The notes beneath the pieces are model-generated. The model searched no databases. It was not told where the DNA came from and saw only the letters and a list, made by a program, of their open reading frames with translations. The position numbers and the translations under genes are program-made. A DNA stretch of 64,000 bases from Cucumis sativus. Taxonomy: Eukaryota > Streptophyta > Magnoliopsida > Cucurbitales > Cucurbitaceae. Below are positions 1 to 64,000 of this stretch, one piece after another; position 1 is the stretch's first letter, and every line of letters starts with the position of its first letter. Where the stretch lies: NCBI RefSeq assembly GCF_000004075.3, contig NC_026660.2, forward strand, positions 29,949,498 through 30,013,497, given 5' to 3'.

Positions 1-3000
1 CTTCGAGACCTTCTGCTTCATCTTCTCTTCAAGACCCATCTACACCTTTGGACCCAAGATCACAATCGCAGTCTCAACAGGCGTGGCTTGTGGATTCCAA
101 TTATACATGGCCCAAAAGCAACCTCCATCGCTCCAGAACTGCACCTGCCATGGCGGTCATCAACGATGTCAATCATTCGCAGGAGCCCAAGCCACAGTTT
201 GGTAAACAGTCTATTATCCGCCAAGCGGTTGTTCTTCTAATTGTTTACTTATCATTGGGTGTGCTTATCTATTGGTTAAATCGTGATAATTTTTCGGCTC
301 AAGAGACTCATCCTGTGGTCGATGCATTGTACTTTTGTATTGTAACGATGTGCACTATTGGGTATGGAGATATTACCCCCAATAGTACGTCGACAAAGTT
401 GTTCTCAGTATTGTTTGTGTTGGTGGGATTTGGGTTTATAGATATATTGCTCTCTGGAATGGTTAGTTATGTGCTTGATTTGCAGGAGAGTTATTTGTTG
501 AGGAATGTAAAGAGGGGGGTGAAGCGTGAATCTGGGAAGTCCTATATAATTGATGTGAAGAAGGGAAGAATGAGGATTAGAATGAAGGTGGCATTGGCCT
601 TAGGTGTTGTGATCCTTTGTATAGGGGTTGGCATGGGTGTTATGCATTTTGTTGAGAACCTGGGATGGTTGGATTCATTTTATCTTTCAGTTATGTCTGT
701 CACAACAGTTGGATATGGTGATCAGGCATTCAAGTCGATGACTGGTCGGATTTTTGCTTCAATCTGGTTGCTTGTATCGACCCTTGCTGTTGCTCGGGCC
801 TTCCTTTATTTAGCGGAGGCAAGAGTAGATAAGCGGCATAGGATGATGGCAAAATGGATACTTGGTCAAGATATGACCGTTTCTGAGTTTCTTGCTGCTG
901 ATATTGACAACAATGGCTTTGTGAGGTACGCATTAAGATTATTCATTCAAACCCATTTAGAGAAGTTGCTTGGAAAATTGGATTTGATGTTACTGATTCT
1001 GATTGCCGAGAAGTTTTGCTTGCATTGTTTCATGAATATGCATGAGTATTTGTTGCATAAGTTTTATGAAACTGCCCATCTATTCTGGTATGTTTGAAGA
1101 GCGAGCCATTGGTTGAAAAAATCACGTTTTAGTTGTGCATTCATGGTATCCCTCTTATGAATATGATCATATTAATGATTCTATGAGACTTTCTACTTTT
1201 ATAGCATCCAACTCAGCCTTCTGTTTGGCATAGGTTTGATATTATTTATCAACTCAGTCTTCCCTCTCCCAAGTACCACGAACTAACATATACAAAAAAG
1301 GATACTCCCCCTCCGACTTTGTCTCTCTCTCTTTTGGCATCCAGTATCCCAACTCATGCCCATTATGCAATCTCAAAATCTTGTTGACAGTAGATTCTTC
1401 AAAATTATTACATTCAAGCCAACTCCCTCTCTGAGGCGGTACCATTTTCTAATAAATGGTCTATTAATAAAACATGCTAATTATATGAATCTTTTAGATA
1501 GAACGGAAGAAGGATTTTTTTTTTCCTTTTGTTTTTAATGAAAGGGTAGATACTTCGGACTTGGTTCATTTGAAGACTTCTACTTGGTGTATCACCTACA
1601 CTTTTGCAATAATGATTCTCTTGTTTGATTCTGATATGACAATAATCAAAACTCATGTAGATGTAGAGAGGGTGTCTTCAAAGACTATAGACTTTGCAGA
1701 GGAAAATGTTGGGATACCAGTAGGGAAGTATTAAAAATTATTCCTTAGTGATTAGTTGGTAAATTTGTTAGAAGTGAATGGTTATAGACGGAGTCAGGGA
1801 ACAGAATGTAGGCAAATTTTAAGAGAATGTAGGCAAATTTTAAGAGAATGTAGATGTCTCGGAGTGCTTAGAACTTCATAAATTTTTCTAACGTTAATAG
1901 CATATTTCCATTAGTTCTGCTCCTGAGCAGAAGTACTATACAGTTATTGTTTAGTCATGGGAAGATATTGTACAAATAAAAATTAGAAGAGCGTAGAAGG
2001 TCGTGAAAGCCTCCTCCTCAAACTATTCTAAATAGAAATCACCTCAGTTCGAAGCCGCATTTCATCAATATGTGATTTAACTGTTCAGAATGTGTTAGGC
2101 CACCAATAGTGCATCAGTATAGTAGGAGAGGAAAGAATAATAAGGGCAAGGGAATTGTAAGGGGTGAGGACCACTTAGGGAGAATAATATAAATATGGTC
2201 AAAGTACATTGAGTTAGTTAGAAATTGCCTAGTATCTTCTTGAGAGTGAGAGATAGTTAGTTAGGGACGATTGTCTGTGATTGTTCCTAGTTATTCTACT
2301 GTGATTTCGGTGTACGATCCATTACTATTACAATAAAGATCGATACCTTTCAGAATGTAGGTACAAAAGTTTCGCAATTGAATGAAATTTGTGTGTGTCG
2401 TTTTTTTCTTAAGGTCCTGTCCTGGCTTCTGAATAGTAATTAGTTCTTCATTTGATACAATTTGAAGAAGTGGTAACTGAGAAATCATGATATATTTCTT
2501 TGCCATTAGTCTTCTGGTAGGACTCTTTTTTCTTTTAACAAGAAATGACGAGTAATGGGTTTCTTCTGTACATGTTTTCACTGATGACGTTTGTTGTGCA
2601 CTTGGGCTAACCTGTTGGAATCTTATTACATGTTTGGATGGATTAGGATTACCATAGTAATTATGGTGGTGGATTCACCGAAGTGAACAAGACATAAGAT
2701 CTTTACCTCAACCATTTTATATTCTCTGGATTTACTCTGATTGAAACTCTACAAGATGATCTTGATCATTCAAAATTGTACTTGATTCTTCTTTTAACGT
2801 GTTCTTTATTCAATCTGTAATTCCATCTCTAGTTTGTTTCTAGTGCCAGTTTGAGTTCCGGCTTTCCTTCCCAATCATCCTATCCTTTTCAATTCCCCAT
2901 ATTCTTCTGCCCTCTTAAATATCCTAGTCTAGCAAGTTTGGCTAGTAGCTCATTTGGTACGCATATCATGTTCTCAATCAAGTAATATAATTTATTCTCC

Positions 3001-3287
3001 TTGCCTTCTGATAGTTTCCATTTTACTAGCCTTGCAAGCTCTCTTGTGGATGAACTGTCTTCCCATTTAGTTTGACATATAACAGACCATCAAAACTTGG
3101 TGAGCTCACTTTGTATAGTTTATGTTATCCCTTTTGCAGTAGGTCAGAATATGTGATATACAAGCTGAAGGAGATGGGTAAGGTATCAGAGAAAGATGTC
3201 ATGCAGATTTCTAATAACTTTGATAGGCTAGACAGTGGCAAATGTGGGAAGATTACACTGGCTGATCTCTTGGAAAGTCATCACTGA
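1..3287 (+). CDS. TPK1: Two-pore potassium channel, TPK1 type (5' partial)
   Basis: Vacuolar-type two-pore K+ channel. The frame is already open at base 3, so the start codon lies outside the window. Exon 1 runs to 925 and exon 2 is 3140-3287; the 2.2 kb intron is gtacgc...ttgcag. There are two pore loops with filters TIGYGD (near 355-372) and TVGYGD (near 706-722), each flanked by hydrophobic helices, giving the 4TM/2P layout. The cytosolic N-terminus carries RSRTAP, a 14-3-3 site of the RSx(S/T)xP kind. At the C-terminus the splice joins a canonical EF-hand loop (DIDNNGFVSRSE); a second loop (DSGKCGKITLAD) has Gly and Cys at calcium-ligand positions 3 and 5 and is probably weak. TPK1 channels in other plants are activated by calcium and 14-3-3 proteins at the tonoplast. 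About 356 residues are visible; family members are around 360, so little is missing. TPK5-like members are less likely. Confidence 0.93.
1804..1853. repeat. 21-bp tandem repeat, about 2.4 copies
   Basis: The unit gaatgtaggcaaattttaaga is repeated head to tail inside the TPK intron, followed by a partial third copy. It has no evident function. Confidence 0.8.
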
Positions 3288-6200
3288 TGTGAAAATACGA
3301 TACTGTCAACGAAGAACTCGAGTTATGGGTCATCACAAATTGAAAGCAATTTCACTTTCAAATTGCAGATGTATAGTTGAAAGTGCATATATCTGGGATG
3401 TGCAAAGAAAGCCCTGAAAGAGAGTTTGCATTTCCCGGAACAACTATTTACTGCTCTTTCATCAGATGATTCTGTACAAAGTTTTGATAGCATAGGAAAT
3501 ATTCTTCTATAGAAGCTAAATGAATAATTGTTTGAACTTGTTGGACTGTAATTTGTTTATTGGTTTATACCTTTGTATGTATGTGAGCATGGGATGTCGC
3601 TCTTGAATATAAATGTCCATAGCTTCCTTTTCCTTTTCATCTCTTTCTTTTCACACTTCTTGCGACTCATCTCTCCCTTAAATCAAGCATTTTCCCCCTC
3701 ACTCGGTATCTCTTCTAGATTAAAAGTAAGTAAAATTTTCAAACTGCAATGAGCCTAATTCAATAATAAACAGGTATAAAACACTGAGGTTCGATTTTTC
3801 ATTCTGCAGTTGTAAATGAAATAGTACATACACACGAAGGAGATTATGTTAATCATTACTTAGTTGTATTCGGGTTGGCTTCAAATTGATTTTAGGCACT
3901 AATTTTCAGATCTAAATGATTATTTTCTTGCCTAAATTATGTAAGTATTCCAACAACTCTTTCGTCACATACTTCATTTTGTTAGTCAATTGTTATTTGT
4001 CTTATTTAAAATCAAAATAATTCAAAGATATTTCTCAGTATGAAATTCATTTTAAATCACAAACTTAAACCTTTCTTCATCACTTAACACTGTATCATCT
4101 GTCACGTCAATCATATTTTGCCCCATGCCCTCAGGTCAAAAATCCACATTTTTTGCTTCTTGAATCCCCTTTGGAAAAAGACTTTTCTCCACGTTATAGA
4201 ACTTACCAATCATTTACATCATAATAAAGTCATATTTCAAATTTTCATTATCAAACTATTCAATTTGAACATCAATTTCTAGTAATACACACCAAAAATA
4301 AATTTTCCTTTTTTACTCATATAATCTTCGTGCAAGAATTGTATTATTCTATACCAATTTAAACATAACTCAACTAACTACGACACATATCATCAATCAA
4401 AATATCGAAGATTCAAACCTCTTCGCACCATTAGTTAACACGTCTCTCATGGACTTCATATGTGATAAACAAACAAACTAGCTCCTCTTGAATAAGTTCA
4501 TTATAACTTTCCTTATTTCAACACCAACCTTATACTAATATATGTGTGTATATATATTCAAATGCATCCATGACTTGACTTGCACCCTTCATTCCAAGTC
4601 AATCATGTTTCCCACATAATTATCTTCATTGAACAATAATGACAGAAAGCCATTTGAAGTCCAAAATTGAGGTTCCCTTTTGAGGAGTCTTTTAGTTAGT
4701 GGAGGGTCAGCAAGAAAAATCAAAATAGAGTCTTGTTTTTATTTAATCTTCTGAAAATGATAGATAAAAAAAAATGTTGAGAAAAGAAAAGACCAAGTAA
4801 ACTCATATTCATTATGGAAGTCTTTTGAAATAACTAAGCTGATATTTTTGAATAGATTTGGTGAATTGTTACTGACACACACAAAAAGAAAAAAGTATTT
4901 TTCTATTTTTTAATGCTGCAATTAATAATCTAAAAGTACTTTGGTTTATAACTTCCAGAACTTATTGAATTGGTAAATTCTAAGCCTTCTTTTTGTTCTT
5001 TTTGACTTTTTAGAGAATCTCCTTTTCAGAAAACCTTTTCACATCTGAAATAACAAAGATTGTGACATTACTAAATCATACACATAAAATTATTATTTCC
5101 ATTTCGGCTTTCTCATTACATTATTGGGCTTTCGTTTTTTTTTTAAATTAATGGCCCATTTGAATTTTCCTTAGTGGAGTAGATGAGATGAGATTCATCG
5201 TTTTATATCTTAGTTTTTCTTTTTCCTCTTTCAAAATGTTACATCATGCCTACGACGGAGAATACTTAGAATTCACGAATTATTTATTAATCGCTGTTTT
5301 AACCACTAATTATACTTAAATTGACTAATTAAAGTATAACATTACAATATAAAATCCATATTGTTTCGTTAAGTTGCATTCATATAACTTTAAATCCATT
5401 TTAATTTAACAAATCATTAATATGAAAATAGTTCAAGTAATTAAGACATTTACATTAGAATAGCACTCTTGTTTAACTTTAAATTATGTAATTATCTTAT
5501 CTTAATCACTTCTAAGTTTTTTCATATATCTTCAACAAAAAATAAATTGTTAATATATTATATCTTCATTTAAAATTTATCTTCCTTTTTTTCTTATTTA
5601 ACTCATTTTTCTTAATTACAAATAGTTTAATTCTTAGCTAAATTCTTAAAAAATGTATTTTTTTTTATTTTTTTAATTTTGGTTTGGTTTCAAAATTACT
5701 GTGTAGTATTTTAATTTATAGGAAAAAAATGAGAGGAGAAGAAATGTATAAAAGATTTTCTTTATTTGTTTATTTGCCTTGTCTTCAAAATCTTAATCAT
5801 TGGTTATTAAGATAAATGTGACTAAGATTGCCACATTAAAGCAAATGTTAATTAGAAAACTACTTCTAAAATGTGAATGATTTGGCCATTATTTTCCTCA
5901 CCCATATTCCTCAATCACAATTATCTTTAAATGTAGACACTCTAACCAAAGAGGACTTCAATGGATTTTTTATGGATGTTTCTAACTTACGCTAACACTC
6001 CAAAATGTCAAAAATATCAAGCGATTTTGCGTCATTTACACGTTTCTCTAATTACTTAAATCATATCTTCTTCAATATAACGTTTTGATCTTTTTCAAGC
6101 TTTTCTATTTAAATTGTTCAAATTTCGTTTTAATTGAAAAAAATAAATTAAAGAAGATTAATCACTTGACTATGACTTGGATATTTGTTAGTTATCCATT

Positions 6201-7289
6201 AATCTCATTTAGATTAACAAATTTTGAAATTTATACTATATGTAATAAATTTAGATCCTCACCTAATTGTCAAGAGAACCATTCTTCCCTCTTGAATAAT
6301 GTTCTAAAAATACATTCCATTCCACCAATAACAAGAAGAAGAAGAATTAAATTAACCATCACTGAAAAGTAATTTACAAATTTCTATAAATTTTCATCAT
6401 TATTACTTAATTTGACCTTCTAGATTTATGATCTTATAATTATTTAATCCTTCTTTTGGGAATAAAAATACCAATGACGTAGGAGTAGTCATGGGTGTCA
6501 TGTTATTTTCTGAGAATCTACATTTAATCTATTGTCTATAATATATTAAAAAAATGCACAATAACTTTTATTCTTTTCTTCCATTTTTTTCCCATTGATT
6601 TTGATCATGTTCTAGCAATACCAAAATTGATTATAGGAAAATAAAAAATAAAAAAAAGGGAAAATATAATTATCAAATGTTTTACAATTTATGAAATGAA
6701 ATATGAATTTCATTCAATTTTATCTTCTTTTGTTTTTAACACATTTTACATGATATGTGCACTATCATAACTAGTGGATAAATTTATATTAAATAAATTA
6801 CAAATTATTACTAAAGGCTAAAATAATATACTTTATAACTTATAAGAACCCAAGCAGCTGCTAAAAAAAGTTGTGAGTACACAATAGAAAACAATAATTT
6901 GTTTGAATGTGTATGAAAAGGAGAGAGTTTTGTTGATAATGGAACATTTCTTGATAGTCTAAAATGGAACACTTTTTTTTTTTTTTCTTGTGATTAATTA
7001 AAAAGGCAGCAGAAATTTGAGTGGTCAAAAGCACTTAATCTTCATATTCTCAACTACTGACAATACCAAAATTTAAAAACTATGCCAAAAAGAAAAGAGA
7101 AGAAACAAGGAAAAGAAAAAGAAGTAGCCATTTGACAAGTGGATGTAGAATTGTAAATCTGTGCACCCCTTTTGTTTTGAATTCTACATTCCCTTTATAA
7201 CTATACTTTTTTTTTTAATTTCTAATCATTTTTTTCATCAACGTATATTAAACGTCCTTTTCCAATATAGTAAAACGAACCGAAACATC

Positions 7290-7830
7290 TCATAATTTAT
7301 CTACAATAGATAACGATAGATCAAGATAGACTATTATAAGTGTCTATTTATATAATAATATTTTGTTATATTTATATATATTTTTAGAAGTTAGACATTT
7401 AAAATAATTTTTCATATATCCATCTAAAACTTAATAATTAAAGAAAATTTACATAAATAGAAAAAAAAATGGAAAGTATTTACCTCCTATAGCAAAAAAA
7501 AAATCTATACTTTTTGGGATTTGTTTAAAATTTTGGTTATCCATTATAGGCTTAGATTAAAATTTGGGATAGTTGAAAATTAATTTAGCAATTAGATTCA
7601 AAATAATTAAGTATATAGCAACATTTTAAAAAATTGCAAATATAGCAAAATTTGTCAAATTCTATCAACAATAAAAGCTATCACTTATAGATCATATAAG
7701 TCTATGAACGATACAAGCCTATGAGCTATAGTTTTTTTAAATATTGCTACATCATTTATTATTATTCCTCAAATTGCCATCAATTACAATTACCCTTCAA
7801 ATTTTGCTATTCACGGTAAATAGTTTGTCA
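7290..7830. repeat. Degenerate dispersed repeat, cucurbit-like
   Basis: Contains 'agatcaagatagactattataagtgtctattta', then 'gcaacattttaaaaaattgcaaatatagcaaaat' leading into 'ctatcaacaataaaagctatcacttatagat'. Related wording recurs at 15540-15900 and 43530-43690. The similarity was seen by eye; membership of one repeat family is inferred. Confidence 0.45.
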
Positions 7831-10024
7831 ATTATTTTATTTTTAAAATTTCTCTTTAATTAAACCCGCTAAAATTATTTAATTAAAAAGTTAATATTTT
7901 TTTCGGACCCAATAAATTAGATAACTTTCATAAATTAATTAAAAGTAGAAGGTAAATTTGTTAAGTTAAGTTAAGATTGGTGTTTAGAACGTACACTCAA
8001 ATCTACAACTTTAAATTTCTTTTAAAAGGTAGCAACTTGGTGGAAGTTTTTAGTAAACCATAAAAAGTCCATGCAATTGTACTTTGATAGTTTCATGTGA
8101 TGAATTTGCATGTGCTTTTGTTCAAAAGAAATAACAAAAAAAGAAGAAGATCAAAAAGGGGAATTATTAAAGAAAAGGTAGGGTTTAGTCTCAAAGACAA
8201 ACTAACTTTATATAACCTTTGAATTTTCAAAATATAATTGCTATTTTTCTGACCAAGTCAAACCTACTTGCTTGCCTTATTGTCACAATGTCAAACACAT
8301 TTTTTCATGATGCCTCCACTCTTCTTATTGTCCCTATTAAATTACACATTTTTTTTCTTTAAAGTTCTAAGATCCCAAAAAAATAATTTATGATATTTTT
8401 TTCATAATCTAAATATAACAAATAATTAGTGATATTATACTGTTATCGTAGGACTATAAATAAATTTTAAAAAATGTAGTGACACGAGTTTTATTATCAT
8501 TTTTATTTTTGCTATTTTTGCATGCACCACTAAATTTTATGTAGTTTTTGTTTGATCCTTAAGTTTTAAGTTTGATTTCAAATTCTATCGATTGAAATTT
8601 GATTTTTTTTTTTCATTTTGATCTCCCGGTTTTTTTAATTTTACACTTATTAACCTTGATTTTTTACTAAATATTCGCTTCTATTGTTAAATTTTCAACC
8701 TCAACTATTATGACAAAATTTAGTTTGATTCCTTTTTTTCTTCAAAAAAAAATACAAATTTATCTTATCTTTCTTCATTTCTTTTTGTTATAAAACTAAT
8801 ATAGATGGTGATGGTCTGATTGATTTGACAAAACAACTTATTTAGACTCTATTATTAGCCCTTAGTTACCTATATATATATTATTAAAGGTGCATTTGAC
8901 AAACCATAAGATCATTAAGAAAATAGGACGAATATATGGTTACAATGTGAAAATGGGAAATATAAAAAGGTTGAGTCAAACAAATAAAAGAAGAATGAAC
9001 TATTATTATGATGTACAAAAATTGATGAAAAAGGTACATTTTCATTAGGTTCCCTTTACAAGTAAAATAGTTTTTTTTTCTTGACGTTCTAAACATGACA
9101 GACACTCCATACGCCTATTTATTCAAATCTAATACCACACATAGAATGGAAGTTTTGTAACCTTTCAATAAACAAAATCTTTTGCATGATCTTTAATTAA
9201 ATTTATTTTCCTATTTATTCATTCAAAATAAAATAAAAGATGTGAGAGTCACGTCAGAAATGATTATTGTATATAATATATATATTTAAGTTAGATGGTT
9301 CAAAATACATGTATGTAATGAATAACACTACAAAAAATAATGAGAAGTGAGCTCTTGATTTAAACTTTATAGTTTATTATATTGAAAAGACTTTCCAACT
9401 ATATATATATATATATTAAGCTAATATTTTACTGATAATTATGCCTCAACATAGAGTGAGATGAAATTAGGGTTTTTCAAATAACTAAATAAGGTTGTAA
9501 TAATTTTCCGTTAATCACCTCTCTAAATTTGCATTAGTCAACTTAAGTATCAACAATCAATTTTGAGTGATTCTTTCATTTTTTTCTAAAATCATATTAG
9601 GTTACCAAACAGCATATTTTTAATTAGTTACAAAATTTGTATTAGAGCTACACTAGCAAAAGAAATCTATTATGCCCCCATATAGAATTATTTTAATAAT
9701 ATATTTCATTTTCACAACCCCTTTAAAAAGGCATTTTCTTTTCAACTTCTAGGAAGGAAACGTTTGTACCAAATTTGTGTAGAAGTATAAGGAACATAAT
9801 TTTTCGTATAAGAAAAAAAAAACTCAAAAGGAGACAATGGAAAAAGACTGAAAAGTGGACAAAAAGTGGTTTTTTTTTTTTTTCATACAAATTTTCCACA
9901 AGTAAAAAAGGTTATCTAAATCAAGAAATCCCCATTGTCATAAATAAGTATCATGAATCTTCAAAAGGAGATTAAGTGGAAAAAAGGTGAAAGATAGATA
10001 ACTTATATTATGGGAAGCTTTCTT

Positions 10025-10330
10025 AACCCTAAACCCTAAAAATTATAATAAATAAAATTCTTAAAACCATTTTTTTTTTTTTAAAAAAAAGTAATGGAAA
10101 TGAAAATAGAAGTGACGTTGTGTCGTTGGGGAGCGGTGTTGAGGAATATATGAGGAGGAGGTGGTGTGTAAAGGAAGCGGCAGCAGAAAAAGACTGAGTT
10201 AAAGGGCCGACATGTAGTTTCGGCTACGGTCAAATGACGGTGCCATATGGGGCACGTGTAACTCTGGAACTCTACTTTCCCCCAAACAAAGAGATTCTTT
10301 TTTCTATAAATCAAAAGTTTGAATTATTGA
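10025..10330. promoter_or_regulatory. GC-richer island with telo-box, G-box and W-boxes
   Basis: In the middle of the AT-rich spacer this segment has two AAACCCTAA-like words near 10027, a G-box CACGTG at 10253-10258, a W-box (TTGACC on the minus strand near 10229) and small inverted repeats (gccga...tcggc; gtgcc...ggcac). It may be a distal cis-regulatory block, or the start of an unrecognised transcript on the minus strand, where a 77-codon frame lies. Neither is proven. Confidence 0.25.
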
Positions 10331-12562
10331 CCAAAGACTCGATTTTTATCCCCTTCTGTGACTGACTTTTACGTTTTACGAATGGCCATCTTTCACCCAT
10401 TCCCCCCTCTCTCTATTCTCTTTTTCTGCTTTGACCTTTTCAATTTTGCTTCTTTATTCCCTTTCCTCCTTTACAACAACAAATTATTATTATTACTAAT
10501 ATTTTAAAAATAAAATAAAAATAATTTTACATCCTATATTTGTACAAAAAAATTAGTGTAATTTTTAGATCAATTTCAAAGTTGACTTCTTAAAATTAAC
10601 TTGGTCAAAAGTACTTTACTAGCTAGTTTACATTACTGCATGAATCATTTGTAAAATTCGTGATCATTTTTGTATAATCTAGTAATTAAGATAATTAGTT
10701 TTTGTATTTATTTGAACATTTAACTCAAACATAATTCCTTCGTTATTCTAAAGAATATTCTTAAAATGTTTTTTTTCATATATAGTTAGTTTAAATATTT
10801 TGGTAATTTTTTGAAAAATAGTAATTAGGTTTTTTTTATTTGACTTAATTTGAAGACAATTTTTTTAGAAGGATTTCAAGATAATCTTTAAACTAGGGGC
10901 AGGAGACAAAACAAATGAAATATGAGGTATAATTTATTTGTTGAGAATTTAGATCATTATCAAATGGGTTTAGCTACGTTATTAAAAGAATAAAACAGTA
11001 CTAAAAGAATATAAATAGTATATTACATAGAAAGAAAAGGTCAGCGATATATTTTTTAATTGCGCCAAAGAATATTAATGAAATAAAGATAAATTTATTT
11101 GCATTCAAGTCATTTAGTCAAGTTTACAAGTGTGGTTCCTCTACCTAGCTCTGTTTAGGTGTAATAAAAATTAATTAGTCGTATTTAAATAGCATATATA
11201 GATCACACCAAACGTACTAAACAAATTAAAAATCAAATACCAAACTTGATCTTTCAATATATCTCATTATCATTTTCTTAAAGATTAATATATTCAAATT
11301 ACTGCACACAATAATTCTAAATCATGGTATTCAAAAACAATTATTTGAAAGAATGAAGAGTACTTTATAAATATTAAATTCTCTTACAATATATTATGCA
11401 TACAAATCTCTACACATAAAACCAAAATACCAAGACCCTTAACCATATCGAAGTCGTGCTTAGATATATATTTTGCTATTGTATAACAATTAAATTTCTC
11501 CTAAACATAATTAAAAAGTTTAAAGTCGCCATTGTACAATAAATTTATGGTGTATATTTTGTTTAAATTTTTAAATATTTAATTTTGAAAAAACCTAAAA
11601 AAAAAAGGGAGAATTTGTTAACCACTCATCATTCCTTTTGCAATAATTTCAATGTATATTTTAAATAGTTAAAATAAAAATGATTTTTTAGAAAATAATT
11701 ACTATTTAGAAAAATTATAAAAAATAACAAATTTTATAAAATATTTATACGAATAAATTTTTTTTGTTATAAACCAAAACAAAACTTTTTATACCCTGGT
11801 TAAGTGGGATTCAACAAATTTTTATTTGCATTTGCATAGTCATCAATATTGAAGTATGCATTGATTAATTTAATATTTTAATTAACTATAATTCATTAAC
11901 TTTTCATGCTACTTGGATTAATTAGTTAAAAATTAAATTGATATCAACATTAATTAACTAAAAATTAACATCAAATACCACATATCAAAGCTCGAAAAAA
12001 AGTTGAGGATAAAAAGGGAGTAAACTATTAAAACCCCAAAGACCATACTTATAAAATTTAAAAGTCGTGAAATTAAAAATAGAAAACGATAATGCATGTA
12101 ACACATTTTAGAACATGGGAACCAACTAAAAATTAGATATAAAACTTAAAACCCAAACGAGTAGCTTTCCTTGGATAAGCTAGTAGAAAGGTCCAAGACT
12201 TAGGACTATAATCAAATAAACTATTTGACTAAAACATTATTTCATAGTTTTGCAATATGAATACACATCTCGCAGACCATATAAATAATAATAATAACAT
12301 AATTATTCTTATTCAATTAATTATGGAGTCCACCACACTATTATTTACTTTTAGCAGCTACAATAACAACAGCAATAATAATTAATAATTAATAATAATA
12401 GTTTATAGAAACCACAGTTCGTCAAAGGTCTTTTATAGAATGATGATTATTGCATGTCTAATTCAAACCTAAACACCTTTTTCATTTTTTAATTTACTTA
12501 TTTTATATATAAATATATAACGTCGAGGTGGACCAAAAGAGACTAAACGGATTAACTCGTTG

Positions 12563-12587
12563 CTTCTTCTTCTTCTTCTTCTTCTTT
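12563..12587 (+). repeat. (CTT)n pyrimidine tract in the WRKY 5' leader
   Basis: About seven CTT units end 50 bases before the WRKY start codon. Such CT/CTT tracts are common in plant 5' UTRs and core promoters. Confidence 0.7.
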
Positions 12588-12636
12588 CTGGGCTTGGTTT
12601 GTTGAATACACCGTCGTTTTTCGAGATTGATAAACG

Positions 12637-14390
12637 ATGTCGGATGAAATGTTTAAAGATTTATTTTATAGTGGGATGGATGAGTATGAGTCTATAGTGA
12701 GAGCTTTTGGAATAACATCGGATTATTCGAATATCAATAATGAAATTTCGGGGACGACTGCGATGAATTCTTCTTGTTCGTTGTCATCTTCGGATGCTGG
12801 AGGAGGCGAGGAGGATGATTCTGTGAAAGAGAAGGAGAAACAGATCAGTAAAGATGTTGTGGAAGATAACGGAGGGGAGAGTTCCAAGGCAGCTGGGTAT
12901 GTTTTTTTTCTTTTTCTTTAAGGGTTTTATTCAAGTTTTTATCTTAATTAATTATTTTGAATTTATGAATTAACCACAGATCGGGTAAATCGAAGAAGAA
13001 AGGAGAGAAAAAAGAGAGAGAAGCGAGAGTCGCTTTCATGACCAAGAGCGAGGTTGATCATCTTGAAGATGGATATAGATGGAGAAAATATGGACAGAAG
13101 GCTGTCAAGAACAGTGCTTATCCCAGGTTTGATTTTAACTCTCAGTTAAACAAGCCTTTTGTTTATTCATTTATTTTTTGGTCTGTGTTACTTTTTACTT
13201 GAAATCTACCCAATAATTAATAGAAATTAAGGGGAAAAAACGTTCTTCAGTTTAAAGAGAATATATGAAGAGATTTATTATGTGTTCTTAACCTAAAATT
13301 ATTAGTTATGAGATAATTGATGTTTATCGCGTTTAGGAATTATCTCTTTTGTATTTGTAACTGAGTTTGCTTATTATTGTTTAGCTTCCCTCTTTGTGGC
13401 TAGCTGCTTTGTCGAATTATTCGATTTGTTTTGTATTAGGCTTTGAGATTCTTTGCTTTCTTAAATAGTTTGAGATGTAATTAACAATGATCTTAGATAT
13501 TTGGTTCCCTGTGAATTAATGAGGTTTATAGAGAAGTCTTTATTTTTTAAAAAAATGAAAATCTTTTTCTGTGTGTAACATCAAATTTTAATTAACTTCT
13601 AAGTTGAATGACAAAATGTTTAATCAACAAATATGATAAATTTATATCTTGATTCACACTTTTGAAGAACCTTGGTTTATATCCAAATGCACAAGTAATA
13701 AGAATAATATATGAATACAATGGTTTTTTTTTTAAAAAAATCAATTTGCTTAAGCTTTTTTTATTAGTTTCAGTCGATTAAAAAAGAAGTAAAAAAAAAA
13801 AAGAAGCATATTATTTGACCAACGGGTGTGAAATGGAGAAGGAATAATGCAGCTTTCCTTGAATTGACAAACTGAAGATGAGAAATTAAACCATTTCAAC
13901 GTTGTTAATACATATTTCATGTGCTAAAGTTTAGTTTACTTAATTAATCTTGTATTAAAAATTTAATATAAAGGGTCTAAATTACAATGTTTTTGTGTGA
14001 TCAATTTGCAGAAGCTATTACAGATGCACAACTCAAAAATGTGGAGTGAAAAAACGAGTAGAGAGATCCTACGAAGATCCGTCCATTGTAATTACAACCT
14101 ATGAAGGTCAACACAACCACCTAATTCCGGCGACTTTAAGGGGGAACCTGTCGGCGGCGAGCGGGACATTTTCGCCGTCCATGCTGACGCCAATGCCAGT
14201 GGTCGGTGGCGTCGGGTTTCTGCCTGCAGAACTATTGAGCAATGCAGGCAACAACCAAGCCGTCGGTGGCGGCGCCACGGTTTATTCACACAACAACTTC
14301 GACTATACTTACAACGGTCGGCAACCGGAATATGGGCTTCTGCAGGATATTTTTCCAGCTCCATCGTCGTTTTTCAACCGACAGCCGTGA
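12637..14390 (+). CDS. WRKY transcription factor, group IIc (WRKY28/71/8-like)
   Basis: Nuclear DNA-binding regulator that recognises W-boxes (TTGACC/T). Exons: 12637-12896, 12980-13126, 14012-14390; the joined frame is 261 aa. WRKYGQK is encoded at 13080-13100 (about residue 121). The zinc finger is C-X4-C-X23-H-X-H, which with a single WRKY domain defines group II, and the flanking sequence fits IIc. The second intron interrupts the domain at the Arg codon after 'SAYP', the standard R-type position. The segment before the domain is basic and Lys-rich (about residues 88-105), a likely nuclear signal, after an acidic Ser-rich N-terminus. The ATG at 12637 is the first in-frame ATG after the CTT leader. 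Relatives such as WRKY28, WRKY71 and WRKY8 act in stress, senescence and branching; exact orthology is not settled here. Confidence 0.93.
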
Positions 14391-17300
14391 ATGAAGAGTA
14401 AAGCAGTTTCTGATATGTTAATTTACATAAAAGCCTCACTGAAGATTTTGATCACAATCTCTCATATAATGTATATATGGTTTTATTATATGGTTATTGG
14501 TGGGATAAATTAATTATTATATGATTATATTGAAGAGACATGTTACGTTACAGTTTTGCATGCATTGTATGTACAACAATGGCGTCCATTTACATTGACG
14601 TTGTGAGATCAGTAAAACAGAAATCAAAATTTTGACAACGTAGACTTTTAATTTAGAGCATAATACTTGGTTTAACTCTCTCTAATTACATATGAGAAGA
14701 AGAAAAATTATTATCATCAAGAAACTGTCAATTTATGAACCTTGATTATTGGAAGGATAATAAGAATTTTTAATAGAAAAATACTAATGCTAATACATTT
14801 TAGATACATTAAAAAATGTATGTTCCTTTTAATACTATTATTCAAGTAACATTGCCATATAGTGGGATGCAATACTGTCTACGTAGTTAGGTGCATACCA
14901 CCCAAGTAATTTTCAAGAAATAGTTTTTGACGTGTCACAATATAATTGGGCCACAAAGTTAGACTAGTTGTAACATGTAGTCAACAAGCAAATACGTATT
15001 ATACTGATTTTTTAATTAAAAAATAAAATCTAATTAAATAGGGGCAGAAAAAAATGTGATTAATTAATTAGAATTGAATGGGTAGGGGAGGGGGTGACAG
15101 AAATTCTGGTGGGTCGGGTCTTTGGCCCACCCACGTGAATTGGAGTTGGGGTTGGTTGGCGATGGACATTGGACGGAATATTTCTCTTTTTAATCCGTTG
15201 AATTCAAATCTCATCTTTGACTACATATATATATATATATATTATTATTTATTTTATCTTATTTTCTCGATTTTTTTCCTGCTCTTGGACTATTTAATTG
15301 TGTTGTAATTTGAAATAACTTAAAAGTATATTAATTTTATTTTAATTAAATTAATTGAAAACAAAAACACTATCAATTAAAATTTAAATTTTTATTAGTT
15401 AATTAATTTAAACACTCTACTACGGTTATATTTGAATTTTATCCATGCATTTAATTTGTTAATATAATATATTAGTAACTATCCCTATTGTTTTGTATGT
15501 AATTTATAATTGACACTGAATAATAATTAAATATATAACAATATTTTAAAAAAAATACAAATAACAAAATCTATTAATTATATTTTATATGATCCATCGT
15601 TATAAACAACCTTTATACATTTATCGTAAACTTCTATTTTTTATTGATTTTTATTGTTTTTTTATTTACAGTTTTTAAAAAATTACTATCTAATTGATAT
15701 AGAATAATTATAATTAATAACCATTTTATAAATAATAATTAAAGATATAACAACATTTAAAAATACAAATATAGCAGAATTTATCGTTGTAGACTCGTAT
15801 AATTTGTTAGTGAATAAACCAGTATTTGTAACATGGTCTATTATATCATAGATGGAATTTGATAAATTTTTTTATATTTATAATTTTCTTTAAAATATTA
15901 TTTTAAATCTAATCATTAAATTTAGGATTATCCTAATCAATATTTTGTGTAGATGAGTCCTATATGAAACTCGTTTTCAAAATTTGGATTAAAGATGATT
16001 AGTGATACAGAACAAGGCCCAATAGGCCCAAATAGATGAAACCAAACCAATTTGGTGTAGACGGTTTATCTCACATGGTTACTGCTTCCCTTCCACAATT
16101 CCTGTTTTATTCTCCATATCTAAACAAAAATAGAGATTAGAGGCTTAATTTAATTCAATAATATTAAAATTTATAGGTTGATTGGTTAAGTTTTGACAAT
16201 CAAGATTGGAAAATAATATTTTCATCTAAATATGTATTTCAATTTTAAAATATTATGTGACCAATTTATTTTAAATTTAAAAAAAAACAATGGAAGATGG
16301 TGTTATTTCAACTTAAATATCAATGAAATGGTATGAAAATATGAATTATATTGAATTAATAATGATGTTTCAACAAAAAAAAAAAAAAAAAAATTGAACT
16401 AGCAGGAAGACAGAAGGCACTAATTAAATGTATAAATTTTGTGAAATTTATTTTCATAAAAGAAAAATATGAGAAAAAATAAAAAATGGCCACCAATAAA
16501 TGTCGTAGAACTATTCGTAGTTAATATATGATCAAGTTAATAAGTCAATAAGTGTAAATAAACGAAAAAGACTTCTTATTGAAATTGGCTTTTATGTAAA
16601 TTCCAACCCTATATCGTAGATCACATCCCACAACCTTAGTAAATCTCATAAATTGTATAACATTACGAAATAACGCCATTGAGTTTAGTTTTACAAATTT
16701 AATTATTTCTCAAATATCATATAAGATATGTTTGGTATAAAATTTAGGAATATTTGAAAAGAATGTTGTATAATCTCTGTCGAAATGTATCGCAAATCAA
16801 TCAATAATATATATTTTTTAATTATTAAAGAAATCTCGTAGCATGAGGTAGATTGAGAACAAATATTCTGAACGTTTCTTTTTAACATGCTAGTTTTACA
16901 AAAGAAAACTTAATTGTATTAGTACAAGTCAATTGCAATATGTATTAAATTATTATTATTTTTTTTTAAATTTTTTTATTATATAACATTCTTACACTAT
17001 TTCTAGAACCGCAACACTATATTCTAACTTTATTCTATAAACCTTCAGACTATTACTTTGTTAGTAATGCTCATATTTATTTTTATCAACAGAACTTGTT
17101 TAACGTATTATGTTATTTCGTTTTAAAAAACAACGAAAGAATGTATATATTTTGAATAATTGGAAATAAATTATGGCACATACAGCTTCAATTAATTTTT
17201 GGAAAATCAATTATATGAATTTGTTATTTAAGTCATTATGCCCTACATGATGGTGCAATCATTGTCAATAATAAATAAGGAACAAATATATTTGATTGTT

Positions 17301-18100
17301 CCTCACATTCAATCTTAGTTATTAAGTGTTTATGAAATATTTATTTTCTTCTATATTTCAACAATAGTCATTCGTTTTTATTAAATATAAGAAAATAGAA
17401 TATTGTCTCTCCAAATTACAACAGACATAATAAAATATTATAATAGTATATCGTAAATAAACTACGATATTTTTGTGTAGCTCTTTTTATATATGTATAT
17501 TCAATAAGTTTGCTAACTACTATCGTGCTAGCATAAATATTGTTTACTCGAAATGCACACCTCATAATATTTAATGTATGCATTATTTGTTTTAATTCAA
17601 ATAGGTGGAATATGATAGATTGGGTCAACGTAGATTAGATGAGAAATAAATATTTTACCCTCTAAACTGTTATTTTACTTTTAAAGCGTATACACTAAAA
17701 TAAAGATTATTTTATATTAATTTTAAAAACGAAAAAACAAAAGAATTTTAAATAACTTTTATGTTTAATATTCCAACCCTAAAATTATTTTTTTAATTTA
17801 AAATCCAACCATAAAAATTGAAGAACTAAACATGAGAATTAAACTACAACACTAATTGTAATTTCTTATACAATTTTAAAAGAAGGTTTTGCAATAATAA
17901 AATAAATATATCTGAAATAAAAATAAAAAGAAAAATTGTCACAAAAGGTGATGAAGCTAAAAACCAAAAATGTAAATTTTGCGCATAAATTACGTTTGTT
18001 GTATTGTCACTTTCTTTTCAAGTTGCATTAATAACTTCTCAATCTGTAGCCGGAAAAAAACTTTTAAAAACTTTATTTAAAAAATCGCCGATTCGCCGGT
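14391..18100. other. Intergenic spacer between WRKY and RWA
   Basis: WRKY 3' UTR, then AT-rich DNA with a (TA)n tract at about 15225-15241, an A-run near 16374-16393 and the dispersed repeat at 15540-15900. A short GC-richer patch at 15078-15180 contains ACGTG but no convincing gene. Confidence 0.55.
15540..15900. repeat. Degenerate dispersed repeat, second copy
   Basis: Two tandem-like halves each begin with 'ataacaa(t/c)attt...aaaatacaaat' and continue into 'atctatta'- or 'gtctatta'-type words, similar to the copy at 7610-7740. This is consistent with an old AT-rich dispersed element; the class is unknown. Confidence 0.4.
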
Positions 18101-18506
18101 GAGCTTTGGGAAAAGCGAAGCATTATATAAAATCTCAACTGTATATATTGTCGTCTTACCGGAACCGAATCGGTAATGGCGATCGCAAGATCTGTGGAAC
18201 AGTGAAAACAACAAACCACCCACTGCAGAAACTACCGTCTCTCAACAACAACAACAATTACGACCCATTATCGACTTTCTTGGGGCCTAAAACATCAGTG
18301 GAGAACGACCCACCTTCCAACATCTTACTCAATCTTCAAGCAAAGGCATTCTCCTTACTTTTTCCTCTTCTTCTATATCACTGCGAGTGTTGGATTTCGA
18401 TCTTTGCCCAACTACCCAACTAGGGTTTCTTGTTTTTTTCTCGCTAATTTGATCCCAGATGTGTTAGTCTCTCATTTCTGCATCTGATTGCGCTTTTGTA
18501 TTCGTG

Positions 18507-18640
18507 GTATGTGCCATTCTCGATCTGCATTTCACTTCTGGGTCTTTTTCTGAATTTTATTGCTATTTTGGAGTTCGGGATTTTGTTTAATTCTATGTTC
18601 GGCGATGGATTCCTTTTCTTGATCAGTTTGAATTTTGCAG
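18507..18640 (+). other. Probable 5' UTR intron of the RWA gene
   Basis: A donor ttcgtg|gtatgt at 18507 and an acceptor ttttgcag ending at 18640 bracket an intron in the leader, 19 bases before the ATG. The preceding non-coding exon probably lies around 18150-18506. Confidence 0.6.
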
Positions 18641-18659
18641 GTTTTATCAGGGATCTTTA

Positions 18660-21600
18660 ATGGAGGATTTGGAGGGAATCAACCCCGGCCAGGTAGAATT
18701 TACCGCCATGCAATCTTCTTTAATTACTTTGTTGTTGAGTAGATTGATCGTTGAGAAGTTTTAATTCTTCACTCTGAATGAACTTTGAGTTCGTTGTTTC
18801 CGGGTGCTGATTAGTTGTATAATTGTCTATGTATGGTGTGATACTTATTCATTTTATCGGACGGGGAAGTATTTATTGTGTCTATGAATTGAGTTGGTGG
18901 TAATAATAATGTTTGAGAATTTGCAGTCATAGGTTCTACTTTTCAATTAGTGGGAAGTCTTCGCTTAATTTCTTCATCATGCGGATGGAATCAATGTATT
19001 TATACCAAACTTGGCGTGAACATTAGTTTAGATGCCACATGCAGAAGAACTAATTATGGGAACACTACAAACTACTCAACATGAACATACACTGAAAAAA
19101 ATCCACGTCCTCTCCATATGTTTATGTTTATTATTACTATTTTATTTTAATCCGATACTTGCTTTTCTTAGTGATATGAAAAGCTATTGCTATGTTTCAG
19201 GTTTCTTTTTTGCTGGGCGTGATTCCAATTTTTGTTGCCTGGGTATATTCAGAGTTTCTAGAGTATCAGAAGTCTCCACTTCTTTCTAAAGTGTGAGTAG
19301 CTTTCTTCGTTGCCCACAATGAATGGTGATATAGATTGGTTCATTTATTCTTGAAATGCTGAGCTGGAACTTTGTTCTTTCTTTGTCACCAAATTTGAAA
19401 TCATTGAATGACTAGGCTATTTCATATGTCAGTTTTAATGCTTTTATTGAATCATCTGGTTGTGGGGCTCTAAGTTTGGTGCTTTCTTTGATTACAGTCA
19501 TTCAGACAATAATCTTGTTGAATTGGCCGAGGAGAAAGGAGATAAAGTTAAAGATGATGAGGCTGCTCTGCTGGAAGGAGGCCTTGCAAGATCAGCCTCT
19601 GTAAAGTTGAATAGTTCATCAATTAAAACAAACTTAATTAGGTCATTTCCTACTTCCTGCTATATACATATATTTTTTTATTTCATTTTCTCACACACCC
19701 TTCAAATACCATCCTTCTCAAATTTTTATAATTTAGGTTTTTGACATTGGACGAGTCCTTCTTGCTGGAAAACCGGGCTACATTGAGAGCATTGTAAGTT
19801 GTTAATTAAGCTTTTGGATGATGGTGACACAAAAACTGGTAGCTTACAACCATATACTCATTGACCATCATATGTAGGTCTGAATTTGGTGCAATTCTTT
19901 TCTATTTCTATGTATGTGACCGCACAAATATACTGGGAGATTCTACTAAGGTACTTGATCTTGATCTTACCTATTGTCCTATGGATTCCAATATCTGGAT
20001 TTTATGTTTGCATCATGCATATAATCACCCGTCCTGCCTTTTTCTTGGTATTACTTGCACTAATTTTTTGCACCATGCACTGCTCAATTTATATTTGGAC
20101 TTGATTTCAACCATTTGTTTTTTATATATATCCATATAATCTAACTGACAGCTTGAGAACAAGAAAGAATCTGACCGTACTTATTGATATATGGTTTTGA
20201 TGGAATTTAGTTTAGCAAGCTAATCATCAATGGTTTTGTCTTGAGCAGAATTACAACCGGGATCTCTTCCTCTTTCTCTATATCCTTCTCATCATTGTTT
20301 CTGCAATGACGTCTTTGAAGAAACACACCGATAAGTCAGCATTTTCTGGAAAAGCAATACTTTACCTAAATCGGCATCAAACAGAGGAATGGAAAGGGTG
20401 GATGCAGGCAAGTTCTTTATGAACATGACTTTTTGAAACCATGGGTGCATAAGTTCTAAATGATTCTTTGTCATTTCTCGAATAGTTTAGCTGTCAAAAG
20501 ATGTGCTCTTTCCTTAACTTAAGCTCATTTTTTTCTTTTTCTGAATGAGCAATATTCTTCTAGACCCTATAAGTATGCAAACATAAAAAATGCAGGATGA
20601 TTAGTCTGGTTGGTTTCCCATCTCTTCTGTACAACGCTTCAACTTTTGTTAGGACAGTTTAGATGTTATTTCTATATTTATTTTTATAAGATAGATATGG
20701 GTTCGGATCTTTTAGGTCACAGCGTTATGGATAGGTATATCTTGAAGAGAAATTTCCACGCAATGGAAAATGAAAATGGTATTTTCCAAAGAGAAGTTAC
20801 CATGTAATACAATTCAAATGATTATTTGTTCTTATTGCAGAACTTAAAACTTCAATATTTGTCTGATTTGACCTTGTGTCCGGGCATTTCTAGCATGTGC
20901 TTTTTGGTCTCTTTTGTACATATCAATCAGTTTCTTATGCTTGGCAACATTATGATGGCCTTCACACTGTTTTTTTGGGTTTTTGCAGGTTCTATTTTTA
21001 ATGTACCATTATTTTGCTGCGACTGAAATTTATAATGCTATACGGGTATTTATTGCTGCTTATGTGTGGATGACTGGATTTGGAAACTTTTCCTACTATT
21101 ATATTAGAAAGGATTTTAGCCTGGCACGCTTTGCTCAGGTAATTCCCTGCCTCCACTCCCACTGTTTCTCTTTTTCTAGAAAAAACCAGCACTGCAAAAT
21201 CGTTTCACCAATCAAGTTTTTCTGGAACTTCCACCCCTAACTCCCAGGATACTGGCGCTTGACTTTTTCTAATTTGTCATGCAGATGATGTGGCGGCTAA
21301 ATTTTTTTGTCGCATTTTGCTGTATTGTTCTTAATAATGATTACATGCTGTACTACATCTGTCCAATGCATACACTTTTTACTCTCATGGTGTATGGAGC
21401 TCTTGGAATCTTTAACAAGTACAATGAGATAAGATCAGTGATGATTGGAAAGATTATTGCTTGCTTCCTTGTGGTTATTGCCGTTTGGGAAATTCCTGGA
21501 GTTTTTTACATAATCTGGAGTCCATTTAAGTTCCTTTTAGGTTAGTTCCTGTTTTATTTATTTATTTTTTAATTCTTAAACAGATGAAGTATGAAGTTAT

Positions 21601-23849
21601 TTTCCATTTAACGTGCTCATATTCTTCATTCATGGCATGTAAATTAATAGGGTGTGCAGGTACTAATTTGATAGAATCAAGTGTGAAGCTGTTCTGAATG
21701 TGGTTTCCTGTTTTGATTTTAAAGTTATTTTCAGATACTTGTGATTGAAATTACTATTCATTGCATGCAAAAGTTGATGTTTGCACGCATTGAAATTACT
21801 ATTCATAAATCTATGATTTTGAAAATAATGAAACCCCATTCTTATGGAGAAAAAAAAAGGTGATTTCTGAGAATACACTGAAGGGAAAAAGAGAAACATT
21901 TGCTCAAGATATGTTTTCCCTTTCCATACATGGGTTGGTTAACTAGTCTTTTTTGTGTTATATGTAAGTTTTTCGTGAATTGTACCTAGGATTTAAAGTT
22001 GGTCTGGGCACTAACGAATATTAAAAATATTATTAATAATAAATTTTAGTGAATTGTGAACATATGGAATATGGTTGGTTTGGTATTCGAAGACAAATTT
22101 TGTTGCAAAGCAACTTATCCTGCTGATCTGACTATGTGAAGTATAATGAATCTTCTATTCTTTTTTTTTTAATGACAGGTTATACGGATCCTGCAAAAGT
22201 TGATCTCCCCAGACTGCATGAGTGGCATTTTAGATCTGGTCTAGATCGCTATATATGGATCATTGGCATGATATATGCATACTATCACCCCAATGTAAAT
22301 TAGTAAACATTTGATGACATCAGAGTTTCATGGATCTTGTCTTCATTTGTTCCTCCAGAAGATAACTTTTGAATATTCTGAAATTCCAGGTTGAAAAATG
22401 GATGGAGAGATTGGAGGAAGCCGAAACAAGGAAGAGAATTTCGATCAAGACAAGCATTGTTACGGTTTCTGTAATAGTAAGTGGCATAATTTGGAGTGCT
22501 TTTATCTGCTCAGGTTTGATTGTCCGTTTTCGAACTATCAGTGCAATAGATCTTATTCTGATTTCCTTTACTAGGCTGGTTATATGTGGTACGAGTGCAT
22601 TTACAAGCTAGACAAGGTGACTTACAATAAATATCATCCCTACACATCATGGATTCCCATAACGTGAGTTTTTCTTCTTTTTAAATTTTATTTATAATAT
22701 TGTAATTACATTAATCAACTATAGTCATTTCTATCTTCTCATGATGGCTTGCAAAGACGGAATTTGGGTCCATTAAAATGGTCACTATCTTAATTTTTTT
22801 TTTGCTTTATGTGGTTTCAGTGTTTACATTTGCTTGCGAAACTTTACTCACCAATTGCGAAGCTACTCTTTGACCCTCTTTGCGTATGTATTCTCTCTTT
22901 TGTCTGTCAACTATAAAGCTCTGAGTTGATTGCATCAGTTCTCATTTTTGCACATTCATATAGTTGATCATTGTGTTGTTTAGATGGCTTGGCAAGATAA
23001 CATTGGAGACGTATATTTCACAGTTCCATATCTGGTTAAGGTACATTAAGTGATTCTCTAACTACTCTGTCATTCACTTTTTTCACTGAAGCCTATAATC
23101 TTCATTAGATCCTGGAAAATACGAACTGTTCTATCATTATTCTACCTCTTAACTTGTTATCGCAGATAATTGACATTTGTTCACAAGTTCTTAATTTCAC
23201 GCATTCAAGCAGTTACTACCACACTGTCAAAACCATCCTTTGTTTTGTTCACAAAAATCAACTTATTGAACTGCTAAAGTTTGTAAAGTGTTTAAATGTA
23301 CGTTTTTTTTATTATAAGAAAATGTACGTGGTGATTTTTTCATTATTTCTTCAAGTTTGTAAAGTGTTTAAATGTCCTGCTTACCGTTCCACAGATATTG
23401 CTCAACTAAAAGGAAATAATATCGAGTGATAAGTTCTGAGGAATGTTCTGTATTTAGTTACTGTAGCTGCAGTCTAATTTATGCTCGTGGTGTACAGATC
23501 GAATGTGCCTAATGGGCAGCCAAAGTGGCTTCTCTCAATCATTCCAGAATACCCCATGCTCAACTTCATGCTTACAACTGCCATCTATGTCATAGTAAGA
23601 ACGTTCTCAGTCTAATCTTCTCTTCCAGGGCCAGCATTGGTTGATACAACACTTGTGATGGAACTTGAATATGTTACCTTTTCTTTTTTGCAGGTGTCCC
23701 TCCGGATTTTTGAGCTAACCAATACACTAAAGACAATTTTTGTACCTACAAAAGATAATAGGCGGTTGTTGCATAATTTCATTGCTGGAGCTGCAATTTC
23801 TGTATGTTTATACTCCATGTCGCTGGTTATTCTTCTCATCCCTCATTAA
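18660..23849 (+). CDS. RWA: REDUCED WALL ACETYLATION protein (Cas1p-like acyltransferase family)
   Basis: Golgi polytopic membrane protein. RWA proteins are needed for O-acetylation of xylan, pectin and xyloglucan, probably by supplying acetyl groups to TBL transferases. Fifteen coding exons join in frame to 542 aa: 18660-18692, 19201-19292, 19498-19641, 19737-19793, 19878-19950, 20249-20407, 20989-21138, 21285-21540, 22179-22294, 22390-22476, 22575-22663, 22821-22883, 22984-23040, 23498-23594, 23694-23849. The protein starts [17 protein letters not shown], has a hydrophilic acidic loop from exon 3 and then about ten hydrophobic segments; the '[20 protein letters not shown]' block is typical of the Cas1 domain. 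As is usual for plant RWAs there is no luminal GDSL esterase part. Intron 6 is GC-AG (donor gcaagt at 20408). Which RWA paralogue (1-4) this matches cannot be told here. Confidence 0.92.
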
Positions 23850-25776
23850 ATGGTAAGTCCATTTTCTACAATGCGTTCTCGTTTACTCTAAAAATCCATA
23901 AGGGTTGGATTTTGGATTTGTCAACGCATTCAAACTCCATATTCAGCTAGTTTTCGTTAAGAATTTGCGTATCCGCTGGTTGTGATGTGGGGCTCAGTAT
24001 TGTTAATTAGTTTTACAGGCCAAACTAGTGAATGAAGACTGAAGACATATAGAAAGGAATTATATTGAATTTTTGCTTTTCGACCAAAAGGGAAGACTTA
24101 TTGGAGGACATTGCTATTGCTTGCTGATAGATTATGAAAACAAGGACTCTGGTGCTTGAGGGAAAAAGACCCCTCAGTTGCTTCTAAGGCGGATGAGTTG
24201 CCAATTGTGTCTTCCTGTTGTTTCGTAGAGCCCTTTAATTTTATAGGAAAAGGTTTTGTAATATTGTCATCAATGTATCATTTCATTCTTTTGTTATCCC
24301 ACCTCCCCCTCAAAACAAATGAAGAAAATGACGGTTTTGTGCATAGAGATGTGTTATCTGATGATCAGCTGAACTTTATTGTTTCTAATGCATTCATCAT
24401 TTTCACTTTCCTCGTGCAAGCAGGAGAACGGTAAATTTAGGTTGTTTCAGAGACGAATATCTCATCACTATTACTTTACCATCTCTAGGATTTCACTGGC
24501 ATCTTAACTCCCCTGGATGGTACTTCTACTGACTAGAGGGCTATCCGATCACCGACCATTGGATGTAAGCGATCGGATAGACGCTATGGTTAGAGATTGC
24601 CAACCATTGAATGTAAGTGACCCATAGCGAAAGGGGTTGGTCGTTTTTCATAGGTATGCGATCGTTATCATTTGATTAGCAATCACTTTACTATATTTTC
24701 AGGATAGCTAAGTTAAAGGGTATGTAATTGCTAAGCCAGTGACTAAACTTACTATAACGATCACTTTATTATATTGACTCAACTTACTCAATACCAAAAA
24801 AATTTCATATTTCAGGTGGAAACTCTTGATTTTGTTAATAAGTTGCTTAAAAATTTGGACTATTTGATATCTCAACAAATTACACAACACAAGCGAAAGC
24901 ACAAAACTAACTTGTAGAGAAGTTGAAAGTGATGGATCGAGATGTTTACTTGTTCCATGCTTGTTATTAGTAATATTGACTGGTAATACAAAACGAAGAA
25001 TAAATTTGAAAATTTGAAAATTTTTTATAAAGAGAAGAAAAAAATATTTTATATCCATCCAAATTCAAATTAGGACCAACACATCTCTCTCACTTTCCTT
25101 TTATTTAGATACAACATGTTAGACAGTTAAGTTGAACCATATCAATAAAAGGTCTTAACCAAATGAATGACCTTCCTAATATGTGCACGTGTATATGATT
25201 AAACTTTTAATAAACTATATGATAAAATCCACCAACTTCCTAAGGAAGTAAAATAACCTTCCTAATATTTGCTAAATTTGATTTACTTAATTTACTTAAT
25301 CAGTCCTAACGGATTAATTAGTTAGGATCAAAGGTCTTAACAAAAAAAAAAAGAAAAAGAGAAAAGAATCAAAGGAATATATTCTGCAAATTGTCAAAAT
25401 TTCTTTAGATCTCGCAAAACGCATCAGTACCGTTGGATTGAGATAAGGTTACTGATACTTTATGTTTGTTTTGGCCTTTGGGTTGGTGGCACGTGCGGAA
25501 GAGAAGTTTCTCACGTATGAGAATACTTTATATCTGTGCACTTTCTCGCTTACTCAAGTTTCTCGCTGTGATTCATTGGAAGTTGAAATGGAATGAACTG
25601 AACTCTCGCCGAACTGCTGGATCTTTCTCATCTCTATCGCAACTCTGAATGATCATTGAAGTATTGGCGAAGCAATTGTTTGATATTTCTATCTTTCTTT
25701 GAGGATTCATTGGAGTATTGATAATTGGAGGTGGAGATAGCAGAGAGAGCTTTTGGTTATTGGAAGTTTGAGCGTA
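23850..25776. other. Spacer between RWA and starch synthase IV
   Basis: Holds the RWA 3' UTR (to about 24270), an internally repeated patch at 24540-24790, AT-rich DNA, and from about 25430 the promoter and leader of the starch synthase gene. A 116-codon minus-strand frame at 24708-25058 has no recognisable domain and lies in AT-rich DNA; I do not call it a gene. Confidence 0.55.
24540..24790. repeat. Imperfect direct repeats in a GC-richer patch
   Basis: 'ccgaccattggatgtaagcga' (about 24556) recurs as 'ccaaccattgaatgtaagtga' (about 24600), and 'aatcactttactatatt' recurs as 'gatcactttattatatt' about 80 bases later. The base composition stands out from the surroundings. It is perhaps a decayed non-autonomous element; no terminal inverted repeat was identified. 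Confidence 0.4.
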
Positions 25777-28700
25777 ATGGCAATGAAGCTCTCGACGTTG
25801 TTTCTGAGCTCTGGCTTTGGTTCTTTGAGTGGAAAAGCATTGGATAAACCACAATTTCCTTACTCTTCTCGTTGTTTGCTTAATACTTCATGTAAAATGC
25901 GGCCTCGCCGTCTCAGGTGCCGTTTTCCATCTCCTTTGCTTACTTATTCTTGTTTCTTTACTGATTTGGACGTCTGTAATTTGTTGGACGCAGGACTGGA
26001 TTTCCTCTTGATTCTTACTGGATTCTTGATTTTCATTATAGTTTTGCTTGCTAACTTGCATTTATTTGCGTTTCTTGTTTATTTGAAAGTACTTAATCTT
26101 GTTTTCAATCTCCTTTGCTACTTAATCTTGTTTCTTGCTTTTCTTTTTCACTCTCTTTCTGAGTCAAATCAATTGGACAAGTCTCCTCTGAATGTCTTTG
26201 TCATTATTTTCTTTTGTAATTGCGGTTTTCACAAGAGTTCTTTATTTTCATTAAACGAGGCAAATCATAACGAATATCACATAGAGAAAACCACAGAATG
26301 GTTTCCAATATATTACTAAAAGAAGTTCGGCTACTATACTCTTTCCATGTAGGATTGAGTTTACTTCCTCCAGCGTCATCGAACCACGTTAGCAATCCAG
26401 AAGAACTGGAAGCTTGAAACGATTGGTGAAAGTTCTCCTTAGATTTTGCTTTTTCGTTAGATAACACACAATTCTTTAGATTTTTTAAAGCCTCGGGGGA
26501 GCTGCACTTGTGAAAATTTATTATTATTCTTCCTTTTATTTATTTATTTTTTATTTTCTAGTCATACATAATAGCTTTAGAAATGTAGCTATCGATTTCT
26601 TAATTCCAATAACCGATGATTTGATAATGCGTGTATTATGAACTACCTTGAAAATTTAAGGTAGAATAACATGTATAAGATTAGGAAGATCTAACCTGAG
26701 CAGAGTTCAATTACATGTGCATTTGGCATGGGGTCTTCAGTTTTGTTGTTATTTGATAGACATAAGATTTAGTAAGCTATATTTCAACACTACGTGTTCC
26801 TCAAGATAGTGCTTCTTTGAGTTCATTACTGATGAGGAGCATGTTGAGAAATGAAATTGGGGCTGGAGTTGATTGTTGGTGTCACCTTGTTGGTATAGGT
26901 CGTTTTTATGGTTCTCGACGTAGATTATTATTATTGCTTTTTGTTTGCTCTCATCGACTATGTACATTAATAAAATTCAAAACCATTTGATCCAACTATC
27001 TATCCAGTGTACCCATTATACATTCACCTTTGATCAAATTTCTTTGACATCAAAAGAGGCCTTAGCCTATTGGCTCTCGGCAATGTTTAGTTGATGTTCT
27101 TGGGGAGAAAATGGTTTGCAGATTTTGGTGGAGTTCCACTTTCACTTTAGACTCCCTACCTGATGGAATTGGTTCTCTTCCATTGGTGGTTGTCCTTTTT
27201 TCAACCATCAAGCTCTGTCATGAGGGTTCCACTAATAACATTTTGTTGTAAACCCTAAATGTGATTTGTTGATGAGAAGAATGCCGCCTTTTACAGCCTA
27301 AGCACTGGAATATCTATTAGTGGTGCAACTAACAGATGCCTAGCTAACCAAATAGCCAATTAACAGCTAGTATATCAACTGTTTAGGACTAACAGACAGC
27401 TTAACTATCCAGTAATTAACCAACTCAGCGTGCACACTGTATCAGGAAAGTTCATCGCACCAAGTATACCTCAAACTAGAGATGAAATATATATTTATAT
27501 ACATATAAGAAACAACTTTTTCCCAGTTCATCGCACCAAGTTGACTTCCGTTGTGCTCATCTGTATGTCTAAATGCAATGGATACATGGTTTTCCCAGTT
27601 TCTTGGACATTCTTTATTCAACTAATAGAATATAAACTTTGTACAGTTCTCGACGCAAGAGGAAATATTTGAAGAAAGCCTCGTATGAACATCTGTCGGT
27701 GCATGCTGATTTCCATCCAAATGATGACGACGACTCTGGCTCCGAAAATGTGGTGGAAGGAGTTCCAATTTTAAATCAGGAGAGCTTGTCTAGTGCTGTT
27801 TCCAACACTAGCTCAGCTGCTCAGCATAACACTGAGAAAGAAGTAAGTGGTATGATTGCTCCTGGTGAAATTGAACCTTCGATAAAGTAACTGCACTTGC
27901 TTATGACTATTGTCATGTTTACATCTTTGATCTTCCAACAGAATTGGTGCTTGAGAGAGGGGAATCTTAGGGGTAAAAAATTGTTGAGCCATGTATTGAT
28001 TTCATTAGGAATTAATATAAGATTCCAACGTGATAGTTCTAATTAGGTTAATTTGAGAAAGTACTCAATAGATTTTGTAATGGATAACAAAAACCTTCGA
28101 GGGGAGCAGAGACCAGATGGACTTTTCATTTCTAAGTTTATATAAGATAATTCTTTTATTTCTTATCAATGTCTTATTTCGAAGGACATAACATTGGCAA
28201 CATTTTCTGTGCTTAATAAATGAAGGTCTTGGATAAGAGAATCAGCAGAACCTTTTGATTTCTCTGCATACCTGGGTCACTCTGTTCAATAGCAACATGG
28301 AGAATTAGCTGCTTGTGGAACTTGTCTGATTTGTCTTCCAACAGTTCCCCTTGTACTCTCCTGGGAAGCAACTTTAATTCAAGGATCGGTTCTGAATTTT
28401 TTTTTCTTTTCGGTTTCAACCAAGTCTGAGTTCATTCCTCGCAGATCCTGGAAAAACCCTTACTGAGGAATTGCAGAGAGAGATGAATGCATGGAAATGA
28501 AATTAGTAGAAACTGATATCAAATTGAAGTTGGTGCCCAGGAGAAGGTACAAATGGAACTGCTTGAAAGCCTTCTGGAAAGTTGCAGAAGCAGCTGAATT
28601 TCAATGGTGGTACTGGATAGAGCGACCTTGATTGGTTTGCTGCTTGGAAATCAGAACAGTGTTCCTATGGGTTCTCCTATAAAAAAAAGTTCATTTATCG

Positions 28701-31700
28701 TCTTGTCTGGACATTTGATAAAGTTCCTATGGGTCTTCTGAAATTTCAGACCGGGGAAGTTGACACTGAAGGGCTGAATAAAGGCGTTCAACTTGAAGAT
28801 TTGATTGGGATGATAAAAAATGCAGAGAAAAGTGAGTTTTTTCTCCCCTTTAATCTTAAAAACTTTTATTTGGCTCTGTTCTGTCTATTACATTCTGTAT
28901 GAAACTGTTGATTTCTTACAGATATCCTTCTACTTAACCAAGCCCGGGTACGTGCCCTCGAAGATCTTGAAAAAATCCTTTCTGAGAAGGAGGAATTGCA
29001 GAGAGAAATCAATGGTTTGGAAATGAGATTGGCAGAAACTGATACTCGAATTGAAGTGGCTGCCCAAGAGAAGGTGCACGTGGAACAGTTGGAAGACCAA
29101 TTCGAAGAGTTGCAGAAGCAGCTAAATTTCAGTAGTGGTACCGAACAGAGCATGAATGGAAATTTGAACGATGTTCCTATTGATTCTCTTACCAAAGAGC
29201 TTCATTTACTGAAATCAGAAAATATTGACCTAAAGAATGATATACAAACACTCAAGGAAGAGTTGAGCAATGTTAAGAATTCTGATCAACATCTGGCATT
29301 TTTGGAAGAAGAAAGGTCAGTTTTGGAGTCTTCGCTCAAGGACTTGGAGTCTAAGTTGTCAACCTCTCAGGAAGATGGTTCAAAATTGTCTGTCCTGAAC
29401 GCTGAATGTATGGACTTAAGGAATAGAGTAGAGCACTTGCAAGTTTTGCTAGACAAGGCAACCGAGCAGGCAGATCAAGCTATTCGTGTTTTGCAACAAA
29501 ACCAAGAGCTTCAAGAAAAGGTTGAGAAATTGGAAGAGTCTCTTGAAGAAGCTAACGCCTTCAAATTATCTTCTGAAAAGCTTCAGCAGGACAATGAATT
29601 AATGCAACAAAAGATAGGTTTATTGGAGGATCGCCTTCAAAGTTCCGACGAGGAACTACAATCTTATATCAAATTATATCAGGAATCTGTGAAGGATTTT
29701 CAAGATACACTCGATACTATCAAAGAAGCAAACAAGAAAACAGCTATAGATGAGCCTGTAAATGATATGCCTTTGGAGTTTTGGAGCCGTTTATTGCTAT
29801 TGATAGATGGTTGGTTACTTGAGGAAAAGATATCGGGTGATGATGCTAAACTGTTGAAAGAGATGGCATGGAAGAGGGATGCACGAATTTATGATGCTTA
29901 TATGGCTTGCAAGGAAAAAAATGAACTTGAGGCTGTGGCTTTGTTTCTGAATTTGACATCTTCTCCAAAACGGTACCTAACTGTAATTTTGAATATATTG
30001 CCTCAGAAGAAACTGTTGTTTAATCAGTATTCTTGTTATCTTTAGTTCGGGACTCTATGTCATCCACATTGCAGCAGAAATGGCACCAGTCGCTAAGGTG
30101 AATTGTTAGCTCAATAGCTCTTGGGTTTTAGCAAACTACAATGTGGTTTTCTGAACTTGAGAACAAAGTAGAAATTCTCTTTGCTTGCGCTCCTAAGTTT
30201 CCAGTTGCTCTATTCTATCTCTTTTCACAGCAAACAGGAAAGGAAATATCCTACTTTGGTTGCTGTGGAATGCGAACAGTTTGGCATTAAAGTAAATTTA
30301 AAATAGAGTGTCAATTTTCTCAAGGAGGAAAGGCTTTTAAAACGCATGAAATATTTATTACTGTTTTATCGAAGTTGTTTTTGTAATTTTGTTTTCTGTT
30401 TGTGGTTCAAATGTACTGTGCATTTTCAAATGAAATTCTGCATGTTTTAAATTGGTTTTTTATTTCTTATGTCAAGAGTAAAAGTAGTTTAAGGAATGAA
30501 AATTCTTTTGAAGGTTGGTGGTTTGGGAGACGTCATCACTGGTCTGAGCAAAGCGCTGCAAAGTAGAGGGCATCTTGTGGAAATTGTTCTTCCTAAATAT
30601 GATTGCATGGAGTACAGTCGTATTAAAGATTTGAGGGTATGCCTGTGATTGAGACGTATGAAACTAATGAAGGGATAACCGTTTTCTCGTGTGCTACTTT
30701 GGTGTTTTATTAATGTTATATGGTACTTCCACTGCTTTACAGCTTTTGGATGCGGTACTCGAGTCCTACTTTGATGGGCGGCTGTTCAAAAACAAAATAT
30801 GGGTTGGAACTGTTGAAGGTCAATATTTATCCTTTGTCTAATTTTTTATTTTTGTTAATGTTTTCTTAAATTGTCAATTTAACGTCTGCAGGTCTTCCTG
30901 TTTACTTTATCGAACCTCTTCACCCTGATAAGTTCTTCTGGAGGGCTCAATATTATGGGGAGCATGATGACTTCAGACGTTTTTCATATTTCAGCCGTGC
31001 TGCACTTGAGTTACTTACTCGGGCTGGCAAGAGACCTGATATAATACATTGCCACGATTGGCAAACTGCCTTCATTGTACGACTTTTAATGTCTGTTAAT
31101 CATACTATCTTTTGGCAACTGACTTTAATTGCTTTCTCAGGCACCATTGTATTGGGATTTGTATTACCCGAAGGGATTGAATTCTGCAAGAATATGTTTT
31201 ACTTGCCACAACTTTGAGTATCAGGGAACTGCCCCTGCTTCAGATTTGGGTTCTTGCGGTCTTGATGTTGACCAGCTAAACAGACAAGACAGATTACAGG
31301 ATAATTCTTCTCATGAAAGGATCAATGCTGTAAAGGTATAGTGTTCACAGACTGTCCTATCTCTTTATTTATTGGCAAACTTTTATGATGATTGACATTG
31401 TTTTTCAGGGAGCAGTTGTGTTCTCTAATATAGTCACAACAGTATCACCTACCTATGCTCAAGAGGTGCGAAGAGCTGAGGTATGATTTGCATTAAAGAC
31501 ACCTCATATAAATAGAAATTTTAGGATGACCGTCAATCACAGAATTTATCGGTTCACTGCTATGGTTTTTGCTTAAATATAGTCGGGCGTGCAAAATTTT
31601 CTTTTGGTTTAAAGTTGCTAGTCTTCTGAGGCACTGAGATTGACATCCGTAAGGATTACAGGGAGGGCATGGTCTTCACTCAACGCTTAATTTTCATTCG

Positions 31701-33568
31701 AAAAAGTTCTTTGGCATTCTCAATGGAATTGATACCGAGGTGTGGAATCCTGCGACCGATTCATTTATCAAAGTCCAATATAATGCAAATGATCTTCAGG
31801 GGAAGGCAGAAAACAAAGACGCTTTAAGAAGGCATCTAGGGCTGTCATCTAATGTCAGAAAACCTCTGGTAATTACATTTTTTGAGAATGAATCATGTGA
31901 TCGGTGTTTTCTATTTTCAAATATTTTGTAATCCCCGTTTGTTTTCTATTCAATCTAGGATTTAATTGTGCTTCATTTTCTACCTTGAGACTGACATAAC
32001 AGTACGTCATTTCACGACATGTTATATGCATCATGATTATCTTTTCCCCTAGTGCTGGGTAAAATGGAGCTTCGCTTCACCCTTTTGGAAATTGAGCTAA
32101 TTATTTTAATACAGTTGCGGTGTGGTATTCCAATTGTATTCGGCTCACCATTTTATGACTAATTCTGAATGTATATCATAATTCTGATTCCACTCGACTG
32201 TCAGCGTACATATTATAATTTAGCTTACCGACCTAGGACAGAATTATTGAAATAGTTTAGTTGTTGAGATATGATAACAAATCTGCACTCAAGTTTCGTT
32301 TCTGGTTTTCCATGAAATGGTAGCAGTGACGTAGGCTGCATAATGAAATTGGAGTTTTGATGGGTTTTTTTTTTCTTTTTTCTTTTTTGCAATAGGTGGG
32401 TTGCATAACGAGATTGGTACCCCAAAAGGGTATCCATCTTATCAGGTACGCAATATACAGAACGTTGGAGCTGGGAGGACAGTTTGTTCTTCTGGGTTCG
32501 AGCCCAGTTCCTCATATTCAGGTTATCTACTAACTTATGTGCCTCGTACAAAAAATTCAAATATAATTATTATCTGTTTATAGTGGGGGCTATGATCCGT
32601 TCACAATTGTTTCTCCCTACAAAAACGTAGATACTCTTTCTACTGGTTTCTTTGTCATTTGAGATTTTCGTGCACTCGTGTAATTAATGCCTCTTATAAC
32701 GACTGCATTTTTGCCCATGCAGAGGGAATTTGAGGATATTGCGAATCATTTCCAGAGTCATGATCAAATTCGGTTAGTGTTGGCTTATGACGAGTCTCTT
32801 TCTCATTGGATTTACGCAGGATCTGATATGTTCATTATACCCTCTATCTTCGAGCCATGTGGCCTCACTCAGGTAAAAAGCTTGCATATCTTGCCTAGTT
32901 CGAGCTAACTAATAAGTTTTAACCAGAAACAACGAGGGTTGACCTGAGGGACAGTGAATGATGAATGTCTGCCCGCTCACATAGGATATAACACCGTTTG
33001 TGTCGCTTTGACAAATAATACATTGACCAAGTTAGAATTTGATAAAACTTTCCCCCTCTTTTGTAGATGATTGCAATGCGATACGGTTCTATTCCTATTG
33101 TGCGGAAAACTGGCGGACTAAATGACAGGTGCATGACCTTATCTTGTAAAATCTCTACTTATTTGAGTTTATTTCTTCGGAACTTTTTTGTTTTAATGAC
33201 TTCAATGTTCATTGTGCAGTGTCTTTGACGTTGACGATGAAAGAACACCTACTGAGCTTCAAAACGGATATACGTTTTTAACTCCAGATGAACAGGTACC
33301 GCCTCAGAGAACGAATTTAACCGAACGTTATCTCATCATATGACCCCACGGGCCTTACCCTTGATAACTTATATTTATTTGGCAGGGGATGAATAGTGCA
33401 CTAGAACGTGCCTTTAGCCACTACTTAAACAACCCAAGTAGTTGGAAGCAGCTGGTTCAGAAGGTCATGGACGTAGATTTCAGCTGGGAAACTTCAGCGG
33501 CACAATATGAGGAACTATATTCAAAGTCAGTAGCACGAGCAAAAGCAGCCGCCGCAGGTCGAACGTAA
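25777..33568 (+). CDS. SS4: Starch synthase IV, chloroplastic
   Basis: GT5 glucosyltransferase that extends glucan chains from ADP-glucose and, in Arabidopsis, controls starch granule initiation and shape in plastids. Sixteen exons join in frame to 991 aa: 25777-25916, 27647-27842, 28750-28831, 28922-29972, 30046-30097, 30514-30636, 30743-30818, 30892-31076, 31141-31335, 31409-31480, 31662-31868, 32396-32521, 32723-32872, 33067-33128, 33220-33295, 33386-33568. A Ser/Arg-rich transit peptide is followed by a long coiled coil (about residues 110-430), the SSIV hallmark, needed for granule-initiation partners and thylakoid-linked localisation. The catalytic part runs from about residue 490; KVGGL at about 507 is the ADP-glucose site and the second KTGGL is at about 899. 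Arabidopsis SS4 is about 1040 aa. ATG 25777 is the first of two close in-frame ATGs. The junction between exons 2 and 3 is the least certain. Confidence 0.95.
28420..28690 (+). pseudogene. Decayed partial copy of the SSIV coiled-coil exon
   Basis: Within SSIV intron 2 this stretch aligns by eye with the start of exon 4 (about 28936-29205). Shared words include 'gaggaattgcagagaga', 'gcagaagcagct' and 'gttcctat'. It has lost three bases near 28466, one base near 28536 (frameshift), and reads a stop at the equivalent of 'cagctaaat' in the shifted frame. It cannot encode the parental peptide and no cassette exon in frame is evident. Confidence 0.75.
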
Positions 33569-34538
33569 GGAAACTAATACTTCTTTATGTTCTTTCTTTC
33601 TGGGCAATCTGTTATCCATATTCTGAAGTTGCATGCGAGATTGCCTAAGCAATTATGGTGAATCCAATTCTCATTGGAAACTGAAGTTTAGACCAATTTG
33701 GTGGCTCAATCATATGCTTTTATGCTATATGCTTCCATGAAACCTCTGAATTGGTCAGTTGATAACATCATAGTTGTGGACACTGGACGGGACATTCATC
33801 CTCCCTTTCTTGCTATAAGGCCGCGGGAAACCTGCCATTTTTTCTTCCTATGTGTAGATAATATTTTGTTAAATAGTACTATACTCCGAAACTTTAATCT
33901 GAATATTGGAATATAATTTTTGTCCCATTTTTTTACACTTGTTCAATTTGACCTGCACGAGCAATTTTCTCATTATTTGGTTGAGTTTTTTTTTCCCCCA
34001 ATTTGAGTTTTTTACACTTTAATCATTTCTCATTACACAAATAATCTTCTTCTTCTTTTTTTTTTTTTTTTGTTAATACTCAATGATTATATATTTTGAG
34101 TTTATCAACTTATGTAGGGGTGGGTGATTTCAATTTTGAATTCTATCTATTTGTCAAGAATGTGTGCTTAAACCATTTGAGTTGTGTTTAAATAATTGAA
34201 AGTGTGCCTTATTAATGAAAAAAAATTATATGTATTTGAGTTATTAGTAGTGATAGTATGGGTGTTTGTTTAGTTTTTATCTATAAAATGAGTAATGAGT
34301 AATGTCTATACAATTAACTAACTAACATAGTCCACTCGGTAAGAGTTCTTTTGGGGAATAATTCACCCTAAGAGTTAAATAAGAAGAAATGGTTGAACAA
34401 ACGCAATTAGCAGCACAAAAGCACTTCATTCATTTTCAACTAATGTACAATACCACCGGTTCACCACAAATAATAATTCAACAGCATAGAAACTCTCTTT
34501 AGTCTCTCTCTCTCTCTCTTTCTTTCTACATATTTCTC
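33569..34538. other. Convergent 3' spacer between SSIV and LHCB1
   Basis: Contains the SSIV 3' UTR and, on the minus strand, the LHCB1 3' UTR, which includes a CT/GA tract at about 34501-34526. T-runs occur near 34052-34070. No gene seen. Confidence 0.6.
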
Positions 34539-35336
34539 TCACTTTCCAGGAACAAAGTTTGTAGCATAGGCCCAAGCATTGTTGTTGACTGGGTCAGCAA
34601 GGTGATCAGCCAAATTCTCCAATGGACCCTTTCCGGTAACGATAGCCTGAACAAAGAATCCAAACATGGAGAACATAGCTAACCTTCCATTCTTGAGCTC
34701 CTTAACCTTCAACTCAGCGAATGCCTCTGGGTCATCAGCCAAACCCAATGGGTCGAAGCTTCCACCTGGGTAGATGGGGTCAGTCACCTCTCCGAGTGGG
34801 CCACCAGCAATACGGTAACCCTCGACGGCACCCATCAACACAACTTGGCAAGCCCAGATGGCCAAAATGCTCTGAGCGTGGACCAAGCTGGGGTTGCCCA
34901 AGTAGTCAAGCCCGCCCTCGCTGAAGATCTGCGAACCAGCCTTGAACCACACAGCTTCACCAAACTTCACACCATTACGAGACAAAAGCTCAGGGAAAAC
35001 ACACCCCAAAGCTCCAAGCATGGCCCATCTGGAGTGGATCACTTCCAACTCACGGTTCTTGGCGAAGGTCTCGGGATCAGCTGAAAGTCCAGCAGTGTCC
35101 CAACCGTAGTCACCAGGGAACTCTCCGGTAAGGTAGGATGGTGGCTCACCAGAGAATGGGCCCAAGTACTTGACACGGTCAGGACCATACCACGGGCTGC
35201 CGGAAGAAACTGACTTGCTGGCAGTCTTCCTCATGGTGAATTTTGCATTGCCCTGAATTTCAGGGGCATTGGGGGAAAGTTTCACGGCTTGGCCGGCCAG
35301 AGTTGGGGAGGAGAGAGCCATTGTAGAAGCAGCCAT
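34539..35336 (-). CDS. LHCB1: LHCII chlorophyll a/b-binding protein, LHCB1 (copy A)
   Basis: Major light-harvesting antenna protein of photosystem II, imported into chloroplasts and inserted in thylakoids. Single exon, 265 aa. Start taken at ATG 35336 ([10 protein letters not shown]...), the conserved LHCB1 N-terminus; codons upstream in frame lack an ATG. After a transit peptide of about 35 residues come the three-helix LHC signatures: helix B with '[16 protein letters not shown]', the '[20 protein letters not shown]' stretch including the trimer motif WYGPDR, helix C, and helix A with '[20 protein letters not shown]', whose Glu/His/Asn residues bind chlorophyll. It differs from copy B by only two residues, both in the transit peptide (Thr/Ala at 5, Asn/Thr at 23). 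Transcribed away from copy B across a 1.6 kb spacer. Confidence 0.97.
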
Positions 35337-35409
35337 TGTTGGAGGTCGAATAAGGCCTGTGATCAACGGTGGAATGTATTTTGTGGTGAGGAAGCTATGG
35401 GTGGGTTTG

Positions 35410-35480
35410 GTGAGTTTAAATAGTGGGCAAAGAGAATAGATTCTTATCCCTTGGTATCTGTATCTTCAATCCCATTGGAG
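35410..35480 (-). promoter_or_regulatory. LHCB1 copy A core promoter: TATA, I-box, CCAAT
   Basis: On the minus strand: CCAAT (35474-35478), GGGATAAG (35443-35450, an I-box/GATA motif) and TATTTAAA (around 35415-35422), in the order and spacing expected of light-regulated LHCB promoters. The TATA word lies about 80 bases before the ATG. Confidence 0.65.
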
Positions 35481-36214
35481 TTCAAAGATTTTTCCTTTGT
35501 TTTGATGCATTCCTACATGGCTCATTCTCATCCACCAAATGCTTCAGATTCATATTAGTGTACACAGAAATCTAACGTCTACAGAGATTGTCCTTTCTTT
35601 AGATGAAAATTCATTTATGTGGCTTGAAAATTTAAGAGTTTGAGGTTTTGGTAACTGTAGATATTTTTGTTTGAGTTTGATGTGATGTATTTTCCTTTTG
35701 AGAGGCTACATTTTGAATAAACAGAAATTGATTACTTCCTAAGATTTCTTTGAGGAACTGTAAGGTAGATATGTGTAGGAATTGGGGCCCAATAATTAAT
35801 CTTTGGGCTCTGTGAATTCACAAAGGTTGAGGATTTTAACCTTGTTTTACTCTACCAGGCAAATTAATTGCTATATAAGAAAAGAGAAGATGGGGAAGAA
35901 ACTTTTTCTCTTTTTGGGGCAATTATTATCAATTAATGTCTCTGTCTTGATATTTAAATCTCTACAATTAGTGCAGAGTAAAGACATGATCAGTCTTCAG
36001 AGTCCTTATGTAACTCAAATATTGGCAAATTTAAAATTACTTCTATTATTGAATGAATTGAGAATGATTGAGAAGAGATTTTGGGCTTAAAATATTTAAC
36101 AAATACATGTGTTTAATAGATCCATGAAATTGCAACTATGTGTCTAATAACTATGTGTCTAATAGATTCATGAAAGTATTCATTTAAAAAGAATAGTTGC
36201 TAGATATAAATTTG

Positions 36215-36334
36215 AATTTTAAGTCTAACAAATTTTAATTTTGTATTCAAATAATTTTAAAATATATCGAATATAAATTTTAAGTATAACAAATTTTAAT
36301 TTTGTATTCAAATAATTTTAAAATATATCGAATA
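36215..36334. repeat. 61-bp tandem duplication
   Basis: Two nearly identical units (starting at 36215 and 36276), each containing 'caaattttaattttgtattc' followed by 'aaataattttaaaatatatc'. Only one or two differences were seen, so the duplication is young relative to the surrounding spacer. Confidence 0.85.
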
Positions 36335-36767
36335 AGCCAATGGACAAAGAATAATAAAAAGTTACGGAATTTATTGCACATAAATTTCAGACTTTATAAA
36401 CTTGTTGAGTGTAAAATTTTAAATTTTGAGATATATTAGACAGTTTTAAAGTTTATAAACAAATTTGATACAAGTCTAGAAGCTAAGAACTAAACTTGTA
36501 ATTGAATTTACAAAAAACAAACTGGATTTACAAATATTGATAAAAAGGAACGTGTAATTCAATATCAAAACGCTCACAGTTATCCACAAATCAGCGAATG
36601 ACAAGTGTATATCAAATTCTCAAAGGATATAGGAGCTATCAACAACACAGATGTCAAAATTTTATTGGAGAAAGAGGAGCCCAGGGAGTTTCCTAAGATT
36701 TTTAAGTGTTAAGTGGCTGAAGGGAAGCCAACTGGAATAAGGAAATCAACCATAGAAATTATTTCAA

Positions 36768-36835
36768 CCAATAAGAAAGCTGATATTGATTTCCCTGGAT
36801 AAGGACGCTTCTCCCAAATTAATGTATATTAAGCT
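36768..36835 (+). promoter_or_regulatory. LHCB1 copy B core promoter: CCAAT, I-box, TATA
   Basis: CCAAT (36768-36772), GGATAAGG (36797-36804, I-box/GATA) and a TATATTA word near 36825, about 90 bases before the ATG. The motif set and order mirror copy A, although the flanking bases are diverged. Confidence 0.65.
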
Positions 36836-36917
36836 CCATCATTCCTCTTCATCAAACTCATCCACCGCCTCTTCACTTAATTTCATACCCATTTCAACTT
36901 CTTTCTGAATCATTCCA

Positions 36918-37715
36918 ATGGCTGCCTCTGCAATGGCTCTTTCCTCCCCAACTCTGGCCGGCCAAGCCGTGAAACTCTCCCCCACTGCCCCTGAAATTCA
37001 GGGCAATGCAAAATTCACCATGAGGAAGACTGCCAGCAAGTCAGTTTCCTCCGGCAGCCCGTGGTATGGTCCTGACCGTGTCAAGTACTTGGGCCCATTC
37101 TCTGGTGAGCCACCATCCTACCTTACCGGAGAGTTCCCTGGTGACTACGGTTGGGACACTGCTGGACTTTCAGCTGATCCCGAGACCTTCGCCAAGAACC
37201 GTGAGTTGGAAGTGATCCACTCCAGATGGGCCATGCTTGGAGCTTTGGGGTGTGTCTTCCCTGAGCTTTTGTCTCGCAATGGTGTGAAGTTTGGTGAGGC
37301 TGTTTGGTTCAAGGCTGGATCTCAGATCTTCAGCGAGGGCGGGCTTGACTACTTGGGCAACCCCAGCTTGGTCCATGCTCAGAGCATTTTGGCCATCTGG
37401 GCTTGCCAGGTTGTGTTGATGGGTGCCGTCGAGGGTTACCGTATTGCTGGCGGCCCACTCGGAGAGGTGACTGACCCCATCTACCCAGGTGGAAGCTTTG
37501 ACCCATTGGGTTTGGCTGATGACCCAGAGGCCTTCGCTGAATTGAAGGTTAAGGAGTTGAAGAATGGAAGGTTGGCAATGTTTTCCATGTTTGGATTCTT
37601 CGTTCAAGCCATTGTTACTGGAAAGGGTCCTTTGGAAAACTTGGCTGACCACCTTGCTGACCCAGTCAACAACAATGCTTGGGCATATGCCACAAACTTT
37701 GTTCCCGGAAAGTGA
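36918..37715 (+). CDS. LHCB1: LHCII chlorophyll a/b-binding protein, LHCB1 (copy B)
   Basis: Second intronless LHCB1, 265 aa, with the same mature protein as copy A. It is an inverted, head-to-head duplicate. Nucleotide identity is uneven. Bases 37050-37255 match copy A exactly as far as I can read, whereas the last 225 coding bases carry about 20 silent differences. The C-terminus [14 protein letters not shown] and the helix signatures are those of LHCB1 rather than LHCB2 (which starts differently and lacks [16 protein letters not shown]). Product: PSII antenna trimer subunit in the thylakoid. Expression is probably light- and GATA-motif-dependent. Confidence 0.97.
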
Positions 37716-38133
37716 GAGTCTTAGGATTCAGAGACTGAGAAAGGAACTTGTTTGGTTAAACCATTGATGGTGGTGTAAATTTCGGGTTTGAACAATTGAG
37801 TGTTTAATTTGAATGGATTTAATTCTGATTTTTCAGTAATAACACGAGACGATCTATTTAATGGAAGGGTGAGCACTAGAAGCTTATGCACTAATTTACA
37901 TCGGCATTCCTCGAAATGAATAATGCATATAGTTTTGAAACTCTAGGAATCAATTCAACAATTGTAAAAGTATTAACTAAAAGCTTAATTTAAAAACTAC
38001 TCTTGAGCATAAGAATCTATTGAATCCATTAGTCACTGGTTTATAACTAGAACTCGATAAGCTTGACTTGTTGCTCATTTACGAAAATACAATATAATAC
38101 TGAATATAACTGTCAATACTACTACATTTAAAT
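37716..38133. other. Convergent spacer between LHCB1 copy B and FLS2
   Basis: About 420 bases holding both 3' UTRs. Nothing else recognised. Confidence 0.6.
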
Positions 38134-41100
38134 CTACAATTCATCCCTCTGCAGCTTCAGAAGGATGGACAGAACTCCATTCATGTCAGGTCTATTCTCA
38201 GGATTTTGGTCGGTACAGCTTAGTGCTAGTTTGAGCAGTTTTTCTAACCTCGTTTGCTCTTTCGAATCATTCAAGACCAACACAGGATCCAAAACTTGTC
38301 TAAGTTCCTCTTTTCCATTAGCTAGAGCTCTCTCTACCAGTTGCTGCAAGCTGATTGGGAGTCCATGGGCTTCAATGGTGGCAGTCGGCCTTTTCTTTGT
38401 CAGAAATTCCATCAGTATTACACCAAAACTGAACACATCTACTTTTGTTGTCACTTTCCCCATGTATGCAAACTCTGACAATACGGGATCAGATTCAAAT
38501 ATTTTACCAAAAAAAAAAAAGAAAGAAGAAAGAAAATAGTTTTATCTAATTCAAGTCATTGCTGAATCAACTGAAGTTGCTGCGGATTCAAATATCAAGA
38601 GAAGACACCGACCAAGTTCCCTCAATTCAGTTGGCTTATGCCGAATACATGAGACATGGAATGCCAGTTATGCGATTTATTATAATATTTTTGCATGTGG
38701 AGTAGTAGACCTTATAATATAGGAATGAACTTTAAAATAGTACCTGGAGCCAGATAACCGATAGTGCCTTCAAAAGCTGCTGAAGAGGAAATATTGCTTG
38801 TGTATTGGTTTTGCACCCCCAACACTCTGGCAGTTCCAAAATCGCTCACATGGGCTACCCAGTCTCCATCAAGAAGGATGTTTGAAGGTTTCAAGTCGCA
38901 GTGAATGATGGGGAAATCATATCCATGATGCAGGTATTGCATCCCACTAGCAATGGAAACACAAATATCAACCCTCTTTGACAATGGACAACTTATTTGA
39001 TCTGTTCCGGAGTTATGTATTATCCTATCCAAGTTCCCATTTTCCATGTATTCAAGAACGATAGCCTTCAGCTTCTGACTTTCCCAAGCATACCCAAGTA
39101 CTTTCACCAAATTCCTATGTCTAAGTTGACAAAGAATTTTGATTTCTCTATTGAAGTAATCATCTGATTCTGCAGCAAAATATTGCAAATTCAATCTTTT
39201 TACAGCTACAACCTGTCCATTGTCCAGTTGACCCTTGTAGACAGTGCTTAAAGTACTGGAACCTAGAATGTTTTTATTGGCGAAGTATTCTGTTGTGATC
39301 TCCATACCCTTCTTATCAAACCTCTTAAGGGTACATGCAGAATCCATTGATGGTTCAGGATTCTCAATACTTTTAGATTTCTCAAGCTTACAGTATCGTT
39401 TTAGAATTAAGAAAATTATAGCCAAGAGTACAAGAATAGACCCAACGGTTATGAGAATTAGTAAGTTCTTTTTTGTTAGAAGTCGCGAATCCTTCTTTCC
39501 ACAAGGCGGTAAAGACTTGGATCCACAAAGAGCAGGATTTCCTTCCAAGCTAGAAGCATTTATTTTTTTAAATATTCCAGTGTCTGGAACAGGACCTTCT
39601 AATTGATTAAAGGAAAGGTTAACATACTTCAATGATGAAAGTTTTTGCGGGATTCTGCCATTGAACTGGTTTTGAGAGAGGTCCAAATAGTACAAATGCT
39701 CCAGATTTGCCAACTCTTCAGGGATTTCACCAGCTATTATGTTTCGTGAAAGGTTTAAGTTAGTGAGCATTTTCATTCCAGTAAAAGCATTCCCTGGAAG
39801 CCTACCAGAAAGATCATTTCCTGACAAATCAAGGAAGAACAAATTTCTACAACCTCCAATCGTTACTGGAATAGTCCCAATGAGATTGTTGTTTGAGAAG
39901 TCAATGGATTGAATCATTTGCAACAACCCAAGCTCAGCTGGAATACCTCCTACCAGGAAATTGTAGGACAAGTTCATATATAGCTGCATATCTTTCATAC
40001 CTGAGATTAAAACCCCAGGAATTGATCCAGATAGATGGTTGTGGGACAAATCTAACATCACAAGTCGATGAAGATTCCCCATACTTTTAGGTACGGATCC
40101 GTTAAACATGTTTCCATGGAGATCCAAATAGGAAAGAAACTCTAGCTTTGAGATGGCATCTGGAATTGGACCTGTGAACTTGTTGTTCTGCAAATGAAGA
40201 TGAACCAGTTGTTTCAGATCAAATATTTTTTCAGGAATCCTTCCTTCCAATGCATTGTCATGCAAAGAAAGAGCTTGAAGAAGAGAGAGCTTAGACAACT
40301 CCCCAGGAATTTGACCTGAAAATTTATTTTCTGCAAGTATTAAAGTGTTGAGTCTGCTTAAGTTGCCAATGTCCCCTGGAATCTCCCCAGAAAATGAATT
40401 TGATGCGGCTCTGAAAACTCGAATATTGGAAAGCTTGCCAATATTGGATTTTAACAATCCAGTGAAATTGTTTAGAGCTAGGTCTATGACCTCAAGAGAT
40501 GAACAATCAAATAAGTCATCTGGGATTTCACCAAAAAACCTATTTGATCCAAGAAAGAGGGAAGTAAGATTTTCAAACTTCCCGAATCCCAGGGGTATTT
40601 TCCCTGTCAGCCTATTGGATGAAAGATCAATTATAGAAAGCTGGGTACAATTGGCAATACTAGACGGAATTGAACCCACTAAGAGATTGCTGCTCAATGT
40701 CAATCTCTTCAGATTATAAAGCAAACCTAAAGTGGATGGAATCTCACCAGTGAAAAAATTGTAGCTCAGAGACAAATGTGTTAAGTTAGACAAGTTTGTC
40801 AAAGATGAAGGAATCATCCCGGAAAATCTATTTGAGTGAAGGGTCAAAACCTGCAATGATCTCAGAGATTCAATATCAGAAGATATAGTTCCACTTAACT
40901 CGTTCTCTGATAGAAGCAAATGGGTTAAACCTTTCAACTGTAAGAGAGATTGTGGTATAGTGGAGTTTAACCTATTTTTATATAGACGCAAGGTTTGTAA
41001 ATGAATCAGAGAGCCTAATTGTGAAGGAATTGGACCACTGAACTTATTGTTGTATAGTTCCAAAGAAAGAAGCTTCTCACATTTACCCATCTCCTCCGGA

Positions 41101-41873
41101 ATCTTCCCAACCAAAGCATTCTCATACAATAAGAGATATTCCAAATTCAACAAATTCCCAATCTCCACTGGTATGTTCCCAGACAAGTTGTTCTGGCTAA
41201 GATCTAGACTTTGCAGTGCATCTAGTTTGCCAATAGAGAGGGGAATGGAACCTTCTAGCTTGTTGACATATGCAACCAGAATTTGAAGATTGACTAAGCT
41301 TCCTATGTTTGATGGGATTCTGCCGGTGAGATTATTAAATATCACACCGAATCCTAACAAGTTCGTGCAATTGCAAATGCTATCAGGAATGCTTCCCTTT
41401 AAGAAGTTATGACCCAAATCAACATATTGCAAGAACCCAAGGTTTCCCAACTGGGGTGGAATGTGGCCTGAAAGAAAGTTTCCGTAAAGAGTTAGCTGAG
41501 AAAGGTTGGAACACAAACCCAATTCACCTGGAATCGGCCCGGAAAACGAATTGTCCGATAAATCAAGAACCTGCAGAGCTGAGAGGTTCCCAATAAATGG
41601 AGAAATCTTGCCTTCAAGCTGCTGATCAATCAAAGTAATCGAAACGACCCTTTTGGATTCAGAATCACAGATAATGCCAGACCAATTGCAGTAGTGGTCG
41701 TTAAGGTCCGTCCAATCAGCAAGTGCTCCCAATGGGTCGAAATGGATGGAACTTTTGAAAGCCTTTAAGGCTTCCAATTCAACTTCCATGGCAGATTGGC
41801 GTTGGGCATATAGAACCCTGACTAGAACAAAACTAGCCATCATGAAAATGGCTAAACTAACGTAAGAAGCCAT
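38134..41873 (-). CDS. FLS2: LRR receptor-like kinase, FLS2 type
   Basis: Plasma-membrane receptor kinase. FLS2 binds the flg22 epitope of bacterial flagellin with co-receptor BAK1 and starts pattern-triggered immunity. Exons on the minus strand: 41873-38744 and 38474-38134, joined in frame (...GYLAP|EFAYM...) across a 269-base intron, giving 1156 aa against 1173 in Arabidopsis. A signal peptide (about 1-24) is followed by an LRR N-cap with CNWSGIIC, a long solenoid of 24-residue plant LRRs (about 28), a C-cap with paired cysteines, a TM helix near residues 805-825 and a Ser/Thr kinase. The Gly loop reads GSSTLSTVYKG. The catalytic loop is HCDLKPSN, so this is a non-RD kinase as expected for pattern receptors; DFGTAR follows. 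The intron position near the activation segment matches FLS2. A related LRR-XII receptor is possible but less likely. Confidence 0.93.
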
Positions 41874-41934
41874 CGTTACTGTTTTCTGAAGGATGACTCT
41901 CTCTCTCGCTCTCTCTATACAGACACTTCTTAAG

Positions 41935-41943
41935 TTTATATAC
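41935..41943 (-). promoter_or_regulatory. Probable TATA box of FLS2
   Basis: GTATATAAA on the minus strand, about 65 bases before the ATG, followed by a GA/CT-rich leader (41897-41918). Confidence 0.55.
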
Positions 41944-43529
41944 TACAACGACATAAAAATTTGACTTAGTGGAGTATCACATAGATCACAAGTATAGCTC
42001 ATCAGAATCAAGCATTGACCACAGAGATACAAGAGAAATAGAATACGAAATTTCAAAGCATAAATACAAAAAAGTCGACGATTATGGAACTTACATAGAA
42101 AAGTCCAAGCTGTTTGAAATTGCTACTATGAATGTAAATCCAAATCATGGAGAGGTCGGCCATTCTTAGCAATCTGCAAGTAGGCAAGTCAATTGGTTGT
42201 AATATGAACCCCGGTTTTCAGTCAACTGCAAGAAGCTGCCAAAATTTGCGAACTCCATTGAAGAGTTTTGTCACCTTGCAGTTGCGGCAGTAGGTCATTG
42301 ACTGATTTTTCCACGACGATGATTGAGACAATGGCTGCAAATTGGAGTTTATCTTTGCAGAACAGCGTATGTATCAATCAATTTCGGAAATGGTTTTGGT
42401 CACATTCATCTTTCAACAATACGTTAATAGAGTTATGAAACGGCAAAATGAAATATCATAATCCGTTATGAATTACGGGAGAGCGCGCCACGTTCCACAT
42501 GTGTGTGCTTTTTTAATTAAAACTTAGGAGGAAAAATAAACTTTTATTCTTGTTGTTTTTATTAAACAAACAAAAAATAATTTAAGGACTTATTTGATAT
42601 TAATTAGGGTTCTACACTTTTAGTTATTTTTTAAATTTTAAATTTGTGTTTTTCCTAAATTTTAATTGTGGTTTTTATTATTGTTAGATAAACATTATCG
42701 TTTTTAATCAAATCCTAAAAAAAAGAAAACACAATTTCATTTTTAAAAACTATACTTCTAAATTTAATGTTGTTTTAACAATGGTAGTAGGTAGAGAACG
42801 AAACATAAAAACGTTACACGAATTCATACATATAGTTTCTATTGTTTCTTTTTTTTTTTTTTTTTTTTTGCTAATACTGACTTTAGTGAAAATGTTTTAA
42901 TATTGTCAAAATTTTAGTAAAAATAGATTAAATATTAAAGAATCATTGAAAATTAAAAGTTTGATAAAATATGTACAACAAATTTTTTTAGATTTTATCG
43001 AAATTAAATATACTTAGTTCCCTCGAACAAACAAATTAAAAATAAATTTTATTATACTTAGTTTTTGACTCAAAAGTCAAATAAATAATCTATGAAGTTG
43101 ATGAAAACTATCACCAAAATATTATTATTATGATTTTCATTTGCCGACAAACAGACCCCGTGAACTTCCAACTCTCAGTTTGACCATAGAACGTAAACAA
43201 AAGTCTTCAAACTTTATAATTCTCAATTTTGAAATTATATTTGTCTCAAAACTCAAAGTCTTTGATCATTCAAAATGTCTTTCTTTTTACTGCTCCCCTC
43301 ATCCAATCTCATAAGCATAAATTAAATTAAGAATTCATACAAATAATGTTAACAAAAGAAAGGCATGCATTCAATGAAACACGATTATTTAGACATGTTA
43401 AATGACACGTTTACGTTCGTATTTAATTGTTCAATCAGATTTATCATCTAATATTCTTTTTGTTATTATTTAAACAAAAGACTATCAATAAAATAAAATT
43501 TCAAAAAAATCGGAAATTCAGTTTTCTAT

Positions 43530-43690
43530 CCATCATATTCTCAAATAACAAAATATACAAAATGTAACAAAGTCTATCATAAATAAACTTTAATGATGGA
43601 TAGATTTTAATAAAATTTTATTATATTAATAAAATTTTAAAATGTAGTAAAAGTTTTGATACTTTAAATTTAATCAATATATTTACAATT
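43530..43690. repeat. Degenerate dispersed repeat, third copy
   Basis: 'aaatgtaacaaagtctatcataaata', then 'gatggatagattttaataaaatttt' and a closing 'aaaatgtagtaaaagttttgata', resembling the copies at 7610-7740 and 15540-15900 in word order. Confidence 0.4.
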
Positions 43691-44427
43691 CTAATAAAAA
43701 CATCCCAACAAAAAAAAGTAATATTTTTTACTAAACTAATAGGGGAAAATGACCCATTGTTTAAACAAATTAGATATATCTAATAGACATCAATATTCTC
43801 TAATCTTTTAAAATCAATTAAACTGTGTTGGCCTACTAATTTAATAAAAAGTTATTAAAAACATATTATTTACTTTTTAAAGTATAGTTGAAAATAATAC
43901 AGTTAAACACAAGTTGCAAATCTTTAAATTAAAATAAATTTAAAAGACAGTGTACAACAGTAGTTTGTTGTTTCAAATCACTCAATAAAAATATTGAATA
44001 CGAAAACTATATATTTCAAAATTAAGAACAGTAGTAAACATAAAAATCATGCTGGAAGTAATGGTAGCATACTTAAAGTCCAACTCTCATGTGTATTAAT
44101 GATAATATCCTATGGATATAAGTTGATAGAAGGAGAAAATATATGTATAATAAGAATATATATTAACCTGAAACAGGGAAGAATGGGTAAATGTGAGCAA
44201 CAATGAATATAGGCATGCAGATGAAAGAGTGTTATGTGAAAGTAATAATAAGAAAAAGAATAGTGTAGTGAGTACTGAGTGCAATTAAACCTACTCCATA
44301 TTCCAATACCTAAAAATGATCCATTTAGGGCCCAGGTTTAGTATTTAATATGGTGATTACAAAAAAGGATTAAGAAAGCATAGTCAAAACGGAAATGAAA
44401 AATTTGAATTAATTTAGAGTTTGATAA

Positions 44428-44431
44428 AGAA

Positions 44432-44461
<30 letters not shown>
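44428..44461. repeat. (GAAA)n microsatellite
   Basis: About eight tandem gaaa units, likely length-polymorphic between accessions. Confidence 0.85.
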
Positions 44462-44462
<1 letters not shown>

Positions 44463-45445
44463 GCCACACGAGGAGTTGTTTTCACGATACGCATTTGTCA
44501 AACTCCGTGGACCCCACTGCTCCATCCGATCACGCGTGATTGATCCAACGGTTGTAATAGCATCCCATAATATACGGAAATCATTTCCATCCAACGGCTC
44601 TCAGCTCTCTGGGTTTGACTATTGTCTGTCTCGCTATACATGATGCACAGATTCCAACAAAGAAAATTTTCTTAAATACTCTCTTACCCCTACTCTCTTT
44701 CTCTCTCCCATTCTTCCTGCCAGATCTTTACCTTGCAGACCAAATCTGGGCACTGATCTACCGAACTCTTACCAAAAATCGTCCGATCCTCTTCGTTTTT
44801 CTGCCTGATTCAGCTCTCCAATCACGTGGGTGAAATTTCTTGTTTCCTTTTTTCAGGAAACTTCGTTGATTTTCGATTCTTCTAGCTTGCTCTAATGGAG
44901 ACCTAGGGCACCTTTGATTTGTTCCGCTTCTCTTAATTGCTGGGATGTGTACTGGGAGAAGTTAATTTTCGACTGATTTGTACTTCCTTCTGCTGTTTTT
45001 CTTTTTTCTTTTTCTTTAATTATTGTTCTTGTCTGGGGGGTTTTCTTTCCATTGTGCTTTCCTAAATTTAACTTGAAATTACTGTGTTATTGACTCTGAT
45101 CTTTCTCTGTGTTTTTGGGTTGTTTTGTACTCGATTCCTTTTGTTATTGTGTATGATACTGAGAAAGTTAGATAATATGAATGATTTCGATGGTCGGTCA
45201 GGTTCTATTCAGGGGAGAGTGGACATCTAACCTAGATTAGCGAGTTCTTTTGTCTTTTAACTTGTAATTATGCATACAAACGTTGTTTGCTTAACTTTAA
45301 TGCACTTTGTCTGTGGTCATTGGATGGGAGTTCGTGTTTTACATTTGTTAAACTGTACATAATGTTTCTCTTTTGCTTGCTTTCTTCTTCATTTTAGGAT
45401 TGGGTTTGTCTTTGCAATTAAGTGGAATTGGAGAATAGAATCAAG

Positions 45446-45523
45446 ATGCCGTGGACAGCCTCTTTGGTGAATTACAGCAGCAAGTGTGTTCGCTTGGTGG
45501 TCTTCTTTCGTGTCATTCTGTAA
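45446..45523 (+). CDS. Upstream ORF, 25 aa, in the SAC51-like leader
   Basis: The ATG at 45446 opens a 25-codon frame (begins MPWTASLVNYSS, ends VVFFRVIL) closed by TAA at 45521. It lies in a probable leader exon (acceptor near 45397, donor gtgaga at 45538). Ribosomes would meet it before the conserved uORF. I do not know whether this peptide is conserved. Confidence 0.45.
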   Translation: MPWTASLVNYSSKCVRLVVFFRVIL

Positions 45524-45922
45524 TTTGTTTTGCATTGGTGAGATTTCTGGAACGAATCCAATTATGTTGATTACCGTACTTAAGTAGACGGTTAAGAAGT
45601 TGTGTAAGTCTTGGAGGTAGAATATTTCTTATTAGTATATCAAAACTATGATCATTCGTAGGCCTTGTATTCAATTTCCAAGGCTGAAAGTTGAGCTCTG
45701 ATGGGCTTAACTTTTCGGTTTTCAAAGGTTAAGATCGCCCATGGAAAAATATGACTGATTTTTGTGTATTTGTCAATATTATTATCGTGCTTGTGAAATT
45801 TAGAAAGTGATTAAGCTATTTGCTTATGGTTATGTGCAGGGGGAAATTAAAACGTTGACTTTGTTAGTCTATCTTCCTTTTGCGGTTAATTCACTTTTAT
45901 CTTACTGGTTGGAGGAGTGAGA

Positions 45923-46729
45923 ATGTACATTGGTATTACGGGAAAGAGAAACAGAGCTGTTGAGGAGATTGGGAAAGTTAACATGAGTGTTGGAATCATT
46001 GCCTACTACCAAGTGATGCAAGTTTGCCAGGTAAACCACACTCTTTATATTTTACACTCCGGTGCTTTGTTTGCTGTCTACACTTCACATTACACATTTG
46101 AAGCGCCTGAATTTTGATGTTGTTAGCTGTCTCTTTGCTCGTGAAAAATATCTGTCAACTTCAAAGTTAAAATGATTAAGTACTTTCACCTTAGCTCCTA
46201 TTTTTTCTCCAGCCTTTCTCCAGCCTTTCTCCAAGTAGCTATAGTTAACAAATAATAATTAATGACGAGGGGAGTTTTTACTTGCAACAATATTCTAGAT
46301 ACTGGTGTTTGTTTCTAATGTTCTTTCTTTTGATTGTTTAATAGCTAAACTAAGGCATTCCAAATATTAAGCAAGCATACACATGCATTTTGCCATTTCA
46401 AATTTAAGATTTTGTATTCTGATCCCATGTTTACTGTATCTCAAAGAAGTAACTTCGTTTCATAGCTGTTTGTTGCTACTTGTTTGGAATTGTAGTTTCA
46501 AAAATTGGTCACTGGTGAATTGTTCAATTTGCCGCAAATCCTTTTTATCCATCAGTAAATTCCCTGAGCACATTATTGAATAAACTAATACTTTATGTGA
46601 ACATTTGATTGTCTTTACTGCTTCTGTTGGAGTACTAAAGTTCATCTTTAAGTTTCCTGTTATTGACGACTTTCAATTTGTTCCTTACAGGCTGAGTACT
46701 TCCGCCAGTTGCTAAAACCTGTCACGTAG
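45923..46729 (+). CDS. SAC51-type conserved peptide uORF, split by an intron
   Basis: Spliced upstream ORF of 48 aa: exon part 45923-46030, intron 46031-46690 (gtaaac...ttacag), exon part 46691-46729. The end of the peptide, QVCQ|AEYFRQLLKPVT followed by TAG, is the hallmark of the conserved uORF in leaders of the SAC51/SACL bHLH family. In Arabidopsis this uORF represses translation of the main ORF, and thermospermine (or suppressor mutations) relieves the repression; the system acts in xylem differentiation. Start taken at ATG 45923, the first ATG in the frame; an internal ATG at 45983 would give 28 aa. The main ORF begins 274 bases after the uORF stop. Confidence 0.88.
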
Positions 46730-46802
46730 GATAACATTGCAAAAAGTATTTGGACATTGGGGAGTTGGGTGGACTGGCCTCCAGTTGTGCTAGAGTGAAG
46801 AA

Positions 46803-46888
46803 ATGAAATATTTCTTTCCTGTTTGTCTTTAATTTGATATAAAGATCTTGCTTAAATTTAAATGGCAACATATAGAGTTGCTGTGTAG
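46803..46888 (+). other. Two further minimal uORFs in the SAC51-like leader
   Basis: Between the conserved uORF and the main start there are two tiny frames: 46803-46832 (9 codons plus stop) and 46862-46888 (8 codons plus stop). They are real only if this part of the leader is not spliced out, which I cannot settle. Confidence 0.4.
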
Positions 46889-47003
46889 TCTTCTCGTTAG
46901 TTAACATCCCATTTTAATTTTCGTAATATAATAGCAAGCTCTCCTGGGAGAAGACACGATAACCTGAAGTTTGGAGAGTTTCCCGTTTGTTTGTTTCTTT
47001 TCA

Positions 47004-47753
47004 ATGGACTTCATGCAGAGTGACCTCAACTTTTACCTCAAGAAGGCAACGCATCCCACAGCAACCCAGGGGGACGATAATCATATGCAGATTCCTCTGT
47101 CATCTGCCTTTCCTTCTGTTTTGCCTCCTGGGAGAAAGAACTTGGGACCTTTCAATACTGTTGAGTTTCAACCTTCTGAAGTTTGTCCCCAAAATTTCAT
47201 CATCTTTGACCACACTGACAATCGAAGCCAAATCATGTTTCATCCTGCACTTGCCAACAAACTCAGTGGTCCTACTGCAAATATGTGCTCAAAGTATATC
47301 CAAAAGAACTTCTGCGTCAATGACAAGCATCACGAAGATAGAGAAATATCATCTCCTTTGATGGAGGATTTGGACGATATCGATGCATTATTGAGCTTGG
47401 AAAACGAAAATCACGAGGACCTTGATGGATCTGAAGATGACGAGGTCAGCACTGCAAGATCTCATTTGAATTATGGAAATCAATCCCCCGATTCTTCATC
47501 CTCCTCCACTTACAGCTCAAAACCCAGGAAGAATCACTCATTTAATCCTGTCCACAAGTCGTCAAGCAGTGGAAGCAGCTGCAACAGCGACGTGAAACAG
47601 TTAAAACTGAAGAAAATGGTGAGAAAACTGAGAGAGATTCTCCCCGGTGGTTACCAAATGACAACAGTTGCTGTTCTAGACGAAGCTGTTAAATACCTGA
47701 AGTCTCTGAAGGACGAGGTGCAGAAACTCGGAGTCGGGGGCTTGGAGAACTAA
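47004..47753 (+). CDS. SAC51-like atypical bHLH factor (bHLH143/145/SACL group)
   Basis: Nuclear HLH protein of 249 aa. The main frame is one exon; the leader is spliced, with probable leader exons near 44700-44825, 45398-45537, 45840-46030 and 46691 onward. The start is ATG 47004 (MDFMQSDLNF); the frame extends upstream without another ATG. An acidic Ser-rich middle (about residues 110-165) precedes a C-terminal HLH: 'LKKMVRKLREILPGG' for helix 1 and 'TVAVLDEAVKYLKSLKDEV' for helix 2. There is no proper basic region, so it should dimerise rather than bind E-boxes itself. SAC51 relatives antagonise LHW-TMO5 dimers and restrain xylem growth in response to thermospermine. The conserved uORF at 45923-46729 supports this assignment strongly. 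Confidence 0.9.
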   Translation: MDFMQSDLNFYLKKATHPTATQGDDNHMQIPLSSAFPSVLPPGRKNLGPFNTVEFQPSEVCPQNFIIFDHTDNRSQIMFHPALANKLSGPTANMCSKYIQKNFCVNDKHHEDREISSPLMEDLDDIDALLSLENENHEDLDGSEDDEVSTARSHLNYGNQSPDSSSSSTYSSKPRKNHSFNPVHKSSSSGSSCNSDVKQLKLKKMVRKLREILPGGYQMTTVAVLDEAVKYLKSLKDEVQKLGVGGLEN

Positions 47754-48861
47754 GGCTCAAAGTACGCCTTATGGTTGCATCAGCTATAGAACTCTGTATG
47801 GATTCTCATATCCTGATTTTCTCTCTGCCACCTATTACAAAATAAAAAGGATTCCCATAATGTTTCACGTCACAAGAGATTACTATCTGTCTTCTGAATG
47901 TTTCGAGTTTCATACACCTGTGTGAATGTGGAACCAAGATTCCTTGTCAGGCTCCAGGACCTATGGTTTTCGTGTTTTTGCTTCCATCTCGAGAAGTTCT
48001 GGGATTGATCTGCTGTTTCTATTGGCATTTGTTGTGTTTGCCGAATGTTATCTTTGATTTAAGATTGCTGTGTACTTTCTATTTTGCTTTGAACGTCTGC
48101 CTATTATCTTGATATCTAATCCAGAATCCCTATCAATGGCTTCTTCATCTGTATTTGGAAAGATATTGAAAGATCCTCATCATAAATGTTACTCTTGTGG
48201 TTTCAGAGAATCTAGCTACAGAAAATTATAATATTTTGGCTCTTCTTATTCTGGAGATATTGATTTTTTATTGTTAAATTAATTTATTGCACTGTAGGTA
48301 TTCGATTAATATAGAAAGAACTTCTGAACTGACTTATGAAAGGCGAAATTTTTTGATTAATTGAAATTATTGTTACTCAATTAAGATGAAGAACAAGATT
48401 CCGAACATAGTTATAAAAAAAAATCCCTTACTAAATTAATTATAATACCTTTCATACCAGTGATAGATGCCTTTATTTATGTTACAAATGGCTTAGGTTA
48501 GGACAGTGCGGAATTGAACTCCATCTCTTTGTTTGAACGAAGAACCTCGTGACTTCCAAACTAACATCCATTGCATATAACAAAATGCATATTGTTAATT
48601 TCATGGAATTATGAAGTCTGAAATTGTGTATGGTCTCAGTTTGTAAAGAGAAATAAAAAATAAAAAAATTCTATCAGAACAATATTTTATTTAACATCAT
48701 CAATCACTGAAAAGAAAAGAAAATGGTGGGTACATCACAAGGTTACAAACTCGTCAGATCTAACCGTCTTCTTCTCATCTCTACGTCCATACCAAAAAAC
48801 CTGACCTACCCTCTATGCAGAAACCCTAAACTCCCAGATACCAAATAACCTAACCCTAATT
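47754..48861. other. Convergent spacer between the SAC51-like and xylosidase genes
   Basis: 3' UTR of the SAC51-like gene (probably to about 47900-48100), AT-rich DNA, then the 3' UTR of the minus-strand xylosidase gene. A weak tRNA B-box-like word near 48511-48523 is not convincing. Confidence 0.55.
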
Positions 48862-51856
48862 CTAATTAAAGCTAAGCTCCACTGGGAAAGATACTTCTCC
48901 ATCTCCGACCACAATGGTGTGCCCACCCGCCGGCAGCAGATTGTACCCTGTAAAATCAACAAGCCCCAAGCTTTTACAAGCATTCAACTTAAACGTCACC
49001 GTTTCGCTATCCCCGGCTTTCAGAAACACCCTCTGGAATCCAACCACCTGCTTTATATGTGTCGAAGAAATTCCACCTGGCGGAACCGAGTACACTAGCA
49101 GCACCTGGCTGCCGTCTCTCTCGCCGGTGTTCTCAACTTCCATTTGGAATTCGATCTCCTCGGTGCAAGTCAGGTCGTCCACTAGGACGGCGGGGCATTC
49201 GGGCTTGAAGGTACCGTTGGTGTAGGCGATGTCGCGGCATTGAGTCCTGTTGCTGAGATCGATGGCGATGGACCGTTTGGCGGAAGTTAGGTTATGGAGG
49301 AAAAAGGTGTAGCTGAGGCCGTGGCCGAATGGATAGACGACGGGACCGTCGTAGAATTTGTAAGTTCTTCCTGGATATCCAAGGCTTTTCACTGGCCGGA
49401 GCGGCATTGATGTCATTGGAAGCTGGTACACGTAGTCGTTTTCATACCATGTCAATGGTAATCTTCCTCCTGAAATGAGACAACAAAATCTTAGCTCTAA
49501 TTTCATTTATCTCCTTGGATTGATAAGTTAGGGTATATTTGATCTTTTTGACCTGGGTTGAATTTTCCGAATATGACGTCGGCAATGGCACGACCGCCCT
49601 CCTCGCCTGGATATCCAGCCCAGATAATGGCTTTGATGTTGGAGTTGTTCTTAGCAAAAGATACGTCAATACCGCCGGCGGACAAAATGACAAGAACAAC
49701 TGGGCCCTTAGAGACAGTTGCAACTTGTTGAACGAGTTGAGTTTGGTATCCAGGAAGAAGAAGATCAACTCTGTCCAAGCTCTCTGCTTCAATGGACAAA
49801 TCAATACCAACAAAAATCACAGTTGCATCAGAGGTCCTGGCTGCCTCCATGGCTCCAAATATGAAGGTATCGTTTTTGCAAGCAACACTATCACACCCCA
49901 TTTGGTATTTCACTTTTGCATATTCTGATAGCCCATCCATTGGGGAATTCATTCTGCATGGCACTCCTGCAATAGAACAAAAACAGAACATTTAGATTAT
50001 TACGAAATTCAAATGTTTTAAGTTAATGGGTTAGGATAAATTTCATATTTGATTGAAGAACATTGAGTTAGAGAAGGAAAAGGTAGAGTTTTGAGCTTAT
50101 AATTTGACCTGCATAGTTGCCAAGCATGGCAGAAGTGGCATTGGCATGGGGCCCAACAACAGCTAGGGTTTTATAATTAGAAGGATCAAAAGGCAAAGTG
50201 TCATTATCGTTCTTGAGTAAAACAGTTCCTTGTCTAGCAGCTTCAGTGGCCAATTCAATGTGTTCATCAGAGCAAATATCTGGTTTTCCAAGTGATTCGA
50301 AACCAGTGTTTCCATCAAAGTACCCAAGTCTCATTAGAACAACGTAGAGATTGTTTAGAGCATTGTCAATGTTTCTCATCCCAACTTTCCCTTGCCTTAC
50401 TGTGGATTCTGTGTAATTTGGGTAAATTTGACCACAATCCAAATCCAACCCTGAAATTTTACATTGGAATAGTTTAAATTTGATTCATGGGGTTTGATAA
50501 AAAAGCAGAAAAGGATCCACCCAGAAGAAGGGACTTAAAAGTGTAAGGTAGAAAAATTTACCTGCTTTGAGAGTTTGAGCAACGGCATCTTCATTTGTGT
50601 CTTGTAGATAATGTGCATCTTCTACCATAACTTTAACTGAGTCACAGTCTGAAACAATGTATCTGAAAAGAGAAGAAAATAGAAAAATATTATAATTCAT
50701 CCACCGGAGTCTAAGGGACATTTATGTGGTTTGTTATCATCAATTAATTATTATACCCATGAAGACCCCAATTGCCTCTAATGGTGTCCTTCAAGAGAAC
50801 TGGATCAGCACAAGTTGGAATGCCATTAACTCTGTTGTAAGAGCACATTACGCTGCTAACATCTCCCTCCTTAACACACATCTCGAATGGCTTATTGAAT
50901 GTCTCCAACATATCTTGTTCAGTCACCTAATTCACATTGTTTGAAAACGTTAATATGGACATAAATTATGTTTATTGTTTCTTATCCATTTCTATTGATT
51001 TGTAACAAGTTTTTTCTTACCCTAGCATCAAAACTGTAACGTTCAACACCGAGCCAATTGTCAACATCATAAGCAGCATAGTGCTTGCAACACGAAGATA
51101 CTTTTAGAGGCCTAGAGTTCAAATCTGTAACATTCTCAGATCCTTCCACATCTTGGAGACCTCTAACGTAATTCTTAGCATATTTGCCAACGACAAAAGG
51201 GTCCTCGCCGGGGGTTTCAACAGTTCGTCCCCATCTTGGGTCTCGAATCACATTGATGGTTGGACTCCAGTATGTCAATCCAGCTCTCCCTAGGTTGTAC
51301 ATTGCTCTTGCTTCCGTTGAAACTGCCTAATCAAACCAACACACCAAGTTTTCAGTCAAGCCATTAAACATGCTCTAAAGGTTGAGCGTTCCAACTTTAC
51401 CTGCCCAATTGTTTTCCAAAGATCTTCATTGAAAGAAGATGCAGTGGTAATGACATTGGGGAAGCTTGTAGCACCTGGCACAACTTTGTCAAATTGGGTA
51501 CCGGGACCGACGTTAGAGACGCCATGGAGAGCCTCACTCCACCAATTGTATGGTGGCAAGCCAAGGCGGTCTACTCCAGAAGCTACATGTCCAAGCTGAG
51601 CAGCTTTCTCAGACAATGTCATTCTATCTATAAGATCCTTAGCTCTCTCAGGGAAAGAGAGAGATGAATCGCAGAAGCCAAATGAAGAAAAGTCTAAGCC
51701 AAGTTTGTCATATCTAGAGGGATCACAAACAAAAGTGAAGTTGTTAACGGCAGGAGGATCATCAAGGAGACTTCTTCTTGGGAAAACTCTCGCATTGGCT
51801 GTGAAAATGAAGAACAGAGAAAGAACTGAAATCATCATGATTGGTGAGCTCGCCAT
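48862..51856 (-). CDS. GH3 beta-D-xylosidase / alpha-L-arabinofuranosidase (BXL family)
   Basis: Secreted cell-wall hydrolase that trims xylosyl or arabinosyl residues from xylan or arabinan. Seven exons on the minus strand: 51856-51401, 51326-51021, 50926-50757, 50662-50562, 50450-50109, 49966-49553, 49469-48862, joining in frame to 798 aa (usual length about 770-790). A signal peptide ([20 protein letters not shown]) is followed by the GH3 N-terminal barrel with '[19 protein letters not shown]', '[17 protein letters not shown]' and 'IVSDCDSV'; Asp316 of SDC is the predicted nucleophile. The GH3 C-terminal domain carries '[18 protein letters not shown]', where the acid/base Glu is expected, then a fibronectin III-like domain from about 680. 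ATG 51856 is preferred over the in-frame ATG 51898, which sits inside the TATA box. Closest to BXL3/4/5-type plant enzymes; substrate preference is not predictable from this. Confidence 0.93.
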
Positions 51857-51892
51857 TTTGGCTGTGTTTACTGTATAGACACAGAAAGAGTT

Positions 51893-51904
51893 CTCCATTT
51901 ATAG
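51893..51904 (-). promoter_or_regulatory. TATA box of the xylosidase gene, overlapping an upstream ATG
   Basis: CACTATAAATGG on the minus strand is a good TATAAAT match 37-48 bases before ATG 51856. If used, transcription starts downstream of the ATG at 51898, leaving a very short leader before 51856. Confidence 0.5.
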
Positions 51905-52264
51905 TGAAGCTTCAGAAATAGTTTGTTATTTAGTTAAAGATTATTTTTTGTTGAGATTTCAATTTGGTTGTTATGATATCAAAGCTCAAAAATCGCTTAC
52001 TTCTTAACTGAATAAAATTTTAGTTCTAAATTTTGGCTATATTATTTAAACAAATCCAACCCATGTTGATACATTCAACATACTCCATACACTAATTGGT
52101 GGAAAATACATGCAGAAAAAGCACCATCTATATATATAAGCATCAAAATCGAATAACTGTTTAATATATTTTTATATGCTTTAATAGTTTTTTTCTATAT
52201 AGTTAACCAATTGACTCTCAAATATTGAAGAGGGTTGAGAAGAAAGCTTTGAATTTGAAGTTTT

Positions 52265-52560
52265 ACAATGGAGGTAGGTAAAGTGGGACAAAGGTAGTGA
52301 TAAACTATTTTTATGATTTTGTAGTTATTCTTTCACTTATCTTCGTATGCTTCACAAGATTTCAACAATTTAAAGATAGACAAAGATAGTGATAAACTAT
52401 TTTCATGATTTTGTAGTTTATTTTTCATTTATAATCTTTGTATGTTTAACAAAGTTTCAACAATTTGGAGGTAGACAAAGTGAGACAAAGATAGTGATTA
52501 AGTGAGACAAAGATAGTGATTAATTATTTTTATGAATTTGTAGTTTATTTTTTATTTTTA
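52265..52560. repeat. Degenerate tandem repeats, about 90-125 bp units
   Basis: Three units each begin 'gacaaag(g/a)tagtgat' and continue 'taa(a/t)ctatttt(t/c)atgattttgtagtt' (units at about 52287, 52379 and 52506). A short extra duplication of 'agtgagacaaagatagtgat' precedes the third. Confidence 0.75.
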
Positions 52561-52577
52561 GTAAGTATAGGGTTTAT

Positions 52578-52579
<2 letters not shown>

Positions 52580-52632
<53 letters not shown>
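52580..52632. repeat. Homopolymer of 53 T
   Basis: An uninterrupted run of T between 'ggtttatag' and 'gtaatctacc'. It could be a poly(A) tail of a minus-strand retroposed sequence, a slippage product, or partly an assembly artefact. Confidence 0.85.
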
Positions 52633-52633
<1 letters not shown>

Positions 52634-53153
52634 TAATCTACCCCATAAAGATAACTAAAAATTCACATTTATCAATTAATGTGTAACCTTAAATCTATAC
52701 TAATTGGACCATCGGAGTATTAATAAATGCACATCTCAATTCCAACGGGAGGTTTGGTCATTTTTCTATTTTTTTTATGGATTTCTTACTTCCAGTTTTT
52801 TGGTTTATCAATTATTAAGGTTGGTTAGTTATTTATAAAAAGGTTTGCATATTGTAGTGTGGGTATTTATTACATTCAGAAATTATCAATTGGCTAATTA
52901 GTTTTCTAAACCTAAAATCAATTTGTCATTTTTTTTAATAATACTTTAACAATTGCTATTCGTCTGTAGCCCCTGGAAATTTTATTTGGGCCGATTTTGC
53001 CTTAGAAACCCAATTTGATTAATTGGGCCTACATTGGCCCAATAAAACCAACTGGGAAAGCAAAACCGTGACCAACCCCGACGCTGAGCTTTGACCAATG
53101 GTTACGATTCTTCTTCGTCTGTAGACTGCAAAAGCTAAGGTCGATAGTTAAAA

Positions 53154-55078
53154 ATGGCGGGACTGAGAAAACTGGCGCGATTGAAACCCATAGTTAATGA
53201 AGCATTGGCCGGAACAATTTTTGTAGGGAAGTTATTCTGTGGCCTTCATGTCATCAACACTTACATCTGCACAGCCACTTTCGTAAGTTCAAACTTTTTG
53301 CCTCTGTGAAATCAATGTCTCAGAATCCTCATTTTGAGGGCTTAGTTGATTTTTCTATGTGTAGACCTACGGTCCCAGCATGCTTCCTACTCTTAACCTA
53401 ACTGGTGATTTCGTCTTGGCCGAGCGACTCTCCACTCGCTTTGGCAGAGTCGGTGTTGGAGACATTGTCCTCGTTAGATCTCCTGAGAATCCTCGTAAAG
53501 TAGTGGGTAAGCGCTTGATTGGAATGGAGGGTGATTCTGTTACCTATGTTGTAGACCCGAAGAACAGTGATTGGAGCGAAACTGTTGTGGTATGGATTAG
53601 GTGATTAGAATTGTTATTCCGTGCCTGAATTTGGCTGAAGTTTCTTAAATTGTGCGTGTTTTTTTAATTAGTTTGCTAAGATTTGTGCCGTAATTTGGCT
53701 ACTTTGGTATTAACTTTCACTTATAATATTGATGTGGAATGTCTTTTTGTAGGTTCCTAAGGGGCATGTTTGGATAGAGGGAGATAATATCTATGATTCG
53801 AGAGATTCAAGAAATTTTGGGGCCGTTCCATACAGTCTTCTACAAGGGAAAATATTTTGGAGGGTAAGTGGGATGAATTTCCTTTTTTCCTCATTTGGTT
53901 GCGTCTTGAAGGACAAATGTTATAATTCAGTGTCATCATGCAAAATGGTTGTTGATTCCGTAAGAGTGTGCACGGGTTTTATGGTTGCGTTCTGTTTGCA
54001 TTCAGAGTATAAGGTGATAATGGAGTTGAAAGTGTGAAATGTTGGAAGAAGTCCTGGATGATGCATCCAATTGTACATTCAAAGATCAACACTAGAGGAA
54101 TTACCCTATACTAATAACACTCATCATTTTTTGTCCTATTACGGGTTGTTTGGCCCACTGAATGGAGTTAATGTGTTAGATTTAGTCAGTTTATGTTTGG
54201 AATGTAGAGTTATAAGATGAAGTTCCTAAATATGTGAAAAGTATAAAAAGATAGGGAAATGAAGCTACAATGTGAAAAGTAGAAAAATCAAAGAAGATGA
54301 TGTTACTCTATAATAGTGTTTACAATTGAAGCTAAGTTGTGTACATAACCTTAGATGTTGGGTGGCCCTTAATTGTTCGAAATGTAAATGGTCTAGTGGT
54401 AAAAAAGAGACTAGTCTCAATAACTAACTAAGAGGTCATGGGTTCAATCCATGGTAGTCTCTCATTTAGGAATTAATTTCCTACAAGTTTACGTGGACAC
54501 CCAAATTTTGTACGAGAGAAGTTGGGTTTGTATGGGAGAATGTGAAACTGCTAGTGAAAACACTTTTCTTCTTTCAAAATTGCAATTAGAAACTTCGATT
54601 CGAAGGCATGTGTAAGTTGAAACTATCCCATTTGCAAGAAAATAATTTTGGAAAAAACGGTTGAATCGTTTGTTGTCTTGGAAATTCATGAAAACAAACT
54701 AAAAGTTGTAAGCGAAAACTAGTCCTCAGGGGTCTAAAAGTTAGCTCATTTGATGATATTTGCGCAATAGATGCATAGGAAACATTTGTAACTCACACAA
54801 ACATCTTCCCTGTGTTATGTATACCACTACTCATATATCCAGCCCTATATTTCAGTGAAAATATGAAGGACACAGTAGTTTTTTACTTGTCAATCTTTTA
54901 CGTATTGTTGCTTTAGTGTTTATCAATTTGATCATCGACTTTTTGTTGTAGTTATGTTAGTACATGTAATTGCTTACATAGTCTTAAAATAGCTGTCAAA
55001 ATCTGGTTTGTGTAGATATGGCCACCAAAGAGTTTTGGACAGTTGGAGAAGAGAAAATCAAACGAGACAGTCTTATGA
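53154..55078 (+). CDS. IMP1: Mitochondrial inner membrane protease subunit 1 (S26 signal peptidase family)
   Basis: Serine protease that removes sorting peptides from proteins in the mitochondrial intermembrane space. Exons 53154-53282, 53365-53589, 53753-53863, 55016-55078 join to 175 aa (family about 165-180). An N-terminal basic stretch and a hydrophobic segment (about residues 18-43) serve as targeting and membrane anchor. YGPSMLPT gives the catalytic Ser48, VGKRLIG the general base Lys92, and GDNIYDSRDSRNFG is conserved box E of S26 proteases. Spacing and length fit IMP1 better than IMP2 or the thylakoid peptidases, which are longer. Intron 3 (1.15 kb) contains a SINE. A splice donor two bases after the stop (gtgagc at 55080) and an acceptor near 55657 suggest an additional 3' UTR exon. 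Confidence 0.92.
54386..54545 (+). mobile_element. tRNA-derived SINE (Au-like)
   Basis: An A-box-like 'tggtctagtggtaaaa' (54389 on) and a B-box 'gggttcaatcc' (54440-54450), about 50 bases apart, form an internal Pol III promoter. The stretch after it ('tttcctacaagttt...ggacacccaaattttgta') matches what I recall of the body of Au-type plant SINEs. There is no intact cloverleaf, so it is not a tRNA gene. The ends and target-site duplication were not resolved. Confidence 0.65.
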
Positions 55079-58020
55079 GGTGAGCTCAGCTGCTCTTCAA
55101 CCATAGATGCGTTAACGTCCACTTGTTGTATATCTTTTTCATTTCGGATTTTTTCTCTGACATTCTCATCTCATGCTTCTTGTTGTTTGGGCTAAATATT
55201 TGAGCACTTGGCTGTATCAAATATGGCAGGCAGTTAGATTCTTGATCCTTTCAAAATATTTCAAATTTTATTTGAATTCTGGACAGAGAAATAGTTTGAT
55301 AGGAACACTACTAAGGCTAGCTTGTTTATTGAAACTAAAGTATGTTACAACTATTATTCTATTTCAATCATGACTTTTATTATAGTAAACATAAAAATCA
55401 AGAACTAGGCAAACTCCCATTAAAACTTGTGAGAATTTGCTCTTTTCATCGAACCAAATTAGTAGAAATAGTTTTTTATCACATTTTTTTCCCTTTAGTT
55501 GCAAGTCAAAGGTATTCTCATTTGTTTGTTTGTGGAGGAGGGTGGGGTGGGGGGGAATAATAGAGATGGTTTCTTGTGCTCTGATGTTGGATAATAACAC
55601 TTGGAAAGAAATTTCACAAGTGCTTTTTGTGCTCTTCTGTTTTTTCTCTATATTCAGAAGTTATGCTGATGTGGTCACTCAAGGTCGTCCTTGTCGATAT
55701 TGATGATCCACGCAGTGAAGGTAAATTCTTCATTAAGCATTATTAACCTTTTGAAGGAGCTCCCTTTTATGGATCTTCATGCATTGGTTCTTTTCAGAAG
55801 TCTTTCTAGATTTCTTACTGTATACTATTGAAACTGAAGCTTTTGCTGACTAAACATTCCCAATCACTTCACTTCGGCATAACAAATCATCTCGTAAATG
55901 TTTTAAAGCTTTGAACAACAATTGAACGGAATTGATGAACAGATTCTTGAATAATGTTTACATGTTTCCATTTTTTAGTAAGAGGATGACAGTATTTTGA
56001 ATCGATGGCAATGTATGATGTTTTTGGGTCATGAAAATTGGTAAATTACATGGAAGGTAAAAAGTTTTCTGAAAAAAAAAAAAAAACTATTTAATTCTTA
56101 AAGATATTTAAGTAAATTGTTTATGTTTTATGAAAGAAAAAATTTACTGATTACATCATAATTTTAAAACCGTGGGGGGATTACTACTAGCCCATAGAAA
56201 ACAGCAGTATACAAGGATAAAGATTCCTTCTACGAGGAACAACTTTTATTTAAAAAAATAGGAAGAGGAAAATAACTTCTAAATTGAAATTGTGAATAAA
56301 TAAAAATCAAATTATACTTGGCTTAGAGGTTTGTATCACTTAAAATTCTAAACAATTAGTTGCATGATCTTGTTTAGTAATAATTTCTATTTTTTTAGAC
56401 ACACTGTCTAATGTTACTTTGCTTCTATATTTCTTACTTGTTATTGACCTTCTACCAATATTTTAGAAAATCAAAGTTAATTATTTAGAACTAAAAAAAA
56501 CAATAAAATTTATTTTAATTTTTGAAATTTGGCTAAAAGGGTTGATTTTCTTTAGTTTTCAAAATTGAACAACATTGGTAGAAAAATATCTAATAAAGTA
56601 AAGAATAATTCTGAGGTGGGAGGGATGCATATAAACATAATGACTTGATTATCAAAAATTAAAAATTGAAAATCAAATTGTCACCAAAACAATGCCTGAG
56701 GTATTAGGATTTATTTGTACTTGAAGGAATATTAGAGATAAAGGTTAGAATCTAATTGTCATCTTAGATTTAACATTTCCGTTTTACTAAAGTAAATCTT
56801 AAACTTGACTAATGAACTTTATATATATATATATATATATCTATATATATATTCGTAATCAAATGGTTAGAGTTCTTTGAATGAGTGGATGAAATTATTT
56901 TTGCATGTTAGTTAATTTATCAATTTTCTTTCTTCAATCACTGGGACAATATGAGTTGATGAATTCGAAAACGATACCTTTTGATTATAAGATAAATGTC
57001 ATTTGACCAATATAGACTGTGTACATAAATTTCAATTATGCCAAAGAAATAACCATTTATTGTTAATAAAATATCAAATCATAAGTTTAATCAATGAAAC
57101 TTTCATCATTCTGATTAATTAGCTATATCTCTAAATTAAAAAAAAAAAATCTAGCATCTTCAAATTTCTGTCTAAAAAATATTTGACATGTTCAACCTTC
57201 TACAAATGACCTAAATATTAAACATGACATCAAATGTTGTGATGAATATGGATATTCACCTTAAAATTCAAGTTTTCACATCAAAAACTTCAACACTATG
57301 TGTTCATTAGTTTTGTAAATTTGAGATTATGTCAAATTGTTAATTGAATACAAATATTGTTAAAGAGATTTTATAACAAACATTTTGGGGTGTTTGATGC
57401 ATATTATTATAGTTTGAGTTATTATAATCTATATTTAGGAAAGTAAGAAACATTGAAAGGAGGGAGTGAAGTATAGTGATATATATAAGAGACGAGAGAT
57501 GAAGAATAATGAAAAGGAGTGAGGAATAGAAGAAATAAGGAAAAAAGTAGAATTGTGATAATCTTTAGGACAAATATGGAGTGGGCTAAAACGACTCTTT
57601 AGGATTTTGAGACAACTTTAGACCCAAAATTTAAAATTTTAAAACTAAATTAGATACTTAGAATACACAAGCTTGTACAAAAACTAGATTTAATTTAACC
57701 TAGATTAATTAAGAAAATAAACAAAATGAGTGAAACATTTTGAATGGGTGGCTGCCCATTGTATAGAAAGAGAGGGCCAAATAGTATGAAAACCCACTAA
57801 GAAATTAGTGTAGAGTGTGAGGAAGAAGAGGCCAACTCAGATATTTAAATGCCTTAACGTTGTTACAACACAAACCTCACTCCTTTCCACTACTTGCTAT
57901 ATATGTCAATCCAAATCCAACACCAGAACATAAAGATAATATCATAACATTCAAACCAAAAGAATAATCCCTCAAATTCTCCATCCCCATCTTCCTCAAA
58001 ACACAACTCTTGTTCCTCTC
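55079..58020. other. Intergenic spacer between IMP1 and the MADS gene
   Basis: IMP1 3' UTR (with a probable extra exon at about 55658-55721), AT-rich DNA, a (TA)n tract at 56820-56853, a degenerate dispersed-repeat-like stretch at about 57590-57690, and the MADS gene promoter and leader. No gene seen. Confidence 0.55.
56820..56853. repeat. (TA)n microsatellite with one interruption
   Basis: About 34 bases of alternating TA interrupted by a single C. A smaller relative lies at 9401-9416 and another at 15225-15241. Confidence 0.85.
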
Positions 58021-58893
58021 ATGGACTCCTCCGCCCCAAACGCCCCCGTTGCCGGCAACAAGAAGCAAACAAAGGGACGACAAAAGATCGAAATGAAGAA
58101 GATCGTAAACGAAGACGATCGGTTAATTACATTTTCCAAACGGAGGTCAGGCATCTACAAGAAGGCAAGCGAATTAGCTACCTTATGTGGGGCTGAAGTT
58201 GGAGTTGTTGTGTTTTCGCCTGCAGGAAAGCCGTTCTCGTTTGCACATCCATGCATTGAAACCATCGCAAACAAATTTCTGAATGGCAACAAGAACAACA
58301 AGGGAAACAACGATGATAACAATAACAACGGCGATAGTAGCAGCAGCAACAACAACAACAACAATAGCAACAACAACAACAACAGCAACGCAGCGCACCC
58401 GCTCGTAGAGGCTCACCGACGAGTGAGAATCAACGAGTTGAACCAGCAACACAATCAACTTCTAAGCCAACTAGATGCAGAGAAAGAGAAAGGAAAAGCA
58501 CTTGAGAAGCTAAAAAGGGTAAGAGGAAATGGGAGAGGTTGGTGGGAAACTCCTACAGAAGAATTGGGAATAGAGGAATTGCAAGAAGTGGATGCATCAT
58601 TTGGAGAAATATATTCAAATGTGTGTCATCAACTGAAACAAAGAGGAGTTATTGGATGTTGTTCTTATAATAATTATAACAACAATATGAATAATTCCTC
58701 TATGGGATTTCCATTAACTAATGATCAATTAGGGGAAGAAACAATTCCTTTTAACATTTTGGCAGGAAACGTTCCTCCTCCTCTTTTTCCTCTTCCTCCC
58801 CCACCTCCTTATCTTCCTCCTCCTCCTCAATTTGATTTCGGAGAACAACAACAGCATCCTCATCCTCATCCTCCTCCTCATCCTCATCCATGA
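58021..58893 (+). CDS. Type I MADS-box factor, AGL62/AGL61-like (M-alpha)
   Basis: Nuclear DNA-binding regulator; M-alpha AGL62/AGL61 proteins act in the central cell and endosperm. Single exon, 290 aa, intronless as usual for type I. The MADS domain is at about residues 18-78 ([11 protein letters not shown]...[15 protein letters not shown]...[19 protein letters not shown]). It is followed by an Asn/Ser-rich tract (about 88-123), a charged coiled-coil segment (about 128-165) and a [11 protein letters not shown] motif seen in AGL62-type proteins. The end is rich in Pro and His (last ~60 residues; [11 protein letters not shown]). There is no K-box, which excludes type II. The low-complexity parts are coded by near-perfect trinucleotide and hexanucleotide repeats, so length is probably polymorphic. 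Confidence 0.9.
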
Positions 58894-61800
58894 AGTGAAA
58901 ACGGGAAGGATCACCATCAAATTTGTCAAAGTCTTCGTGTTTGGGTTTTTATTTCATGTATCAATAATAATCATGTTGTGTTTTCTTAATTGTGTGTTTG
59001 TGTCTTTGATCAGGTCTTCTATGAGTCTAAAAGTTGTTTACTTCTTTTGTGTGTTTGTGTGTCTGTGAGTGTTTTAGGGGAAAGGAGAGCTAGGGTTTGT
59101 GTTTTCATGACACCTTTTCTCTGTCTTCCCATTTGACTAATATGCACTATGAAACATCTTTGTTTTTCTATAAGCTAGTTTATTTGTGGTATCTACTTAT
59201 CTACTTTAAATTTGTCGACTTGAACATAGCTTAACCGATCCTTTTTAACATATGTTGATCTTGACCTAAAAACATCCTTGAACTCTTATTTTGATGTAGT
59301 AGATTTGTGATTACACCAAATTCATTGTCAAATAACTAGGAAACATGAATGACCGAATCACATTTGAATGAGAAAGATCTCGAGGACATGAAAGTAATGT
59401 TAAAGTAAAACTTAAAATAATTAAAAGTTACTACCTATACCAATTAACAAGGTGGATTTTCCTTTTCGATAGCTTGATTATAGAAACTCAAAGTTAAGTA
59501 CTCTTATCTTAGAATAATTCTATGTTGGGTGACCTTCTGGTAATTTTTCTAAAATAAATGTGAATGAGGGCAAAGTATGCTGAAATAACTCGTGTTGATT
59601 TGTGAGAAACTTTCACTTCAATAAGCTTTTGAAACACGTAAGGATGATGCTGTTAGGTAAGAGAGAATGACAGAAAAATTCCTCCTTCAAGTTGAGAGAG
59701 AAAGCTCTATATTATAAAGACTACGAGATCTCCTCTGTATTTTCTTTTACAGTTAAAGTGTGGAGATCAAACATCAAACTCCACTCCATCATACAATTTC
59801 CAAAGAGAAGAAAAAATGTTAGAGGTATTCATATTTTGGTTTTTTTTTTAAATGTATTTATATTATTCTAGTTTTTTTAGAGCAAATATTTATATATATT
59901 GTTGGTTGTTGTAGTTATAGCATTAATAAAATTAAGAAATGATGCTATATTTACATAACATATAATAACATATAAAAGAGTATCAATTTTTGCCAATTTT
60001 GAAATTTTTTAGGAGACTACAAATTTATCACAATGTTTGAATGCATAAATCATAAATGAAAGGAGTAAAATAGTATACATTTATAATGAAATGGTTGGGG
60101 CAATTATATACTTAAAAACACCTTTAAATGTTCTAAATAGATATAATTATTTCGAACGAGTGATATTACTAACTCGTTTGATAAAAGAGGAATTCTTACT
60201 CTTTTTAGGTAAACGATAATCGGCTAAAGTTATGTTTTGAATGTTCAAAAATAGAAAGAACATGACGACGACAAATTCACAACCATTCTAAAAAGTTGAC
60301 GTTTACAAAATCTATTTGTATTACCATAATATACGTAAACCAAAAATCCTATTACGATACTTCCAAATTTCAACGTATGCTATACGTTAAAAGCTTGAAT
60401 GATAACTAAAAAAAATCCAAAACATAATTCTTAATGCGATTTTCTTGAAAAATAGCTTTGGTGTCACTGATAATTATTAATTCATATATTATCTCGTGGA
60501 TTTATTTGTTTAATTTAATTTAGATAATGATAGATATATTTGGTAACCGTTATGTTTGTGTTGTGGGTGTTAACACCTCCCGATTCCCGACACATTAAGT
60601 AATCCAAAGCCCCTGTCTGTATATATAAAATTTGAATGTATGACCTTTTTCTCTCTACTATTGGACCAGAAAAACCCTAACCAAAATTTCTGCAATGTCA
60701 TCCATTTTTTTAAGTTTCAAATAAATGTGTTTTGTTCTTAATCATAACTTTTTTACATCAAAATTAAGGAAAGTCAAAATTTACAGCAAAGCAGTCTTAA
60801 ATTTCTGTTGTGTTTATTCCTTCATGCACATATTTATCCCCTAATTCTCATTTTAGATTGTTGTCTTTTTAAATGATAATTATATTTATATTTTGATTAT
60901 TTCATTAATTTTACTTTTTGATTTTAAACTATATCATAAAATTAAGAATGAGTTCTAAGTTCATTGTGATTGACATGGTTGAGTTTTATGCCGTAAAAAT
61001 AATTTAATTGTCATTCAAATGTGCAATAAATTACTAATAAATTTACCTCATTTCAAACAATTGTCTCTATGTTGTTGAAAATTTGGTATTAAATTCATAC
61101 CTTTGGAATAAGCTCTAACATCTTTCTGTGTCAATCAAACTCATAACATCCCTTTCAACATTATATATTGTATTGATGAACATAATTTAGATGAACTTAT
61201 TCAGCAGTCGAGCACCTGGGAAAAGGAGGCAATATCAAAAAGTTTCGTCAGCTATTACGTACGAATGTTCAAGTCTATGTATTTTGGATTGAGTTAGATC
61301 GAAAATTATAATTATTATATATTTGTTGGCTCACTCATCTATGTGTTTCACTATTTTACATGGACTAAGGGATTAAGAAGGTAAATTAGGGTTTGCATTT
61401 ACCTTTTGTTAGAACACTACCTTCAAATTAGATTTATTTTTTTAAAAGAATAGCTAAAAAATCCCTCATCATAAATTTTTCAAAACTTACTAAGTTGTAA
61501 TTAACTATTTTGTTGCTACTTTCTTAACTAGTAAAAATAAACATTTTCTTTTCGGTTGGACAAAGGCTTCACCGAACCAACCTAAAAATAGAATTGAGTT
61601 GGGTTACCTTCACTCATAAGATTGATTGAATTGAATATTTTATCAACTTGAAACTTTGGTTATGCACACTTTAAAGTTTAAAGACAATATATAAACACCA
61701 ATTTAGAGTTTTATAGATTAAACTTTAATCTTATGATAGAGAAGAGTGTGCTCCCTAACTCAAAGTTCTGGCTATGCCATTGACTCACTTGTGGTATAGT

Positions 61801-64000
61801 TTTTTTTTCTTAGAAAAAACATCACCCAAATACATCATCACTAAAATGAAAATGGAGTGAATTGAAATTAAATTTGAATTTGTTTTCGGTTTTTTTTTTT
61901 TTTTAATTACCCATTTGCATTCTTGGGAGGGAAAAAATGAACGTTAGAACTTCAATTTAACTCTCTTTGTTTTGCTTAAGCAATTGACTATATCCACAAC
62001 AAATATATTCAACCAGTTTAACTTTGTTATGGAAATGAATTAACTTTTAATAATGACCATAGTAAAAATAATGCCATTTACAGATAATATACGTTTTTTA
62101 AAAAATTAAAAAGAAACTGTGATAATATATATAATATAGGAAAAATTGCAACGAAAAAGAATCATAATTGAAATCTATAGAAATTGCTGCAATATCACTT
62201 CAACCCAATTTTGAGTTTGATTAATTAACCTAATCTCTTTAATTACATAAATTTTTTGTGCTCTTAAATTAAAACAACCATAACCCAATATTTTTTATTT
62301 ATAGGCTTTTGATAATATTGTAGCAAAAATTATCGTAATTAATGGGATACTTGTGTATTTTACCAGAGCTAATAAGTTGTGTAAAAATTCATAAACTTAG
62401 AGGTGTGATTGATCAAATTTTAATTTGAAGATCTACTTATTAATTTATTACCAACTTTTGAGAATAACTTTGACGTTTCACCTCTATTAAATCTATGTTT
62501 TTACTTAGTTTAAACTTTTAGAAGTGTTAAAAAAACATACCTTATGCTTTTTCAATTTTGTGTTTAGTAATAAGTGTATTTTAAATTTTGTGTTTTAATA
62601 CATCTCTTAATTTTTTATTTTGTATCTACAAATAACGTAAATGACAATTGGATTGCATTATATACATTTTAAATTTCAATTTCATCTTTAGTAGATATGT
62701 GAATTTAAAACAAAATGTGTCAAACATCAGCAAATTGACTTATTGGATAAAATGTAGGAACTTGTTTGCTCCATGTTAAAACTTCTAAGTATAATGAATT
62801 TTGTATTTTAATGTTTTGTTTGAATAGTTTTTCAATTTTTTTATTTGAAATAAACCTCTCTTTTTTTAATTCATGATTTTAATTAACTTCAAATTATTAA
62901 AATATCATATACAAAAATCTTTGGTTTTCCATGAGGACAAATTGTCAAGATATGTTTATAATTCCTTGACTGAAACTAACGAAACCCTTTTAGAATATCT
63001 CATAATAACATTTCAAAAATATCTGAAAGTGATATAAATTATATTTAAAAAATCTAATTTCGGTAAGCAAGAATGAAAATATCTATTGATATCGATATAT
63101 CCATAAATCAAAGTGTTCGACGTCGATGTTAAATATTTATGGATATCTCCACTACCTTTTAAAAATGTTTTCAAAACATTAAAAAAATGTCACTTGTTCT
63201 TAGTACAGTATAAATATGAACACATACAACCATATCAATAGTTTAGGGTTAGGGTTTGTTTAGAATCATTATAAAATAAAAACTGTTTTTAAAAAATCAT
63301 TTTTATTTAAATTCTTCTAAGTTTCAAAAGTGATTTAATTGTTTTTCAAGTACTTAATTTAATTATTTTTCAAATTAAATATTTAGAAAAATTAAACAAA
63401 ACACACCACTTTGAAATGGGAGTAAGGAATAACTTTAAATCTAAATAAATTATATAAAATTTCATGACTTATAAAATATTACTCGATATCTATATATCAA
63501 TAACATTGAAATCGAGATAACAATATGGATATTTTAATTTTTCTTTTTTATGAGTGGCATACTCTCCAACTTTTTTTCCTATACTTTTTTAAATTTAAAA
63601 GAAACTTTAGCAAGGATTGTTTTTTTGTATATCTATTAATCTTTCAGGTTAAATATTTTATTATAATCAAAATCACGTAAGAACGTTGAAAATATAGTGA
63701 ATTTTTTAATATATAATAAAAAATTTAATTAAGCCTCCAATAAATTCATCAACAAATTTAACATATTATTAGTTCTAGGTTTTCGAATTAGTTGTAATTA
63801 CATAGCTAAAAAAAAATAATACTATATTATTATATATTCTCTAATCAATAGTTTAATAGTACAAAAAAATTTGAAAAATCCAACTTGTTTTACTATTTTC
63901 TTTGAAGAAAATTGATGATATATAATTTTTAAGTTTAAAGTATAATTAATTAATTGAGTTTTCTTTTCAATTCAAAGAACAGACAAAATAACCCACTTGA
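58894..64000. other. AT-rich spacer, no gene recognised
   Basis: MADS 3' UTR, then 5 kb of AT-rich DNA with only short chance frames on both strands. A TATATATAAA word near 60619 and a telo-box-like 'gtttagggttagggtttg' (63241-63258) could belong to a promoter of something beyond the window. An inverted repeat lies at 63085-63150. Confidence 0.55.
63085..63150. repeat. Inverted repeat around GATATATCCATAAAT
   Basis: 'gatatatccataaat' (about 63095) and 'atttatggatatct' (about 63132) are inverted around a loop of about 25 bases containing 'ttcgacgtcgatg'. Similar 'gatatc / tatatatc' words recur near 63485-63535. It is probably a decayed dispersed repeat. Confidence 0.4.

Follow-up and report, generated by a model that had tools for sequence, protein, structure and literature searches.

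The leader of an HLH gene in Cucumis sativus contains a 48-codon uORF that we assign, with a probability of about 85%, to the SAC51-family (HG15) conserved-peptide uORFs; it is predicted to be split over two leader exons and to lie before a SACL3-like HLH gene. The gene was found in a stretch of 64,000 nt, referred to here as the window, and the anatomy of the element can be read from it directly. Joining 45923–46030 to 46691–46729 produces an open frame without a shift (36 codons, then 12 and TAG), with CAG/GTAAAC as the donor and TTACAG/GCTGAG as the acceptor. The spliced peptide is MYIGITGKRNRAVEEIGKVNMSVGIIAYYQVMQVCQ joined to AEYFRQLLKPVT, with TAG right behind AEYFRQLLKPVT. Without splicing, the frame encodes 64 aa, runs to 46117 and lacks the conserved C-terminus. 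The first-pass annotation had claimed a leader peptide with a SAC51-family C-terminus and an immediate stop, and the 48-codon frame, the splice sites and three paralogs in the same genome all agree with it.

SAC51-type uORFs of other species end in AEYFR-LLKPVT. As in HG15, the C-terminus is conserved up to the stop codon, here within one genome. Arabidopsis SAC51 (uORF4, 53 aa) and the HG15 uORFs of SACL1–3 likewise lie upstream of a SAC51-type bHLH frame, and the AtSAC51 uORFs are described as lying in exons 2 and 3 (PMC6504692), comparable to the division of the window uORF over two leader exons. The three paralogous uORFs have 53 aa like AtSAC51 uORF4, whereas the window uORF has 48 aa. 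The window gene further differs from Arabidopsis HG15 in the diverged N-terminal half of the uORF, its two internal in-frame AUGs and the length of its main protein, 249 aa.

Table 1 Features of the window gene and counterparts of its short leader frames (window coordinates unless a locus is given)
Feature	Position	Strand	Basis or remark
Leader exon 2, with uORF-A and conserved uORF codons 1–36	45398..46030	+	Inferred; acceptor TTTTAG/G at 45397/45398, donor CAG/GTAAAC at 46030/46031
uORF-A, 25 codons, MPWTASLVNYSSKCVRLVVFFRVIL then stop	45446..45523	+	Relatives at the same place in three other leaders
uORF-A counterparts	L027 4435; L047 1181 (reverse); L026 3948 (reverse)		
uORF-B	L027 4576; L047 1320 (reverse); L026 4094 (reverse)		
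Conserved (HG15-type) uORF, codons 1–36	45923..46030	+	Frame, splice sites, four-uORF alignment
Internal in-frame AUG, Met21 of the uORF	45983..45985	+	
Internal in-frame AUG, Met32 of the uORF	46016..46018	+	Opens a 17-codon frame sharing the uORF C-terminus
Intron inside the conserved uORF, 660 nt, phase 0, Q36/A37	46031..46690	+	Inferred; same position in paralogs
Conserved uORF, codons 37–48 (AEYFRQLLKPVT) and TAG	46691..46729	+	Paralogs, blastn, alignment
In-frame stretch past the uORF stop, DNIAKSIWTLGSWVDWPPVVLE then stop	46730..46798	+	
Main ORF, 249 aa, short SAC51-type (SACL3-like) HLH protein	47004..47753	+	
Atypical HLH region, residues 190–239	47571..47720	+	Pfam bHLH_SAC51 best match

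Leader and main protein of the window gene

Leader exon 2 was assumed to be unbroken because the distance from uORF-A, a second short leader frame, to the conserved uORF is similar in all four genes (477 nt in the window, 444 nt in C7, 428 nt in C2 and 410 nt in C4, paralogs being named by contig). Possible splice sites would also allow an additional intron at about 45538–45839. Assuming that this part is free of introns, the main AUG follows the uORF stop after 274 nt, an interval that includes two very short frames of 9 and 8 codons. The in-frame stretch behind the uORF stop was considered as a read-through extension and set aside as unsupported, as nothing alike occurs at that place in C7, C2 or C4.

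The main protein is, judged by its similarities, a short and diverged SAC51-type member, with 249 aa compared to 360 aa in C7, 362 aa in C2 and 354 aa in C4. Pfam PF23173 (bHLH_SAC51) was the best of three matches to its HLH region at 19 bits (E 0.0014), below the curated cut-off of 28.5, and we therefore call the HLH region SAC51-related and not a Pfam member. The C7 and C2 proteins pass the same cut-off with 56.2 and 52.4 bits (C4 was left out of this comparison). When the N-terminal part and the HLH of the window protein were each compared with those of C7 and C2, the scores were reached by 0 of 2,000 shuffles in every one of the four comparisons, which makes the frame behind the uORF one of SAC51-type bHLH; in the case of C2, the N-terminal similarity sits in an acidic, low-complexity part. 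Outside the HLH, the window and C7 proteins share a block near NFIIFDHTDN (EFIIFDQTGN in C7) and an acidic block. In the genome search, the window HLH scored at least as high against several other bHLH frames as it did against the C2 and C7 paralogs of SAC51 type, and the C7 protein as query found the window frame weakly (E 0.185). The label SACL3-like follows from the short protein and the internal AUGs and is partly our presumption. The pairing of the uORF with a downstream SACL-type HLH, also put forward in the first-pass annotation, is strengthened by the paralogs, in which each of the three uORFs likewise precedes a SAC51-type frame, with the reservation that the window HLH stays below the Pfam cut-off.

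Paralogs and constraint on the uORF peptide

Paralogs were sought in the same genome (226.6 Mb, 88 contigs, with the window on contig C6), starting from the HLH part of the window protein. This search gave 17 matches at E up to 10, and all 16 other than the window itself were inspected for the conserved C-terminus upstream. In two of the 16, on C2 (L015) and C7 (L018), the frame is preceded by AEYFRHLLKPVT and a stop codon that directly follow a splice acceptor. Joined to their first exon parts across predicted introns of 149 and 107 nt, respectively, these loci yield 53-aa uORFs, MVCQAATQTRFRTLKHENGIAGSATIIVRVIACFQPLQDCQ followed by AEYFRHLLKPVT in C2 and MVCQAASQTRFRALKHENGIAGKPTIIVKVIACFQPLQNCQ followed by AEYFRHLLKPVT in C7. 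The C7 first-exon peptide was then used to search the genome and, besides its own locus, matched C4, C2 and a C1 fragment, four places in all; the window was not among them. The C4 uORF also has 53 aa, MVCQAATQTRFRALKHENGIAGKPTIIVRVIACFQPLQNCQ followed by AKYFRQLLKPVT, with a predicted 144-nt intron, and its main frame stays open for 354 codons, is diverged at the HLH end and has a protein region matching C7 at 47%. Own-genome searches with the 48-aa window peptide, or with the C-terminal exon and the stretch downstream of it, returned the window only and missed all three paralogs. The C1 fragment (C1:30852183; L048 around 2684) was rejected as a member, as AAG stands where the start codon should be and the surroundings lack a second half; with a match of only 18 codons, all from the opening part of the conserved uORF, it reads as a relic of a SAC51-type leader. 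The places reached thus appear to comprise four intact members and one relic, and a fifth member is possible. Viral and prokaryote contigs were also scanned for copies of other plants' uORFs, and none turned up.

All four uORFs end in TAG and are split in phase 0 between Q and A, with GT and AG at the borders of the predicted introns; splicing of the uORF in all four genes is predicted from the splice sites, the frame and the common split. That the peptide is conserved within the genome was observed directly. In the four-uORF alignment, 21 of 53 columns are invariant, 12 of them within the last 14, and in this genome the conserved C-terminal peptide ends at the stop codon in all four uORFs. 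Of the four, the window uORF has diverged furthest, with 50% identity to C7 compared to 92% for C4 and 89% for C2. It alone has internal in-frame AUGs, at 45983 and 46016; C7, C4 and C2 have none, and in the alignment these paralogs have the L of their QPLQ opposite Met32.

The three 53-aa uORFs differ mostly by synonymous codons, with synonymous to residue-changing ratios over 53 codons of 22:4 (C7/C4), 15:6 (C7/C2) and 20:6 (C4/C2), and with 16–23 differences at codon position 3 compared to 1–6 each at the first two positions. Counting for the window uORF was limited to the last 19 codons, since the first halves are too diverged, and gave 3:4, 9:4 and 6:4 against C7, C4 and C2, respectively; three of the four residue changes against each paralog precede CQAEYFR. 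When the window leader was compared with the C7 and C2 leaders by blastn (E up to 0.01, C4 left out), one block was returned for each, 61 nt at 82% and 52 nt at 83%, and both blocks extend exactly up to 46729, the final base of the TAG. Besides the divergence of the window uORF, further observations run against the identification as a conserved-peptide uORF. The C7 and C2 leaders share two blastn blocks, the second of which continues for about 55 nt beyond the uORF stop, and between the window and C7 the residue changes are at least as many as the synonymous differences.

Two further leader frames, uORF-A and uORF-B

uORF-A starts 48 nt into the inferred exon 2 and, across the four genes, lies 410–477 nt upstream of the HG15 uORF. 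Its counterparts have 25–26 codons and encode MPWSSSTVDVFHKVVRLKICCWFIL in C7, MLWLSLSIDVFRKVVHLNLYCRVIL in C4 and MRWCLSLSVDVFRKVISLNLYCKVIL in C2, each followed by a stop. Alignment scores of the window peptide against 20,000 shuffles were 47 with C7 (reached by none), 33 with C2 (reached by four) and 37 with C4 (reached by one), and scores of 53 (C7/C2), 63 (C7/C4) and 98 (C2/C4) were each reached by none. When leader frames of the window, C7 and C2 were paired across genes (47 pairs), those of uORF-A took the top three ranks, the lowest of them sharing its score of 33 with one other pair. With dinucleotide-preserving shuffles of the exons of these three genes (C4 left out), none of 400 rounds reached the score of the best window/C7 pair or of the best triple. 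The window and C7 peptides are identical at 11 of 25 residues, 7 of them with different codons, and no DNA similarity of uORF-A among the window, C7 and C2 was detected by blastn at E up to 0.01. A genome search with the C4 uORF-A peptide found C4 and C2 only, missing C7 and the window. Homology of the uORF-A frames across the four leaders is well supported by these comparisons. Strong constraint on the whole peptide is unsupported, as residue changes outnumber synonymous ones in five of six pairs: 14:7 for window/C7, 16:5 for window/C4, 17:3 for window/C2, 12:5 for C7/C4 and 12:6 for C7/C2, with only C4/C2 reversed at 5:9 (one extra C2 codon is omitted from the count). Six columns are invariant in the four sequences (M1, W3, K13, L17, I24 and L25).

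uORF-B (MGSN..., 16–17 codons) is common to C7, C4 and C2. It was not found in the window leader, where the five frames of at least 10 codons score 16 or less. By its length it may correspond to the 16-aa uORF2 of AtSAC51. We tentatively view the leader as an ordered set under selection, consisting of uORF-A (M-x-W ... I-L-stop, four genes), uORF-B (three genes) and the HG15 uORF, a view to which we give a little less than even weight. If it is true, uORF-A would be a second nascent-peptide element that predates the split of the short SACL3-like gene from the others, and it would set the number of ribosomes reaching the HG15 uORF; in Arabidopsis SAC51, loss of the start codon of uORF1, 2, 3 or 5 is reported to reduce reporter output.

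As a possible counterpart of Arabidopsis uORF1, uORF-A also bears on a printed disagreement over the conservation of SAC51 uORF1. The AtSAC51 uORFs are given as 20, 16, 48, 53 and 6 aa, with the first and fourth ‘highly conserved’, in Kakehi 2015 (PMC4308196), and uORF1, 2, 3 and 5 are called ‘not conserved’ in Ishitsuka 2019 (PMC6504692). A search of the main text of the 2007 paper cited by Kakehi 2015 found neither SAC51, At5g64340 nor At5g09460. The four Arabidopsis genes form group 15, traced as far as fern, in Hayden and Jorgensen 2007 (PMC2075485). ESUCA counts HG15.3 among the known regulatory uORFs and uses sub-numbers for dissimilar conserved uORFs within one ortholog group (PMC7106846), which implies that HG15.1 and HG15.2 should exist. 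In our reading, HG15.3 would stand for the SAC51 uORF4 type, with HG15.1 and HG15.2 as possible labels for uORF-A and uORF-B.

Predicted thermospermine response and competing explanations

Ribosomes translating the window uORF would be held near its stop codon by the nascent C-terminus AEYFRQLLKPVT, and few would then get as far as the start of the main ORF, at a distance of 274 nt provided the interval is free of introns. This hold would be relieved by thermospermine through an action at the ribosome, allowing more HLH protein to be made, and the extra HLH protein would restrain LHW-type bHLH dimers and xylem formation. Inhibition, stalling, thermospermine relief and the xylem role are all drawn from what is known of the family; relief of this uORF by thermospermine, to which the first-pass annotation also pointed, is by this analogy a sound prediction, and we regard it as plausible and somewhat probable. 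Exons of thermospermine-synthase type were observed directly in the genome. Pfam Spermine_synth matched 15 exons, and four of the exon peptides were taken into structure-chain matching. Three of these, from two genes (C6:18094394-18095211 and C2:277825-278533), had the thermospermine synthase ACAULIS protein 6bq2 as their best match (E 6.7e-14, 7.8e-20 and 4e-19), and the exon of another Spermine_synth gene matched spermidine synthase best and 6bq2 last. No work on these uORFs in cucumber was found by title or abstract start among the matches listed, nor did LLKPVT appear among the matches listed in a literature text search for the peptide letters. Cucumber thermospermine catabolism has reportedly been the subject of a paper (PMC7937916).

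In Arabidopsis, sac51-d is a premature stop in the conserved uORF that frees SAC51 translation, acl5 is also suppressed by uORF mutations of SACL1 and SACL3, and reporters carrying the SAC51 and SACL3 leaders give higher output with ribosomal-protein alleles of RPL10A, RPL4A and RACK1A (PMC11913374). Nascent-peptide stalling together with NMD or no-go decay was considered by Kakehi 2015 (PMC4308196), and the thermospermine response was not reproduced when the SAC51 leader was translated in vitro (PMC6504692). The leaders reported as responsive are those of SAC51, SACL1, BoSACL1, GmSACL3, OsSACL3A and OsSACL3C, and those reported as unresponsive are AtSACL2, AtSACL3, BoSACL3, PtSACL2, GmSACL2 and OsSACL2 (Ishitsuka 2019, PMC6504692). 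A 2025 abstract speaks of alleviation by thermospermine for SAC51 and SACL3 alike (PMC12436307). According to Ishitsuka 2019, all responsive leaders tested have uORF4 and an internal in-frame uORF6, and the response of the SAC51 leader requires uORF4 or its in-frame uORF6 and survives loss of uORF6 alone (PMC6504692). GmSACL3 and OsSACL3A/C, whose leaders responded when assayed in Arabidopsis, are described as having a conserved uORF with internal in-frame AUGs, by description a likeness to the window uORF (PMC6504692). Should responsiveness go with the internal AUG, the responsive gene here would be that of the window, and as the only one of the four with internal AUGs it offers a natural test of the 2019 observation on AUGs and response. 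Coupling of a small molecule to main-frame translation through a peptide uORF is also known from the AdoMetDC dual uORF and the sucrose-dependent uORF of bZIP11, where the metabolite raises repression, whereas for SAC51 it relieves repression (PMC6504692, PMC4308196). The present genes would extend this known polyamine-to-translation switch to cucumber, with four testable members.

Plant leaders often contain short frames, these four have several more, and the uORF could on that count be a chance frame without function; we give this next to no credence and reject it on the four-gene comparison, in which peptide, split and stop are conserved and change among the three 53-aa uORFs is mostly synonymous. 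The identical phase-0 split in all four genes, together with the different end of the 64-aa unspliced window frame, would also fit splicing as the control point, with retention of the 660-nt intron producing an unrelated tail and releasing the main frame and the split being kept as a switch. Intron positions are often kept through descent alone, and control by splicing appears improbable.

More weight, while still unlikely, is due to a uORF that is genuine and inhibitory yet insensitive to thermospermine, as found for Arabidopsis SACL3 in 2019, and that acts as a constant brake and a trigger of NMD. Several leaders carrying the conserved uORF are reported as unresponsive (PMC6504692), and SAC51 and SACL3 are named as NMD targets in the 2025 paper (PMC12436307); set against this, the window uORF has two internal in-frame AUGs, one of which may match the internal AUG common to all responsive leaders, including soybean and rice SACL3 (PMC6504692).

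Other genes surround the HLH gene in the window. Upstream, two near-identical frames at 34539-35465 (−) and 36909-37715 (+) lie on opposite strands and point apart; both presumably resemble chlorophyll a/b-binding proteins. A long frame at 38712-41942 (−) is, we assume, LRR receptor-kinase-like. Downstream of the HLH gene and on the opposite strand, 48862-49991 (−) matches the C-terminal part of Glycosyl hydrolase family 3 in Pfam; this gene probably continues to 51898, as further frames look like parts of the same gene. Farther on, the frame at 57940-58893 (+) resembles what we take to be a type I MADS-box protein.
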